DNA from: Echinarachnius parma
Taxonomy: Eukaryota > Echinodermata > Echinoidea > Clypeasteroida > Echinarachniidae
Reading direction: 5' to 3'
DNA: 64,000 nucleotides
Assembly: GCA_037951105.1 (NCBI GenBank)
Contig: JBAMJV010002045.1
Location: 44,533-108,532, forward strand
Position numbers and translations under genes: made by a program. A model generated the notes under the pieces. That model saw only the letters and a program-made list of their open reading frames with translations. It had not been told where the DNA came from and made no database searches. This document shows positions 1 to 64,000 of the stretch, piece after piece; position 1 is the first letter of the stretch; every line of letters begins with the position of its first letter.

Positions 1-275
1 TGTGTCCATCTGTTGTCATACCTCCTGGCGAGGTGTCCTGCCCACCTCCATTTCTTTGATTTGATGGTCAACATTATATCCTGCACTCCTGATTTCTCTC
101 TTGGGTCTATATTTGACATCCTGTCCTTCTTTGTTACACCTATCATTATTCTTTCCATAGCCCGTTCTGTCACTCTAAGTCTTTTTTTCAAAACGTTTGG
201 TGGTTGTCCAGGTTTCAGCTCCATATGAGAGAGCAGGTATGATACACTGGTCAAATACCTGCCTCTTCATGGAGA
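1..275 (-). pseudogene. LINE reverse-transcriptase C-terminal remnant
   Basis: On the minus strand, starting near 275, this reads as the conserved tail that follows the reverse-transcriptase domain of many non-LTR retrotransposons. It has a YGAETW motif (about 220-240), then an arginine-rich TERAMER-like stretch, then KWRWAGHLAR near the window start. The frame breaks at about 180-190, where one extra base follows a run of A, so the copy is dead. It is cut by the window edge and its 5' part is missing. The family is recognised from these motifs; I cannot assign the clade (RTE, CR1 and Jockey-like elements share them). The open frame on the plus strand here is only its shadow. Confidence 0.85.
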
Positions 276-299
276 TGGGAAGAGTGGAGTCTCGAAAGA

Positions 300-1062
300 T
301 GTAGCTGAGTGAGCATTACTATTATGCAAACTATCAGGTTTTGGGACTTGGAATGGAAGGACGAGGGCGGGTATAATGTTGGTATTATAGCAGAGGATGA
401 GATGGATTGAAGAAGATTTAAGGAAGAAGTAAGGAAGTTTATCATGAGAATGAAGGTTCCTTGTCTCGCGGGTTGGGCATTGAGAAGTTGACCCATGTCT
501 CGAGGGCCTGCTCAGCCTTGCCTTACCTTTATACACAATAAGGAACTGACTTGCGAACATCACAATTATTATGAAAACTATCCGGTTTGGGGACATGGAG
601 GGAAAAGGGTTAGTAATGGTTGTATTAGCAGATCGAGTATTCATGAGATGGATTGAGATTGTTAAGTTTGTAATGAGAATGAAGGGTTCATGTATCGCGG
701 GCTGGGCGTACGATTGTACAGGACGGACCGGACCTGCGACCATCATCAGCACTACTGTTACACTAATTATTGGGTTTCTGGATATGCAAGGACAAGGGCG
801 AGGATATTATGTTGGTATGAGCACATTGTGAGCTGTGTTCACGTGAAACAGGAGACGTTGCAATAACGCAATGAATATGCAGGTTTTGTGTCTCGAGGGT
901 TCGACTTGACGGACCAGCAACAATCACTACTAGATATTACACTAATCATGATATTTATCAAGTTTTAGGACATGCAAGGACAAGGGCGAGTATATCATGT
1001 ATCAGTGTGAGTTGGGTCCAAGTTAAACAGGAGACGGTATAATTTGTAATGAGAGGGAGGTC
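300..1062. repeat. Diverged tandem repeat, about 190-250 bp units
   Basis: Four diverged units share a core reading roughly GGACATGCAAGGACAAGGGC followed by a TATTATGTTGGTAT-like stretch, anchored near 340, 590, 779 and 968. A fifth unit lies at about 2449, beyond the inserted blocks at 1.1-2.4 kb. Short frames in both directions (for example 267-752 minus and 571-831 plus) follow the repeat and show no protein family. No gene is seen. Confidence 0.7.
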
Positions 1063-1126
1063 TCTCGCGGATGGCTAGTTCTGTAATCGTGGGCGTTAAC
1101 AAAATTGTCAGAGAGAGGGGTCGGGA

Positions 1127-1142
1127 GGGGGGGGGGGGGGGG
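1127..1142. repeat. Poly(G) tract
   Basis: A run of 16 G after a GA-rich stretch. It is one of more than twenty G or C homopolymers of 10 or more in this window. Confidence 0.9.
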
Positions 1143-1194
1143 ATGGGACTGTGGTCGTTAGCCCGAATAAGTTTCTTTATGTGTTCAACAAAAT

Positions 1195-1390
1195 GAGCTA
1201 TATGGTTTTCCCCAAAATTGGGCTGGCATCTTTTATTCGTAAATGCGCTGAGGATACAAATAAGGTGGTTCGGAATTGTAAATCAGATGCGCGGTATCAT
1301 CATACGAACGCCTTGGCAAGTTGACACGGTGTGAAATACACACAACGGTTCGGCGTTGCGTACAGTGACCACAAACTAGCCTATAGTGAA
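1195..1390. repeat. Dispersed repeat with CAAATTGGGCTG / GCGAACGCC core
   Basis: A segment running from a CAAAATTGGGCTGG-like start through AAATCAGATGCGCGGT to a CGAACGCCTTGGC-like end. A related copy lies at 2075-2225 and degenerate pieces, some inverted, lie at 6400-6640. The two nearest copies flank the MITE at 1454-2042, so they are probably parts of an older duplicated repeat. Confidence 0.6.
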
Positions 1391-1453
1391 AGTTCGAATC
1401 GCTGAAATGTTTGAATACCTTTCGTTATGTGTTCAACTAAAACGAGTTATATA

Positions 1454-2042
1454 AACCGAACACAAAAAGTAACTACCCCCCTAAACAATTGCTCATAATT
1501 TCATAACCAAGAATGGTTTCAAGATTTCGTCTTGGCCAAATATTTCTATGGTAGTTAGGAAAACAATATGTAAAAATAAGAGGTAACCAATTATTCATGG
1601 TTGAGTAGGCACACATTTAATAGAGAATAGTCATATTTCAAAATTCGCAAAAGTAATATTATTATTGCAGTTTATTGAGAAATTTCTAATTTCACTGTTT
1701 TACAATTGCAATTAATGCATTTAACCACATGTGCCATTAAAAAATCAAAATGGATGGAATTTTAATCAGCATTGTTTCATTAACCATAATTAATGCAGTA
1801 AGTCACACATGCTGTTTCACAACAATGTACAGGCATGCGCAAGTTTTTGTGACTTTTGACAGTGGGTAATTTTGTCTTTAATCTGTGCTCATTCAGCCAT
1901 GAAGTAATGGATATCTCTGATTTTCACACAAATAGTTTATAACTATTGTATAAATATTTTGGTAAAATTACAACTTGAGACAATTATCAGTTATGAAATT
2001 ATAAGCATTTGTTTAGGGGGTAGTTACTTTTTGTGTTCGGTT
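1454..2042. mobile_element. TA-flanked MITE with ~50-bp terminal inverted repeats
   Basis: The ends are inverted copies of each other for about 50 bases, starting AACCGAACACAAAAAGTAAC on each strand. Each end abuts a TA dinucleotide (1452-1453 and 2043-2044), as expected for a Tc1/mariner-type target duplication. The 589-bp interior is A+T-rich with no credible open frame. It is therefore a non-autonomous element mobilised by a transposase encoded elsewhere. Confidence 0.85.
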
Positions 2043-2074
2043 TAGTTTAGCGCCAAATTGAGCCGATATTACAT

Positions 2075-2225
2075 GTATTATGCTCCAAATTGGGCTGAGG
2101 ATGCGATGAAGGTGGTTAGGATTAGTAAAATCAGAAGCGCGGTGCCATCTTGCGAACGCCTTGCGCTCGGTGCGAAATACGCACTGGCTCAGTAGTATGT
2201 ATTGCCTACAAACAAGCCGTGTTAC
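2075..2225. repeat. Second copy of the CAAATTGGGCTG / GCGAACGCC repeat
   Basis: Matches 1201-1370 in order: CCAAATTGGGCTGAGGAT, AAGGTGGTTAGGATT, AATCAGAAGCGCGGT, then TGCGAACGCCTTGCG. The adjacent interval to 2350 is unique-looking sequence with no supported gene. Confidence 0.6.
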
Positions 2226-2350
2226 GAATACAGTATAGTTTTTCAAGCAGTATGCATATACATCCCTACATATGGCAATCATTATTGCCCGCATATAAGG
2301 CGCCTTTTTGCTCGTCGAGCAGAGATGTTCTTGTTTTACTCTCGGGGATC

Positions 2351-2370
2351 GGGGGGGGGGGGGGGGGGGG
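2351..2370. repeat. Poly(G) tract
   Basis: A run of 20 G. Glycine-rich open frames crossing it are artefacts of the run. The next 340 bases hold the fifth unit of the upstream tandem repeat (around 2449) and otherwise nothing recognisable. Confidence 0.9.
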
Positions 2371-2716
2371 TATCAGCGCCCCTTCTTCGTAACCTCGCGT
2401 CTCATACGCCAACTCAAATTACCATAATACTAGTATTATGTTTACAAGACACGCAAGGGCAAGGGCGGGCATGCCTTGTGCATAGCGGGTATGGGTTGCG
2501 TTAAGACTAGAAACAGTATTAACATGATGAAGTGATATGTGTATAAAAACATAAACAAATAGTAGAAAAGAAAGCAAGTGTGCAAAAATGTGTCCCTGAG
2601 CACCTGAGAAGGAAGGTTTCCTGTCTAGTTCAAGTTAGTTTTATTTGTCCACATGCATGGAAGATACAAGGTATATCATATATTCAAAACAACACTCACA
2701 TTCAGTCATATATTAA

Positions 2717-3204
2717 AGGGGTAGTACGGTTTTGGTAAGGCTGAGCTTTATTAACCAAAACCTGCACAATAACATTACAAACTACTACTTATTACTCCAC
2801 CATGCTCGAAAGGTATGGACAATTACAAACGACTAAGTAAAAAGCCCGTTATCATTCAAGAGGGCGCTCTCCAAAAAAAACATTGGTTTCAACCATTATT
2901 CATACAAAATTATGCATGTGATGTTTTGTTGAAATAATGATTAAATAGAGAGATCATCAACAACTATTTAAAAACATTTTTTTAATTTAAAAAAATCATC
3001 GAATAAATCTGGGGCCCAGATTTATTCCGATCGGATATATTTATTGATATTTCAGCCATTTCTGAACCGATTTTGATCAAATAAAGTTTATTTTGTCATT
3101 GAAATTGTATGCTCTTTTAAATTTTACACCCAGACTCAGTTATTCATTATCTCACAAAAAATAATTTCGTGCAGCGCCCACTATACCAAAACGGAACTAC
3201 CTCT
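2717..3204 (+). mobile_element. TTAA-flanked MITE, family A, copy 1
   Basis: The ends are AGGGGTAGT...GTTTTGGTA and its inverse TACCAAAAC...ACTACCTCT. TTAA flanks both sides (2713-2716 and 3205-3208), which is the piggyBac-type target duplication. A closely related copy lies at 8960-9481 and an inverted, partly eroded one at 62550-63078. A palindrome near the centre (3001-3027) has 13 paired bases per arm around GGGGCCC. There is no coding capacity. Confidence 0.9.
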
Positions 3205-3284
3205 TTAAAAACGATAAATTAGAACAAAGTTTAGGGTCAATCAATTGGCATATTTCCAAAAAGTGATGTTTAGATAAGGGAACA

Positions 3285-3517
3285 GGGCCCATATTCATAA
3301 AAGCCCACTAGCTTAGTTTCATGCTAAGTCTATTTTGGATGATGTGGATCTTAACATTGCTAACAAGGGTTAACTTTACTGGATACCTAGAGCTTACCCA
3401 GCTAACCATATAGTTGGTGGCTAGGAAAACTATTTGTTGCTCACCAAACTGTATCATTTGAAATACACTTAGCGTGGAACTAAGCTACCTTAGCGGGGTT
3501 TTATGAATATGTGCCCA
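3285..3517. mobile_element. Fold-back MITE (GGGCCCATATTCATAAAA ends)
   Basis: The left end GGGCCCATATTCATAAAA and onward CTAGCTTAGTTTCATGCTAAG is mirrored by the inverse sequence ending at 3517, giving arms of about 50 bases. Partial relatives start at 3890 and 24172. It is followed directly by an ATT microsatellite (about 3518-3545). No open frame. Confidence 0.75.
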
Positions 3518-3890
3518 TATTATTATTATTATTATTATTATTTATTCGACCAAAAAGCATAATACAATGTAAAATACAACACAACTATATATGCACAAAT
3601 TACAAAAATACAAGTTACAAGACAGAAGAAAATAGTTAGAAGCAGTGTGTGGGTCAGGGTTCACAAAAGTAAAGTACGTTACTGTTGCCCTAGGGCATGT
3701 GAACCCTCACACACTGGCTCCAGAAGATGCAGCATTACGGAACATAAATAACAATAAACGTATACCTAGATCTATCAACGTCCAAATTTAGCTAAATATA
3801 CTACCACATATAATAGAGAATGCATAGATGAAATGATTATATCAATTAATGTGGCTCATACTATATGGATTTACGGAAAATATATGCAGG
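3518..3890. other. ATT microsatellite, hairpin and unique A+T-rich DNA
   Basis: After (ATT)n comes A+T-rich sequence containing a hairpin. Arm 3644-3664 (AGTGTGTGGGTCAGGGTTCAC without its last base) pairs with 3699-3715 apart from a 4-base bulge. The hairpin looks like part of a retroelement 3' end or a small MITE. No gene is seen. Confidence 0.5.
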
Positions 3891-3990
3891 GCCCGTAGTC
3901 ATAAAAACCGTACTAGCTTAGTATTAATCATTAATGAATAGCCATGAGTGACTTTTTAATGAACATATTCTAACCAAACGTCAGTCACCT
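3890..3990. repeat. Partial copy of the GGGCCC-ATTCATAAAA fold-back family
   Basis: One end only: GGGCCCGTAGTCATAAAAA then a CTAGCTTAGTATTAA-like stretch resembling the element at 3285. The opposite end is not recognisable. Confidence 0.5.
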
Positions 3991-4069
3991 ACCCACAAAT
4001 TAAAGCAAAACAAAAAAAAAATACTTTATTCCTGACACGCTATCAAAACCCACAGCCTTCTTCCATATA

Positions 4070-4410
4070 CCGCAACTTCAAATTACCATTGATTTTCCGT
4101 TTTCAGCGTCAAGATTGCTCAGATCCGTATACAAGATAATTAAACACGGAACGCTTCCAACAAAGCGTCAGTTAGCTGCCTGCGGTATATATAAAAAAAG
4201 AGTTGTACTGTTACCAAAGTATTAACATATAAAACATAGAGTAACTATAATATAAAGATCTAAACCTTTGGTTACCGCAACTTTATTATCATTGAGTTGC
4301 CTTCTTCAACCTCAATATAGATTGTATCAATAATCAAAGGTTTAAACTCAAATCCGTACAGGATAATGAAACACCGAACACTTCCAACCAAACGGCTGTC
4401 AAATGCCTAC
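4070..4410. repeat. Diverged ~205-bp tandem repeat, units 1 and 2
   Basis: Units begin with TACCGCAACTT and contain ATCCGTA(T/C)A(C/G)A(A/G)GATAAT followed by an AACAC(G)GAA(C/G)(A/G)CTTCCAA stretch, at about 4070 and 4275. The third unit resumes at about 5046, displaced by the MITE at 4442-5030. Removing that element restores a spacing near 190 bp. Confidence 0.7.
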
Positions 4411-4441
4411 AGTACAAACAAAAGTTGCATTGCGGACAGAC

Positions 4442-5030
4442 AAGGGGGTATCCCACTGAGAGGCGAACGTTTTGCGAACGTTAGCGAATTATGCAAATTT
4501 GGGATTTCGCCCGAATTCGTTAAAGGTTGCAAAAAGTTCGTTAACGGTTGCAAACGGTCGCAAAAAAATTCGCAAACGGTTTTAATTGTCGCAAACAGTT
4601 TTTCTTGTCGCAAAGAAATTTTGGACATATTCAAAATTTCTTTGCGAATTTATTTTTTCGCAAACAGTCGCAAACGTTCGCAAACGGTCGTTAAACGGTG
4701 TCGCTAACGTTCGCTAATGATCCACTAATGCTAGCGATTACATGACCATATGGTTCCTCAATGCAATCGACCCATTGAGCGGCGAATGTTTTGCGAACGT
4801 TTGCGAACGTCTGCGAATTTTGGATTCGCCAACTTTTCTGACAAATGTTGGCAAAAATCAAGGTTGGCAGAGGAAAACCCTGCTTTTCGCTAACATTCGC
4901 TAAAATGTTGCAAATTGTTGCTAAATATCGCAAAAAAAGTCGCTAAATGTCGCTAATGGCAGAGGAAAAGTTGGCGAATCCCAAATGCGCTATATTCGCT
5001 AACGTTCGCCTCTCAGTGGGATACCCCCTT
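4442..5030. mobile_element. MITE with ~45-bp inverted ends and GCGAACG-rich interior
   Basis: The ends read AAGGGGGTATCCCACTGAGA on opposite strands and continue into GGCGAACGTT. The 589-bp interior is packed with variants of GCGAACGTT and TTCGCAAACG, so it can fold on itself in many registers. No clear target duplication is visible at the edges. Open frames here (for example 4366-4707 plus and 4691-4933 minus) come from the repeats and resemble no protein family. Confidence 0.8.
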
Positions 5031-5045
5031 TAATCTCATCTAAAC

Positions 5046-5165
5046 CCTCGACTACCACAAAATCAAGTTACCGTTGAGTTGATGCCTTAAACCTGCATAT
5101 TTTGCCGTGAAAGGTTTAAACCTAATCCAATGCACGATAATTAAACACCAAATGCCGCGGGCTAT
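5046..5165. repeat. Unit 3 of the ~205-bp tandem repeat
   Basis: Contains CTACCACAAAATCAAGTTACC, then AGGTTTAAACCTAATCCAA and GATAATTAAACACC, matching the units at 4070 and 4275. It shows that the MITE between them is a later insertion. The next 190 bases hold nothing recognisable. Confidence 0.65.
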
Positions 5166-5360
5166 AGGAGGTAGAAATCAAATAGTACGCGCGGTAGAAA
5201 TTGACGTGAAAATATTATACACCTGTCAAAGGTCGTCTTTCGGTCTTTCTGATTTTAAATCGATGAAGATTTATTTGGATCAGGAAATACAGGCATAGAC
5301 TGATCTAGGAGATAGCACTCCACTTGTTGAAGAAAACATAAAGCAGCAAGTCGAAGTTTG

Positions 5361-5374
5361 ATTGTCGATGATTT
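5361..5374. repeat. Left 14-bp target-site duplication of the H4 retrocopy
   Basis: ATTGTCGATGATTT, identical to 5597-5610. On the minus strand it lies just beyond the A-rich tail of the retrocopy. Because the tail begins with T on the plus strand, the exact inner edge is uncertain by a base or two. Confidence 0.85.
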
Positions 5375-6344
<970 letters not shown>

Positions 6345-7095
6345 CGTCAGCGTTGAAGGTCGTTATGCGTGTAGATGTAGAGGGCGCTGTTTGAAATCCT
6401 ACACCGCGGTTCGCCGTTTGAAACTATAATAGGCTACTTTGTGCGCACGTCGCACTTCGCACTGTGAGCAAGCGTTCGCAAAATGGCACCGCGATACTGA
6501 TTTACGAGTCAGAACCCCCCTTCAAAATGTACAGTTATAGGATTCGTGAATCAGACGCGCGGTGCGAAATGCGCACTGGTTCTGCGTCATGTAGTTACTA
6601 TCATAGAAGTAGTATATAAATAACTAGAAGAGAATCTACGCACTGCGTACTGATTTTCCCATAGCCTTAACACGCAGCAAACATGGCCGGTTAGGGAAAC
6701 TTCATGGACTGGCTAACATGGAATGCTGGGTATTTTGTAGTCTATGATCTAAGACCCTCGATCGCATGCTAAAAATAATCCCACCACCCATAATAGATAG
6801 CCGCCAACGAGAGAGATCTGCACAACAGCAGTGATGGCTGCCAGCCGAGGCCTCGTGAGCAGCGATCATTGATGTTACGCAGACCTCTCTCGTTGGTCGC
6901 GCTATGTTCAGCATGCGATCGAGGGTCTCGATCCTAGACTAAACGTATCCCAGAATTCCATGGTAGCCAGTCCATAAAAGTTTCCCAGATTAGCGCGCAG
7001 TATGACCCCCCTGGTTACTATGCTTCATACTTCCCTAGTTACGAATGTTTGGAGCGCCCTCTACATCCCAACGCATGACCACCTTTAAGTATTTC
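6345..7095. mobile_element. Large nested palindrome / fold-back element
   Basis: Outer arms pair 6345-6395 (around ATGTAGAGGGCGCT) with 7040-7095. Much stronger inner arms pair about 6680-6835 with 6840-6992, sharing GGGAAACTT, ATGGACTGGCTA, GACCCTCGATCGCATGCT and CCAACGAGAGAG. The centre around GGCCTCG is itself self-complementary, so the inner 300 bp can form one nearly continuous hairpin. Between the two pairs of arms lie degenerate pieces of the repeat seen at 1195 and 2075. The minus-strand frame at 6702-6914 is produced by this symmetry and is not taken as a gene. Confidence 0.75.
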
Positions 7096-7585
7096 CCCGT
7101 CTGGCTAATGTTGGTATTTCTGGTAAATATCCCTTCCGGCTTCGTCACATTTTGAAGCGATACGTCTGGCGCCCCAGTAATGTCAACGCCGCAGGTTTTA
7201 ATCATTCCTGATTCTCCCCGACATTGGTTGTCTTTAATTTGTTTCCAAACCCTGAAAACTGAGACGTCAGTTCAAACATACCATACGTGCGTTTCACCGT
7301 GAATTATGTTAATTTACCTTGACAAACATAACGGGATTTAGCTGCGGGAAATAAAATACAAACCTATTGGAATATATAGGCTATTGATATTTCCACCAAA
7401 AAGGATATTTTTTTTTTAAATCCGGAGTATTTCTTAAATTATTTTATTACTATAATAATCCTTTATTTACTTATATTATCACAGCGGCGAAATCAAAAGA
7501 AACGATACAATTACAACAACAAAAAACAATTACGTTAATGTGTTTCTAATAATCTGAAAAAAGCTGAAAACCCCGCATTTCAGAG
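7096..7585. other. No gene seen
   Basis: Unique sequence becoming strongly A+T-rich after 7360. I see no open frame, RNA gene or repeat that I can support. Confidence 0.5.
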
Positions 7586-7765
7586 GTGTGTATTGTGTAT
7601 GAGACTCAGCTGAGTGTGTGTTTGTATGTCACTGTGTGTGTGTACGTGCGTGTTTGTGTGTGTTTGTGTGTCTGTTTATGTGTCTGTACGTTTGTGCGTG
7701 GCTATGTGTTAGTGTGTTGTGTGTGTGTGTGCTGTATGTATATGTGTGTGTTTGGTGATACTATG
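7586..7765. repeat. GT-rich microsatellite
   Basis: An interrupted (GT)n tract with GTTT, GTAC and GTCT variants. The Cys/Val-rich frame over it has no protein meaning. Confidence 0.85.
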
Positions 7766-8013
7766 TTTAAGGGGTTATAACTTCATTATTTTGTTGCACT
7801 ATGCCTGTGTCTTTTGGGTAAAGTGATATGGATGAGTGTGAATGAACTTTTAAATTTGCCGACAAAGGGATCAAATCTGATAACGAAAATTCAAGTTCTG
7901 TGTGTCAATGAAAGTTGCGAAAAAAACTCATAAGGTAGGTCGGGCGTAGCCTCTCTTTAAAGGGACTATGTCGTCGATTTAATATGAAATGTCATCAACG
8001 TCGTCATTGCCCT

Positions 8014-8095
8014 GACAGGGAAATCAGCAGAGAAGGGTAGGGCATCCGTCTCATGTGCAAGAGGTCTTGGGTTCGATTCCAGACGGGGTTGGGTG
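8014..8095 (+). mobile_element. tRNA-derived SINE head
   Basis: The stretch contains a good RNA polymerase III B box, GGTTCGATTCC (8070-8080). Upstream lies a tRNA-like segment, TAGGGCATCCGTCTCATG, matching the D-arm to anticodon-arm part of many tRNA-related SINEs. The A box is degenerate and there is no acceptor stem, so it is not a functional tRNA. Echinoderms are known to carry tRNA-derived SINEs; the family is not identified. Confidence 0.65.
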
Positions 8096-8403
8096 TGTTT
8101 CATGAAGATTTAACGTTGAACTTAAACTCTAAGTTGGACCTAACATTGTGAAAAGCCGTTTGTAGCCTTGGAATAAAACATATTCAAAAGCAAAAAAATA
8201 CAAGTATTTGAAACTTCTAACAATCATTTATATCGATTATTTTAAGGCTCCTTGATATAAATATTTTTAAAAAAATAACTGATTTTATCAAACTTATGCC
8301 TTTTTCAAAAGAACTGTTTCAACAGTTTTGCAAAGAAGATAATGGCTTTCCATAATAGTTAAGTGCATCTTAGAGTTAAGTTCGACTTTGTGAAACACCC
8401 CCC
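8090..8403. mobile_element. Fold-back element adjoining the SINE head
   Basis: The left arm at about 8090-8128 (GTGTTTCATGAAGATTTAAC onward to ACTTAAACTCTAAG) is the inverse of 8362-8403 (CTTAGAGTTAAGTTCGACTT to GTGAAACACCC). It starts where the tRNA-like part stops. It may be the SINE body or a separate MITE. No open frame. Confidence 0.55.
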
Positions 8404-8955
8404 TATATAGTCATAGCTAAGACTTTTACATGTATACACTGTATACCTACTATACCTTCTAGCCATAGCGCTCGGCATTCATGGAATTGAGAAGAGAACG
8501 GTTAAATCACAGCGCTTCCATTAAACTTTGATTATATTCTATAGTTTTCATTGCTTAAAGTAGATGTGTGACCCGGGGCTATAATTGACATGGAAATAGG
8601 CGCCATCATCATCATGTATCTGAAGCAAGACAAGAAAACGTATTTAACTATCTAACCGGCAGCAACTACCCAACAGCTAACAATTATGTTGTTATTGTTG
8701 TTGCTTTTCTTATGTTCGACTTCTGTCGGTATTTAGAGATGATTGAGCCGCACTGTTCGAGAAATTAAATATTGCATAATACGTATACGTTCGAACGATG
8801 TTTGATTTTAATTGCTATCGAGATTAGAATCCGGTCTTTTTCTTTCCTCTTACAAATTTATTCTCTGTCAAGTTTCATTTTCTATACTACGTATACCTGG
8901 GAAAGCATTGTCGTTTACTAAACTAATAGAAAAGTATAAATACCCGTTTTTTTAC
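8404..8955. other. No gene seen
   Basis: Unique A+T-rich sequence with short self-complementary words (for example TACGTATACGT near 8780) but no supported gene or repeat family. Confidence 0.5.
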
Positions 8956-8959
8956 TTAA

Positions 8960-9481
8960 AGGGGTAGTTTAGTTTTGGTAAGACTGAACTTTAGTAGCCA
9001 AAACCTGCACAGTAACATAATAAACTAATAGTTATCACTCCACCATGCTCGAAAGGTATACAAAATTACAAACGACTAAGTAAAAATGCTGTTATCATTC
9101 AAAAAGAGCCATTAAAACACAAGAGGGCGCTTTTTAAAAAGGCATTGGTTTCAACCATTTTTCATACAAAATTATGCATGTAATCTTTTATTTGTATAAT
9201 GATTAAATAGAGAGATCATCAACAAACGCTTTTGAAAATTTTTGAAAAAGTGTGAGCATTTTTTTATTTTTTTCTAAAAATCAAATTATTTGGGCCCCAA
9301 ATAATTATAAGATCAGATATATTTATTGATATTTCAGCCGTTTCTGGGTCGATTTTGACTAAATAAAGTTTATTCTGCCATTAAAATTGCATGTTCTCTC
9401 AAATTCGACACTCAGTTTTTCATTACCTCACAAAAAAATTGTGATGTGCAGCGCCCTCTCTACCAAAACTAAACTACCCCT
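8960..9481 (+). mobile_element. TTAA-flanked MITE, family A, copy 2
   Basis: Same ends and order as 2717-3204. TTAA flanks at 8956-8959 and 9482-9485 are intact and the termini AGGGGTAGT / ACTACCCCT are perfectly inverted. It carries the same central palindrome (about 9283-9305) with arm sequence AATTATTTGGG, different from copy 1 yet perfectly paired. Confidence 0.92.
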
Positions 9482-9485
9482 TTAA

Positions 9486-10395
9486 ACCGTTTTTGCACTT
9501 CTCTCAACAATATCGATGCTTAAATGTCGTGCACGCTGCATTGTTTGCTTTGTATAGACTAGTACACTTGAGTAGATTTGATTGATTTGGAGTTTGGAGT
9601 AACCTTTTGCTATTTGTAATTTGTGTTATTTTCAGTCGATACAAAATACTTTTTAAAGCAATTATTATAAACTGTAGTATTGTTACACTATTTGATATTT
9701 GTTTCCATAAGTTCTGAGCGGAGAAGGGCGATAAAATAGAAGACAAAACTAGAATAAAGAATAACTTGAATGTCGGCACGGTCGGTTCGAGAAAATGACG
9801 AAATTCGCCTGTCAAATTTTCTGGCGGGAAATTCGTCAAAAGAAAAGGAGCCGGAAAACTTGTTCGTGAATAACATATCAATCAATATTCGCAGTTTATA
9901 ACATGAATGCTTTTAAGCGCAGTTCTCTTTTTAAAAGTTAATTGAATTTGATAGTTAATGGTTGAAAATAGGCGGACAGAAAATGTTTATTCGTTGTCTA
10001 AATTGCAAATTGTAATTCAATTCAAGAACACAATGGGAAACCCTATGCTGTATATTCGATTGTGGGGTGATGTCTAGACGGTTCGAATGAAGGTTTCGGA
10101 CAGTAATTTTGTATCATAATTCAACATTGAATTGACTTAATTCAACATTAGACCCCTTCAAAATTCAGCAATTGCAAATTATCCGAACGTTTACTCAGTT
10201 AGTCTTATCATGAATACCAAGGAAGGATACATTATAAAGTATATCCATTGGGATTTTAATCATGATAATTCCAACCCCTATTCTATCAGGAACATGTCTA
10301 ATGAATTGATAATTGCACGGTGAAATAAAACTCATGGAAATCAATTTTTCCTGAGAGCCGTTCATGCAGACTATTTTTTCTAATTATAACATCCA
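9486..10395. other. No supported gene; small hairpin
   Basis: Two overlapping minus-strand frames of 125 and 65 codons end near 9881-9885. Their composition is hydrophobic and Ser/Thr-rich, as expected from A+T-rich DNA, and I recognise no family. A hairpin lies at about 9795-9841 (TGACGAAATTCGCC facing GGCGGGAAATTCGTCA). Confidence 0.5.
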
Positions 10396-10398
10396 GTT

Positions 10399-10608
10399 AT
10401 CCATCCATCCATCCATCCATCCATCCATCCATCCATCCATCCATCCATCCATCCATCCATCCATCCATCCATCCATCCATCCATCCATCCATCCATCCAT
10501 CCATCCATCCATCCATCCATCCATCCATCCATCCATCCATCCATCCATCCATCCATCCATCCATCCATCAAACCATCCATCCATCCATCCATCCATCCAT
10601 CCATACAT
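10399..10608. repeat. (CCAT)n microsatellite, ~210 bp
   Basis: A nearly perfect CCAT/ATCC tetranucleotide array, broken once at about 10569 by AAA. It makes artefactual Ser-Ile-His-Pro and Trp-Met-Asp-Gly frames in several registers. Short echoes recur at 10720-10737 and 10955-10972. Confidence 0.97.
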
Positions 10609-11640
10609 TCAACTAACCTACTATCTACCACAATTTCCACAATCTTCATCTGGTCTTCTAATCGAAATGTTATTCTTTCACTCTCTCCATCTTCGTGCAT
10701 TTCCTCCTCCCGTCTTTCCTTCCATCCATCCATCCAACGTTCCACTTACTGTCAAGTGTCTACCAATACTGTCCATCTATCCTTCAGTCTGATCATTCGC
10801 CCATTCTTTTCTCCATCCTCCTCCACCCCCCCCCCCCCTATTTATAAACTATACCATCTCTCCTTCTCGATCCCTTGGCTCCCTTAATATTTCCCCATCC
10901 CCTCAATCCCCATCTCTCTCCCTTCTTTATCTAGCTCTCCTATTTATCTCACCCGTTCATCCATCCATCCATTCAAATCCGAGCCTTGTTCGCCCCCGTT
11001 CCTTGATTGTAAAGCCACCACACTATAGCATATTATACATCATTTTGCCAAAAAAAAAAAAAATGTTCGTACGTTACTTGCCCAAACTCCACCAATTATT
11101 GCTTCTGGCATTGAATGTTCATTCTCTGATTGAACGTACGAAAGGCGCAATGTCGATTACGAAAATGTAATAATGCTCCTCATTATTACAACTCTTCCAT
11201 CATTTTGCATCTGCTACCGAGCCCGGTCGTGCTCAATCTTGCGGCCTCCTTAATTATTTTCTTTGACAGTGATGTATAATTTCACTCCGTTTGTGAGTAC
11301 GCTGAAAGCTCTTGCATCCGTCTCTCACTAATAGTTTGTTTTAAAGTATTCGATACCTTTTTCAATTTGACTCGTTTAATTGGGAATAAATTGAATTGTT
11401 GCTTGCTAAACGGTCTTGAGAACGTTATATCCGGTCGGGAATGGTTTTCAGCGTTAACTTGATGTTGATGAAGGCTGATTTAAAATGAAAACGTTTATTC
11501 ATGAACACCATCTTACATCCAATATACAATTATCACGATTATAGGCGCTATATTCTTCAAAGGCATGTATCGTGTTTATAGACCAATAATCAAACGCTAA
11601 TCGTTTACGCAACTAAATGCAATTAATTGCGATTAACTTA
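10609..11640. other. Pyrimidine-rich then unique DNA, no gene seen
   Basis: A CT-rich stretch with a C13 tract (10826-10838) grades into unique A+T-rich sequence. A small inverted pair lies at 11064-11073 and 11134-11144 (TTCGTACGTT / GAACGTACGAA). No gene is supported. Confidence 0.5.
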
Positions 11641-11884
11641 AATATTCACTTCCGTTATGGAGGTGGATGTAGTGAGGAGAGCGACGGATAGCCGAGTATA
11701 GACAGGGGGCGAGAAACTGAAGATAGGTAGGGTACTCTATGGTAGGGTAGAATTTACGTCGGGATAACAGTCGGGATTCATCGTGTCTATTCTCAACTTT
11801 TTTCCAACAGATGGCGATAAGCTGAAATTGGTTGATGCAACATTCATCTGAGTAAACAAAACAAACAGGGGGAAAACAGAAGAA

Positions 11885-12165
11885 GAAAACGATGATAAAA
11901 TGGAGGAAGAGTAAAAGTGAAATAGAACAAGAGAGACATGATGAGGGAAGGAGGAGAAACAGGAATACGTATACATGTGAGAGGATGATGCTTTGGGATA
12001 AGGAGGAGGCGGGTAGGGAGGAGGAGGACGAGGGGATGAGGAACATGCGAAGGAGAAGAAGGAGGAGGAGGGAAGGAAGAGGAGGAGGAGGAGGAGGAGG
12101 AGGAGGAGGAGGAAGAACATCAGGATGAGGGGGAGGAGGAGGAGGAAAATAGAAAATATTGAGAA
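11885..12165. repeat. Purine-rich (GGA)n tract
   Basis: Impure GGA/GAA repeats, purest at about 12060-12115. The 209- and 171-codon frames on the minus strand (11633-12262) run through this tract; they are Ser/Phe/Leu/Pro-rich and not accepted as genes. Confidence 0.9.
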
Positions 12166-12452
12166 GAAGGAAGATAACAACCAGAGAAAATAATAGAAAG
12201 AACAGGACATACTTGAAGAATAATGTATGTAGCATGTGAAGCTGACCTTCAATCATATCCACAGATTTGTAAGGAAGTAATCAATGGCAGCAACTCGATT
12301 ACTGTGAGCGCGCCATCTGCGGTTTACGATGTCCATGGGGGTAAGGCGTTGCCCATGTGGAAAATACGACCGATTGTGAGCATTATTCAGCAGGGTGATC
12401 TTGTGAGACGTTTTTTAGTGTTCTATGAAAATGTGCTTTAATTCTGTGTTTT

Positions 12453-12453
<1 letters not shown>

Positions 12454-12524
<71 letters not shown>

Positions 12525-12839
12525 GTTATCATCATCATCATCATCATATTCCTCATCCTCATCGTCCTCATCATCATCCTCAGTCAGCATTATCATCATC
12601 ATCATTTCATCCTCATCATCCTTATCATCCTCCTCATCCTCTTCCTCATCATCATCCTCAGTCATCATTATCACCATCATCATCACCATCACCATCGTCA
12701 TTGTCTTTGTCCTTGTCATCATCCTCCTCCTCATCATCATCACCATCATCATCATCATCACCATCACCATTACCACCATCACCATAGTCGTTGTTTTCGT
12801 CGTCGTCATCATCATCATCATCCTCATCACCACTTCACC

Positions 12840-12870
<31 letters not shown>

Positions 12871-13310
12871 ATTCCTCATCCTCATCATCACCACCATCAC
12901 CATCATCATCATCATCCTCATCCTCATCATCATATTCCTCATCCTCATCATCACCACCATCACCATCATCATCATCATCCTCATCCTCATCATCCTCAGT
13001 CATCATCATCCTCATCATATCCTTATCATCCTCCTCATCCTCTTCCTCATCATCATCCTCAGTCATCATCATCATCATCATCACCATCACCATCACCATC
13101 GTCGTTGTCTTCGTCGTCGTCATCATCATCATCATTATCATCATCATCATCATCACCATCGTCGTTGTCTTCATCGTCGTCATCGTCATCATCATCATCA
13201 TCACCATCATCACCATCATCATCATCACCATCGCCATCGCCATCGCCATCGCCATCGCCATCGCCATCGTCATCGTCATCATCCTCATCATCAGCAGCAG
13301 CAGTATATTA
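12454..13310. repeat. CAT-trinucleotide repeat block, ~0.85 kb
   Basis: It starts as perfect (CAT)n to about 12524, then interrupted CAT/CCT/CAC blocks. Internal duplicated segments include 12840-12940 versus 12920-12990, and GTCGTTGTCTTCGTCGTCGT at 13102 recurs at about 13163. There is also a short (CCATCG)n run at about 13227-13268 and a final AGC run. Poly-His, poly-Ser, poly-Met and poly-Asp frames on both strands, up to 277 codons, are consequences of the repeat. Confidence 0.97.
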
Positions 13311-13469
13311 CCTTCAACACCAATATCAATAATACCACCCCCTCTTTTCGTAATGTTGTTTTATTTCAAGATCCCCAATGCTATTCTTTTTTCATCAGAC
13401 CAAAGCAAAGAGGTCTAGCTCCAACCAAAATATTTGAGCTTGGCATATTTGCCCCCCTTCTTTCAACTA

Positions 13470-13577
13470 CAGTCATACCTTTCTGGCGACCACCCAAGGG
13501 AAATATGAGCTTATCAGAAAGAGTAAAAATTAGTGGTCTTTATAAACAGGTGGTCACTACTAGAGCAGATTTGACTG
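13470..13577. mobile_element. CAGTCAAACCTG-type TA MITE, copy 1
   Basis: A 108-bp element between TA dinucleotides, starting CAGTCATACC and ending GATTTGACTG, with internal GGTGGTCACT-like segments. It is the first of at least nine copies or fragments of this family in the window. Confidence 0.75.
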
Positions 13578-13936
13578 TATTTAGATATTCACTGAGCACT
13601 GCATTCTTTCGTTCATATCCCTAGTTTTCCTCCAATATCCAAACATCTTTCTGCCAATAAATGGCATCACCATTATATGTCCACCCATGCAATACAATGC
13701 TTTCATTATTCACTATAAATTGCCTCTTGAAATTGTCAAAATGTGTTAATTCAGCATTGGTCCTCTAAAAACATTTGGGCTGGGCATGGGGTCTACAGAG
13801 AATTCTTTTTATATATCAACATCAAATTATCTTGACATGTCAATATAATTTCAACTCTTGTGTTCATAATTTACAAGCTCTCCAACAGTTACATCATAAT
13901 CAGCATGGTCAACTGTTGCATTACAATAATTATGTA

Positions 13937-14045
13937 CAATCAAACCTGTGTACAAGTGACCCCCTAAGGAAAACTAGAAAAGTGATCACTTTTGATGGTC
14001 ATTATATTTTATAGGCAGGTTTGCTGGTATAGACAGGTTTGACTG
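13937..14045. mobile_element. CAGTCAAACCTG-type TA MITE, copy 2
   Basis: 109 bp between TA dinucleotides, from CAATCAAACCTGTG to ATAGACAGGTTTGACTG. Confidence 0.8.
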
Positions 14046-14146
14046 TATTTTTAACAATATTTATTTCCACACACGACACAAGAAGACAAAGAGAAAGTAA
14101 TACAACTAAGATACATTTTGCAGATGACACATCATATGAACAATTC

Positions 14147-14156
14147 TTTATTTATT
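14147..14156 (-). promoter_or_regulatory. Candidate tandem polyadenylation signals
   Basis: On the minus strand two overlapping AATAAA hexamers occur (AATAAATAAAG). They lie at the left edge of a 5-kb block lacking recognised transposon insertions. This could be the 3' end of a minus-strand transcript. AATAAA is frequent by chance in such A+T-rich DNA, so the call is weak. Confidence 0.25.
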
Positions 14157-14159
14157 TCA

Positions 14160-16840
14160 AATGCAATAATATACACCAAACTTGAAGAATAAGACGTGAT
14201 AGTGACACACCATCAAAGTATACTGTTATAATAATCTATTATATAATTATACTGTGCAATAAGATAAGATACTCTATTTAGAAATCTAAATAATAATTAT
14301 TCTAATACAATTTAATTCTATCAACAATGAATAGAGTTGGTTAAATTCTGCATAAACTCTTTATAGAGCAAAACAAGCGTTTTTATTTGCTTTCTGTACA
14401 CACACAAAAGTATAATCCTTTTTTTCACATTTCGTAATAGGCACAATGAAATCTGCTACTGAAAATTAGCATTACACACAAACAAATCAAACATACAACC
14501 ATGTACTGTATCTGTGCCAAATATTTATACATCTTTCTTTCAAAAAAGTGGTATGTATAAAAAAAGAATTCAAAAGCACCATATGCTAAAACAAAAAAGG
14601 AATGAACAAATATTTACAGAGGTATAATGTACCGCTGGATACATACAATCCCCAATGACAGACCCTTAAAAAGTGCAATTCAAGAGAAAATAACAAAATA
14701 ATGTGGAATACAATTAAAATAAACACAAAATGATACATAATTGTTTTTTAAAGGAATGACACAGTATATTATGATATCATCAACTTGAAAAATGAAATTA
14801 TTACAAAGAAAGTGTTTGCCTTAGACAGATCCTAGCCACACATTATCAACCACTATATGATATATCTACATAACATAATGTTGGACTACAAAGTATTTAC
14901 ATGTACTACATGCTAGCTACTTGTCTCTATTGATAATTAATAGTGTAATATTTGGCAGTATCATTTTTAAATGATTTACTTTATTTAACAAAGTGCTTCA
15001 ACTGACGACTGATCTTGATGAAGATTGAAGATAATACACATGCACATTACACCAGTTACACCATCATGTACATGTAAATTCCCTTATTTTGGACAATGAC
15101 GTAAAATGTAAGTAATTATGTACATCTGAAATTGAAATGACGACAAAGTTTGCTACATTGTAACTTACAAATCCAACTGTCAAAAACACATGCACTTACA
15201 AACATCCATGCAAGATGCAATCGTTACAATGTACAAGCCAAGCAAGTTTGATTCTGATAAAGATTGTGCTAAGATCGAAAGTTCAGACCTGGGTTTATTG
15301 ACTAAAATTTTTAATTTAAAATGCTGAAACTGGACTAGAGTGAAGACCTTTTAATTAGATTCTTGATTAATTAAAGCTGGCATTTAATGCTTTTGACAGA
15401 GTCCGATCCCCACACTCTCTATTAGGTCAAGTTTTTATTCAAACCACAGAAACTGCCCGGACACCTAAAGTGAAAACCTTAGTTATAAATAGATTATTAA
15501 GTTGCTAAAACAGTCCTTAGATGCTGAAGCAGTCCTTTAATGTTTTTCACAGCATCATATCCCAGATACATGTACTCTCTTTGGGTCATGTTCCAATTTT
15601 TGGAGCGAGAAATGATCAAACTTGATGAAGAAAAGGTCAGAGAATATGAACAAATTTTAGAACAATAATTATTAAAATGTCAATTATGCTGCTACTAAAA
15701 AAAATTGACCTATTATAAATGAAGTGGGAAAGGGTACATCATTGAATCCCTGACGTGAATCATAGCATGTTCTTAAACAAAATTAAATATGTACTAAAGA
15801 GTTAGGCAATATTTCACATTGTAAGTTACAATTTATAATCAGACTTTGAAAATTGTCCTTTTGTTCGCTTCTTAGAAACGTCATATCAATTGATATTTGA
15901 CAGATGTTTATTTCTAAATGCACTCTAAAATTGTGTTTTGTTCTCTATTAATAAGTAGCCACAAATGAGCAAATTTGGATACAAAAGTATCAAGGACAAT
16001 ATAAGAATGCCTAGTTGTGCACATTCAGTGTATTCAATTTGACCCAATTTATCATGCTGATTCAGTTCTCACTGGTTTACATTCCGCTATATTTCTCCCA
16101 TTCCGTGTTGACAAACCAAACAAACAGATGCTTTCAGCAAGCCTAACTCAAACACCCAATGTGTTTGCTCAATTAATCCTCCCTCTATCTGCTCAATTGA
16201 TTAACATTATATAAACAAACGGTATGCCACAGATTTAGAATACAAATTCCACCAATTTAACTGGCAAATCGGTACTAGAGGTTACAAATGTGAGCTTGCT
16301 GTATGACTTATTAGTCAAATACTATTCATTTTCAATTGAGCCCAGAGGCTGAAAGGGTAAAGATTTGTTCATTTTGTACAAAGTTATTATTTCAAATGTA
16401 CATGTAGGCAATAAGACCAGAAATATAATATAACATAAATTAAAATGGGCAAAGACAATAGAAAATCCAAGGGAAACCGTATTTTCTTTGCTCATTTTCA
16501 TTTAGACTAAGTATATTGCCTGGAACATGGGAGGAATATTCCCTAGGATTTTGAAATGCAACTTCGGGAAGACAACACATCTATGTCTCGGGACTTATCA
16601 TAATCTTCCCTCAATACCATTTCAAATCCCTTGGAAAGTAATACGTTGTGATGTTCCCTCCCCGCCAGTTTCTCTAGAAGTTTCTCTAGAATAGCGCAAT
16701 GATTGAAATACGTTTTTCTTCAAATTTGTAAACAATTCAGAAAATTAATTTCCATTCTAAATTCAAGGTGGTAAAGCTTAAGAAGCTGTTTGGAAAGATT
16801 GAACATACTCTCCATGTTTTAGCGTCATATAATTTTTACT
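14160..16840. other. Quiet A+T-rich block, no open frame
   Basis: Unique sequence without recognisable MITE, satellite or coding frame. Together with 17.3-19.2 kb it forms the longest stretch without an identified insertion. A long 3' UTR or conserved non-coding DNA would fit, but nothing in the sequence proves it. Confidence 0.4.
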
Positions 16841-16845
16841 AATAA

Positions 16846-17300
16846 GCGGGTGAATTTGAAAACAAGAGTGAATTGATCTCCACATTTGTCACAGTATCAT
16901 TAATAAATGGCTGCATTTGTGTAAAGAAATAACATGAATCAATCGCACATTTCGGCATCATCATAATGTGATTAATTAGCGGCTGAATTTTGAAAACAAT
17001 TAAGAGTGAATTGATCTCCAAAATTTGTCACAACTCACAATATCATTAATAAATGGCTGCATTTGTAAAGAAATAACGTGAATTGATCGCACATTTCAGC
17101 ATCATTATAATTTGATTAATAAGCGACTGAATTTGAAAACAATTAAGAGTAAATTGAACTCCGAATGTGTCACAATATCATTAATGAATGGCTGAATTTG
17201 TAAAGAAATAACGTGAACACATTTCTGCAATTCATCATCATTATAGTTTGATTAATAAGCGGCTGAATTTGATAACAAACAGAGTGAATCATGTACATTT
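16846..17300. repeat. ~140-bp tandem repeat, 3-4 units
   Basis: Units begin GCGGCTGAATTTGAAAACAA and contain CACAATATCATTAATAAATG and AAAGAAATAACGTGAATTGA. Successive starts lie at about 16846, 16979, 17122 and 17260; the last is partial. Divergence is low enough for easy alignment. Confidence 0.85.
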
Positions 17301-18340
17301 ACAAAGCTACAACATGTTACCATAATAAGTATTTCCATCAAGTACCATGACAACTCAGCTACACTGCAAATACAGCTGTTAAATTTTATGATTTTACATC
17401 TAACCTCCACTGTAAATATACTCGAGCATTGGACATATACAGTTCATGATGAATTTGTGGACAAAATCATTGTACTTTGTACATGGGTAAATGTGGAAGC
17501 ATTTAACAAAAATAACATGTTGAAGTAAACAAAATAAAAAATTTGTGGAAGTAAATTAAGAAAAAAACAATGACTCGCGTCATCACAACAGACTGATTTG
17601 TAAACCAGAAAAAAATACATGATAATAATATGACATGTCAACAGTGTATAACATGCATGTACAGATGGATGGATTTAGAATACGACTGTGTATCAAAGTA
17701 TGCAATGCTAGAAAATATATTTTTTTTCTTTGTATTTGTACTTATATTTTGTTGATTTCAATATTGGTGGTCAAAGCTAGGTTTGAGTAGCCCTAAAGTT
17801 CTGTTACTTTTTGTTGCCCTGTTGGGCAAGCAAGATTTTGATTCAGTTAAAAGTAGTGGTGGCCCGAAGCTCAATTTCAGTGTCCCCGAACTTGAGAGCA
17901 TGTATATGTAGTGTCTAATTTTAAGCTCTGATCTTTACATGTGTCTTTCAAGTTTCAGCAAATAACCGATGTGTAAATTAATTAATCATATTACTAATAC
18001 TAGAAAAGAAAATGAGGAATAGAAAGGAGTGTAGAACCCAAAATATTAATGGAATGTGAAACAAATGTGTGTGAAAAATCTCATTGCCAACAAACCGAAG
18101 GTGTACTATATGAAACAAATCTACTAATTTCACAATCAGATGAATCTAATCTAGAATTCTATATTTGTTGTTGTAGCTCTCATATTCATCCCCATTCCAT
18201 AACCCCACCCTATTCCACAGTAAGCAATGATCTACTGAAATTAAATTTTGAAATGAGTAGAGAACAAAGCAAAAGATGTATGTTAATCATCATGATGTAA
18301 CTTAACTCCCATCATTATATGGACACATTTTGGCACACCA
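17301..18340. other. No gene seen; fragment of the GGGCAAG family
   Basis: Unique sequence. A piece at about 17795-17900 (TTGCCCTGTTGGGCAAGCAAG) resembles the dispersed family better seen at 49.1-51.0 kb. The 83-codon plus frame at 18049-18300 has no recognisable motif. Confidence 0.4.
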
Positions 18341-18668
18341 AGTTTCTGTTGTTTACTCTGTGATTAACATACTAAATCCTTCCCAGGATAGCAAGGAACA
18401 TGAATGTATGATGAATTGCAAGGTCAATGCAAAATTGCATCATCATCAGTCATTGTAATTCACTGGGCTTACAACAAGTGTTTTATAATTTCCTATGACC
18501 AAAACTGAGCAGACAGAATTGAGTTTCTGCTGTGCACTCTGTGATTACGGTAACATACTAAATCCTTACCAGTAGCAAGTTACATGAATGTATGATGAAT
18601 GCAAGGTCATTGCAAATATTGCATCATCATCTGTCATCGTAATTAACAGGGCTTATACAGAAAGTGCT
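18340..18668. repeat. ~180-bp tandem duplication
   Basis: Two units share TTCTG(T/C)TGT(T/G)(T/C)ACTCTGTGATTA, ACATACTAAATCCTT, CATGAATGTATGATGAAT, and TGCATCATCATC followed by GTCAT(T/C)GTAAT, at about 18346 and 18526. Confidence 0.85.
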
Positions 18669-19396
18669 ATTTTTAAGTTCATGATCATGTTGTGAGCTAA
18701 TCAGACATAAGCATGCAGTCAGCAATCATGTAATGGAATGTATATTTCTGTTTCAAAGACGATATACTGAAGAAGAGCGAATGAAAATAGTGATTAAATT
18801 TGTGACTAATGCGTTATGGCCTCGGCTGATAAATATGCAGTGCAATGTGTGTGTGTATTCTGATATGTACAAGGACATATTTCACTGAGTAACAGACTAA
18901 TTAAAATGTAATGTTGTCAGGTGCAATTTGCGATGCCATTTTAAATGTAATCCAATCTGCTAATGAACATACTGACAATGTACAAATGCAAGAACCAATT
19001 AACATACAGTTGAAATACTCTTCCTTTAAAATCGTTAGTGTCATACAGCATTTTACTCCTCTCCATATTAGGGGGAAAAGATTTAATCTGCGTACATACA
19101 GCACATTGGTGTCAACCACGTGTAAAGAATAAATATGTGAAGCACATTATACCATATTAGTTGCAGTATATCTATTAGTCTTATGGTTTAGCATTAATCC
19201 CTAGATATAAATTAATAGTCTGCAAGCTTGGCATACAATATACAGCACACTGAATTGAATGTGTACGCAAATTTGCTGCTACTACAGTACTACTACTACT
19301 ACATGAAAGATTCCTTTGGTCATGGCAGTACATTAGGTCAAGTAGCAGCTAACAGTTACAGTGCATACGATCACGATCACGGAAGTGTGAAACGCA
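18669..19396. other. No gene seen
   Basis: Unique sequence with a short impure TAC run near 19280-19302. Short frames on both strands over 18901-19132 are mutual shadows without recognisable motifs. Confidence 0.4.
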
Positions 19397-19400
19397 TTAA

Positions 19401-20030
19401 AGGGACAGGTCCACTTTTACAAAACGTCTGAACAGCTTTCAGTTGACGGATGGGGATCAATGTAACACGCAAAAAAAAAATCAGAGCGAACAACCCTCTA
19501 ATTTGGATTCTACGAATGAAAAACGAATGCGTCCCTCCATTTAAACTATATATCGGTCAATAAAGGTCAATAGACTGATTTAGCATAATATTACAATATA
19601 GTACTAATTCTCGTAAAGGTATTGTGAAGCCGACATTTGTTAACGTTTGTCACGGAAAAAGATCTCAAAAAGAAAGAATATATAATTACATGTAGTCAGT
19701 TTAAGCGATGTTTGGGTATTTTGCTTGGTAAACGCTCACACATTAGTACTTATGCGCGAGTCACGTAGCTAGCGCGGGTCACGTAGGGGTCATGCATACC
19801 GATCTGGCAATCCGTGAAATCTATGTACAAACTTACTCACCGGCCGAAAATACGTATGTACCTAATTAACCGACGTTCCTCAGTTTATTCTGTTTTAGGT
19901 CTATAACTCCACGAAAAAGAGATTTCAAGCCCTAATTTGTTCAGGCATGCTATTAAATGACATTTCCTTTCATATAAGACAATAACCTCGCAACTTTTGA
20001 ATTTTGGCTTGCAAAAGTGGATCTCTCCCT
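19401..20030 (+). mobile_element. TTAA-flanked MITE, family B, copy 1
   Basis: The termini AGGGACAGGTCCACTTTT and AAAAGTGGATCTCTCCCT are imperfect inverted repeats inside a TTAA duplication (19397-19400 and 20031-20034). The 630-bp interior shares long blocks with 63093-63660, including TTTGGATTCTACGAATGAAA, GTATTGTGAAGCCGACATTT and CTCCACGAAAAAGAGATTTC. No open frame; presumed mobilised by a piggyBac-type transposase. Confidence 0.92.
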
Positions 20031-20034
20031 TTAA

Positions 20035-20635
20035 ATTAGCGGAATACGTTTTGCCTCAATTTACATAGCAGAGATAGAGGGCTTGCGTTATATCATTAAC
20101 GCACCATCATCGCTAATGATCTTTACTCTAGCTGTGCAGGCATGAGGAAATCAGATGCTAGGAAAGCCAGGACAACAAAATTACAAACGAGAGAAGAGAA
20201 CAGTTAAAAACACATGGGGGAATTGTAGCGCCATTCAACAGCCTATCATTATCCATTATTGAAACAAGTTGAGAACTCCAGTAAAATTCCATTTTTTGTA
20301 AATAATTATATTTGTGTTGTTGGTTCAATAATGGAACTGAAAATGTTTCAACTAAATGCCATGTTTTTTAAACTTGAAAAGAGATTGAAGAAAATTAGCA
20401 ACATTTCACCAATAAATGGTCTTACAGTCAGTTTTCTATGATGTCCCTTGTTCTTACATTGTTCATCCACTTCAAGACTACTGTATAACAGTGTAATGCA
20501 GTTCAACAGCCCACATCCTAACACGTCCCAGCCACACTCTGACATTCTCCATGTCTGAAGATGTTGATTATTGAGTTCATGGAGGAGCCAAGGCAATCTA
20601 CCTCTCTCTCTCAATCTTCCTTTTCTCCCCTCCAA
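20035..20635. other. No gene seen
   Basis: Unique A+T-rich sequence ahead of the pyrimidine-rich minisatellite. The short overlapping frames on both strands at 20259-20635 have no recognisable motif. Confidence 0.4.
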
Positions 20636-20639
20636 TCTC

Positions 20640-21830
20640 TCTGTGTCTCCCTCTCCATTTCGCTTTGCCTCTAACCAGGTATCTTTTCCTTCAACTTACC
20701 ACATCTTTCCTCTCTCATGCTACATATGTATCATGTCCCTCTCTCTAAGTCTAACTGCTAACACGACTCTATTCGTCTCCTTTACATCTTCACCCCTCTG
20801 TTGGCCACTATTAAAACCAGGCATAATTTCTTTCCAACTTTCCATATCCCTATTCTTTCCCTCTCTCTAACTGCTAACATGACGCTATTCATCTCCTTAA
20901 GATCATCATCCCTCTCTCTTTGCCACTAACCAGGCATCTTATCTTCCCAACTTTCCATATCCCCATTCTTTCCCTCTTGCTTTATTTATATTTTGTCCCT
21001 CTCTCTGACTGCTAACGAGTCTCTGTTCCTATTCTGTCCACCTCCATCCCTCTCTTTTGGCCACTAACCAGGCATCTTTTCTTTTCAACTTTCCTTCTTT
21101 CTTTATCTCTTGTCCCCCTCTCTCTAACTGCTAACAATGAATCTATTCGTCTCCTATACATCTTCATCCCTCTCTCTTGGCCACTAACCAGGCATCATTT
21201 CTTTCCAACTTTCCATATCCCCATACGTTCCTTCTTTCTTTATATATCTCTCGTCCCCTCTCTCTGACTGCTAACGAGACTCTTTCCCTATTCTGTACAC
21301 CTCCATCCCTCTCCTTTGGCCACTGACCAGACAACTTTTCTTTCCAACTTTCCACATCCCCCTCTCTCATTCTATATTATATCCTTTCCATCTCTCTAAC
21401 TGTGTACACGACTCTATTCGTCTCCTTTACATCTTTATCCCTCTCTCTTTGGCCACTAACCAGGCATCTTTTCTTCCCAACTTTCCATATCCCCATACGT
21501 TCCTTCTTTCTTTATATATCTCTCGTCCCCTCTCTCTGACTGCTAACGAGACTCTTTCCCTATTCTGTACACCTCCATCCCTCTCCTTTGGCCACTGACC
21601 AGGCATCTTTCTTCCCAACTTTCCATAACCCCATTCTTTCCCTCTTTCTATATATCTCTTGTCCCTCTCTCTGATTGCTAATAAACGAGACTCCATCCTT
21701 CTTATTTGGCCACTAACAAGGCATCTTTTTAAAAACTTTCCATACCCCCTCTCTCTCCTTCTCTTTCTACACTTCTCCATCATCCTCTTTCAGCCACTAA
21801 CCAGACAGGTTTTTCTTTTTCAAGTCAAGT
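20640..21830. repeat. Pyrimidine-rich ~130-bp minisatellite
   Basis: Nine or so units are marked by GGCCACTAACCAGGCATCTT at about 20802, 20921, 21058, 21178, 21319, 21452, 21590, 21707 and 21795. Each is followed by CAACTTTCCATATCCCC and CTCTCTCTGACTGCTAACGA. Spacing varies from about 90 to 140 bp. Arg/Glu-rich frames on the minus strand (to 118 codons) are repeat products. Confidence 0.92.
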
Positions 21831-21993
21831 TTCATTTTCTCCCTCTTTTCAAAGAGCCTCTTTTCGAAGACTTTACAATTTCCCCCTTTCAATATTCACC
21901 TCAGCAATTATTTTGCATTCTTTCTTTCTCACTCTATTGACAGAACGAACAAGGCAATCAAAATTTCTTGCAATCTCTCACACTAAGTCTGTC

Positions 21994-22205
21994 CCCTACA
22001 GAAATCTTAAGCTTGCGGCTAGCTTGCGCTAGCTAGTGACTAGCTAGTGACTAGCTAGCCGCAAGCTTAATAGGCGATCTCTGATGAAATTGTGAGCGTG
22101 CAACAAATTTCAAGCGTTCGGATACATTTTCGCAAGCTTAATTCGGGCAGAGATCGCTTATTAAGCTTGCTGCTAGCTAGTCAACACACTTAGATTTCTG
22201 TAGGG
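21994..22205. mobile_element. Fold-back element with CCCTACAGAAATCT ends
   Basis: The left end CCCTACAGAAATCTTAAG is mirrored by AGATTTCTGTAGGG. Inside are several inverted copies of AAGCTTGCGGCTAGC, GCTAGCTAGTGACTAG and GCGATCTCTG. The whole 212 bp can fold into a branched structure. Confidence 0.8.
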
Positions 22206-22835
22206 CCGTGTTTTGATCAGATTTGCTAGGCAAATACTTCATATATTTCTCATTATTATTTAAGTTTCACTTTCCCTCTCCTCCCTTGCTTAGCCTCTCA
22301 CCTCTTTCAAAATATCTCGCTCCCGCTTTCCCCCTTTGGCTTTGCTTATACATTTTTTTTGTTACAAAGCAGTCAATTGAAGCTCTGTTATTTTCTCTGT
22401 TAAATCTCGGCTTAACTTGTAAAAATAGTTTTGGAAAGGGTAATGTCTACAAACACATTCATGAATGGTTCTGTTATGACCACATACAGCCCCAGTGTTT
22501 TTAAAATAATTTATTCTCTCTTTAGACTGTTTAGATTTAAAATCTGTTAATGTTCCATTAAATTTGAGGAGTCTATTGCCATTTTCAAAACTCTCTAGGG
22601 GATGGGGGGAGGGGGGGGGGGGGGGGTCCAGCTCCCATCCAGTCTCATTTACCTACGTATATATTATACATGGGAACTTATTCATTATGGGTAATAAACA
22701 AATCTCTGCCTTTCTACATCTACAATGTCTTGCTTCTAAGATTTTTTTTAATTTTAAGTTTGACTATACGGTACTCATACAGGTAATGTAGTGTCTTAAC
22801 GTATGATCTGCATTTCAATCCACTCTGTCCGTTCT
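22206..22835. other. No gene seen; poly(G) 22611-22626
   Basis: CT-rich then A+T-rich unique sequence with a 16-base G run. Short plus frames here lack motifs. Confidence 0.45.
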
Positions 22836-22839
22836 ATTG

Positions 22840-23400
22840 ACATGACATTTCCAGCCGCATAATATTATACGGCGTGAGGAGGAGGAAGAAGAAATAATCA
22901 ATATGGCTTCAAATCTCTTTCATCCTTGTAAACTACAAAACCTGTGGGCATGCAACTGAGAGATATGAAATCAATAGAATTATGCGGCTTTAGTACTGAA
23001 TTGGTTAATGCAGATTTTACTCCAGCAATATGTCGAGTACAAGTCATGTTTAGACGATTGCACAAAATGTATTCCGCAATAAATGGAGTGAGCTAGGTTT
23101 CTATGGAATCAATAGAATTACGTGGCTTTAGTAACTAATGGGTTACCGCATCTCCTGGGTCAGTACTGATATGTGTACTACAGCTTTACTATAATGGGTT
23201 GCACAAAAAATGTATGTATTCTGCAAAATGGATTGAGCTAGACTTCTATTTAATTATGTAATTATGTAATTTAAGTGCTGAATAGGTTGATGCATCCTTT
23301 ATTCTAGTGTTATGTCGACAACAGATTTAGACTGATAGATTGCATGAATGTATTCCCAATAAATTGAGAGTGCTAAAATGAATCAACATACTAAAATATG
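22840..23400. repeat. ~135-155-bp tandem repeat, 3-4 diverged units
   Basis: Units share ATCAATAGAATTA(T/C)G(C/T)GGCTTTAGTA, GCACAAAAAATGTAT and TGGAGTGAGCTAG(G/A)(T/C)TTCTAT, at about 22970, 23103 and 23255. A further degenerate piece lies near 22850-22960. Confidence 0.75.
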
Positions 23401-24170
23401 CTGCAAGTATAACATACATTTTCAAGTTCCTAGTATCTATTCAAAACCATCTCAATAAAGACCTTTAACCATGCACTTTGAACATTTTAGTTTTAAATTA
23501 AATGTTTATACATGTATAATGTATTTAAAGACACAGGAAAAATTTCACTCAGAAACATCACGCCAAGGTATAACGAGTTTATTTGGCACACAAACGGCTT
23601 TTAAACTTGTGCCAAATTTATCGCAAACTTGCACAGTCAATGGACAAAATTGCAGTTTACAAAAAAAAAAATCAACTCTCAGTCATTCAATTTTGAAAAT
23701 GAAAGAAGATTGTGTTTGGGGGTTTCAGTGCGGCTATGCAATCATCTGGGGATGAAAGAGCAAGGGATGAGAGATGGCATGGATGAGAGAAAAGGTACGA
23801 AAGAGAGAGAGAGATAGACGGAGAGAGGAGGGAGATGATGAGACAATGATGTTGGTGCCCTACTGGTGGGTAAACATGTTTTCATCCTTCAGTACATGAT
23901 AATCCATTGCTTAACACCGAACATGCCAAGTGCTTGCATTCAAGCTACCCCTTGGATGCCACGTGCATGATTGCAAGCATACATGTAATAGAGTACTTGA
24001 CCATGCCCATTGTAATAAGTAAGTGGCTCTATTGTTCAGTGCGCACCCTAATCTTCAGGCATGGGGCATTTGCCTTTCAATACATTCCTTTCAAATCCCC
24101 CAAAAGCAACGTAGCCATGGCCTTCCAATTAATGTGGCATACTCCACTGGCACGTTTTGGGTTAAGGAAC
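23401..24170. other. No gene seen
   Basis: Unique sequence with a GA-rich stretch at 23790-23840. Frames of 60-94 codons are present but show no family motifs. Confidence 0.4.
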
Positions 24171-24171
24171 A

Positions 24172-24400
24172 TGGGTCCATATTCATAAAATCACACTTTC
24201 TTTAGTTCCATTCTTAATATATTTTAGATGCTAGGGTTATTCACTGGCTATGGTCACTTAACTATGTAGGCATTTACTACATGCTAAGTTAACCCTAGTT
24301 GACAACTAACATAATCTCTTGTTACATACAATTAGGCACTAGCAACTAAACTATACTCAGAATAAACTAAACTTGAATATATGTAGTAACTCTATGAGAA
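24172..24400. mobile_element. Degenerate copy of the CATATTCATAAAA fold-back family
   Basis: Starts ATGGGTCCATATTCATAAAA and continues through TTTAGTTCCATTCTTAATAT and ACATGCTAAGTTAACCCTAG, in the order seen at 3285-3517. The far terminus is not clear. Confidence 0.5.
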
Positions 24401-24664
24401 TGATAATATCTAAGTGAGAAAAAGTTCACCCATTATGGACTGTTTAAAAAAAAAATACTTGGGCAGGGGTTCTATGGGGAAAACATGTTACACCAAAATG
24501 AAAATAGTCTTCAATGAGTCATTCATACTTTTGCTATTTCAATGAGAAAAATCATATTGAAAGGATAGCCAGTCAAAATGTTTATGCCGCACTTATTTTT
24601 GTGACTAAAAAAATTCTTTCTTTTTCAATTTTTAATACTAAAATGAAAGTCTTGATTTTGAGGA

Positions 24665-24748
24665 ATGTGTAAAGAAATGAATCTGTTCCCTACTAGATTT
24701 TGTAATCCCCATATAGAGGACCCACCAGATTTCTGCAGTCAATGGGTA
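24665..24748. repeat. Copy of a ~75-bp dispersed repeat
   Basis: CTGTTCCCTACTAGATTTTG...ATCCCCATA...CAATGGG resembles 47255-47338 closely and the TTAA-flanked short element at 34509-34580 more distantly. Confidence 0.5.
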
Positions 24749-26320
24749 AAAAAAAAAAAAATCTCTAGACTGATTTCAAAGCATGGACTAACACAATACA
24801 AGGTATTTATTATGGGATTCCCTTGCAATTGCGAAGTCAACCAGATTGCATTGTGCATAATTTTGTACAAAAGTAATTGGTCTGCTGCACGAAACCATAT
24901 TCAACGTGATCAATGAAATCTCAACAAGAAAGGACGAACGATGCTTTTCACTGATATAGAAAAGCGTGCCAGGTTTGAGAAAACAGGAACGAATCACATG
25001 CTTTCTCAAGCATGTCTAGTAGTGGCATAGCTTGGGTTAGTTAGCCCAGCCTGGCAAAGGGGTTGGGGGTAAATACATGTAGGGGGATTGGCTTTTTCCA
25101 ATATTTATTACAATTATTATTAAATTCTATGAATTTTATTTCCATTGAACTCAAAAGAATTCATGGGGGTTCTTTTTTACTTGTTATTGTTTGCTTGTTT
25201 ATTGTGTATTTTTTATATTTTTAAGAATTATTATTATTTAAAAAAAAATTTAAAAATAAAAAATTGGGGGGGGGGGGGGGGGGGGGGCGGGCTCAATCGC
25301 CATGAGCCCCCGTTTATTTTACACTACCCCCACATTCAGCTACGTTACCGAGCATGTCATCTAAGAGTCTTCATGAAGCATGGGCGCAATTTACCATAGT
25401 GAAATAGGATGGATCACCATCCAAGCACAAAAAGTGCAATGCCGATAGATATATATCTATCTGTCTGGCCGCAATAATGTGCATAATCCGTAATGTCAAT
25501 ATACCGTGGCACTACCATATGCCAGGTGTCATAATGCTGGTTTTTATTAATAGTACCACAGCATTCTGTACATGTGTACACATTTGAAAATTAGGTTGAT
25601 TGGGTCTGCAAATATACAGATTTGTATAAATCAAATCTACACTTCTGCACAGTAATATTATTTGTAGACAGAGATATAGTGCATGAACAGTTAGAAGTGA
25701 AATATACATTAGTGTACATTCATCAGAAGAAGCTTTCTAATATTATTCCTGAAACCGTAGCCTGAAATTCAATAAATTTTCTCCTTCTCAAAAAGAGAAT
25801 ATACATTTAATTATTATCACCAAATTACACTAACATCAACTAGCCTGTGCCTGTTTTACCCCTACACTTTCTTTGTTTTATGTATATAATTCCATGTTAA
25901 GTTGTGTTACTATCATTTATACCTTGATAAAGAACCTGCTTGGTTCGAAAGCTTATCTCAATTTGACTTACATTGGACATTGACATTAAAAATCATTAAA
26001 AGGCCTTTAATAGGTTCATTTGAAAGTACATTCATGTTGAAATGTACATGTAAGCTCCTCTCTAGAGTATTTGACTTTCATTTGACATCGAAATTAACAT
26101 GAAATGCAGTCAAATGCCTTAGGTTCATTTGAAAGTACATTAATGTTGAAATGTACACGAAAGGTTCCTCACTCAGAGATCACCTAGCTGAATCAAGTCT
26201 TAAAGAAATTGACAAGTGCATGGCAGAGGCATAAAAAATCAAGCCTCCATTTTCACCTCCTTTCATTTCCCCTTTAACCCCCTTATTGTCAGGTTATAAA
26301 AAGGTTATGAAAATACAACA
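24749..26320. other. No gene seen; poly(G) 25266-25287 and small duplication
   Basis: A+T-rich sequence. A 22-base G run follows a possible end of the GTGGC(G/A)TAGC family at 25022. A stretch reading GGTTCATTTGAAAGTACATT is duplicated at about 26010 and 26121. No supported coding frame. Confidence 0.4.
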
Positions 26321-26325
26321 CACCC

Positions 26326-26780
26326 CGTGTTCACACACAAAAATTTCATCGTATAGCTAGTCAGGAGCTGATTCTTTAGTCAGCTCTCGACTAGCTATAT
26401 GACGGAAATTGTCGGAAATTTTGTGTCTGAACGCTCACTAACGAAACGTCGTATAAAGAATCATGATTAACGAAACAGGGGTTTGAGCATCGTTTCGTAT
26501 GAGAGCTGACTAAAGAATCACGCTCGTTTTGTGTGTGAACACCCGGTCGATTCACTAATCATGATTCGCTATATGACACTCGTATAACGGGGCGCGGCTT
26601 AACGTGACCGCAGACAGAAACAAAGACAGCACACTGCGCAGTAGCAAACTGTTTTGGGATCTTGTTTTTGTGTGTGTGAACATTCGTTAGTTTCATTAAT
26701 CATGATTCTTTATACGACGTTTCGTTAGTCATGATTCTTTAGTCATGATTTCGGGATGAAAATGTTTTGTGTGTGAACAC
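26326..26780. mobile_element. Fold-back MITE with CGTGTTCACACACAAAA ends
   Basis: Left CGTGTTCACACACAAAA and right TTTTGTGTGTGAACACG are inverted. A further internal copy of the same end lies at about 26528-26543, so the element looks composite. The interior has many inverted words, including AATCATGATTC, CGTATAAAGAATCATGATTA and CTAGCTATATGACG. No open frame. Confidence 0.85.
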
Positions 26781-26839
26781 GCTGACAATCATTCCTGCCC
26801 ATGGGAATGAAAGGGTTAAACTCACTCGGCCAGCTCTCA

Positions 26840-28020
26840 AAGCCAAACACCTCCACTGCTCTGGGCCAAATTCAGATTCAGGAGTTTGCCCCTCATGTTG
26901 ACAGTCGGTAATTCAAGATGGGATGTTTGATGGTCGCTGAAGGAGAGAGAGAGAGATGGGGTGGGTGATTTTTTTTCTCTCTTACTACAACTTCACTACT
27001 CCTCCCTTCATTGAGAGTTGAGAGTGTGTGCAACTGTGGATTGGCCCGAGCCTGTGAAATGATGTAAATGTCCCTTCGAACTCTGCTCTCCCTTCATTCA
27101 TTGAGAGTGTGCGCACGGCTCCCTAATGAAATCCATGCTCAGAGCATAACATTGGATTGGAGCCTGTGAAAATAAAGGAGTAGGCAGAATCATGAGCTGA
27201 AATCTTGAAGGAGAGATGGCTAAAATGAACTTATGGAATTCTATGTTCCTATGTTCCTGTGTGTGCAACTTATCTATGGTCCAACTATAGACTGGAGCCT
27301 GTGAAATATGATGTAAATTTATGTCTTTATGTCACTTGGAACTCTACTCTTCCCCCCTTCATTCATTGAGAGTGTATGCATGGTTCCCAAATGAAATCCA
27401 TGCTCAGAGCATAGAGAACATTTATAGATTGAAGCCTGTGAAAATAAAGGAGTAGGCAGAATCAGGAGCTGAAATATTGAATGGAGAGACGGTTAGATCC
27501 TAAATTGATTGTGTTTGAAGATTGGATGGTTCGATGCGTGGGAGTTGTGGGAAAGGGAGGGTCGGAGGGGGCAGAGTTTGTTTCCTTCATCCCTTCATGC
27601 CTGTGTTTGTGTGTGAAGCGTGAACTCTCGGATCGTAGAACTCGATACTAAGAGGCAGGTAAGTGGGGGAAAGGGCAAAATCATGAGGTGAAATCTTGAT
27701 GGAAGAGATGATCAAAGCCTGAAATGTGATCATCATTAAAGATTGGTTGTTTGATATGGAAGCTGAGGAAGTGAGAGATTGGGGGGGGGGGTGGGGAAGT
27801 GAGAAAGTGGGGGAGAAAGGGGAGGGTGAGTTGAGAGGGGTGAGTGAGGGAGGGAGTTTCTCATTCTTTCTCTCTAGGTCTTCCATCAAACTCCTCTCTT
27901 TCTCCCTAAGCCGGAGTGTGTGTTTGTGTGTGTAAACTGTAAGTGAATAGAACTCTGCAGGCGATAATACTGCAAAGGAAATGAGGGGACAGACAGACTC
28001 ATGAGGGGAAATCTAAAGTA
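26840..28020. repeat. Diverged long-period repeat with TTCATTCATTGAGAGTGT core
   Basis: Units near 27090 and 27355 share TTCATTCATTGAGAGTGT, AATGAAATCCATGCTCAGAG, and GCCTGTGAAAATAAAGGAGT followed by AGGCAGAATCA. Weaker echoes lie at 27000, 27640 and 27970. A G10 run lies at 27782-27791. Pro/Ser-rich frames over 27587-27935 are low-complexity. Confidence 0.65.
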
Positions 28021-28930
28021 AAGATATTGAAAATGCCCTGTACTTGGACCATTACCTTCAAAACATGGTTATTCTGGTGTAAGCAAATGAATATCATCGA
28101 CATGTTTAGGCCCAAATAGTAAGCAATGGTGGGTCAAGAATTAATAAATGGACTCTAGATGGACACTTAAACGTATACTAGATGCTTAGTTAGACACTTG
28201 AGGTGGATTCATTAGTTTCCTCTCCCTGCCATTTCCTTTAAAACATAAAAGTAGATGGAGCATCAAATACTAAATTGTTGGAATGAATGAGGGAAGGCCA
28301 AAATCATTATTAGTCAAATTCAAAATGGTTTCAAGACATTGGCAAGAAAAAAAAAACATGAAGAACATCAATGTTCTTGTGTAACTATTTTATTTTTAAC
28401 AAAAATGAATGTTGCATGATTAAATCCTAGTCTGTTGCACCAGATGTTCCTAAAAACAATGTCCAACTCTTTAGAGTCTGGCCCCAAAGGTTATCGCGAG
28501 ACAACTAGTACGAGTGTCTGCCTCTTTCCAAGTAATTGATGAAGATTTCACACCATTACATCCCAGTCTACTGCACCCAGATGTCTGCAAAAAGCATTAA
28601 GCATGCTCTACATGCTCCTCCGCATACTTTGTACCCATCATGTACAATGTGCAATGTACTTTTCAAGTCAGTGAGCTGAATGGATTACAAATGCATTTAC
28701 AAAATTCAAATGCTGGTGGAAAGAAAAATACATTTGGCTCTCAGGAACAATTTGTCCACCCAAATGCCCAAAGCACCCCCATAAACATAATAACCCCCTC
28801 CCCCATGTAATTTCTCATAAAGATCAATGTAAAACACGTACATTTCAGATTGCTGCTTTCATACCTGTAGGCTAACTTATGTTGCCCCAAAAATAAAATT
28901 ACTTAATTTTTGCAGATAAGAATACACTAT
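28021..28930. other. No gene seen; ~125-bp duplication
   Basis: CCTAGTCTGTTGCACCAGATG (about 28427) and CCCAGTCTACTGCACCCAGA (about 28562) mark a small diverged tandem duplication. The rest is unique. Confidence 0.45.
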
Positions 28931-28956
28931 CTGAATTAGATATGAACTGTCACAAT

Positions 28957-29035
28957 GTTTACCCATTCTCTCTGAGATTATGTTATCCCCATGGACTTTG
29001 TACAAAGCACAGCAGGTTCCCATGGGCAAGAGCTT
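28957..29035. repeat. ~75-bp dispersed repeat, copy
   Basis: ACCCATTCTCTCTGAGATTA, then CCCCATGGACTTTGTACAAA and GGTTCCCATGGGCAAGAG before TTAA. Same order as 34509-34580. Confidence 0.65.
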
Positions 29036-29058
29036 AAGATCATGCACACCATGGATCA

Positions 29059-29224
29059 ATTCAGTCCAACCTGTCTGTAAGGACCATACATGGGGGACCA
29101 AAAAGGTGGTCTTAATAACCAGATGGTCTTTATAGACAGGTTCATTAACATGCAAACTGCTTGCTAGGGAGTCAAGATTAGTGGTATTAGCATGCAGGAA
29201 GTCCCTAGAGCAGGCCTGACTGTG
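29059..29224. mobile_element. CAGTCAAACCTG-type TA MITE, copy
   Basis: Starts CAGTCCAACCTGTCTGTA and ends GAGCAGGCCTGACTGT. Internal GGTGGTCTTAATAACCAGATGG-like words recall the family's GGTGGCCACT repeats. The minus-strand 129-codon frame at 28877-29266 runs through it and is not taken as a gene. Confidence 0.7.
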
Positions 29225-30470
29225 GACAGCTGATTTGAGATGCCACCATTTTAGAAACACAGCCACAGATCAATATTTATAAAGTAAATGTTTATCTTTG
29301 GTGATATGATGGGAGTGCCTGAACCGAGATACATTTAAATCATCTTCGCTATTACACTAATATTATGTGAAGGCGCTCCAACATCTGTATCTACTATCAT
29401 AAATAAATACACATACGTATAGAGTAATCACATGTCGGATACATTATGACCCATGGATGCAGAGCGCAATGTTGGGTTGTTGACAACTGTAATGCATTCT
29501 CACGCTGCTCTAGATTAATTGGAAAGCTATCAATAGATCAGATAAAACATGCATTTATATGCTTAGGTACAAATGTAACACAGCTTTTATTGGTGCCTTG
29601 TGTATGTGTACGTAACGCAGCTTTTATAACTTTGCTAAGTATACTTGTATCGTTTGCATTTAATCATCAACCAATATGCTGCCCATTGATGCATGCTAGC
29701 ACACACAAGATGCATCTAATGTAAGAGTCATGGTAAAAAACACCATATACCAAATTGAGAATTTCCTCCAATTATGACATTAAAAAAAACAATTATACCA
29801 CAGTAATTTTCACTTCATTGAAATGACCCCAAAGAAATTTGATTAAATGACTCTTCATTACAGTTGAACGTTCAAATGGAAACTACAAATAAATTTCTGC
29901 CGTATGTTGTATGTATGGTTTATTATTCTTTAATGGGGTAGACATATGCACCGGTAACCCATAGCAACCACTGCATTATCCTATTAGCCCAATGAAAGTG
30001 TAGCACTGCACCCCCAAATCCTATGTTTGCAAGCACCATCCATAATCTAAATGTGACGGTTCTTCTAGAAGCATTTTCTGATTTTTCTCTTTAGTCATTA
30101 AGTTCCACTTGCAACATACTTTGTTTTTAGCACAATTGCCAAAGATTTGCAATGTTTGGCTCAGATGATGTTGAAAAAGATGATACTATGGAATCATTCT
30201 GCAATTCAAATACCCATATAGCTAACTCCATCCTCCCAACATATACAACCACCAATAATCTGGTCAACCGAGTTTAATACACTAGAATCTCTCCGAGCAT
30301 TATGAACCCAAAGCGAAGTTCAGCTCTCTCTCATCATCACAACCCCCACATTATTCTATCCACCCGGCCACTATTCCTGGAGCAGCGTAATCACCTCGGC
30401 ATATCCTCATCATTTTCATCTCGCAACCTCCCTCTCATCAAAAAGGAAAAACAACCTCCTTTCTCCTCTC
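29225..30470. other. No gene seen
   Basis: Unique A+T-rich sequence. Frames up to 108 codons (30302-30628) run on into the tandem repeat below and have no recognisable motif. Confidence 0.4.
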
Positions 30471-30473
30471 CTC

Positions 30474-30870
30474 CCAAGCACATTATGCAATTTTCCCGCT
30501 GGGAAATTTGTCCCACATTTTACCCTACGATAACACGAAGGAGTAGAGCCCATAATGGAGAAAAGGTAACATGCCGCATGGTCTACATCCATTTGCTATA
30601 CACTGTTTTCATCTACTACCACAAATAGAATCGTGAGGGATAAGGATTAGGATTAGGGACATGGATAAGGGTTGGGGATTGGGATTAGTAATTCTCCCAG
30701 TACATTATGCAATTTGCCTGCTGGGGAATCGGTCCCACCTTTTACCTCATGTGATGGGAAAAGGTAATGTGCTGCCTTGGTCCTCACCAATAAGGTATAC
30801 TCCAATTGTGTCTGGTAGCAAAATTCAGACACTCTGGATTAAGATTAATATTAGGATTAGGATTATGGCT
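30474..30870. repeat. ~225-bp diverged duplication plus GGATTA-rich stretch
   Basis: CATTATGCAATTT(T/G)CC(C/T)GCTGGGGAAT-like blocks at 30480 and 30703 are each followed by TCCCAC(A/C)TTTTACC and GGAAAAGGTAA(C/T)(A/G)TG. Between and after them are scattered GGATTAG words, too irregular to call a telomeric tract. Confidence 0.65.
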
Positions 30871-31239
30871 AAGGTTGGGTTTGTGTTTTTTGGGTCAAGA
30901 CGCAAGTCTGGGTTTAGGCTTAGCAAAAAGGATGTTTCAGGCAACGTATACTAGACCGAATGTGACGTATACCAAATGGGTGTAGACTAAGCTAGCATAA
31001 AACAGACTGAGTAAAGTGGATGTGAGGCCTCCTATAGGCTATATAGCATTGGCGTTCAAGGTGCCTACACGTTCCTAGGAATGACATTTTCAGGTGAGGT
31101 ATGATAGATGATGGGAGAATTGAGTTTCACAGCAAGAGATTGTACCGGCAGACAGATATATTTATAACGAGCTCTGCTTTCTTTCTTTTTCCAATTTAAT
31201 CTGACCTAGATACAAGGTGAATATAATATGTGCCCATCC

Positions 31240-31510
31240 CAGTGCTCAAAATTAGAATTCAAAAAGTCTTGTTTTTACTTGCCATGGCCCAACTGAGCCA
31301 CAAGGCAAAAAAAGTGCTAATAATTAGCACAGGTCTGAGGCTGTTGGCCAAGAGCCCATGGCCACTAAACAACAGATTCAGATCAACAAAATTAATTGAT
31401 GATAAATTCCACTGGACTGAATGGGCAACCAAATATGACATAATTTGTAATGCTTTTCTTTGTTTGGGGCTACAAGATTCAGGTTTGGGGCAACTAGTTT
31501 TTACTTTCTA
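31240..31510. repeat. Dispersed repeat of the TGCTCAAAATTAG / GGGCAACCAAAT family
   Basis: Blocks AAAATTAATTGATGATAAAT, GGGCAACCAAATATGACATA and TTTGGGGCTACAAGATTCAG recur at 49455-49700 and 53435-53690. The small opposed frames here are shadows of the repeat. Confidence 0.7.
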
Positions 31511-32265
31511 GCCTTGCCTATCCCCTTCAAATATAATGAAAGAAACAAAAGGTTTAAAAGGGTGAATACATTCATGACTGTGCATTATATTTGGGACACT
31601 TAGAATGGAACAGAGAACTTCAGAACATATTTTGCGATTCACATATTTAAGTTTGAATATGATATGTTTGTAATGATTTTCATGCATGGAAGTAACAATC
31701 TAAGGACAGTTTTGAGAAATTTGTAAAATTGTATTCCTAGTGCCTTTTATAAATTCATAAATTTCTTCCTATTCCTTTTCCTACAGATGTTAACAAGTAG
31801 CAAATCTTTATAACAAAATGCACGGGAAATGAAGAAGCATTTTAGTTTCATACATGATTCACCAGAATCAACATATATTATATTAACCTGTTCAAAATTA
31901 TACACATATTAACAAAATATAATATACAAATGTACATTCAAATGAAGTATAAAAAGAAATTAAATGAAAATGTTACGCGGAATGATCGGAAAATGCCTTG
32001 CCTTTATACAATGAGGTGGTGATATTGTCAAGTGAAAACAAAAAGAGAATCTTAATTTCTTGCAAACAATTAAATTAGAATATTATTTGAATTGTAAACT
32101 TGTGCTAAAATTTTGTTCAAATATATATTTCCCACATATAAACATAAAATAAAAATTACGTTTCATTGAAAAATGAAAGTTAACAAAATTAGTAGTCAAT
32201 TTACAGTATTGCCTATCAGGCAGTTATAGGACATGAACACTAACCAGAAAAAACAAAGAAATAAA
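31511..32265. other. No gene seen
   Basis: Unique, very A+T-rich sequence without a supported frame. Confidence 0.4.
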
Positions 32266-32269
32266 AAAT

Positions 32270-32475
32270 AGCACTGTATATAAAAACAGCTTTCAAATTT
32301 GCATGGCTTTGCAAATAAATGCTGATTTTTTGTCTTATATTTTTTACACAAGAGAAAGTGGCTGAATATAAGTAAATAAGTAGTGGATAAAGACAGCATA
32401 CAGATTTGCATGGCTTTGCAAATAAATTCTGATTTTTTTTTCCCCCCACATATTTTGCACGAGAGAAAGTCTAGA
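32270..32475. repeat. ~120-bp tandem duplication
   Basis: TTTGCATGGCTTTGCAAATAAAT is repeated at about 32297 and 32405. After it come TCTGATTTTTT and GAGAGAAAGT words in the same order. Cys/Phe-rich minus-strand frames here follow the repeat. Confidence 0.8.
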
Positions 32476-34137
32476 GGTGGAATACAAAGTAGAAAGTTTG
32501 ATGATATTATGCGAAAGCAACATGTCTCCCACGCACACATATATATCTGGATTATATTGCCAGAAGGTTTAATCTAAGATTTCTATGCTTCTATGCCTTT
32601 CCAATATCTTATCACAATGTGTGGGCTAACTATATGACCTATGACATTCAATTAGAGCTACTTGCTACCTTCTGATGCATCTTGCGTATATAATAAAACA
32701 CACCAAAAAAACCCTGAAAACTGTACAACTGTGGTTAAAACCACATGCACGGTCTGATTCCGATCCGACGAACAACTGCGTATCTGAACTAAAGCAAGAT
32801 GTGCATATATTTAATACATGCAGTTTAGTTCAGATCCCTAATTGTTCATCTGAGCTGATTGGATTGTGTAGACTGCGGCGGGGCTTTATAGGTAGTACAC
32901 ACAATTGGTGTTGGCATTGTTTCAGCAATAGGAACACTTTTTTAATTTTTATTTTTTACAAATATTTCCTTTTTACCGCATAGTTTACCCACACCCACCT
33001 GTCAAATCATATAAGGGCAGTTTTTATAATACTCTCCTAAACCGATCCATGAAAGATCCATATCACTTGTGACCAGCTCTGGCAAAAGCAGACCTTTGTA
33101 GGCAACTTATGTTTTTCAGAATTTGGATTGTAAGTGAAGAATATGCATTTATTTTATTACATTCATGAGGAAAATTTGAAGTAAACATATTTATGCCAAA
33201 TATTTTATTTTATGTATGTGGTATCAATTTAAAGATAGTGAAAAGCTAACCTATCCATTACTATAAAAATTATCAATCTTAAGTTTTGATGTCAAGAGCA
33301 TTATTTTGCCAGAGCTGGTATAACTTTCATCCTAAGACTTGACACATGCTTTGTATTTTTACTATCAAGGTCTAAATAAATTATAACAAAAAGATACATA
33401 TAATGATGATTTACCTCTTATCAATACTCTCATCAGAGTATATCATTAAGAACAATTTTTTATAATAAACAATGTAACATTTTTAATATGAAACATAAGA
33501 ACAATTCTAAGTAACATGTATTCCACAAAGAAAACATCTTTAAATTATACATTTGTTTCTTTAGAATGGTGGGAGTACATGGTATGCTAACAACAGCGTT
33601 TTCATATCTTCATAACAACCAAGGACATTTCCATATATCACAACAAAATTGTTTACATATTACACATTCGTTGCTCATGTTTATTGGTGAAAGTAAGCTG
33701 CCTGCTAACCTAAGCAATTTCATAATAAAGACATTTTCTTTTAAAGACAAAGACAATGAACTAAATACATTTTTTTGACATTGTTTTTTTTAATAGTGGG
33801 AATAAATTACCTGCGAAATACCAGGTTTTCATCAATATTAAGAAATGAATTATCATCCTCAATAAAAACATTTGATGTTTATAGAATAGGTGCTACAGTA
33901 TTTCCATCATAAACAAAATTCCAATAAGAATCAAGAATAATTTTATATATAAAAAATGTCTTGTTTTTCTTATAGTGGTATTATCTTGCCTTTTACTATT
34001 AAAAGTGTTTATAGTTGGCTGTTGACAACAGCATGGAGAGAAAACATGGACGATTCAATATATCTAACAAATTTGGTTTTCTACTAAACATGCATGTGTT
34101 GCTCTATTTTGAATTGTACAAGCATCTTGCCTGCTAA
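32476..34137. other. A+T-rich region downstream of the terminal exon, possible 3' UTR
   Basis: On the minus strand this lies just after the stop codon at 34138-34140, so its right part should be 3' UTR if the exon call is correct. Overlapping AATAAA signals on the minus strand at 33148-33158 would give a UTR of about 1 kb; other hexamers are possible. No second coding frame is seen. Confidence 0.35.
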
Positions 34138-34269
34138 CTACAGCGTCTTGTAGTTGTCGTAGTTGTCCGGTCCGCTCTTCTCCAGGTTGATGTTGAGGTC
34201 TTGGTCACATGACCACGAAAAGACGAGCAGGGCATCCTCCGCCGATCCGCTTGCACTGCTGGGGGGTAA
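34138..34269 (-). CDS. Terminal coding exon of an unrecognised gene
   Basis: On the minus strand a strong acceptor, with a pyrimidine-rich run and then CTATTACAG, is followed by 43 codons and TAG. The peptide starts LPPSSASGSAEDALLVFSWS and ends GPDNYDNYKTL. Codons are G+C-rich in third positions, unlike the A+T-rich surroundings. The exon is entered in phase 0, which matches the donor at 61020. It may therefore be the last exon of that gene, with an intron of about 26.7 kb; extra exons between them cannot be excluded. The tail is polar and acidic with two NY repeats. I do not recognise the family and assign no function. Confidence 0.65.
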   Translation of the reverse strand, partial: LPPSSASGSAEDALLVFSWSCDQDLNINLEKSGPDNYDNYKTL

Positions 34270-34508
34270 CTGTAATAGATTTTAAAAAGGAGAAATATAC
34301 ATTAATTTGCAATAAAAGCCATGTTTTAAGGAGAAGACAAACCATAAAATAAACTCACATCCTACATGTAATCAACTCAGAAGTGGTATTAAAAAATCTG
34401 TTTCTGCATAATATAAACCTTCAACTATACATTGAACCAGCGGTTCCCATAGTGCTAGGATGCCACTATGCTCAATATAAAAAATAGTGATTGTTTTTAA
34501 TTTGTTAA

Positions 34509-34580
34509 CCCATTCACTTCCAGATTCTGAAATCCCCATAGACTTTGTACATAGCCCACCCGGTTCCCGTAAGCAACGGG
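34509..34580. mobile_element. Ultra-short (72-bp) TTAA-flanked element
   Basis: Bounded by TTAA on both sides (34505-34508 and 34581-34584), with ends CCCATT and AACGGG forming a short imperfect inverted repeat. The centre contains CCCCATAGACTTTGTACATA and CGGTTCCCGTAAG. Related copies lie at about 28957, 47073, 50048 and 59908, several also beside TTAA. Confidence 0.65.
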
Positions 34581-35063
34581 TTAAATCACAATTATCTCAG
34601 ATGTGGTAAAAATGGCGCCCTTTTTTTTTAGAACTGCATGATATAAACCTTCAATTATGAATTGAATGTTTCATGTTAACAAGTGCTTCCCTTAGTGCAA
34701 GGATGCCCATATGCTCAATATAAAACAGTATTTAGTGTTATTTATCAGTTAAATCACAATTGATTCAGATGTGGTAAATATGGCGCCAATCGTTTTAGAA
34801 TGGCATATTAATTTAAACCTTCAATTATAAGTTGAACGTTTCATGCTAACAAGTGTTTCCCTTTAATAGTGCAAGGATGCCCAATATACTCAATATAAAA
34901 ATTAGTGATTGTTATTTAGCAGGAACTTTATTAAATCACAATTGATTCAGATGTGGTAAAAATGGAACCAATCGATTTAGAATTGCATATTAATTTAAAC
35001 CTTCAATTATAAGTTGAACATTTCAAGCTAACAGGTGCTTCCCTTAGTGCAAGGATGCCCATA

Positions 35064-35242
35064 CAGTCAAACCTGTCTTAGCGGCCACCTGTCTATAGCA
35101 GCCAACCTGTCTATAGTGGCCACTCAAAGTGATCCCCTTGCAGAGAAAAACAGTGTAATTGAACCTGTCTATAGAGGTCACCTGTCTACAGTGGCCACAT
35201 TTCTTGTCTCCCTTGGGTGGCCACTATAGACAGGTTTGACTG
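35064..35242. mobile_element. CAGTCAAACCTG-type TA MITE, best copy
   Basis: 179 bp between TA dinucleotides (35062-35063 and 35243-35244), from CAGTCAAACCTGTCTTAGCG to CACTATAGACAGGTTTGACTG. CTGTCTATAG(T/C)(G/A)GCCA words recur internally about every 28 bases on one strand, and the ends are inverted. It is inserted in the tandem repeat at 34380-35440. Confidence 0.9.
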
Positions 35243-35440
35243 TATATACTTAATATGAAATGTAGTGCTTGTTTTTCAGCAGTTAAATCAAAATTACAAC
35301 TCAAAAGTGGTAAAAATGGCACTAATCTGTTTCTGCCTAATATAAAACCTTCAATTATAAATTGAACGTTTCGGGGCAATAACAAAGTGTGTTACTAAAG
35401 TGCAAGGATGCCCATTCTATGCTTAATACATGTATGAAAT

Positions 35441-35740
35441 GTAGTGGAGAAAAGGTCAGAACTGCGCTGCACAAACACTCAAGAAACTCTCCTCATCGCT
35501 CATTTCTGATTTTACATAACAGCACACACTCCCAGAGTCCCTGTAATATATCATGAGTTTTTGCTGCCAAAACTCAGTACATGTATCTCCATTTTTGTAA
35601 TATAAAGTTGTTTTCTTTATTAAACCTGTTGAAAAAACAAACAATACAAACAAAAACAGAATAGTGGACTTTTTTAATAATTTGAACAATGCACCTTACT
35701 ATGTAATGAAAATGCATAACAAATGGCTGCCTTCATTTGA
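35441..35740. other. No gene seen
   Basis: Unique sequence. The 77-codon minus frame at 35456-35689 (MFKLLKKSTILFLF start) begins with a hydrophobic stretch like a signal peptide, but it has no relatives I recognise and no splice context that I can support. Confidence 0.3.
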
Positions 35741-36170
35741 AGGAGGTTGGTGAGAGAGAGAAAGAGAGCAGTATGTTGCTCAATCGCTCTGTATCAATAT
35801 ACTATAGAGAGAGGGGGGGGAGGGGGAGAGAGAGAAGGAAGGTAATGTAATACTTCCACACACCAAGTTGCTCCATCTGTGCTCTACGCCCAAAAAAGAA
35901 AGAGAGAAAGGGAAAGAGAAGGAGAGGGAATGATACTTCTACTCACTAATTATATTGCTTCAAGACTCAATATGAATAGAGAGAGAGAAAGAGAGAGCAT
36001 GCATAAACTTCTTCACAATAATTATGTTGCTCCACAGTTCCTCTGTGTAGATCTACAGACCAAGTGATACAGCATTGGGGCAGTACAATCACGATAAATG
36101 CTAATCGACACACACAAACAAACCGACAAAACCCACACACACACACAGACAGACACTTGTATGCATGAAC
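35740..36170. repeat. GA-rich tandem repeat and CA-rich tract
   Basis: (GA)n blocks alternate with TATGTTGCTCCA-like words at about 35773, 35867, 35956 and 36029, giving unit lengths of 75-95 bp. An impure (CA)n stretch follows at 36108-36155. Confidence 0.75.
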
Positions 36171-36735
36171 ACACACTACAGTCAGCGTACTATACAATAA
36201 GGATCTTCTTGATAGATTATGTTTCATTTTGAGGGGATGGGATGGGGCTCCAAGGTGCAATTCTCAAGCTTTAAGAGTTGGAGTTGTAAAAATTAGGGAA
36301 GGAAAATAGAAAGAATGTATGCCAATCCCATGTCAAAATACAACTCAATGACAGAATATTGACAGAGAATATTGACAGATATTGTATGGATTTTTAGAAG
36401 AAAATAAAAAGAATGTGAAGATGCAGTTTATGAAATATGAGCAGAAAAATATTTATTAATCATTGTAATGTTTTGTTTTTTTCTTTGAATATTTTCAATA
36501 TTAGGTATTTTGAAATTAATACACTTACATGGTGGTTGTTATGATTTGTAATACAGACTTTCTCATGCTACATATATATAGCTCTTAAATAATTACATAT
36601 AGTCTCATTTGGGGGTAAGTACTTTGTAAAGCTATACACATTTATATCGCTGGTTAAATTTGGATACAGTTCTGTACACATTAATGTACTGAATGTGTGA
36701 ATAATGATCTAAAACATGTTTCCCCCCTGTTTGTG
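36171..36735. other. No gene seen
   Basis: Unique A+T-rich sequence without supported features. Confidence 0.4.
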
Positions 36736-36737
36736 TA

Positions 36738-37130
36738 CCTCAGAGCCTAGATCCATTAACACTGCAGCGGTTGCACGGTGCAGCTGAAACATCCTTCAAT
36801 CTCCAGTATAATGCTGCGTGAGAGATTGGAGCTCTGCCTGCATCAAGCTATAAGTAAAGTGTCTCATCTCACATGCATTGATAAAGATAGCGTCTGTTAC
36901 TATAGGCAGGTTGGTTGCTACAGACAGGTAGTCACTAAGGCAGGTTTCTTTTAAAACATGTACATCAGTATGTTTATACCACCTCTTTGGGTACCTCACA
37001 AGAATAGATGCATTAACACCACACCGGCTGAATGATGCAGCTGAAACATCACTCAATCTCCAGCAGTAATGCTGCATGAGAGATTGGAACTCTGCCTGCA
37101 TCGAGCTAAGTAAAGTTTCTCATCTCACAT
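36738..37130. repeat. ~257-bp duplication split by a MITE fragment
   Basis: TGCAGCTGAAACATC, CTCAATCTCCAG and GAGAGATTGGA(G/A)CTCTGCCTGCATC occur at about 36779-36850 and 37037-37105. A piece of the CAGTCAAACC family (GTTACTATAGGCAGGTTGG...AAGGCAGGTTT) sits between them at about 36896-36952. Confidence 0.8.
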
Positions 37131-37274
37131 CCAAAGACCTTTGGTAACTTTGTCGTCATGTGGACAATTTTAGTTGGATGGGGGGATTTATGTATGCATA
37201 CGTAGTGTAGTTGTCTGTTGCTTGTATAGAACAGGATACAAGTGCACAAAAGGGAACAAAATGAAATGTACATG

Positions 37275-37520
37275 TACATATGGCAGGGAAAAAATTAACA
37301 TTTTTATCTTGGGGGCTCCCTATCTAATTTTATGGAAGTTTTCGGGGCTCTTTTTTCGAATTTCAGGGGCTACATTTTAGCTCTAATGCGGTAAGTGATC
37401 ATCGGATCGGCATTCGATCACGATCCGATCATGCCGATTTCAGATCATGCAGAAAAATCGGGGGGGGGGGCATTTTTTGGCATTTCGGGGGCGAATTCGC
37501 CCCCGTGTATTTTTCCCCCT
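37275..37520. mobile_element. Possible MITE with internal GATCGG palindrome
   Basis: GGGGCTCCC- and GGGGGCGAATTCGCCCCC-type words lie around the self-complementary stretch CGGATCGGCATTCGATC...GATCCGATCATGCCGAT. A G run is at 37459-37469. Termini and target duplication are not clear. Confidence 0.45.
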
Positions 37521-38180
37521 GACATAAGGTTAGCAGGAGTGATACAATACATGTCATGTAATGAGATCCTACAGAAAGAACAACAATTTCATACTTGATG
37601 GTTTTTTTCAATATATTTGTAAGAATGAATCATTTTGCAATATATCGTTGCATAATCGTTGCATAATACTAACAACAAGGCAATTGAACAGTTTCCATAT
37701 ATCACAGACAGTACCTGCTTGGTAAATTCAACACATTTTTCTGAAATAAATGAAATGGATCAATAGAATCACATTTCTGAAAACTCTCCATTTATTTCCT
37801 AATAAAATACAAAATTATATACAAAATCTAAATATTTATATTTCAAGGGTAACTTGATTAAGTTGATTATTATGAAAACAGCATGAATGGATAATAGTTT
37901 AATTTATTTAACTCAGACTGTCAATGTGAATTCACTTTCCTTTGATTAATTATACCAGGAAGGTGATTTGAATCTTGTACTAAAATTGTCCAATACAGTT
38001 TACATAGCACAGTTAATAGCATTACACACTACAAATATGCATTGTATAACATATACTTTTCCTATTCCTTTTAACAGTAATGTACATGATGTTGCTCTAT
38101 CATACATAATATCTCATTAAGTAATTACATGTGCATAAAATGTGCAAGAAATGTACATTCACGTTTATACAGGTCAATAC
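37521..38180. other. No gene seen
   Basis: Unique A+T-rich sequence. Confidence 0.4.
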
Positions 38181-38187
38181 ATAGACA

Positions 38188-38402
38188 CTGTATAAAGAGC
38201 TGAAAACACTTTCAATAATGAAGCCAAAGTTATGAAGAAACGGCCTCAGAACAGCTTCGTCAATTCTGCATTAAATTATATGAAACGTGTATTTATAAAG
38301 AGCTACAAACACTTTCAATAAATGAAGCCAAAGTTATGAAGAAACGGCCTCGGAAACGGCTTCGTCAATTCTGCGCTCAATTATAATATGAAACGTGTCC
38401 CC
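38188..38402. repeat. ~105-bp tandem duplication
   Basis: TATAAAGAGCT(G/A)(A/C)AAACACTTTC, ATGAAGCCAAAGTTATGAAG, AAACGGCCTC and GCTTCGTCAATTCTGC then GAAACGTGT are repeated in order with few changes. Confidence 0.92.
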
Positions 38403-39100
38403 TAACTGGGGCCTGATTCCTATAAAGCTCTTCCCAATGCCATCCTGCACATTTCTATCCTAATCCCAGTATAAAAGATCTTCCCACAATGCCATGCATG
38501 CACGTGGCATTTTTATCCTAATTGGCCCTGAGTGTGCGAAGTTGTAAACAAGAATATTAAACGCAGCCAGGTACTTACTAAATTATATTGCCTTGGACAA
38601 AAACACTTGTCTCTATATTATACTCTCAATTTATCTTATTGATAACAAATTGTCTGTAAAAGGGGCTTATGTTTTTTTTTTTTTTTTTTAGTTCCTCAAT
38701 ATAATCTTGTAGGTTAATAGTGCTTTGTTTATTATTTCAAATTTGGGGATATCATATTCATCACAAGTAAAACAGAGCAATATTAGTTTTCTACAACTTT
38801 ACAAGGACTCCAAACTTTATCTGATTAGAACCAAAGTACAAAAAGTGCCTTAGCGCGTTTCTATGTCTCAACCAATGAAATAAACACATTGAATAGGAGG
38901 ATATATAAATTGTCCCTTTCCTGTAAGTCTCAAACATCCTTCCTTGATGATATACTTTTGGTGGCTGTTGAAATTCATTTAACTTCTCGAGTAGAAATAA
39001 ACATGACAAAACCAACGAAAATGACCAAACCCTCTCTATATAGATGAAAGCACCGCTCAAAATAACCATCATCTGTATATATATGCCAGGCTGCTACTAC
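38403..39100. other. No gene seen; poly(T) near 38671-38689
   Basis: Unique sequence. The 93-codon minus frame at 38791-39072 shows no recognisable motif. Confidence 0.4.
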
Positions 39101-39107
39101 TATTTAA

Positions 39108-41155
39108 CCCATTGAAGACGGCTTGATTTTGGTATGATACACATTCCCCATAGACCCTAGCCCAAGTACAGCAGGGAACATGAATGTCAAAAGTGAACTC
39201 CCGCTTTTGCACTAAATCACCCCCCCCCCCCCCCCAACCCTTGCTAATTGAGCTATGCCACTAACTGACACAACAACAATGTTAATGTCAAAGTTGTGTA
39301 CAACTACAAGTCACATTATTAGGCTGGTAAGATGACATGAATGTCACAGGGTGAACTCCCTCTTCAGCAGTTAGGACACCTAATGAAGATAATCCGCCCT
39401 CACCTTCCTAAAACAACCCTGGCAGATTGAGTTTGCCACTAGCTGACACAACATCGCAAATGTCAATGTTGTGTACAAGTCTCGTGGTAGGACAACATGA
39501 ATACTGCAAGGTGCATAAACTCCCACTACAGCAGTTGGGACAGCCAATAGAATAGTATACGCCCCCACCTTCCTAAAAACAACCCTGGCTAATTGAGCTA
39601 TATGCCACTGGCTAACCCAACAACAATGTTTACGTTCATGTAGTGTAAAGAGTCTCATGGTAGGACAACACAAATGTCGCCAGGTGAACTTCCACTACAA
39701 TGGCAGTTAGACAGCCAATGAATAGTGTACGCCCCCACCTTCCTAAAAACAACCCTGGGTGATTGAGCTACACTGTATGCCAATAGCTGACACAACAACA
39801 ATGCAAATGTCAATGTTGTGTACAAGTCTCACGGTAAGACAACATAAATGTCATAAGTTAAACTCATGTTCTGGCAGTAACCCCTCCCCCCCCCCCCCCC
39901 CACCCCTCCGCCGTTCCATAGGACAACCCTATAGCTGATTGAGCTATGCCATTCACCGACCAGCATCAATGTTAACTATAATGTTGTCTACAAGTCACAT
40001 TGTAATTGACAACATGAATATCACAATGTGAACTCCCACTCTACCAGAAGACCCCCCCCCCCCCCAAACAACCCTGACTGATTTAGCTGTGCTACTAGCT
40101 GACCCAACAACAATGTTCATAAATAACAACGTCGTGATCTTTTAGATTCCTAGTTGACCATACATTGCGAAACAAACGAATATCACTAGCGATATTATTT
40201 CCAATAACAATGCTGTCTACAAGTCACATTGTAATTGACAACATGAATATCACAATGTGAACTCCCACTGTACCAGAAGACCCCCCCCCCCCCCCCCCCC
40301 CCAACAACCCTGACCGATTTAGCTATGCTACTAGCTAACCCGCCAATAATGTTCATAAATGCCAATGTTGTTGTCTACAAGTCACATTGTAATTGACAAC
40401 ATGAACATCACAATGTGAACTCCCACTCTACCAGACCCCCCCCCCCCCCCCCCCCCCAACAACCCTGACCGATTTAGCTATGCTACTAGCTAACCCGCCA
40501 ATAATGTTCATAAATGCCAATGTTGTTGTCTACAAGTCACATTGTAATTGACAACATGAACATCACAATGTGAACTCCCACTCTACCAGACCCCCCCCCC
40601 CCCCCCCCAACAACCCTGACCGATTTAGCTATGCTACTAGCTAACCCGCCAATAATGTTCATAAATGCCAATGTTGTTGTCTACAAGTCACATTGTAATT
40701 GACAACATGAACATCACAATGTGAACTCCCACTCTACCAGACCCCCCCCCCCCCCCCCCCCAACAACCCTGAATGATTTAGCTAGGCTACTGGCTGACCC
40801 GACAACCATGTTCATAAATAACAATGTTGTCTACAAGTCACATTGTAATTGACAACATGAACATCACAATGTAAACTCCCACTGTACCAGAAGACCCCCC
40901 CCCCCCCCCAACAACCCTGACTGATTTAGCTATGCTACTGGCTGACCCGACAACCATGTTCATAAATAACAATGTTGTCTACAAGTCACATTGTAATTGA
41001 CAACATGAACATCACAATGTGAACTCCCACTCTACCAGACCCCCCCCCCCCCCCCCCCCCCCCCCCGCAACCCAACAACCCTGACCGATTTAGCTATGCT
41101 ACTAGCTAACCCGCCAATAATGTTCATAAATACCAATGTTGTTGTCTACAAGTCA
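39108..41155. repeat. Poly(C)-bearing satellite, ~12 units of 145-180 bp
   Basis: Each unit has a C run of about 9-27 bases, then AACAACCCTGACCGATTTAG, TATGCTACTAGCTAACCCG, CTACAAGTCACATTGTAATT and CAATGTGAACTCCCACTCTA. Unit anchors lie near 39235, 39413, 39580, 39750, 39925, 40067, 40308, 40460, 40608, 40763, 40909 and 41075. Left units are diverged and 167-178 bp long. Right units are nearly identical and about 150 bp long. The unit after 40067 carries about 80 extra bases. Confidence 0.95.
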
Positions 41156-41376
41156 GGTGGAAGGGTAGTTCACCTGAATGTGGGACGGAGGGTAAAATGT
41201 TATAATCATTCTCCCTGGAGGCTTGTCAGGGTCTGTTAATCGGCCCTATCCGTCATCCACTTGCAAACCCTCAAGACCTTCTCAAATTCCGAGGGGCATG
41301 TCTGCACTCCACTCAAGTTCATTAAACATTACTGGGAAAACAATTTAATAACATTTACTACATATGTATGTACATG
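41156..41376. other. No feature seen
   Basis: Short unique spacer between the satellite and the MITE cluster. Confidence 0.4.
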
Positions 41377-41599
41377 TTAGGCCAAAACAAATAAATTTTT
41401 GGATTGGCGTAACCCGCCCGACCCTAAAGGTTTTTTCTGATTTTTTTTGTTTTGTTTTTTTCAAAAAATGTTGCGTTATGTGTTATTTGTGTGTTATATG
41501 TGTGTTTTTGTGTATTTGTGCGAATCCTTAAAAAAAAAAGAAAAAAAAAGAAAAGAAAAGCCCGTTACTCCAATCCAACAATTTATTTGTTTGGCCTTA
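41377..41599. mobile_element. MITE with ~43-bp inverted ends (TTAGGCCAAAACAAATAAAT)
   Basis: The left end TTAGGCCAAAACAAATAAAT continues through TTTTTGGATTGG(C)GTAAC. It is mirrored at the right by TTACTCCAATCCAACAATTT and ATTTATTTGTTTGGCCTTA. The middle is T-rich then A-rich. Its right end touches the next element. Confidence 0.85.
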
Positions 41600-42067
41600 C
41601 AGTCAAACCTTAGTTACATGTAGTGTTAGTGGGCACCTCTATAAACTAACCAGTGGTATAACAAGGCGGGGAGGGGGCGCTCCTGGGCCTGAAATTAACC
41701 CCCCCCCCCCCCCCTTAGGCCAAGTATTTGTTTTCCTTTTGATTTCTTGCTTGCTTGCTTGTTAGCTGATAGTTTTTATTAGGAGGCTTTGAATAGCTAA
41801 AATCCAAAAGCTTCCCCCCCCCCACCCCGGACCAGAAGTGGCATACTTATTACCTGTAAATGCCCCCACAGGTTGGAGCTCCCCCCCCCCCCCCACTCCT
41901 CTCAATGCAGAATTCCTGGCTACGCCACTAAAACTAACCACCTGTTTATAGTGACCCATAGTTGATATATTTTCTTCTTATTAACCTGTCCATAGAGGCC
42001 ACCTCCATAAAGAGGTCAATTATTCTGCCTCTCTTGAGCGGTCACTATCTATAGACAAGTTTGACTT
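41600..42067. mobile_element. CAGTCAAACCTG-type TA MITE carrying a nested insertion
   Basis: Starts CAGTCAAACC after TA (41598-41599) and ends AGACAAGTTTGACTT before TA (42068-42069). Removing the nested element at 41651-41930 leaves a copy of about 180 bp, the same length as the best copy at 35064. Confidence 0.85.
41651..41930. mobile_element. hAT-like MITE with 8-bp target duplication
   Basis: Starts CAGTGGTATAAC and ends CTGGCTACGCCACTA. It is flanked by an exact 8-bp repeat AAACTAAC (41643-41650 and 41931-41938). CAGTGG-type ends and an 8-bp duplication fit hAT elements. The 280-bp interior is poly(G/C)-rich and non-coding. Confidence 0.85.
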
Positions 42068-42069
42068 TA

Positions 42070-43135
42070 TACATCCTGTTACTTTCAAAACACTTTGATG
42101 TGAAAACCTGAGGTCTGCAGCCCTATATCCCCTACCAGACTACCACCCCCCCCCCCCCAATTGTAAAGTCTTTGACGAGGTTTAAACATGTAAAAAAAGG
42201 TTGATCTTGGAAGTTTATTTCAATGCCAATACTGAGTTAGCATCAGCGAGCAACCATAAATTAACAATTAGTAGATACCATGTCACACACCTAAAAGGTG
42301 GATATTGGACCTTAGACAGACATGCAAACAACAATGGAATGTGGAAAATACCCCTTGGGCAATCCCATGCACTTGTACATAATTGACTTCAATAAATGCA
42401 CTTTATTTATAGGCAGATAATCGTAGGAACACAATATGTGACACATGCAATACAATTTGAACAGCCATGTGCATACGTGTGCATGCTCAAGTACAACTTA
42501 AGCTGATAGCATTCCATGAAACAATGTATTGTTAAAAGTCAAGATTATGATTTAAACCAAAGTTTCAAACTACATTTTAGTGCATATTCTTGCTCATGCT
42601 AAAGTACATCTTTAGCTGATAGCATTCTAAGAAATGGCAGATGACTTAAAAATAAAGATTACAAAAGATAAGTTGAAAATTTAAAAAAATGTTAATGTAA
42701 AACTCTACCATCAGGCCAACTTTTACAACCATGATAAAAAGGTGAGGTATTTTGACAGATTTTTTCTTTCATTTTCATTCTAAATCGTTTCACTTCATAA
42801 ATGAAGCATATTTCTTTCAATAGGCCTACAAAACATACAGCTGTGATATAGAATTTGGTTTTAATGACAATGAAGTATGTACTTCCTGAAATACTGATCC
42901 ATTGCATTTGAAAGGCACCAATGGATGATGGACGAAAATCATATGATTAATAAAAAATTTCAGAGAAGTCTCGGTCAAATATCATGGAAATGCACTCTGA
43001 AGATTAAACATGGATTTATCTATTTTACACAAAAATCCTTGCCTCGCTGTAATGTATGGTAGTTCTGAGCTATTTTACATGATACAACTCTGTGACACTT
43101 TATTTGGGTATCCTACAAAGGGTTAATTAATTAAT
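42070..43135. other. No gene seen; small duplication
   Basis: Unique A+T-rich sequence with a C run at 42146-42158 and a diverged duplication around AGCTGATAGCATTC (42500 and 42614). Confidence 0.4.
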
Positions 43136-43140
43136 TAATG

Positions 43141-43279
43141 ACCACTGTAGACAGGTGACCACTATTATATAGACAGGTTCCATAACACTGTTTTTCCCCT
43201 GCAGGGATCATTATTGATGGCCACTATAGGCAGGTTGACTTCTATCTAGACAGGTGGCCACTAAGACAGATTTGACTGC
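43141..43279. mobile_element. CAGTCAAACCTG-type MITE, one end eroded
   Basis: Contains GACAGGTGACCACTATTATA, CTGCAGGGATCA and GGCCACTATAGGCAGGTTGA, and ends AAGACAGATTTGACTG. The left terminus is missing. Confidence 0.75.
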
Positions 43280-43439
43280 ACAATATTCTCATCCAAAACA
43301 AAAAAAAGGTCTTTGACTTGTGACGTTATTATTACAAGGCAGTGTATCCTCACCTCATCACTTCATCCTCTCTGACTATCAAAACTAGGGCATCAAGAAT
43401 AAATTCATATAATTTTTCCACAAGGTCACACATTATAGC

Positions 43440-44890
43440 ACTCGCTATATTGGTGCACGGGACTGATGGATGCCTTGGCTGATAAATACCTACATGCTGC
43501 TGCATTCATGCAATATACTAGCCACCAGAACAATAATGTTGACCAAACTTGTCAGGACTGATTTTCAAAAAGCAATCATATTCATGATAATGCACTATGC
43601 GGTATGTTCATATTTCATCCAAGCCTAGCTACCCCACCCACACTGTCACCATATTTGAGTAGACTGAATTATGTGTCTACATGCCAGCAATATTCATATT
43701 CATATATATTCATATATATTCATATATACATGCCAGCAATATTCTAGCCACCAGAATATGTTGACAAAGTCGTCTTTACTAAATTATCACAAAGCAATCA
43801 TAACATGCAGTATGTTCATATTTCATTCCTACTTCCAAGCCTATAGTTAGCTCCCAAACTATCACCATATTGGCATAGTTTTGATGGATGCCTTGGCTTA
43901 CAAATATCTACACACAGCGATAAACTAGAAGCAAGACTGTGTATACAAAGCTGTCATATAACAGACTGATGTTCACAAAACAATCATATTTGATATGTTT
44001 GCATTATGTATTTTCTTCAAATATCAGCCAAACCTTTAATACATCCCTACCAAACTGTCACCATATTGGTGTAAACTGATGGATGACTTGGCTGACCAAT
44101 ACCTACACGGTGCAATATATCTACTAGCTGCAAGACAGTCATGACTGTGCAGACAAAGTTGTCATGATCGATTTCTCAAAATGCAATCATATTCATATTA
44201 TCCCATGTTCAGATTTTATTCCAAGCCTATACTCATCTTCCAAACTGTCACCAAATGTTTGTAGACTGATGAATGCATTGACTGACAAATACCTAGATAC
44301 ACTGCCACAATATACTAGCCGCAAACTGTGTGGACAGTTGTCATAACTGATTTTCACAAAGCAATCATATTTATGAAATATGATATTTGCACTTTGCAGT
44401 ATGTTCATATTTTATCCAAGCCTACATGTATACTTAGCTGCCATACTGTCACCATATTGGTATACAGTGTAGACTGGTGGATACCTACACGGATGCAATA
44501 TTCTAGCAACCAGACAATGTAAACAAAGTTGTCATAACTTATTTTTCACAACACATATTCATGATATTAAGTATGTTCACATATCAGTACAAGCTTATAC
44601 TGGACCACTAAACTGTCACCATATTGGCATAGAGTGCAGACTGATTGATGCCTTGGCTGACAATACACACCGAGATATATTAGCGCAAGACTATGTAGAA
44701 TAAGTTGCCATGAATGATTTTCACAAAACAATCATATTTATGATTATGAATTATGATATGCAGTATGTTCATAGTTTGGTCCACTCTATATACTACTAGA
44801 TACCAAACTGTGTACACAAGTTGTCATCCATGATTTGCACAAACCCATTACATTTATGATATGCAGTATATCATAATTTAGTCGCGCCCC
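43440..44890. repeat. ~195-bp satellite, 7-8 diverged units
   Basis: Units carry CTGTCACCATATTGG(C/T), GACTGATGGATGCCTTGGCT, CAAATACCTACAC, AAAGCAATCATATTCATGA and CAGTATGTTCATATTT. The first marker lies at about 43643, 43859, 44054, 44246, 44447 and 44615. Short frames here follow the unit. Confidence 0.9.
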
Positions 44891-45425
44891 CGTTATCTGT
44901 CACATGCATGGAATTACATGTACAACATTCTACTTCTTTCTGACTGATATCTATTGATATTGCCGCTGAATAAATAGATCAGGAAAAATGTTTACATATT
45001 ATTTTGAGACCCAATTCTAAGCTTGCCAGCATTGAATACACTCTCAGAGGATTGTATTTCATTTAATTCTAAGATTATAACTTATATTTATAAGGGCACT
45101 ATTGTAATGCTGTACAATGAAGATGATGGCTATTATTCTGAAGTTGTGTCTTACTAAGTCCTGACTGAATTTAAACAATTGTTTAGTTAGACAGAACTTA
45201 GACATCACTTCAAAATACCGGCCAAATTAATCGTGTCTTATCAAGCTAGTCAGAATTTTGTTTGTGTTTTTTGTTGTTGCAAGGGAAGATGTGATTCTTT
45301 GTGAGAAACATGTAGGTACATGTATCCACGTTTATCATCTCAGAAGATTAATTGTATTCATTACTGCTATTCAAACATGGAATCATACAAACAACAACAT
45401 AATCCTGTATTTTCTTCTTTTATTC
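44891..45425. other. No gene seen
   Basis: Unique sequence between a satellite and a MITE. Confidence 0.4.
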
Positions 45426-45429
45426 TTAA

Positions 45430-46107
45430 AGTGGACTTCCACACGATTTCAAGCTTCTAATGATTGAAAGACAGATATTCTAGGTCAATAAACACAATTT
45501 TGTATGAAAAAAGTATGATTGTGTGTTCTTATAATTGGCTTTGAAATTCTAATGACACAAATTCGCGAGCGAGCTTGTTCTATCCCACAATGCACCAATT
45601 TGTGACGTGCCCTCCTCACTATGCGCCTATCTATGTTTTTACACTGCAGCGAATGTGTTCATTTGATCGGACCAATACAGTGCTCGATCATGAATAGTTT
45701 AGTCCACGATGCTCCACTCAACCGTGCATTTGAGCATTACTGCATTGTTGAACCGAAATTGTAACACGTTTGGCTTTCATTGGCATTTGAATAGACACAA
45801 AGTCCTGTAAACGTGGTTATTGAATTTGCTGGCTCTGCATGACCGGCTATTATGAATGACACATGCAGTGATCACAACGCAGTGGCACCGGATTCAAGCC
45901 TACTCAAGAAATTGAGCAAAGTGAGGGTGCTACGTAAGGGTCTCATGATTGTGTGCAGTAAATTTAATTATTTCCTCAGAGTTAATGACATTAGAAAAAT
46001 CTCTTAGAAATCAACCAAAGAGAGTCAAATCCTGAAAATATTCAAGCACATCCCTAGATTTATTTCCAATATACTGTATTTTGTTTAAACTCGTCTGGAA
46101 TTCTCCT
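45430..46107. mobile_element. TTAA-flanked MITE, family C
   Basis: TTAA at 45426-45429 and 46108-46111 flank the ends AGTGGACTTCCACACGA and TCGTCTGGAATTCTCCT, which are imperfectly inverted (about 12 of 17 positions). The 678-bp interior has no open frame. A single copy is seen. Confidence 0.7.
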
Positions 46108-46111
46108 TTAA

Positions 46112-46649
46112 GAGAGAATACTAAAATCTGCCCTGTTTATAATATCCCATTTCATTTCCCATTAAAAATCCAGCACATTTGTGGTATTGTGAGGTGTTTA
46201 ATCAAATTCCCCACTTCTTTGGTTTAGAGCTATTTAAAGCTAAGAAATTCACATTTCATACACACGCCTACACTACACGCTCACAGGCACGTGCAGAGTA
46301 CATGTAAGCAAACAGAAATTTTAACTCTTTCTATGTCAGAGTTGGAACGCCCGTGTCATGACAAAATACTTTTTCTTATCAATATCAGTATTTACATAGT
46401 AGCTGTGTGTGTGTGTGCAGAATAAGTTGCATACATAGCATACATTTAAGCTGTGAAATTGTATTGATTTATGTCGCCCATCTGTGCCAATTTGCACATG
46501 AAGCAAGGCAGCATACATGACAATCAACGAAGAAAGCAAACAAAGAGTTAACATTATAGGGTTTACACCATTGCACAAAATCTTAACGTTGCATTATAGA
46601 TTCATACATTGTATAAATGTAATAATGTAATACACACTACACACATGTT
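46112..46649. other. No gene seen
   Basis: Unique sequence. The 80-codon minus frame at 46336-46578 shows no recognisable motif. Confidence 0.35.
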
Positions 46650-46990
46650 TGTTAGTTTGCCCGACTTTGTAAAAAGGTTACATCTACACGAACCGACGAC
46701 TAGCGCCCATCATAAAGCAGGCATCAAACCGTCGGAGATCGGTTTCATTACGGGTGTTTTGCCGTGCACACTCCCCGGCGCTACGTAAAGAGAATGAGAT
46801 GGGACGCGGTCGTCATATTCTGGCTTTATTACTGCCCCAAGCACCTTAAAACGGGAAGCAGGGTTGAGGCTTCATCGCAAATTTATTGCTTATCACTCAA
46901 CCGCGGCTGCTATCTATATATCAACACCCTGCATCATTTAAAATTCTCACTCAAGTTCCTAAACATTTATTACAAATCTAGATCATGAGT
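46650..46990. other. CpG-bearing unique island, exon or control element candidate
   Basis: Much richer in CG dinucleotides than its surroundings (ACGAACCGACGACTAGCGCC, CCGTCGGAGATCGG, CCCCGGCGCTACG). The minus strand has a frame of about 50 codons from roughly 46885 down to a TGA near 46710, passing through EYDDRVPSHSLYVAPGS. The plus strand has a 74-codon frame at 46764-46988. Neither resembles a known family. It lies inside the proposed long intron. Confidence 0.3.
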
Positions 46991-47027
46991 TTTATGAATA
47001 CACACGTAATCTAAGGCAGAACAGTAC

Positions 47028-47338
47028 AGTTGAACCTGCTTTAGTGGCCACCTGTCTATGAAGTTCTTAACCCCTTGACTACAGGACCCGGGTGGGTTGT
47101 GTACAAAATCTATGGATATTTCAGAATCTCAAAGGGAACTGGTTAACAATGTTTTTAGGGTTTTTTTGTGTCGTGCATGTTTCTAGTTGAGGGCCTCATA
47201 CAATTTGTTCGGGCTTGATTTTAATTGTGTTACAGCCTAGGCCACCAAGAATTAAAGCTAACCTGTTCCCTACTAGATTTTGAATTCCTTAATAGAGTTA
47301 ATACCGGCTCTACCAGGTTCCCTTCAGTATTGGGTTAT
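47028..47338. repeat. MITE fragment and two ~75-bp dispersed repeats
   Basis: A CAGTTGAACCTGCTTTAGTG end (TA family) is followed by a TTAA-flanked short element at about 47073-47148 (CCCCTTGACTACAGG to AAGGGAACTGG). A second relative at about 47255-47338 contains CTGTTCCCTACTAGATTTTG. Confidence 0.6.
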
Positions 47339-48080
47339 ATCTCTTACATTCACTGCAGAGAGAGCTGTGCAATATACTGTATATTAAGTTTAATTTAGTC
47401 ATTCTTTTCATTTGATACTAAATAACTTGTTAAGGAATATAGGTTAGGAGACAAACAAATATTCAATATTGAACAATATATTTGACCTAGTTAAACACAT
47501 TTAGATGCATGAAGAACTGAACAATAACATGCCTAATTAATTTGATTTACTGTTGGTTCTCTTTTACAAGAAATTTTCCTATTTGTATGCTTGATATATA
47601 GGATATCTATCGAAAATTCCAAAGAATTATAGCAACATTCTTGTCCTTTTTTAAATACCTTTCAGGTACTTGAACAATGCTATCTCTGCCTGTAGTAAAA
47701 CCATAATTATATGATACAATTCATCAATGCATCATCCAATGATGAATGAAAAATCTATTAATATTTTGTTTTATATTAACTACAGTCCTAATGTTTCATA
47801 ATCATAGCATTTATCATTTTTTGATTTCATCATTTGTACAAATATACTAAACCTTTCAAACTGTCATTTAATGAGTTTTTTTCTTCTTCATAATTAGACA
47901 ATATGGGTTCATCTTGAGACAGACGAGCATCAAGAGTACATTAATATCTTGCCAGCGACATTCCATTAGCCAGGTAAAGTGCTATTAACCTAACTGGCAA
48001 GAGCGTTCTTCCACGTCGGTGGAAAGCCTGGGGTAATTGCCTAAGGCTATCAAACTATCAATGTTTTTAAGAGCAGTATG
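47339..48080. other. No gene seen
   Basis: Unique A+T-rich sequence. Confidence 0.4.
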
Positions 48081-48084
48081 TCTA

Positions 48085-48290
48085 CTATATGGGTAAACTA
48101 CCATGTTTGGTCTACAGCAAGTTTGTCTAAAACCTGGTTTGTCTGATATTGCTTTGTCTAAACCTAGTTGGTCTAATGACATTTTTCTTGGACACCATTG
48201 AGAAGTTATTTGGTCTTGAAATAGAGACATTTATTATTATTATTATTATAATTATTATTATAATTACTATTGTATGATCTACTCCTGATG
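48085..48290. repeat. TTGGTCTAA-type short repeat and ATT microsatellite
   Basis: Words such as TTTGGTCTACAG, TTTGTCTAAAACC, GGTTTGTCTGA, TTTGTCTAAACC and TTGGTCTAATGACA recur about every 20 bases. An (ATT)n tract follows at 48230-48265. Confidence 0.65.
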
Positions 48291-48629
48291 TGGACTTACT
48301 GCTTACTGAGGTTCTACCTTCACATGTTTTTGCATAGTACAACCTATACAAAGCTGCTCAAATGCAGCCATCTCTCTATAAAGCCTAATATACTCGACTC
48401 CTTGTAACTGGTTTTCTCAAAAGTGAACAAGTCTATAAAGACCACCATTATTATTATTTATAGTGCTATCTGTATGAAATTTTGATGCGTTTATGAGTGA
48501 CTGTGTTTATGGCAAATATGCATACATGTATGTGAAGTTTTCAACACGTATGTACATGAATACACATGCTACATTTGTACAGAATATGAAATGAAAGCAG
48601 CTAATTGCATGTATATTATGTTGATTCAG

Positions 48630-48765
48630 CCGACCACGCACCTACCCAGAATGCATCACAATGCAATGCTTTGATCCCCATGAGAGGCGCTCAGAAGGTA
48701 TCGATGTCAGTTTCAACGTACTCCTCTGCGCATCATCTTTGCCTCTTTCTCAGTAAGTTTAATGG
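48630..48765. repeat. Long-range duplicate, left copy
   Basis: GTATCGATGTCAGTTTCAAC then GTACTCCTCTGCGCATCATC matches GGTGTCAATGTCAGTTTCAA then TGTACTTATCTTGGCATCAT at 49810-49865. The two copies are about 1.1 kb apart. Confidence 0.6.
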
Positions 48766-49139
48766 TTGACAATTTTATGTAACTTGCCAGCTTGGACTAT
48801 ATCTGGCACAAATCAAGCCAAAAGAGCTGGTAAAATGCAAGCAGCATTGATTTTAGACCTTAAAATGCAATTGAGGTCAGGATTAATCTAAAGAAATTTA
48901 CATACACCATGTAGATCAATTACACAAATTTTAAAATTTAATGCAAGCAGCATTGACAAAAAAAAAGAATTTAAAATACCATCGAGCCCCCTAAAATAAG
49001 AAAAACGCCCCCCCCCCTTTTAAATTTCAATCCAGTTCAAAAACAAAATTGTAGACTACTAGTGTAATGCAAGCCTTCAAAAAACACCTTTTATATGTTT
49101 TTCTTGAATTCAGTATCACTCTTTGATCGGTAAGAGATG

Positions 49140-49395
49140 TAGAGAAAGGGGCTCGACACTAGCACTTGCCCTATTGCCCGGGGCAAGTAAAAATTGATGT
49201 TGGGCAAGTAAAATTTCATAGATGGCCTAGTTTGGTTGCCCGATTGGGCAACTAAATTTTAAGTCCAACTACAAGAGAAAAATGTCATCTAGAAGTATTA
49301 AACAGGGCAAGTAAATTTTCTATTCGGGCAAGTATAACTTGAAAAGTTATGATTTTACTTGCCCTAATGGGTCAGTAGAGAAAAAAGGTTAGTGT
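49140..49395. mobile_element. GGGCAAGTAAAA-family element
   Basis: TCGACACTAGCACTTGCCC at the left and GGTTAGTGTGGAGGCTTGG at the right are loosely inverted. GGGCAAGTAAAA and TTGCCCGATTGGGCAACTAA lie between. A related copy is at 50690-51050. Confidence 0.7.
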
Positions 49396-49454
49396 GGAGG
49401 CTTGGGGTATCAATATCGGGGACATTACAGGCGGTACATCCCTGTGAATGCATG

Positions 49455-49700
49455 AAGTGCTCAAAATTAGCACAGGCCCGGCCCACTGACCCGAGCCTCT
49501 AAACATGTATGCTTCAGGCCACCAAATGTCATTGATCCTTAATGTCACTGGCCCGATTGGGCAACCAAATATAACATAATTTGTTTGTTTGGGGCTACCA
49601 GATTCAGGTTTCTGGCCACTATTCTAGAAATGATTTAAATCTTGTTTTTACTTGCCCCTATGGGGCATAATGAGTAAAGAAAAGTTCAATTTCTTTCTAG
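49455..49700. repeat. TGCTCAAAATTAGCACAGGC family, copy
   Basis: Contains CAGGCCCGGCCCACTGACCC, GGCCACCAAATGTCATTGAT, GGGCAACCAAATATAACATA and GGGGCTACCAGATTCAGG. Related to 31240-31510 and 53435-53690. Confidence 0.7.
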
Positions 49701-49759
49701 CATCGTATACTTGATTTACAAAGATCAAGTGACATTTAGAGGGCATTTAGATGCTCAAA

Positions 49760-49880
49760 CAATACATGTATGTTACTACGCAGGATTCTCACATCCCCAA
49801 GAGAGTTACTAAAATGGTGTCAATGTCAGTTTCAATGTACTTATCTTGGCATCATCTTTCTATCTCGTTGCGGCTCTCTT
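49760..49880. repeat. Long-range duplicate, right copy
   Basis: Matches 48690-48745 (see that entry). A short relative of the 75-bp element follows at about 50048-50125 before GGTTAAC. Confidence 0.55.
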
Positions 49881-50129
49881 TTATGTGACGCTTGTATTGC
49901 ATTTTGATAAAAGGTTGCAATTAGCATGTAATTGTATCATGTACCTTATAAAGCAAATGTGATATGCTGATCTCAAATTTAAAGCAACCTTCTGCTTTCT
50001 TATTTTCTTCCTCCAAAAGAAAAGATTTAATAATGTATATATTAATTACCCCCTTGACTATGTGAACCAGGAGGATTGTGTGCAAAGTCTATGGAGATTT
50101 CAGAATCTCCCAGGAAGAAGGTTAACTGA

Positions 50130-50480
50130 TCTACAGCCAAGAAGTACTTGTAAAATAATGGTCAACTATATTGTTTTTAAATAAAAAGTATTTTTGCACA
50201 AATAAGTATCTAGATGAAGTGGATCATACAAAGATCCATCAGACAACTCCCCTGGAGTATCGGACTAACATTGTGTGCACATCCGCCGACAATATCGTTC
50301 AAATGACTAGCAATGTTGCGCTTCCTGTTCAATTTCTGACTGTCAAATGAAGTAAAGAACCAAGAATTTCTCGAAAATAACCACTCTTTAAAGTAAATGA
50401 TATCAATTGCCCCGTTTTTATTTGAATTCCGCTTCATTATTGTGATAATCTTAATTTCTTTTTTAACATTTTATTTTTTT
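50130..50480. other. No supported gene
   Basis: A 75-codon minus frame at 50210-50437 (start MKRNSNKNGAIDIIYFKEWL) has mixed composition. I recognise no family and see no splice or promoter context. Confidence 0.3.
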
Positions 50481-50484
50481 ATTT

Positions 50485-50580
50485 TGTTTCGGGGCACCGT
50501 TTCCGATATAACGAAACCGGGTCCCGATTGAAACAGTCGGTAACCGGTGTGATCGACCGAACCGACTCAGCCTTAGTATG
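50485..50580 (-). repeat. Dispersed repeat with GGTCGATCACACCGG
   Basis: On the minus strand: CGGTCGATCACACCGGTTAC...GGGACCCGGTTTCGTT. The same order occurs on the plus strand at 58255-58325. Confidence 0.7.
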
Positions 50581-50689
50581 ATTATTATTATGGTTCAAGC
50601 ATTCAAGGCTACATGTGATGCGACAATAACAATAGTACTCCCTTTACATACATGTAAACAAGCCCTGTATACGAATACATGGCTACATC

Positions 50690-51050
50690 AACACTTGCCC
50701 AATTGCCTGGGGCAAGCATGAATTGAAGACGAGAAAGTAACATTTCATTAAATGGTCTAGTTTGATTGCTTGTTCGGGCAACTTACATTTCTGTTCAACT
50801 ACAAGAAAAAAATGTTATTTCTTATACATGTATGTAAATTTGAAACAAGGACGGAATTTGCCAAGCAGATCTAGCTACCTAGCATGATTCATTTTTCTTG
50901 TGTCTTATTTTGTTTTTGTTTTGGGGTTTGCTTTTTTTAGGGGGGGGCAAGTAAATTTTCTATTCAGGCAAATAAAATGTTTAAAAGTCATGATTTTAAC
51001 TGCCCGACCGGACAAGTAGCTAACAAAATTAGTGTGTAGGCTTGGCTACA
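50690..51050. mobile_element. GGGCAAGTAAAA-family element, second copy
   Basis: Starts ACACTTGCCCAATTGCCTGG and ends AATTAGTGTGTAGGCTTGG. Contains AATGGTCTAGTTTGATTGC and GGGGCAAGTAAATTTTCTAT. Confidence 0.7.
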
Positions 51051-51079
51051 GTACATAATTTCAATATCCAGAGCAGGCA

Positions 51080-51360
51080 TTTTAGATTGAGGGAGGCATT
51101 ACATAGAAACCTTTACCATTAGCTACATTTAATACCTAAAAACCTCTCTATACTACAATTGTAGCATCGTTGGGCTGATTTGGGGAAGGGGGGGGGCATG
51201 CAAATGGTTGGGGGGTACACCTTATCTATTTATAATTTTGATTTTACAGATTTCCCCTTAATTGTTCTTGTTGATTAGTTTTGGCAAATTATTGGGGAGG
51301 GGGGCATATGCCCCCTCCCGTAGCTACACCACTGCCGCGAGATATTACAAAGAAACTTGC
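51080..51360. repeat. Short ACATAGAAACC repeat and G/C-rich MITE piece
   Basis: GGCATTACATAGAAACCTTT units lie left of the mariner-like element and resume at 51890-52005. A piece ending CGTAGCTACACCACTG (about 51318-51333) resembles one end of the GTGGCGTAGCC hAT-like family. Confidence 0.55.
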
Positions 51361-51364
51361 TATA

Positions 51365-51885
51365 CAGGGTGGCCCAAAAAAAAACGGAACGGGGCACTTC
51401 CCAAAATATAATACCACAATGTTTATGTTCATCGGATAGGGTGTCTTTTCCAATGAAAAACGATACCAAGAACAGTAATTTTGGTCAGGTCGTTTTTGTT
51501 TAAGGACGCTGTGAGTGAGACCATGTCAGGTGCCGATTTATGTCGATTTCGACCTAGTCAATGCCAGTTTAACCGCACTCCTTGCCCGTAATACCATGCC
51601 CATTCTATCGGCACACGGCTGAGTGCACACTAACAATAGTGCGCGATGCTCGAACGCTATGAACAGCGGTTCGTGCGATTCATCAAGCGCTGGCTCAATA
51701 CAAATTGACAAAAAAGAGAACCTGACATGGTGTCACTCACAGCGCCCTAAAACAAAAACTACACGACCAAATTGACTGTTCTTGGTATCGTTGTTCATTT
51801 GAAAAGACACTCTATCCGATGGACATAATACATTTGTTACTATATTTTGGGAAGTGCCCCGTTCCGTTTTTTTTGGGCCACCCTG
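51365..51885. mobile_element. Mariner-like MITE with ~170-bp inverted ends
   Basis: It starts CAGGGTGGCCC and ends GGGCCACCCTG between TA dinucleotides (51363-51364 and 51886-51887). The inverted ends extend about 170 bp with few mismatches, through ACGGAACGGGGCACTTCCC, GATACCAAGAACAGT and GGCGCTGTGAGTGA. The TA duplication and CAGGGTGGCC terminus are typical of Tc1/mariner relatives. The 180-bp centre keeps a 20-codon frame at 51646-51708 (plus) with a basic helix, YEQRFVRFIKRWL; see findings. Confidence 0.93.
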
Positions 51886-51889
51886 TATA

Positions 51890-52005
51890 TACTCCAAGGC
51901 ATTTACATAGAAACCCCTCCATACCTATGAGGTATTACATAGAAACCTCTCTATAATATACCACAAGGCATTACATAGAAACCGCTCTCTACTACATGTA
52001 CAAAG
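51890..52005. repeat. ~37-bp tandem repeat, ACATAGAAACC
   Basis: GGCATT(T)ACATAGAAACC followed by CTCTCTATA(A/C)TA words occur three times. Similar units lie at 51080-51150, so the mariner-like element landed inside this array. Confidence 0.75.
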
Positions 52006-52239
52006 TGTTTCTCATCACCTCTGCAGAGGAGCGTGATGATGACACGTGGGAGTAGAACACCTGTAAGTGCTCGCTGAGAATGACATTATGCATGCTCCAG
52101 ATACCATGAGAAGGCTACTGTCCTACTGTATATACCATCGGGGAGTCTCTCTGTATATAGCATCGGGGAGTCTCTCACTGCAGTACCATGAACCTACTAC
52201 ATATTGTTCATGTAAGTACTCGAGTGCAAGAGGTGATGG

Positions 52240-52935
52240 AGCAGAAGTGTACGGTTTCCAGGCATTGCAGTGTTACTAGCGTACATGCACCCCTTTGCGC
52301 TAGATTGAAAACCCCACCCTCGATCCAGCCCCAGAGTAAAAAGTAGTTGATGAGTTTCAAGCCAAGGCACAAAGATCAGAGTCATGTACATAAAGAATGA
52401 AGATGTACCGGCAGTGTAGCAAAGAGCTGTACCATGTTCATGTAGTGTTACTAGGGTAAACGCACCCCTTTGCAATCGATTGAAAACCCCACCCTCAATC
52501 TAGCCAGAGTATAAAGTAGTTGATGAGTTTCAAGCCAAGGCACAAAGATCAGAGTCATGAGTTTATATAAAAAAGTATTACAAAATAAGATATATTATAG
52601 GCTAGTAAATAGTAGTTTCATGTAGGCATTGTAGTGATACTAGTGAACACGCACCCTTTGCAATTGATTGATAACCCAACCATCCCTCCTGCCGATAGAA
52701 ATGTAGTCAATAAGGAGTTTCAAATAAGGCACAAAAAACAGGAATCATCTTGGTTCACTAGAAAGGATAATGCGTGAATGTATGTACATGTACAGAGCGT
52801 CAAAGATAAGATGACATAGCAAAGTGTACATTATCCAGGGAGAGTAAGAAATATGCGCCTCTCTGCAATTGATCGAAAATCCCACCCTCCAGTCAGTACA
52901 CGTAGTTGATGGGGAGACGTTTCAGCCACTTGAGG
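52240..52935. repeat. ~185-bp tandem repeat, 4 units
   Basis: Units share GT(T/G)(T/A)TACTAG(C/G)G...CGCACCCCTTTGCAA, GATTGAAAACCCCACCCTC, and GTAGTTGATGAGTTTCAAGC then AAGGCACAAAGATCAGAGTC. They lie at about 52265, 52446, 52630 and 52845, diverging to the right. Confidence 0.88.
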
Positions 52936-53430
52936 CACATCCATACATGTACATGAAAGAAAATACAAACAGAGGCTAGGGCGATTTACATGTAGCCCTC
53001 AAAATAACAAGAGCCCTTGAAAAATCATCAAAAGAGCCTCTGCTAATTGGAATGACAAATTAGAGTTCAATGCAGAACTAATTTCACAGTGCTATTTTCA
53101 TGCAGGCAAGGTTGAAAGGTAGACACTAGAAATTTAATTAAATTTTTTCCCCTGTCACCATATCACAGAGTCTGATAAACAATCTTTGTTTCTTAAAAAC
53201 ATGTTTATACAGTCAAACCTGCTCTATATTCCACCTGTGTATATAAAGACCATCTGCCTTTGAGGGACTTTTTTTCTTGACACCATAGAAAGCAGTGTAT
53301 ATTATATGCAAATTAAACTATTTTAAACACAAACAGCCCATAAAGATGACACTGTCTCTCTTGTGTGTGTCTTTTTAGAGTAGCACTTTGGAATAATACA
53401 CTGTAGATTAATAGAGAATAACCTTTACAG
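52936..53430. other. No gene seen; MITE fragment
   Basis: A CAGTCAAACCTGCTCTATAT end at about 53211 belongs to the TA family. The rest is unique. Confidence 0.45.
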
Positions 53431-53434
53431 CAAT

Positions 53435-53690
53435 TTGCTCAAAATAAGCACAGGCCCGCTGCCCCTGGCCAATAAAAATTAGCTTCAGACCACCAAAATT
53501 AATTGATCATGCTAAATTCCAATGGCAAAAACAGGCAACTAAATATTTACAACATTAATTTTTTTTTTTGGGGGGGGGGGGGGCACCAGATTCATGCTTC
53601 CAGGCACTAGAATTTGAAGGAAAAAATGGTTTTTACCTGCCCCACTGGGCCACAAGGCAAACAAAATAATTGTTATCATTAAAATAGTGT
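53435..53690. repeat. TGCTCAAAATTAGCACAGGC family, copy with poly(G)
   Basis: TGCTCAAAATAAGCACAGGC, CCAAAATTAATTGATCATGC, GGCACCAGATTCATGCTTCC and CACTGGGCCACAAGGCAAA follow the order of 49455. The family's TTTGGGGCTACC has become a T run and a G run at 53557-53583. Confidence 0.7.
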
Positions 53691-53874
53691 TCAGGAAGTA
53701 GAAGAGAGATATTAGATATAATGAAGGAGACGGGAAGAGAGAGATGTATAATTAGATTCCAGCATAGACGGTTGAAGAGGATGGCCTTAATTTCTTTGTT
53801 GGATACAGAAGAATGATCTCCTTACAATAGAGATCTTAGAGAGTAATCTATTGCAGTATAGACATCCATACGAG

Positions 53875-54042
53875 CAGTGGCGTAGACAGGTTCTTACACC
53901 TTGGGGGGGGGGGGATGATTTGCTGTTCACGAGGAACAATCTCATATACAGATACACACACACACACACACCTTGTGAGGTGAGGGGGATGCATACCCCC
54001 TCATCCCCCCCCCCCCCACCCACCCCGCTGTCTACGCCCCTG
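53875..54042. mobile_element. hAT-like MITE, second copy
   Basis: CAGTGGCGTAGACAG and CTGTCTACGCCCCTG are inverted ends. CATACGAG occurs just left (53867-53874) and, after 4 extra bases, just right (54047-54054), consistent with an 8-bp duplication plus a small insertion. It contains G and C runs and a (CA)n tract. Confidence 0.8.
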
Positions 54043-54059
54043 CATGCATACGAGTATTG

Positions 54060-54855
54060 TACTCGTGAAGAAAGAATGATATAATCTTCATTTCAAGGTA
54101 TAACATAGCTCACTGATCATTGAATAATCTTATAAAGAATTATCCTCCTACAACATTGCATAGAAGAGAGTATGCTGTCCATTCAACTGTGTACATTGTA
54201 GGAGAGCAAATCTAATCAAATATAAATGCAAATTGAACATTTCTATAAAATAATAAAGTCAATGGAGTACTGCCTTCATTTAAATGTTTTACTTCTGTTT
54301 TGTACTACTAACAGGAGAAACAGCACATAATTATATTCAATTCATTCCAATGCTTTAATAATCCAGACTCAGCTGTGTATATAGAGCCGAGGCCCACGTA
54401 CATGTAAGTTGACTGAATTGATGGGGAAAATACAAACATGATGATTTATGCTGTGGAACAAACTGAACTGTAACAATCTAAGAATCTAAGCTCATCTAAG
54501 CATTACAACCTAAACGATAACAAAATGAATATGATAGAGAATTACCAGGTCCAAACTGTATAACAATGAGAGAATTTGGTTAGTCCTGAGTACAAATTTA
54601 AACATATCATCCATTCCCACTAGTACACATCTGCAGACTACCTGTATGTCCGCTAGTATTGATGATGCCGAAAAACAGATCACGCCTGATTAATTAACAC
54701 TCTGTTGGATGTTCACTTATTAACCTTCGACAAAACGAAATAGTGTCACAGCCAACTCCACAGTACATCCAATTCAAGATGGCTACCATTAATTATCTAG
54801 ATACCATGTGACTCACTCATACAGACCATGAACAATACATTTAACACTTCACCGA
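54060..54855. other. No gene seen
   Basis: Unique A+T-rich sequence. Confidence 0.4.
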
Positions 54856-54859
54856 CTAA

Positions 54860-55090
54860 ATAAATGTATATATTTTTTATTCTATTTTCTTTTCCCCCCC
54901 AACGCGAGCCCCACTGCACAATATTTTCCGGCAGGCGTGTCACCATGGATGGGGAGATGCGTGATCGGTTTGATGATTATTCATTCATGATCGAGTTCGT
55001 TCAGCTTCCATCATCCATCCAATTCAACAGACAATTTGTATGCGGCCGAATCGACGACGGCGGCTTTCTCCTCGCCGCCTCGCACTGACT
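54860..55090. other. CpG-bearing island with short open frame and AP-1 site
   Basis: This G+C-rich patch contains a plus-strand ATG in a near-ideal start context (GTCACCATGG, ATG at 54944-54946). It opens a 47-codon frame (MDGEMRDRFDDYSF...) that stops at 55086-55088. The minus strand also reads open for about 27 codons (EEKAAVVDSAAYKLSVELDG) from an AG near 55100. TGACTCA (about 55085) is a perfect AP-1 motif. It could be a short first exon, an intronic exon of the minus-strand gene, or an enhancer. No family is recognised. Confidence 0.3.
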
Positions 55091-57085
55091 CATCTACAAG
55101 TTTCAAGGATACTTTGCAATCATACATTATAGCTGGCTGCCATAACTTAATGTGAACAATATATTGCATGATCAAGGATGTTTTTCTGTACCATATTTGG
55201 ATCTAATGTAGATTTCTCTGACATAACAGGACAAATAATGATTATTTTCTCTGTCAAACAGTTTGGTAATTGATATAAAACTTAAAGATCAATCAGGTTT
55301 AGATTATTTTGGTTCTTATTTGCATCTTCTTCTTGGGGGAGTTCAAAGTCAAGATTCCCAATATAATACTAAAATGTATAATCCCCACTCGCCATTCTCG
55401 ATTCCATTTTTCAATTGATGTGACTTTCAAGGTTTTCTTTACGCTCTTTATATAATATCCATATCTCTCATTTACTTTTTTATCATACTTTCTCTAGATA
55501 TTTCCTTATTGCTCTTCTACATTGTACATCGTTTATAAAAGAAAATATGTATCATTTTGTTAAAAATTCTTGCCATCGTTTACGCAATAAATATAAATAA
55601 ATAAACTTATATTATAAACATTAAAGCCTTGACAAGTAAGTATCTAGTAGTTACTTGGAGATACTCCGGGCCTATAAATACGAAAGTACATTTGTGAATT
55701 AAAACATGACCTTCACCTAGTTGGTCTTCATCAGTGGTGATTGAAGATGAGAAATGGGCTGAATCATTGATGTTCTATGTACAAGATTGCATCATGGGAA
55801 GATCAGGTGCTGAGTCATAACTCATTACCTCGTGATTAAAATGCTGGTGATGATTTGACTTTGATATTGGCCTGTATACATGAATATCAAGCAATTGCAA
55901 TTGCAATTTCTACGCTCTCTTGCTACGCTCTCTACTGGAGCTTTTGCTTCATAATTATCACCACCTCTCTCTACTAATTTTGACAGTCATTTGCCACATA
56001 GTGATATAATGCTAATTGCAACAACAATATGGATTCATGCATGCCTACAGCTACAAGGACCAAGTATACCAAGTGAACAAATCGGGCTCAGTCCAAAATT
56101 ATTTGCTTGTTTGTTTGTAGTCTGTTTGTCTATTTGTTTGTTTAAGTGTGTTTGTTTTTTGTGGTACCACTATCAAAGACCAGGTACCATTTAAAACAAA
56201 ACATACTGTGCAAGCAAATTTCTTTCACTGGTACTTACATACAGTATTATCCCACAACTCTTGCACGAAAAAGAAAAAAAAGAGTTGAGTAATACAACTG
56301 ATAGGGGTACCTGCAAATTTACAGTAATACTAAACTCAATGGCCCAATCCACCCTTTAGAAGCTGAATTATGATTAATGTTTCCCCCACCCCTGCTCCTC
56401 ATATTTCCATCCAAATCAATCACAGTATGTAAACTTGGTTGTAGTAACTTTGGCCCGAAGACATACAGATCATCCAGACCCGTATATATTGTGTAATTAT
56501 ACTATTCATGAAAACATAATTGGCCCTAGGCCCATGCTATGAAACTAGGATTCATGTTTGTTTCCCACCACTTCCTCCTCCCCATGATTATGATAATAAT
56601 ATTAATAATTGTAATATTATAATAAGTAATAACAATAATGAAACACTGTAATTTGATAGCGCTATTCACATGAGTACATATCATAGCACGCATCATATTT
56701 CAAATCATATCAATCACACAAAGTCACAAACCCAATGATGGCCTGGATGACATATTATAATACAGAATAATCGCATCATAATAATTTAGTGATCATTACA
56801 CAGTTTATGTAACTCTCTGCCTGACTGAGATGATAAATTTATCATGGCCCCCTTCACCCCACCGCTTCTCCCCCTACTCATCATATTTCTACATGAATCA
56901 GTCACTAATAAAATAAAAAACCCAAGATTCCAAGAATCACCAACATTATTTTTTAGCAGTTTGGTTCAATCAGTTGAGTTGACTTTATTGGAATTGACAT
57001 TCTCATTATCTTCTTTTCCCCCTACAACGTGATCTCTTATGACCCAACATTCCTCCTAAAAAATTACTGGGGCGTGTCACAAAAC
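55091..57085. other. No gene seen
   Basis: Unique A+T-rich intron-like sequence. Frames of 60-70 codons are present but featureless. Confidence 0.45.
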
Positions 57086-57089
57086 AAAC

Positions 57090-57185
57090 ACCATACAGTC
57101 AAACCTGTGTATAGACTATAGTGACCTCCTTTACAAGGGAAACAACAAAATCAAGGAAAAACATTTTGAGGAAATACTATGGATT
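57090..57185. mobile_element. CAGTCAAACCTG-type MITE, left end only
   Basis: ACAGTCAAACCTGTGTATAG then GTGACCTCCTTTACAAGGGA. The right end is not found. Confidence 0.6.
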
Positions 57186-57940
57186 TTTTTTTTCTGGGAC
57201 TACTTTCAAGCATGCTTTACAATGTCTGATAAGTGTGGCACTCAGATGATTAAAACTGCACGCTTTAAACATTAAACTATGATTCATTATGAATACATAA
57301 TTTGTTCTCAAATATGTTGATATTTTGAAAAGTGATGTAGCCAAATTCCACATATGCCCAGAAGCATTAACACTGCATAACAGCCCAGGGGAAATGACAA
57401 TTTATTTTGGAAGCCCTGGCTACTTTTCAAGCTTGTCTGCATGAAAATAGCACTAAAAACATATTTGTTTAGCATTTGAACTCTAGGTGCTTGAGGGCTA
57501 GTGCTTTTTAGCATTTCGGGTGCTAAATCACGCTGAGTACCCGTGTATTTTTTCACTGTTACTGCATAATGTAATTCATGAAGATATTTTCTTTCCATAA
57601 CATCAGTATGATCTGCTCAATTAAATTAGTAATCAGGTTTACGTGAAGTAGCTTTCAAATATTTTGACAGAAATAATCAAATTTTCACATTATGAGTCAT
57701 TTCTTTCACATCTTTTTTTCATGTGCCCCTTTTTCCATGATTGTAGCAAGGTCAAAGTTGGTTCCAGCATGCAGCTACATTGTAAACTAATTTTAAAAGA
57801 TGAAGTCATTTCTTTTAATGCAAGAATTCAAATATAACATTGAGGAGAAAAGAGATAATACTGACAGAGCGCTAGTTTGTTTTAGACTGCAGTGCTGTAT
57901 TTGAAGAATTTGCATCAAAACTACAATTATAGATTTATAC
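57186..57940. other. No gene seen
   Basis: Unique sequence. The 96-codon minus frame at 57308-57598 shows no motif. Confidence 0.4.
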
Positions 57941-57941
57941 A

Positions 57942-58425
57942 CTAGTAGAGGCACTGATTTTCCGTTTTAAAAAAAGGCCTTTTCCGTTTCAGAAAATCTG
58001 GAATTCCGTTTTTACCTGCCTGAAAAATGGAAATTCCGTTTTGCCATAGACTTTGTACATGTGAAAAACTGCAAATTCCGTTTACATAGAACTCCATACA
58101 AAATTTAATGAGTAGGGTAAAATCATGATTTTCACCCACAAATCATCAAAATTTGGGGGGGAATGTGTCATGCCTGATATCAGGAAGGACTTACCACAGG
58201 CCAGAGAGTAAATATCTTTAAAATTCATTTAATAATGATTAATGCTGAGTTGGTTTGGTCGATCACACCGGTTCCCCACCGTCACCATCGGGTCCCGGTT
58301 TCGTTTTCTTTGGAACGGGGTCCGAAAAAGAAAGGAGGACAAAAAAAAAAAAAAAAAAAAGAAAAGATAATGGTCAATTCCGCGATTTTCCGCGATTTTC
58401 CGCGATCGCGGAAAATCAGTGACTA
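57942..58425. mobile_element. Fold-back element with CACTGATTTTCCG ends
   Basis: The left end CTAGTAGAGGCACTGATTTT and the right end AAAATCAGTGACTAG are inverted. The left half repeats TTCCGTTTT words. The right half ends in CGCGATTTTCCGCGATCGCG with a perfect GATC-centred palindrome. It carries the GGTCGATCACACCGG repeat (58255-58325) and an A run at 58343-58360. Confidence 0.75.
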
Positions 58426-60210
58426 GAAATGGAGAATGGTAGAATCATTGGACTCTAGTCTGGACAACATTTCACAAACTGCAAACAGATCATTGGAATT
58501 GAAAAGTATTCATGAATATAGTTTAATCATGTCCCTTTACAAACACTTGTAAAATATCAAGTGTTTGGGTCAAAGTCCCTTGAACAAAAATATGTACATT
58601 TGTTACAAGCGTAGTTCTAAGTAATCTGGTACAGTATGTTGCCTGATGCCATAAAGAAAAACACTTTTAAGTCTACTTTGAAAAATCATAAAATAATGTT
58701 TGCTCAGGTCAAAGTTTGATGATTTGATAAACACCATTAACCAACTTAATAAGAGCCCCTACAAAATTAATAAAAACATCTGATATCATTAAAGAGCAGG
58801 TCTGTAAAGTCTAGCTAATATAAATGCTAGAACACGTTGATATCATACATTTAATGGACTATGAAATGAAACTAATTTGAAGCACCCAAAATTCTAATTT
58901 GTGTACACCAGCCATAGAAGCCAACCAGCCTACAAATGCTTTATAGACCAAGCTATAATTGAAGTCCGGTGTTAAGTGTAAACAACTTCAACACAGTTTC
59001 TACATATTTACGCAGTCCCACAAAAACCTAATTCGTTGAAGAGAGGGGATACTGTGACAATGGAAGGTATGCAAACTATTCAAGTATCTTTCTTTGCTTC
59101 ACAAAACGAGCTCGTCCCTGGCAAAAAATAAGTAGCCTAGATTTATTCACACCGAGTCGTGATGTACTATTTGTGTATAGATATATCTTCAAGAGCCTAT
59201 AATTACACTCACAATACAATGCATAGGTTTCTACTTTCTAGTGACTTTGCCAGTTTGTATGGTCAAGGGATTTCAATTTTAAGTAATATGATCTGAATTA
59301 TACCTGCATTGAGTTATATAACATACTTTGTGTGCAAATACCCTAGCCTATTACACTCACAGTTACAATGAGTAGGTTTTCTACGGCCACTTTGCCTATA
59401 TGCATCAACGGATTGCTATAGTCATATCATGGATTATACCCCATCACTGTATTCATTGTCATCAAGGGGCCTGTATTACAGCATGCAATACCTCTCCATT
59501 ATACGCACATCTAAGGCAATAAAATCAAAGGATTAACTCGACGTGTGGATGCGAAAGTCATACTGAATTACAGTAGTCATGCACGGTAGCTTGCATACAT
59601 AATTTTGACAACCGACGTATCACGCAACATTTTGCAAACTGCAAGGATCATTGTCAAATTGAGAAAGTCTACATCTAGATAATTCAGTTGTACTTTTACA
59701 TCATAACACATGAACATGTGCAAGATTGTATTTATTTTTTTTTACAGATGGAGGCTAAACATATTATGTTAGTTGTTACCCATGTTGTGATTCAGTAAAT
59801 TAAGTAAATTAATCATGATGATGAATTGATTGAGTATATATATATGACAATCAATGTTGCTCAGGATATTAAAGAGTTTCGTAGATGGTAATGTACAATA
59901 TAAAGAATCATTAACCTGTTCACTTCGAGATTCTGAAATCTCCATCTAGACTTTGTACATATAGCTCACGCGGTTCCCGTAAACAACAGGTTCTCTGCTT
60001 TCATACATGTATATTGTATTTGAAGTGACATGCACTCACTGGTACTGAAGTATAATTATTTATTATTATAGCTCTTCTGTGCTTCTCAGCCAATCTGCTA
60101 AATTCTTTTGGTAAAAGTGGTGTTTAATCTAAATTAGTTTTCTATCTCTAGATATATTTCCCCTTTTTCATCATGCATAAGATACACTTAGGTTCATCCA
60201 TTTTTTGTTA
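58426..60210. other. No gene seen; one ~75-bp repeat
   Basis: Unique A+T-rich sequence. A copy of the short TTAA element lies at about 59908-59990 (CCTGTTCACTTCGAGATTCT to GTAAACAACAGG). Confidence 0.45.
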
Positions 60211-60214
60211 TAAG

Positions 60215-60375
60215 GCCAATGATGAGGAAGAAGATGATGGTGATGAGGATGTTGATGTTGATTATGATGATGACAATGACGGACGACAACAATGACGATG
60301 ATCATGATCATGATGTCTAATGATTACTGAGGAATGCTGGATGATGAATGATAATAGATGATAATGATGTTTGTT
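60215..60375. repeat. Impure GAT/GAC microsatellite
   Basis: GATGATGGTGATGAGGATG-type repeats, decaying to the right. Confidence 0.85.
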
Positions 60376-61019
60376 TCTGGTAGCAATAAGTATTATGATG
60401 TTGATAATTCATGATTTGGATTGAAGTTGTGCATTTTCTCACTATCCTTTTTAACAGGTGTAACATGACACCAGGGCATTCTTGCTTGTACTAACCCTAA
60501 AATGATTACAATCTTTTGATATATGCAAACTCTGCAGATATATATCACACATGTGAGTATTTAAAATGCTAATTAGGGCTGCAATAATTAGCAGCAAAGT
60601 GGCAAAGCCAAAGTCCATCTGTTATCATCAGAATCATCAATATGAGTCATGCGCATGCTCACAAAGACTGGTTAGTTTAATTAACACAATGGAGGCACAG
60701 ACGACATACTGTATTTTCACACACACTCGTGCACTATATTTCTGCACTGATGCCAATGATGTAATTAGATTATGTCAATTGAAAAGTCAATACAAATTAT
60801 ATGATTATTGACTGATCAAAGTTATTGAATTTTAAATTTTAAATTAATTCGAAGTAGATCTTCTAACTCTAAGTAGTAGCTAGTGGAGGTATTGTAAATA
60901 CTGATGGCAAATAAATACTGTTCAAGTTAGTGATTATGAATAATAAAGCCAACATCATTTATTCTGACTTAGATTATAATTATATTACCAATGCATATGT
61001 TTATATTTGTTGTACTTAC
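60376..61019. other. 5' part of the proposed long intron
   Basis: Unique A+T-rich sequence just downstream of the donor site on the minus strand. The 81-codon plus frame at 60566-60811 has no motif. Confidence 0.4.
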
Positions 61020-61364
61020 CGACATTCTACTGCATCGATGCACATCAATGATCGCCGGGGTTCTGAGGTTCTTAGCAGCCTTGGGAAACGCGAGCACCAC
61101 GGCGATGTCCAAACTATCATCCTCGTCGAACAATTCCATATTTCGCGGGCGATTGGGAGCGGGGAGGATCTTCGCCGCCGCCCAACAGACGGGTAACGCT
61201 AGCAACGAATGGAGTGGTAGGTAGCCGACATTGAACACCTCCTGGACTTCGATGACGAAGTTCTCGTCCCTCGCGACGTTTTTCTTGGTGAGGAGCAGGC
61301 CCGATTGCTCCAGAGTATCTTCCAGTAGCTCCAGGGAAGGTGCGACAACCTTGTTCTGAGACAT
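61020..61364 (-). CDS. 5' coding exon of an unrecognised gene
   Basis: On the minus strand 115 codons run from an ATG in a good context (AGCGCCATGT) to TCG, then GTAAGTAC, a consensus splice donor in phase 0. The peptide starts MSQNKVVAPSLELLEDTLEQ. It has a hydrophobic stretch at about residues 48-65 (YLPLHSLLALPVCWAAAK), an acidic patch at 77-87 (ELFDEDDSLDI) and ends RCSRMS. G+C is far above the flanks. The open frame continues upstream to 61670, and a second possible start at 61535 would add 57 Ser/Pro/Asn-rich residues. The phase matches the exon at 34138-34269, giving 158 or 215 residues together. The family is not recognised. A single stretch of hydrophobic residues is not enough to call it membrane-bound. 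Confidence 0.75.
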
Positions 61365-61535
61365 GGCGCTTTTGGTCTTAGTCCTAGGGCTTGAATTAGG
61401 TCCTGGTGATCCGTTGGTGCAAGGCTTGCTGGCGCTACTGGAGGTTGGTGGGCTGCCGTTTACCACTGGCGACGCAACCGATACTATCCCGTTCTCTGAT
61501 TCGGGCGGAGGGCTCACAGCGCTCAGATAAAACAT
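61365..61535 (-). CDS. Possible N-terminal extension or 5' UTR of the same gene
   Basis: In frame with the exon above, this encodes MFYLSAVSPPPESENG followed by a Ser/Pro/Asn-rich, probably disordered stretch. The ATG at 61533-61535 has G at -3. The sequence is still CpG-rich, which would also fit a 5' UTR near an unmethylated promoter. Transcript data would decide the start. Confidence 0.45.
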
Positions 61536-62368
61536 TTCAACGCACGTACACACCGCTACCGCTATGTATACAACGACTACCTGCCAGTGATTTTGATCAT
61601 CAACATAAAATGACCTGACCCAGCTATACCTAGCCCCTCTTCGGAACACTGCGGATAAATGCGGGAACAATTGAAACCCTTTTTGTGAAGCTCGCTGACA
61701 ATATGATCGACTAATTATAATCCAACTGCACGCAGTTGATCATTCCACATGCATCAGTACTGACACAGATCAATAGTAGAGTGCTGTAAATTGTATCTTT
61801 GTTTACAAGCGCTCATTCCACCGCATCAGGGGGTAACGCTTGAATACCTCACTGCTACCCTGTTGAAGTTTCTTAGCTTTACTTTATAAACCGCATTATC
61901 TCAACACTTCTGATAAGCGCATACATTTTTGATTTTATTTGACTTCAGAGATAAATTGTACTTATACACACCACCAATATGTCACGTAAGGTATGCGTAG
62001 ATATAACATTTGTATTTGATCAGCGATTCAATTATCAGCTAGTTTTCCAAATCGCTTGTGTGTATGGAAATAAAGACTAATCGGGTCCCGCTAAGAGGTG
62101 CGCTAAGGCCACACCCACTTCCAGTTTGGAGATAACATACCGCAGGATTATAGCACACTAGGGAGCTAATCATGATTTAGATAAATATGACTGGAAGAAG
62201 AAAATGCTCGATTCTTTATTTTTCGGCAGACCACCTCCCTGGTTTCGGGCGTACATAATTCTTAGACTATATATTGTTGTCTATCATTTTCTTTAGCCAA
62301 TCTGAAACAAACATTTTAAATTCAATATTCACTTTCTTCTCGTCATGCAATGGCAAAAAAATACAAAA

Positions 62369-62370
<2 letters not shown>
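61536..62370. other. Presumed upstream region of the minus-strand gene
   Basis: The promoter should lie here if the exon call is right. I see no convincing TATA box or known control motif, and no other gene. Confidence 0.3.

Positions 62371-62372
<2 letters not shown>

Positions 62373-62413
<41 letters not shown>
62373..62413. repeat. (GAT)n microsatellite
   Basis: A perfect GAT tract of about 40 bases. A TTTCA-type pentanucleotide tract follows at 62485-62540. Confidence 0.95.
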
Positions 62414-62414
<1 letters not shown>

Positions 62415-62549
62415 ACATCGGCCCCTTGAGAAAAACAAATGTGCCCGTTCGCCCATGAAAGTAATGAAGTATTAGGCCTATATTTTATTCATTTCATTTC
62501 ATTTCATTTATTTAATTTTCATTTATTTATTTTCATTTCCAACATATTA

Positions 62550-63078
62550 TATTTTGTGTGAGATAATGAAAAACTGAGTGTCAAATTTGAAAGAGCATAC
62601 AATTTGAATGACAGAATAAACTTTATTTGATCAAAATCGGTTCAGAAATGGCTGAAATATCCATAAAAATACTCATTAATAATTGTGGGGCCCCACAATT
62701 ATTCCATAATTTTGAACCACCCGTATTTTTTTTTTTAATGCTTCCTCTTTTCAAAAATTTACAAAAGAGGTTGTTGATATCTCTCTACAATATTTAAAGA
62801 AAACATCACATGCACAATATTTTATTTTAAATGGTTGAAACCGCGATGAGTTTTTAGAGAGCGCCCTCTTGAGTGTTAACGGCTCTTTTTTGTTCTTCTT
62901 TAAAACAATAATACTAATAACAGGTTTTTTACTTAGTCATTTGTGATTTGTTATTCCTTTTGAGCATGGTGGAGTTATAACTATTAGTTTGTAATGTAAT
63001 GGTGCAGGTTCTAGTTACTAAAATTCAGTTTGACCAAAACTGTACTCGTTTTTACCAAAACTCAACGGACTCAACTAT
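62550..63078 (-). mobile_element. TTAA-type MITE, family A, copy 3 (inverted, ends eroded)
   Basis: The reverse complement of 2717-3204 and 8960-9481: GTGTGAGATAATGAAAAACT, TTTGATCAAAATCGGTTCAG, TGGCTGAAATATC and AGAGCGCCCTCTTGAG are in order. The left terminus is lost next to the TTTCA tract. The right one is disturbed around 63035-63078. The central palindrome (about 62680-62705) has perfect 13-base arms, AATAATTGTGGGG. Confidence 0.9.
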
Positions 63079-63092
63079 CCCTCAACTATAAA

Positions 63093-63660
63093 AGGGACGT
63101 CCGCCTTTTCCAAATCGTCTGAACAGTTTCCAGTAGACGGATGAGGATGAATGTAACACACACACACAAATTCAGATCGAACAGCCCTGTAATTTGGATT
63201 CTACGAATGAAAAACGAATGCGCCTCTCCATCATACAACAATATTGTACTTATTCTTGTAAAGGTATTGTGAAGCCGACATTTGTAAAGGTATGTCACGG
63301 AAAAGGTCTCGAAAATGAAGAATATACAATTATATGTAGTCAGTTTTAGCGAGTTTTGGTTATTTTGTTTAGTGTTCGCTTACGCCGTTGTTCGATTACA
63401 ATCTGTTCGCGGGTCACGTAGTGGTCACGCACAGCAACGTGGTACTCCGTGGAATGCGCCGTGAGCGAAATTTCGCACCGGGTGAATACTCGTATAATGC
63501 ACAATTAAACGCGCCGTGTCATTTTATTATTTTGAGGTCTATATAACTCCACGAAAAAGAGATTTCAAGCCCTAAATTTTTCAGGCATGCTGTTAAATGA
63601 CATTTTCTTTCATATAAGACTGTAACCTCGCAACTTTTGACATTTGGCTTGCAAAAGGCG
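63093..63660 (+). mobile_element. TTAA-type MITE, family B, copy 2
   Basis: Same orientation and block order as 19401-20030: GTCTGAACAG, AATTTGGATTCTACGAATGA, GTATTGTGAAGCCGACATTT, CTCCACGAAAAAGAGATTTC and GGCTTGCAAAAG. Its ends read AGGGACGTCCGCCTTTT and AAAAGGCGGGAC and have lost the outermost bases on the right. It abuts family A copy 3. Confidence 0.85.
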
Positions 63661-63694
63661 GGACAGTAGGCCTACGTTATAATAGTAGGTTACA

Positions 63695-63965
63695 GTCCGT
63701 TATTCCGAAGGTTCGTTATTCCGAAGGTTCAGTTATTCCGAAGGTTCGTTATTCCGAAGGTTCGTTATTCCGAAGGTTCGTTATTCCGAAGGTTCGTTAT
63801 TCCGAAGGTTCGTTATTCCGAAGGTTCGTTATTCCGAAGGTTCGTTGTTCCGAAGGTTCGTTGATCCGAAAATAAAATCGGGTTCGTTATTCCGAAGGTT
63901 CGTTATTCCGAAGGTTCGTTGATCCGAAAATGAAATCGGGTTCGTTATTCCGAAGGTTCGTTAGT
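63695..63965. repeat. 16-bp satellite, GGTTCGTTATTCCGAA
   Basis: About 14 tandem copies of the 16-mer, nearly perfect. Two interruptions containing GATCCGAAAATAAAATCGG-type sequence near 63851 and 63910 create a higher-order unit of about 60 bp. One copy has an inserted A (TTCAGTTATT). Confidence 0.95.
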
Positions 63966-64000
63966 CCTAAAATTAAATAAATACGACGTAGAAAAGAATT

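Follow-up and report, generated by a model that had tools for sequence, protein, structure and literature searches.

Elements in the window and their ends

The window, a stretch of 64,000 nucleotides from the genome of Echinarachnius parma, contains three related copies of a short transposable element. The element, a non-autonomous TTAA MITE, has a GC-centred palindrome close to the middle. The features to which we refer throughout are given below in window coordinates; those of element copies 1 and 2 were read from the sequence.

2717..3204, plus strand: MITE copy 1 (main subfamily)
2713-2716 and 3205-3208: TTAA beside MITE copy 1
2995..3001, plus strand: left outer segment ATCATCG of copy 1
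3002..3026: central palindrome of copy 1 (12-bp arms, one central G)
3031..3190, plus strand: conserved right flank, used as flank-only query
8960..9481, plus strand: MITE copy 2 (second variant)
8956-8959 and 9482-9485: TTAA beside MITE copy 2
9284..9306: central palindrome of copy 2 (11-bp arms, one central C)
62542..63060, minus strand: homologous stretch, MITE copy 3 (third variant)
62678..62703: central palindrome of copy 3 (13-bp arms, spacer-free)

Copies 1 and 2 measure about 500 bp and end in inverted repeats some 25 bp long, which read AGGGG on the left side and either CCTCT or CCCCT on the right side; in copy 3 no terminal repeat was recognised by a pattern allowing up to 7 errors. 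The end search over 36 rows used a pattern that tolerated up to 7 errors and itself contained TTAA. By this search 20 of the 23 recognised left ends start with TTAAAGG and 24 of the 30 recognised right ends finish in TTTAA (counts by eye, with TTAA seen at occupied sites only). When the 20 TTAAAGG ends were examined for AGGRR, again by eye, 17 read AGGGG and one (L008) AGGGA; the two misfits are L023 and L030. In the literature the T2-MITEs, a family assigned to the Kolobok superfamily, are defined by TTAA together with AGGRR ends (PMC6004289), and CC[C/T]T is called a hallmark of piggyBac (PMC2872659). Because most copies with a recognised right end have CCCCT there, which matches CC[C/T]T, the ends are compatible with both Kolobok and piggyBac. 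From its TTAA sites and ends we provisionally call the family T2-MITE/Kolobok-like. It shares with the T2-MITE/Kolobok elements of Xenopus the TTAA target, the terminal AGGRR, and the short, non-autonomous format (PMC6004289). A difference lies in the central palindrome: the string "palindrom" is absent from the main text of PMC6004289, so that under this term none is reported there.

The central palindrome

The original prediction described a near-perfect palindrome at the same internal position in three related copies, and this was borne out: all three inverted repeats are exact. A palindrome scan of the window (arms of 11, at most 1 mismatch, spacer of at most 3) returned 17 merged sites, the three MITE palindromes included, against 2-4 sites in five first-order Markov sequences. 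Such palindromes are thus above a simple Markov null, yet not rare in the window. Part of the outer segment ATCATCG pairs with CGAT to the right of the palindrome, with one bulged base. None of the 8 Rfam matches with E of at most 1 across the window places a known RNA family at the palindrome, its free energy as RNA is unremarkable against shuffled sequences (z of -1.97, -0.45, and -1.40), and RNAalifold, when given a mixed alignment of the variants, did not choose it. We think that the program passed over the palindrome owing to a register shift between the variants in the alignment.

Sampling of genomic copies

The genome (1.2 Gb, 14,790 contigs) was searched with the right flank of copy 1 only, so that copies were chosen independently of their arms. 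This query gave 3341 first-look candidates, of which the best 40 were scored, yielding 30 loci with copy 1 included; they are the closest relatives of copy 1 and no random sample of the family. After exclusions, the main-subfamily set comprises 27 copies, 24 of them distinct over the counted stretch. Among the copies found with the flank query, the palindrome is deleted in L005 and L032, and that of L018 carries a foreign insert. The second variant is represented by three copies (copy 2, L016, and L010, the latter two met in loci retrieved for other copies) and the third by copy 3 only; the palindrome of L016 is perfect and that of L010 has one unpaired change. Searches with a single model together with an Rfam scan of 20 loci added one weak, remote copy (L007:97-265) to those known, and further matches that were only partial or on the reverse strand. 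A tree of 31 copies, built with the palindrome left out, has 22 of its 28 inner branches unresolved and three long end branches; it implies a minimum of 9 changes of the central base, and is too weak for placing these flips.

The insert of L018 (ca. 1150-1490) is an element with short inverted ends, CAACCAA...TTGGTTG, that lies inside the right arm of the palindrome and has a similar CCCCAG motif at either side; by eye, its GGGGGCGAATCGCCC stretch resembles the palindrome at window 37485-37506. In L022 a tandem duplication (ca. 1275-1660) repeats at an interval of about 138 bp and takes in the palindrome. The aligned rows of L019 and L020, which come from different contigs, look identical, which suggests either duplication of the segment or a haplotype left uncollapsed.

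Decay of the arms in landed copies

Over the 12 core pairs of the 27 main-subfamily copies (324 cells, gapped cells unscored), 23 changes are one-sided, two are double and non-complementary, and a single one, in L027, is paired. In a shuffle test on 15 pairs (12 core and 3 outer), in which the partners were shuffled 500 times, none of the measures set these copies apart from chance. Paired cells made up 91.6% of 356 against 91.1% in the shuffles, 76 of the 500 being equal or higher; cells with both sides changed numbered 2 against 1.6 expected, a value reached by 249 shuffles; the covariation score was 0.083 against 0.081, reached by 204; and further pair types came to 10 against 10.2. Nor is there a deficit of arm mismatches relative to the flank in this set, since 29 of 644 arm and GGG/CCC sites are off consensus (9/243, 2/81, 10/81, and 8/239 by part) against 132 of 3122 flank sites. 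The CCC side changed more than the GGG side, and the ATCATCG segment, with 26 of 189 sites off consensus, exceeds the divergence of the flank.

With arms that diverge like the flank and with no covariation beyond that of the shuffles, the landed copies neither keep nor repair the palindrome visibly; in this one subfamily of 27 copies they decay neutrally, and the symmetry is lost. Repair of the arms after landing is rejected for the main subfamily on account of the unpaired changes, the flank-like rate, and the shuffles, and the idea that single non-coding copies keep or repair a hairpin finds no support. L026, L027, and L028 have a left-arm change in common that is found on both sides in L027 only; the kinship of the three is not fixed by the tree, and no half-way form with one arm rewritten is demonstrated.

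Immediately left of the palindrome (ca. 2975-2994, and at the same place in the other copies) lies a hypervariable A/T tract, with 40 of 161 sites off consensus over six counted columns against the 132 of 3122 in the right flank. L021 has a run of T where L022 has a run of A. Slippage or small inversions may account for this variability.

Differences between the variants

Variants 2 and 3 have arms that differ from those of the main subfamily and are likewise symmetric, as shown in three copies and one copy, respectively. With gaps placed by hand, including that for a lost pair in copy 2, the arms differ at pairs 4, 6, and 8 (counted from the outside in), and every difference is paired. Copies 1 and 3 are separated by two substituted pairs, copies 1 and 2 by two substituted pairs and one lost pair, and copies 2 and 3 by one substituted pair and one lost pair. 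By our own minimal count, 4 of 4 differences between the variants are paired, one being the lost pair. If pairing is as rare as among landed copies (2/26, a figure that includes pseudo-counts and omits the 2 double non-complementary cells), the probability of 4 of 4 is about 3.5e-5, and that of 2 of 2 about 0.006. The statement of the original prediction that both arms change together therefore stands between the three variants and fails among the 27 copies of the main subfamily; mostly unpaired mutations, which by its own terms would refute it, occur within that subfamily and not between variants. The evidence from the variants is thin, with one to three copies for variants 2 and 3, and a larger sample could overturn it.

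Since 4 of 4 paired differences are improbable at the rate of landed copies, source lineages and landed copies seem to be under different processes: either symmetric rewriting occurs mainly in active lineages, or asymmetric sources fail to amplify. Copy 3 bears on the manner of change. It has two paired changes in its arms and an altered sequence immediately right of the palindrome; its flank has 7 of 116 sites that depart from the main consensus, close to three copies of the main subfamily itself (6/115, 5/116, and 4/116). The corresponding figure for the three second-variant copies is 12 to 14 of 116 sites. With arms and right neighbour altered and the flank near consensus, the change in copy 3 is confined to a small region, as would be expected of a single rewriting event rather than of several compensations that arose independently.

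The central base

The single base at the centre of the palindrome is C in 16 of the 27 main-subfamily copies, G in 10, and T in one; from ATCATCG rightwards no other transversion in these copies is as frequent outside an A/T run. The mix of C and G fits the outcome expected from inversion of a one-base spacer, and such inversion of spacers is reported for inverted repeats of yeast (PMC8604942). The mix is explained equally well if GGGGCCCC, the form that copy 3 and L004 carry, lost one base. As a marker of subfamilies the central base was discarded: it showed no association at p<0.05 with 20 variable sites (lowest p 0.053), in a comparison of low power. This says little, because associations among the other sites are themselves scarce (p<0.05 in 6 of 190 pairs).

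Origin of the symmetric variants

We consider template-switch rewriting the most likely explanation, selection on the hairpin in active elements the second, and exchange of the central module the third. For the first, that the arms were rewritten symmetrically in amplifying source lineages by template switching in the hairpin, we would put the chances at somewhat short of even. The arms of source elements would be rewritten between rounds of amplification; most probably a polymerase that switches template within the hairpin would copy one arm onto the other in a single event, which might sometimes invert the central base as well, and the symmetric sources would afterwards be amplified. Template switching in a hairpin is an already known mechanism, and paired changes that arise from it have been described for RNA genes (PMC8794818). 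The yeast inverted repeats resemble our case in their symmetric arm changes and in a centre that occurs in both orientations (PMC8604942). Those events were seen along a tree of yeast strains, whereas ours would belong to source lineages and are nearly lacking in landed copies. The near-absence of switching in landed copies, with one paired change against 23 one-sided and two double ones, counts against template switching.

The same silence of the landed copies is what one would expect if a hairpin, of DNA or of the transcript, were under selection in mobile elements only: sources with asymmetric arms would transpose less, substitutions in sources would be compensated, and copies once landed would be released. 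This we judge possible and less probable than rewriting. It accommodates symmetric variants beside neutral decay in landed copies, and conserved internal regions of MITEs have been suggested to aid transposition (PMC2872659). However, the RNA free energy is unremarkable against shuffles, and in copy 3 the neighbouring sequence changed along with the arms and the flank hardly at all, which resembles one local event more than a series of compensations. The stricter proposal that amplification depends on a symmetric central hairpin, such that the letters are free and symmetry is kept in moving elements only, appears unlikely to us. The coral CMITEs, TTAA elements linked to piggyBac-like elements, are comparable in that a TTAA MITE has a notable internal region (PMC2872659); there, different families keep the same sequence in this region, whereas here the letters differ and the symmetry persists.

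Alternatively, the centre could be a module that was swapped between lineages by recombination with another element or made anew by separate origins, in which case the arms would not correspond site by site and the compensatory change would be an artefact of alignment. The flanks do align cleanly with the centre out of register between variants; L005:181-230 holds a different short inverted repeat at the place of the palindrome, L004:2461-2510 has there what looks like a decayed one, and a foreign element sits within the arm of L018. The three window variants nevertheless have most arm letters and the centre of a G run followed by a C run in common, which makes homologous arms the simpler assumption, and we give module exchange a rather slim chance. 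Mere chance, or the choice of three decayed palindromes that happened to be symmetric, seems very improbable: variants 2 and 3 do rest on few copies and the window is rich in palindromes, but three perfect inverted repeats of 23-26 bp share one position, and the two additional copies of the second variant are perfect (L016) or altered by a single unpaired change (L010).

No MITE with a central palindrome or a compensatory hairpin was found in the titles and abstract openings of the literature searched. Covariation is commonly taken to prove that a structure has a function. A non-coding family of high copy number that is neutral after landing could be used to measure paired change that arises from mutation alone as against selection, and the 27 copies provide a first, small measurement: paired change is rare in landed DNA. 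Should amplification indeed depend on the hairpin, landed copies would be a ready-made neutral control for compensatory evolution.

Other features of the window

On the minus strand at 5384-5598 lies a piece of histone H4, the 46-residue C-terminal part with its own ATG and stop codon, whose best match is a PDB histone H4 (E 6.6e-25). It is followed by a match to the histone 3'-UTR stem-loop that scores 29.8 of 34 bits, slightly below the Rfam gathering score. Together they are probably a truncated copy of an H4 gene. Further on, 20 consecutive G (6000-6019) and 22 consecutive C (6158-6179) occur on the same strand, and could pair in a hairpin across some 140 intervening bases.
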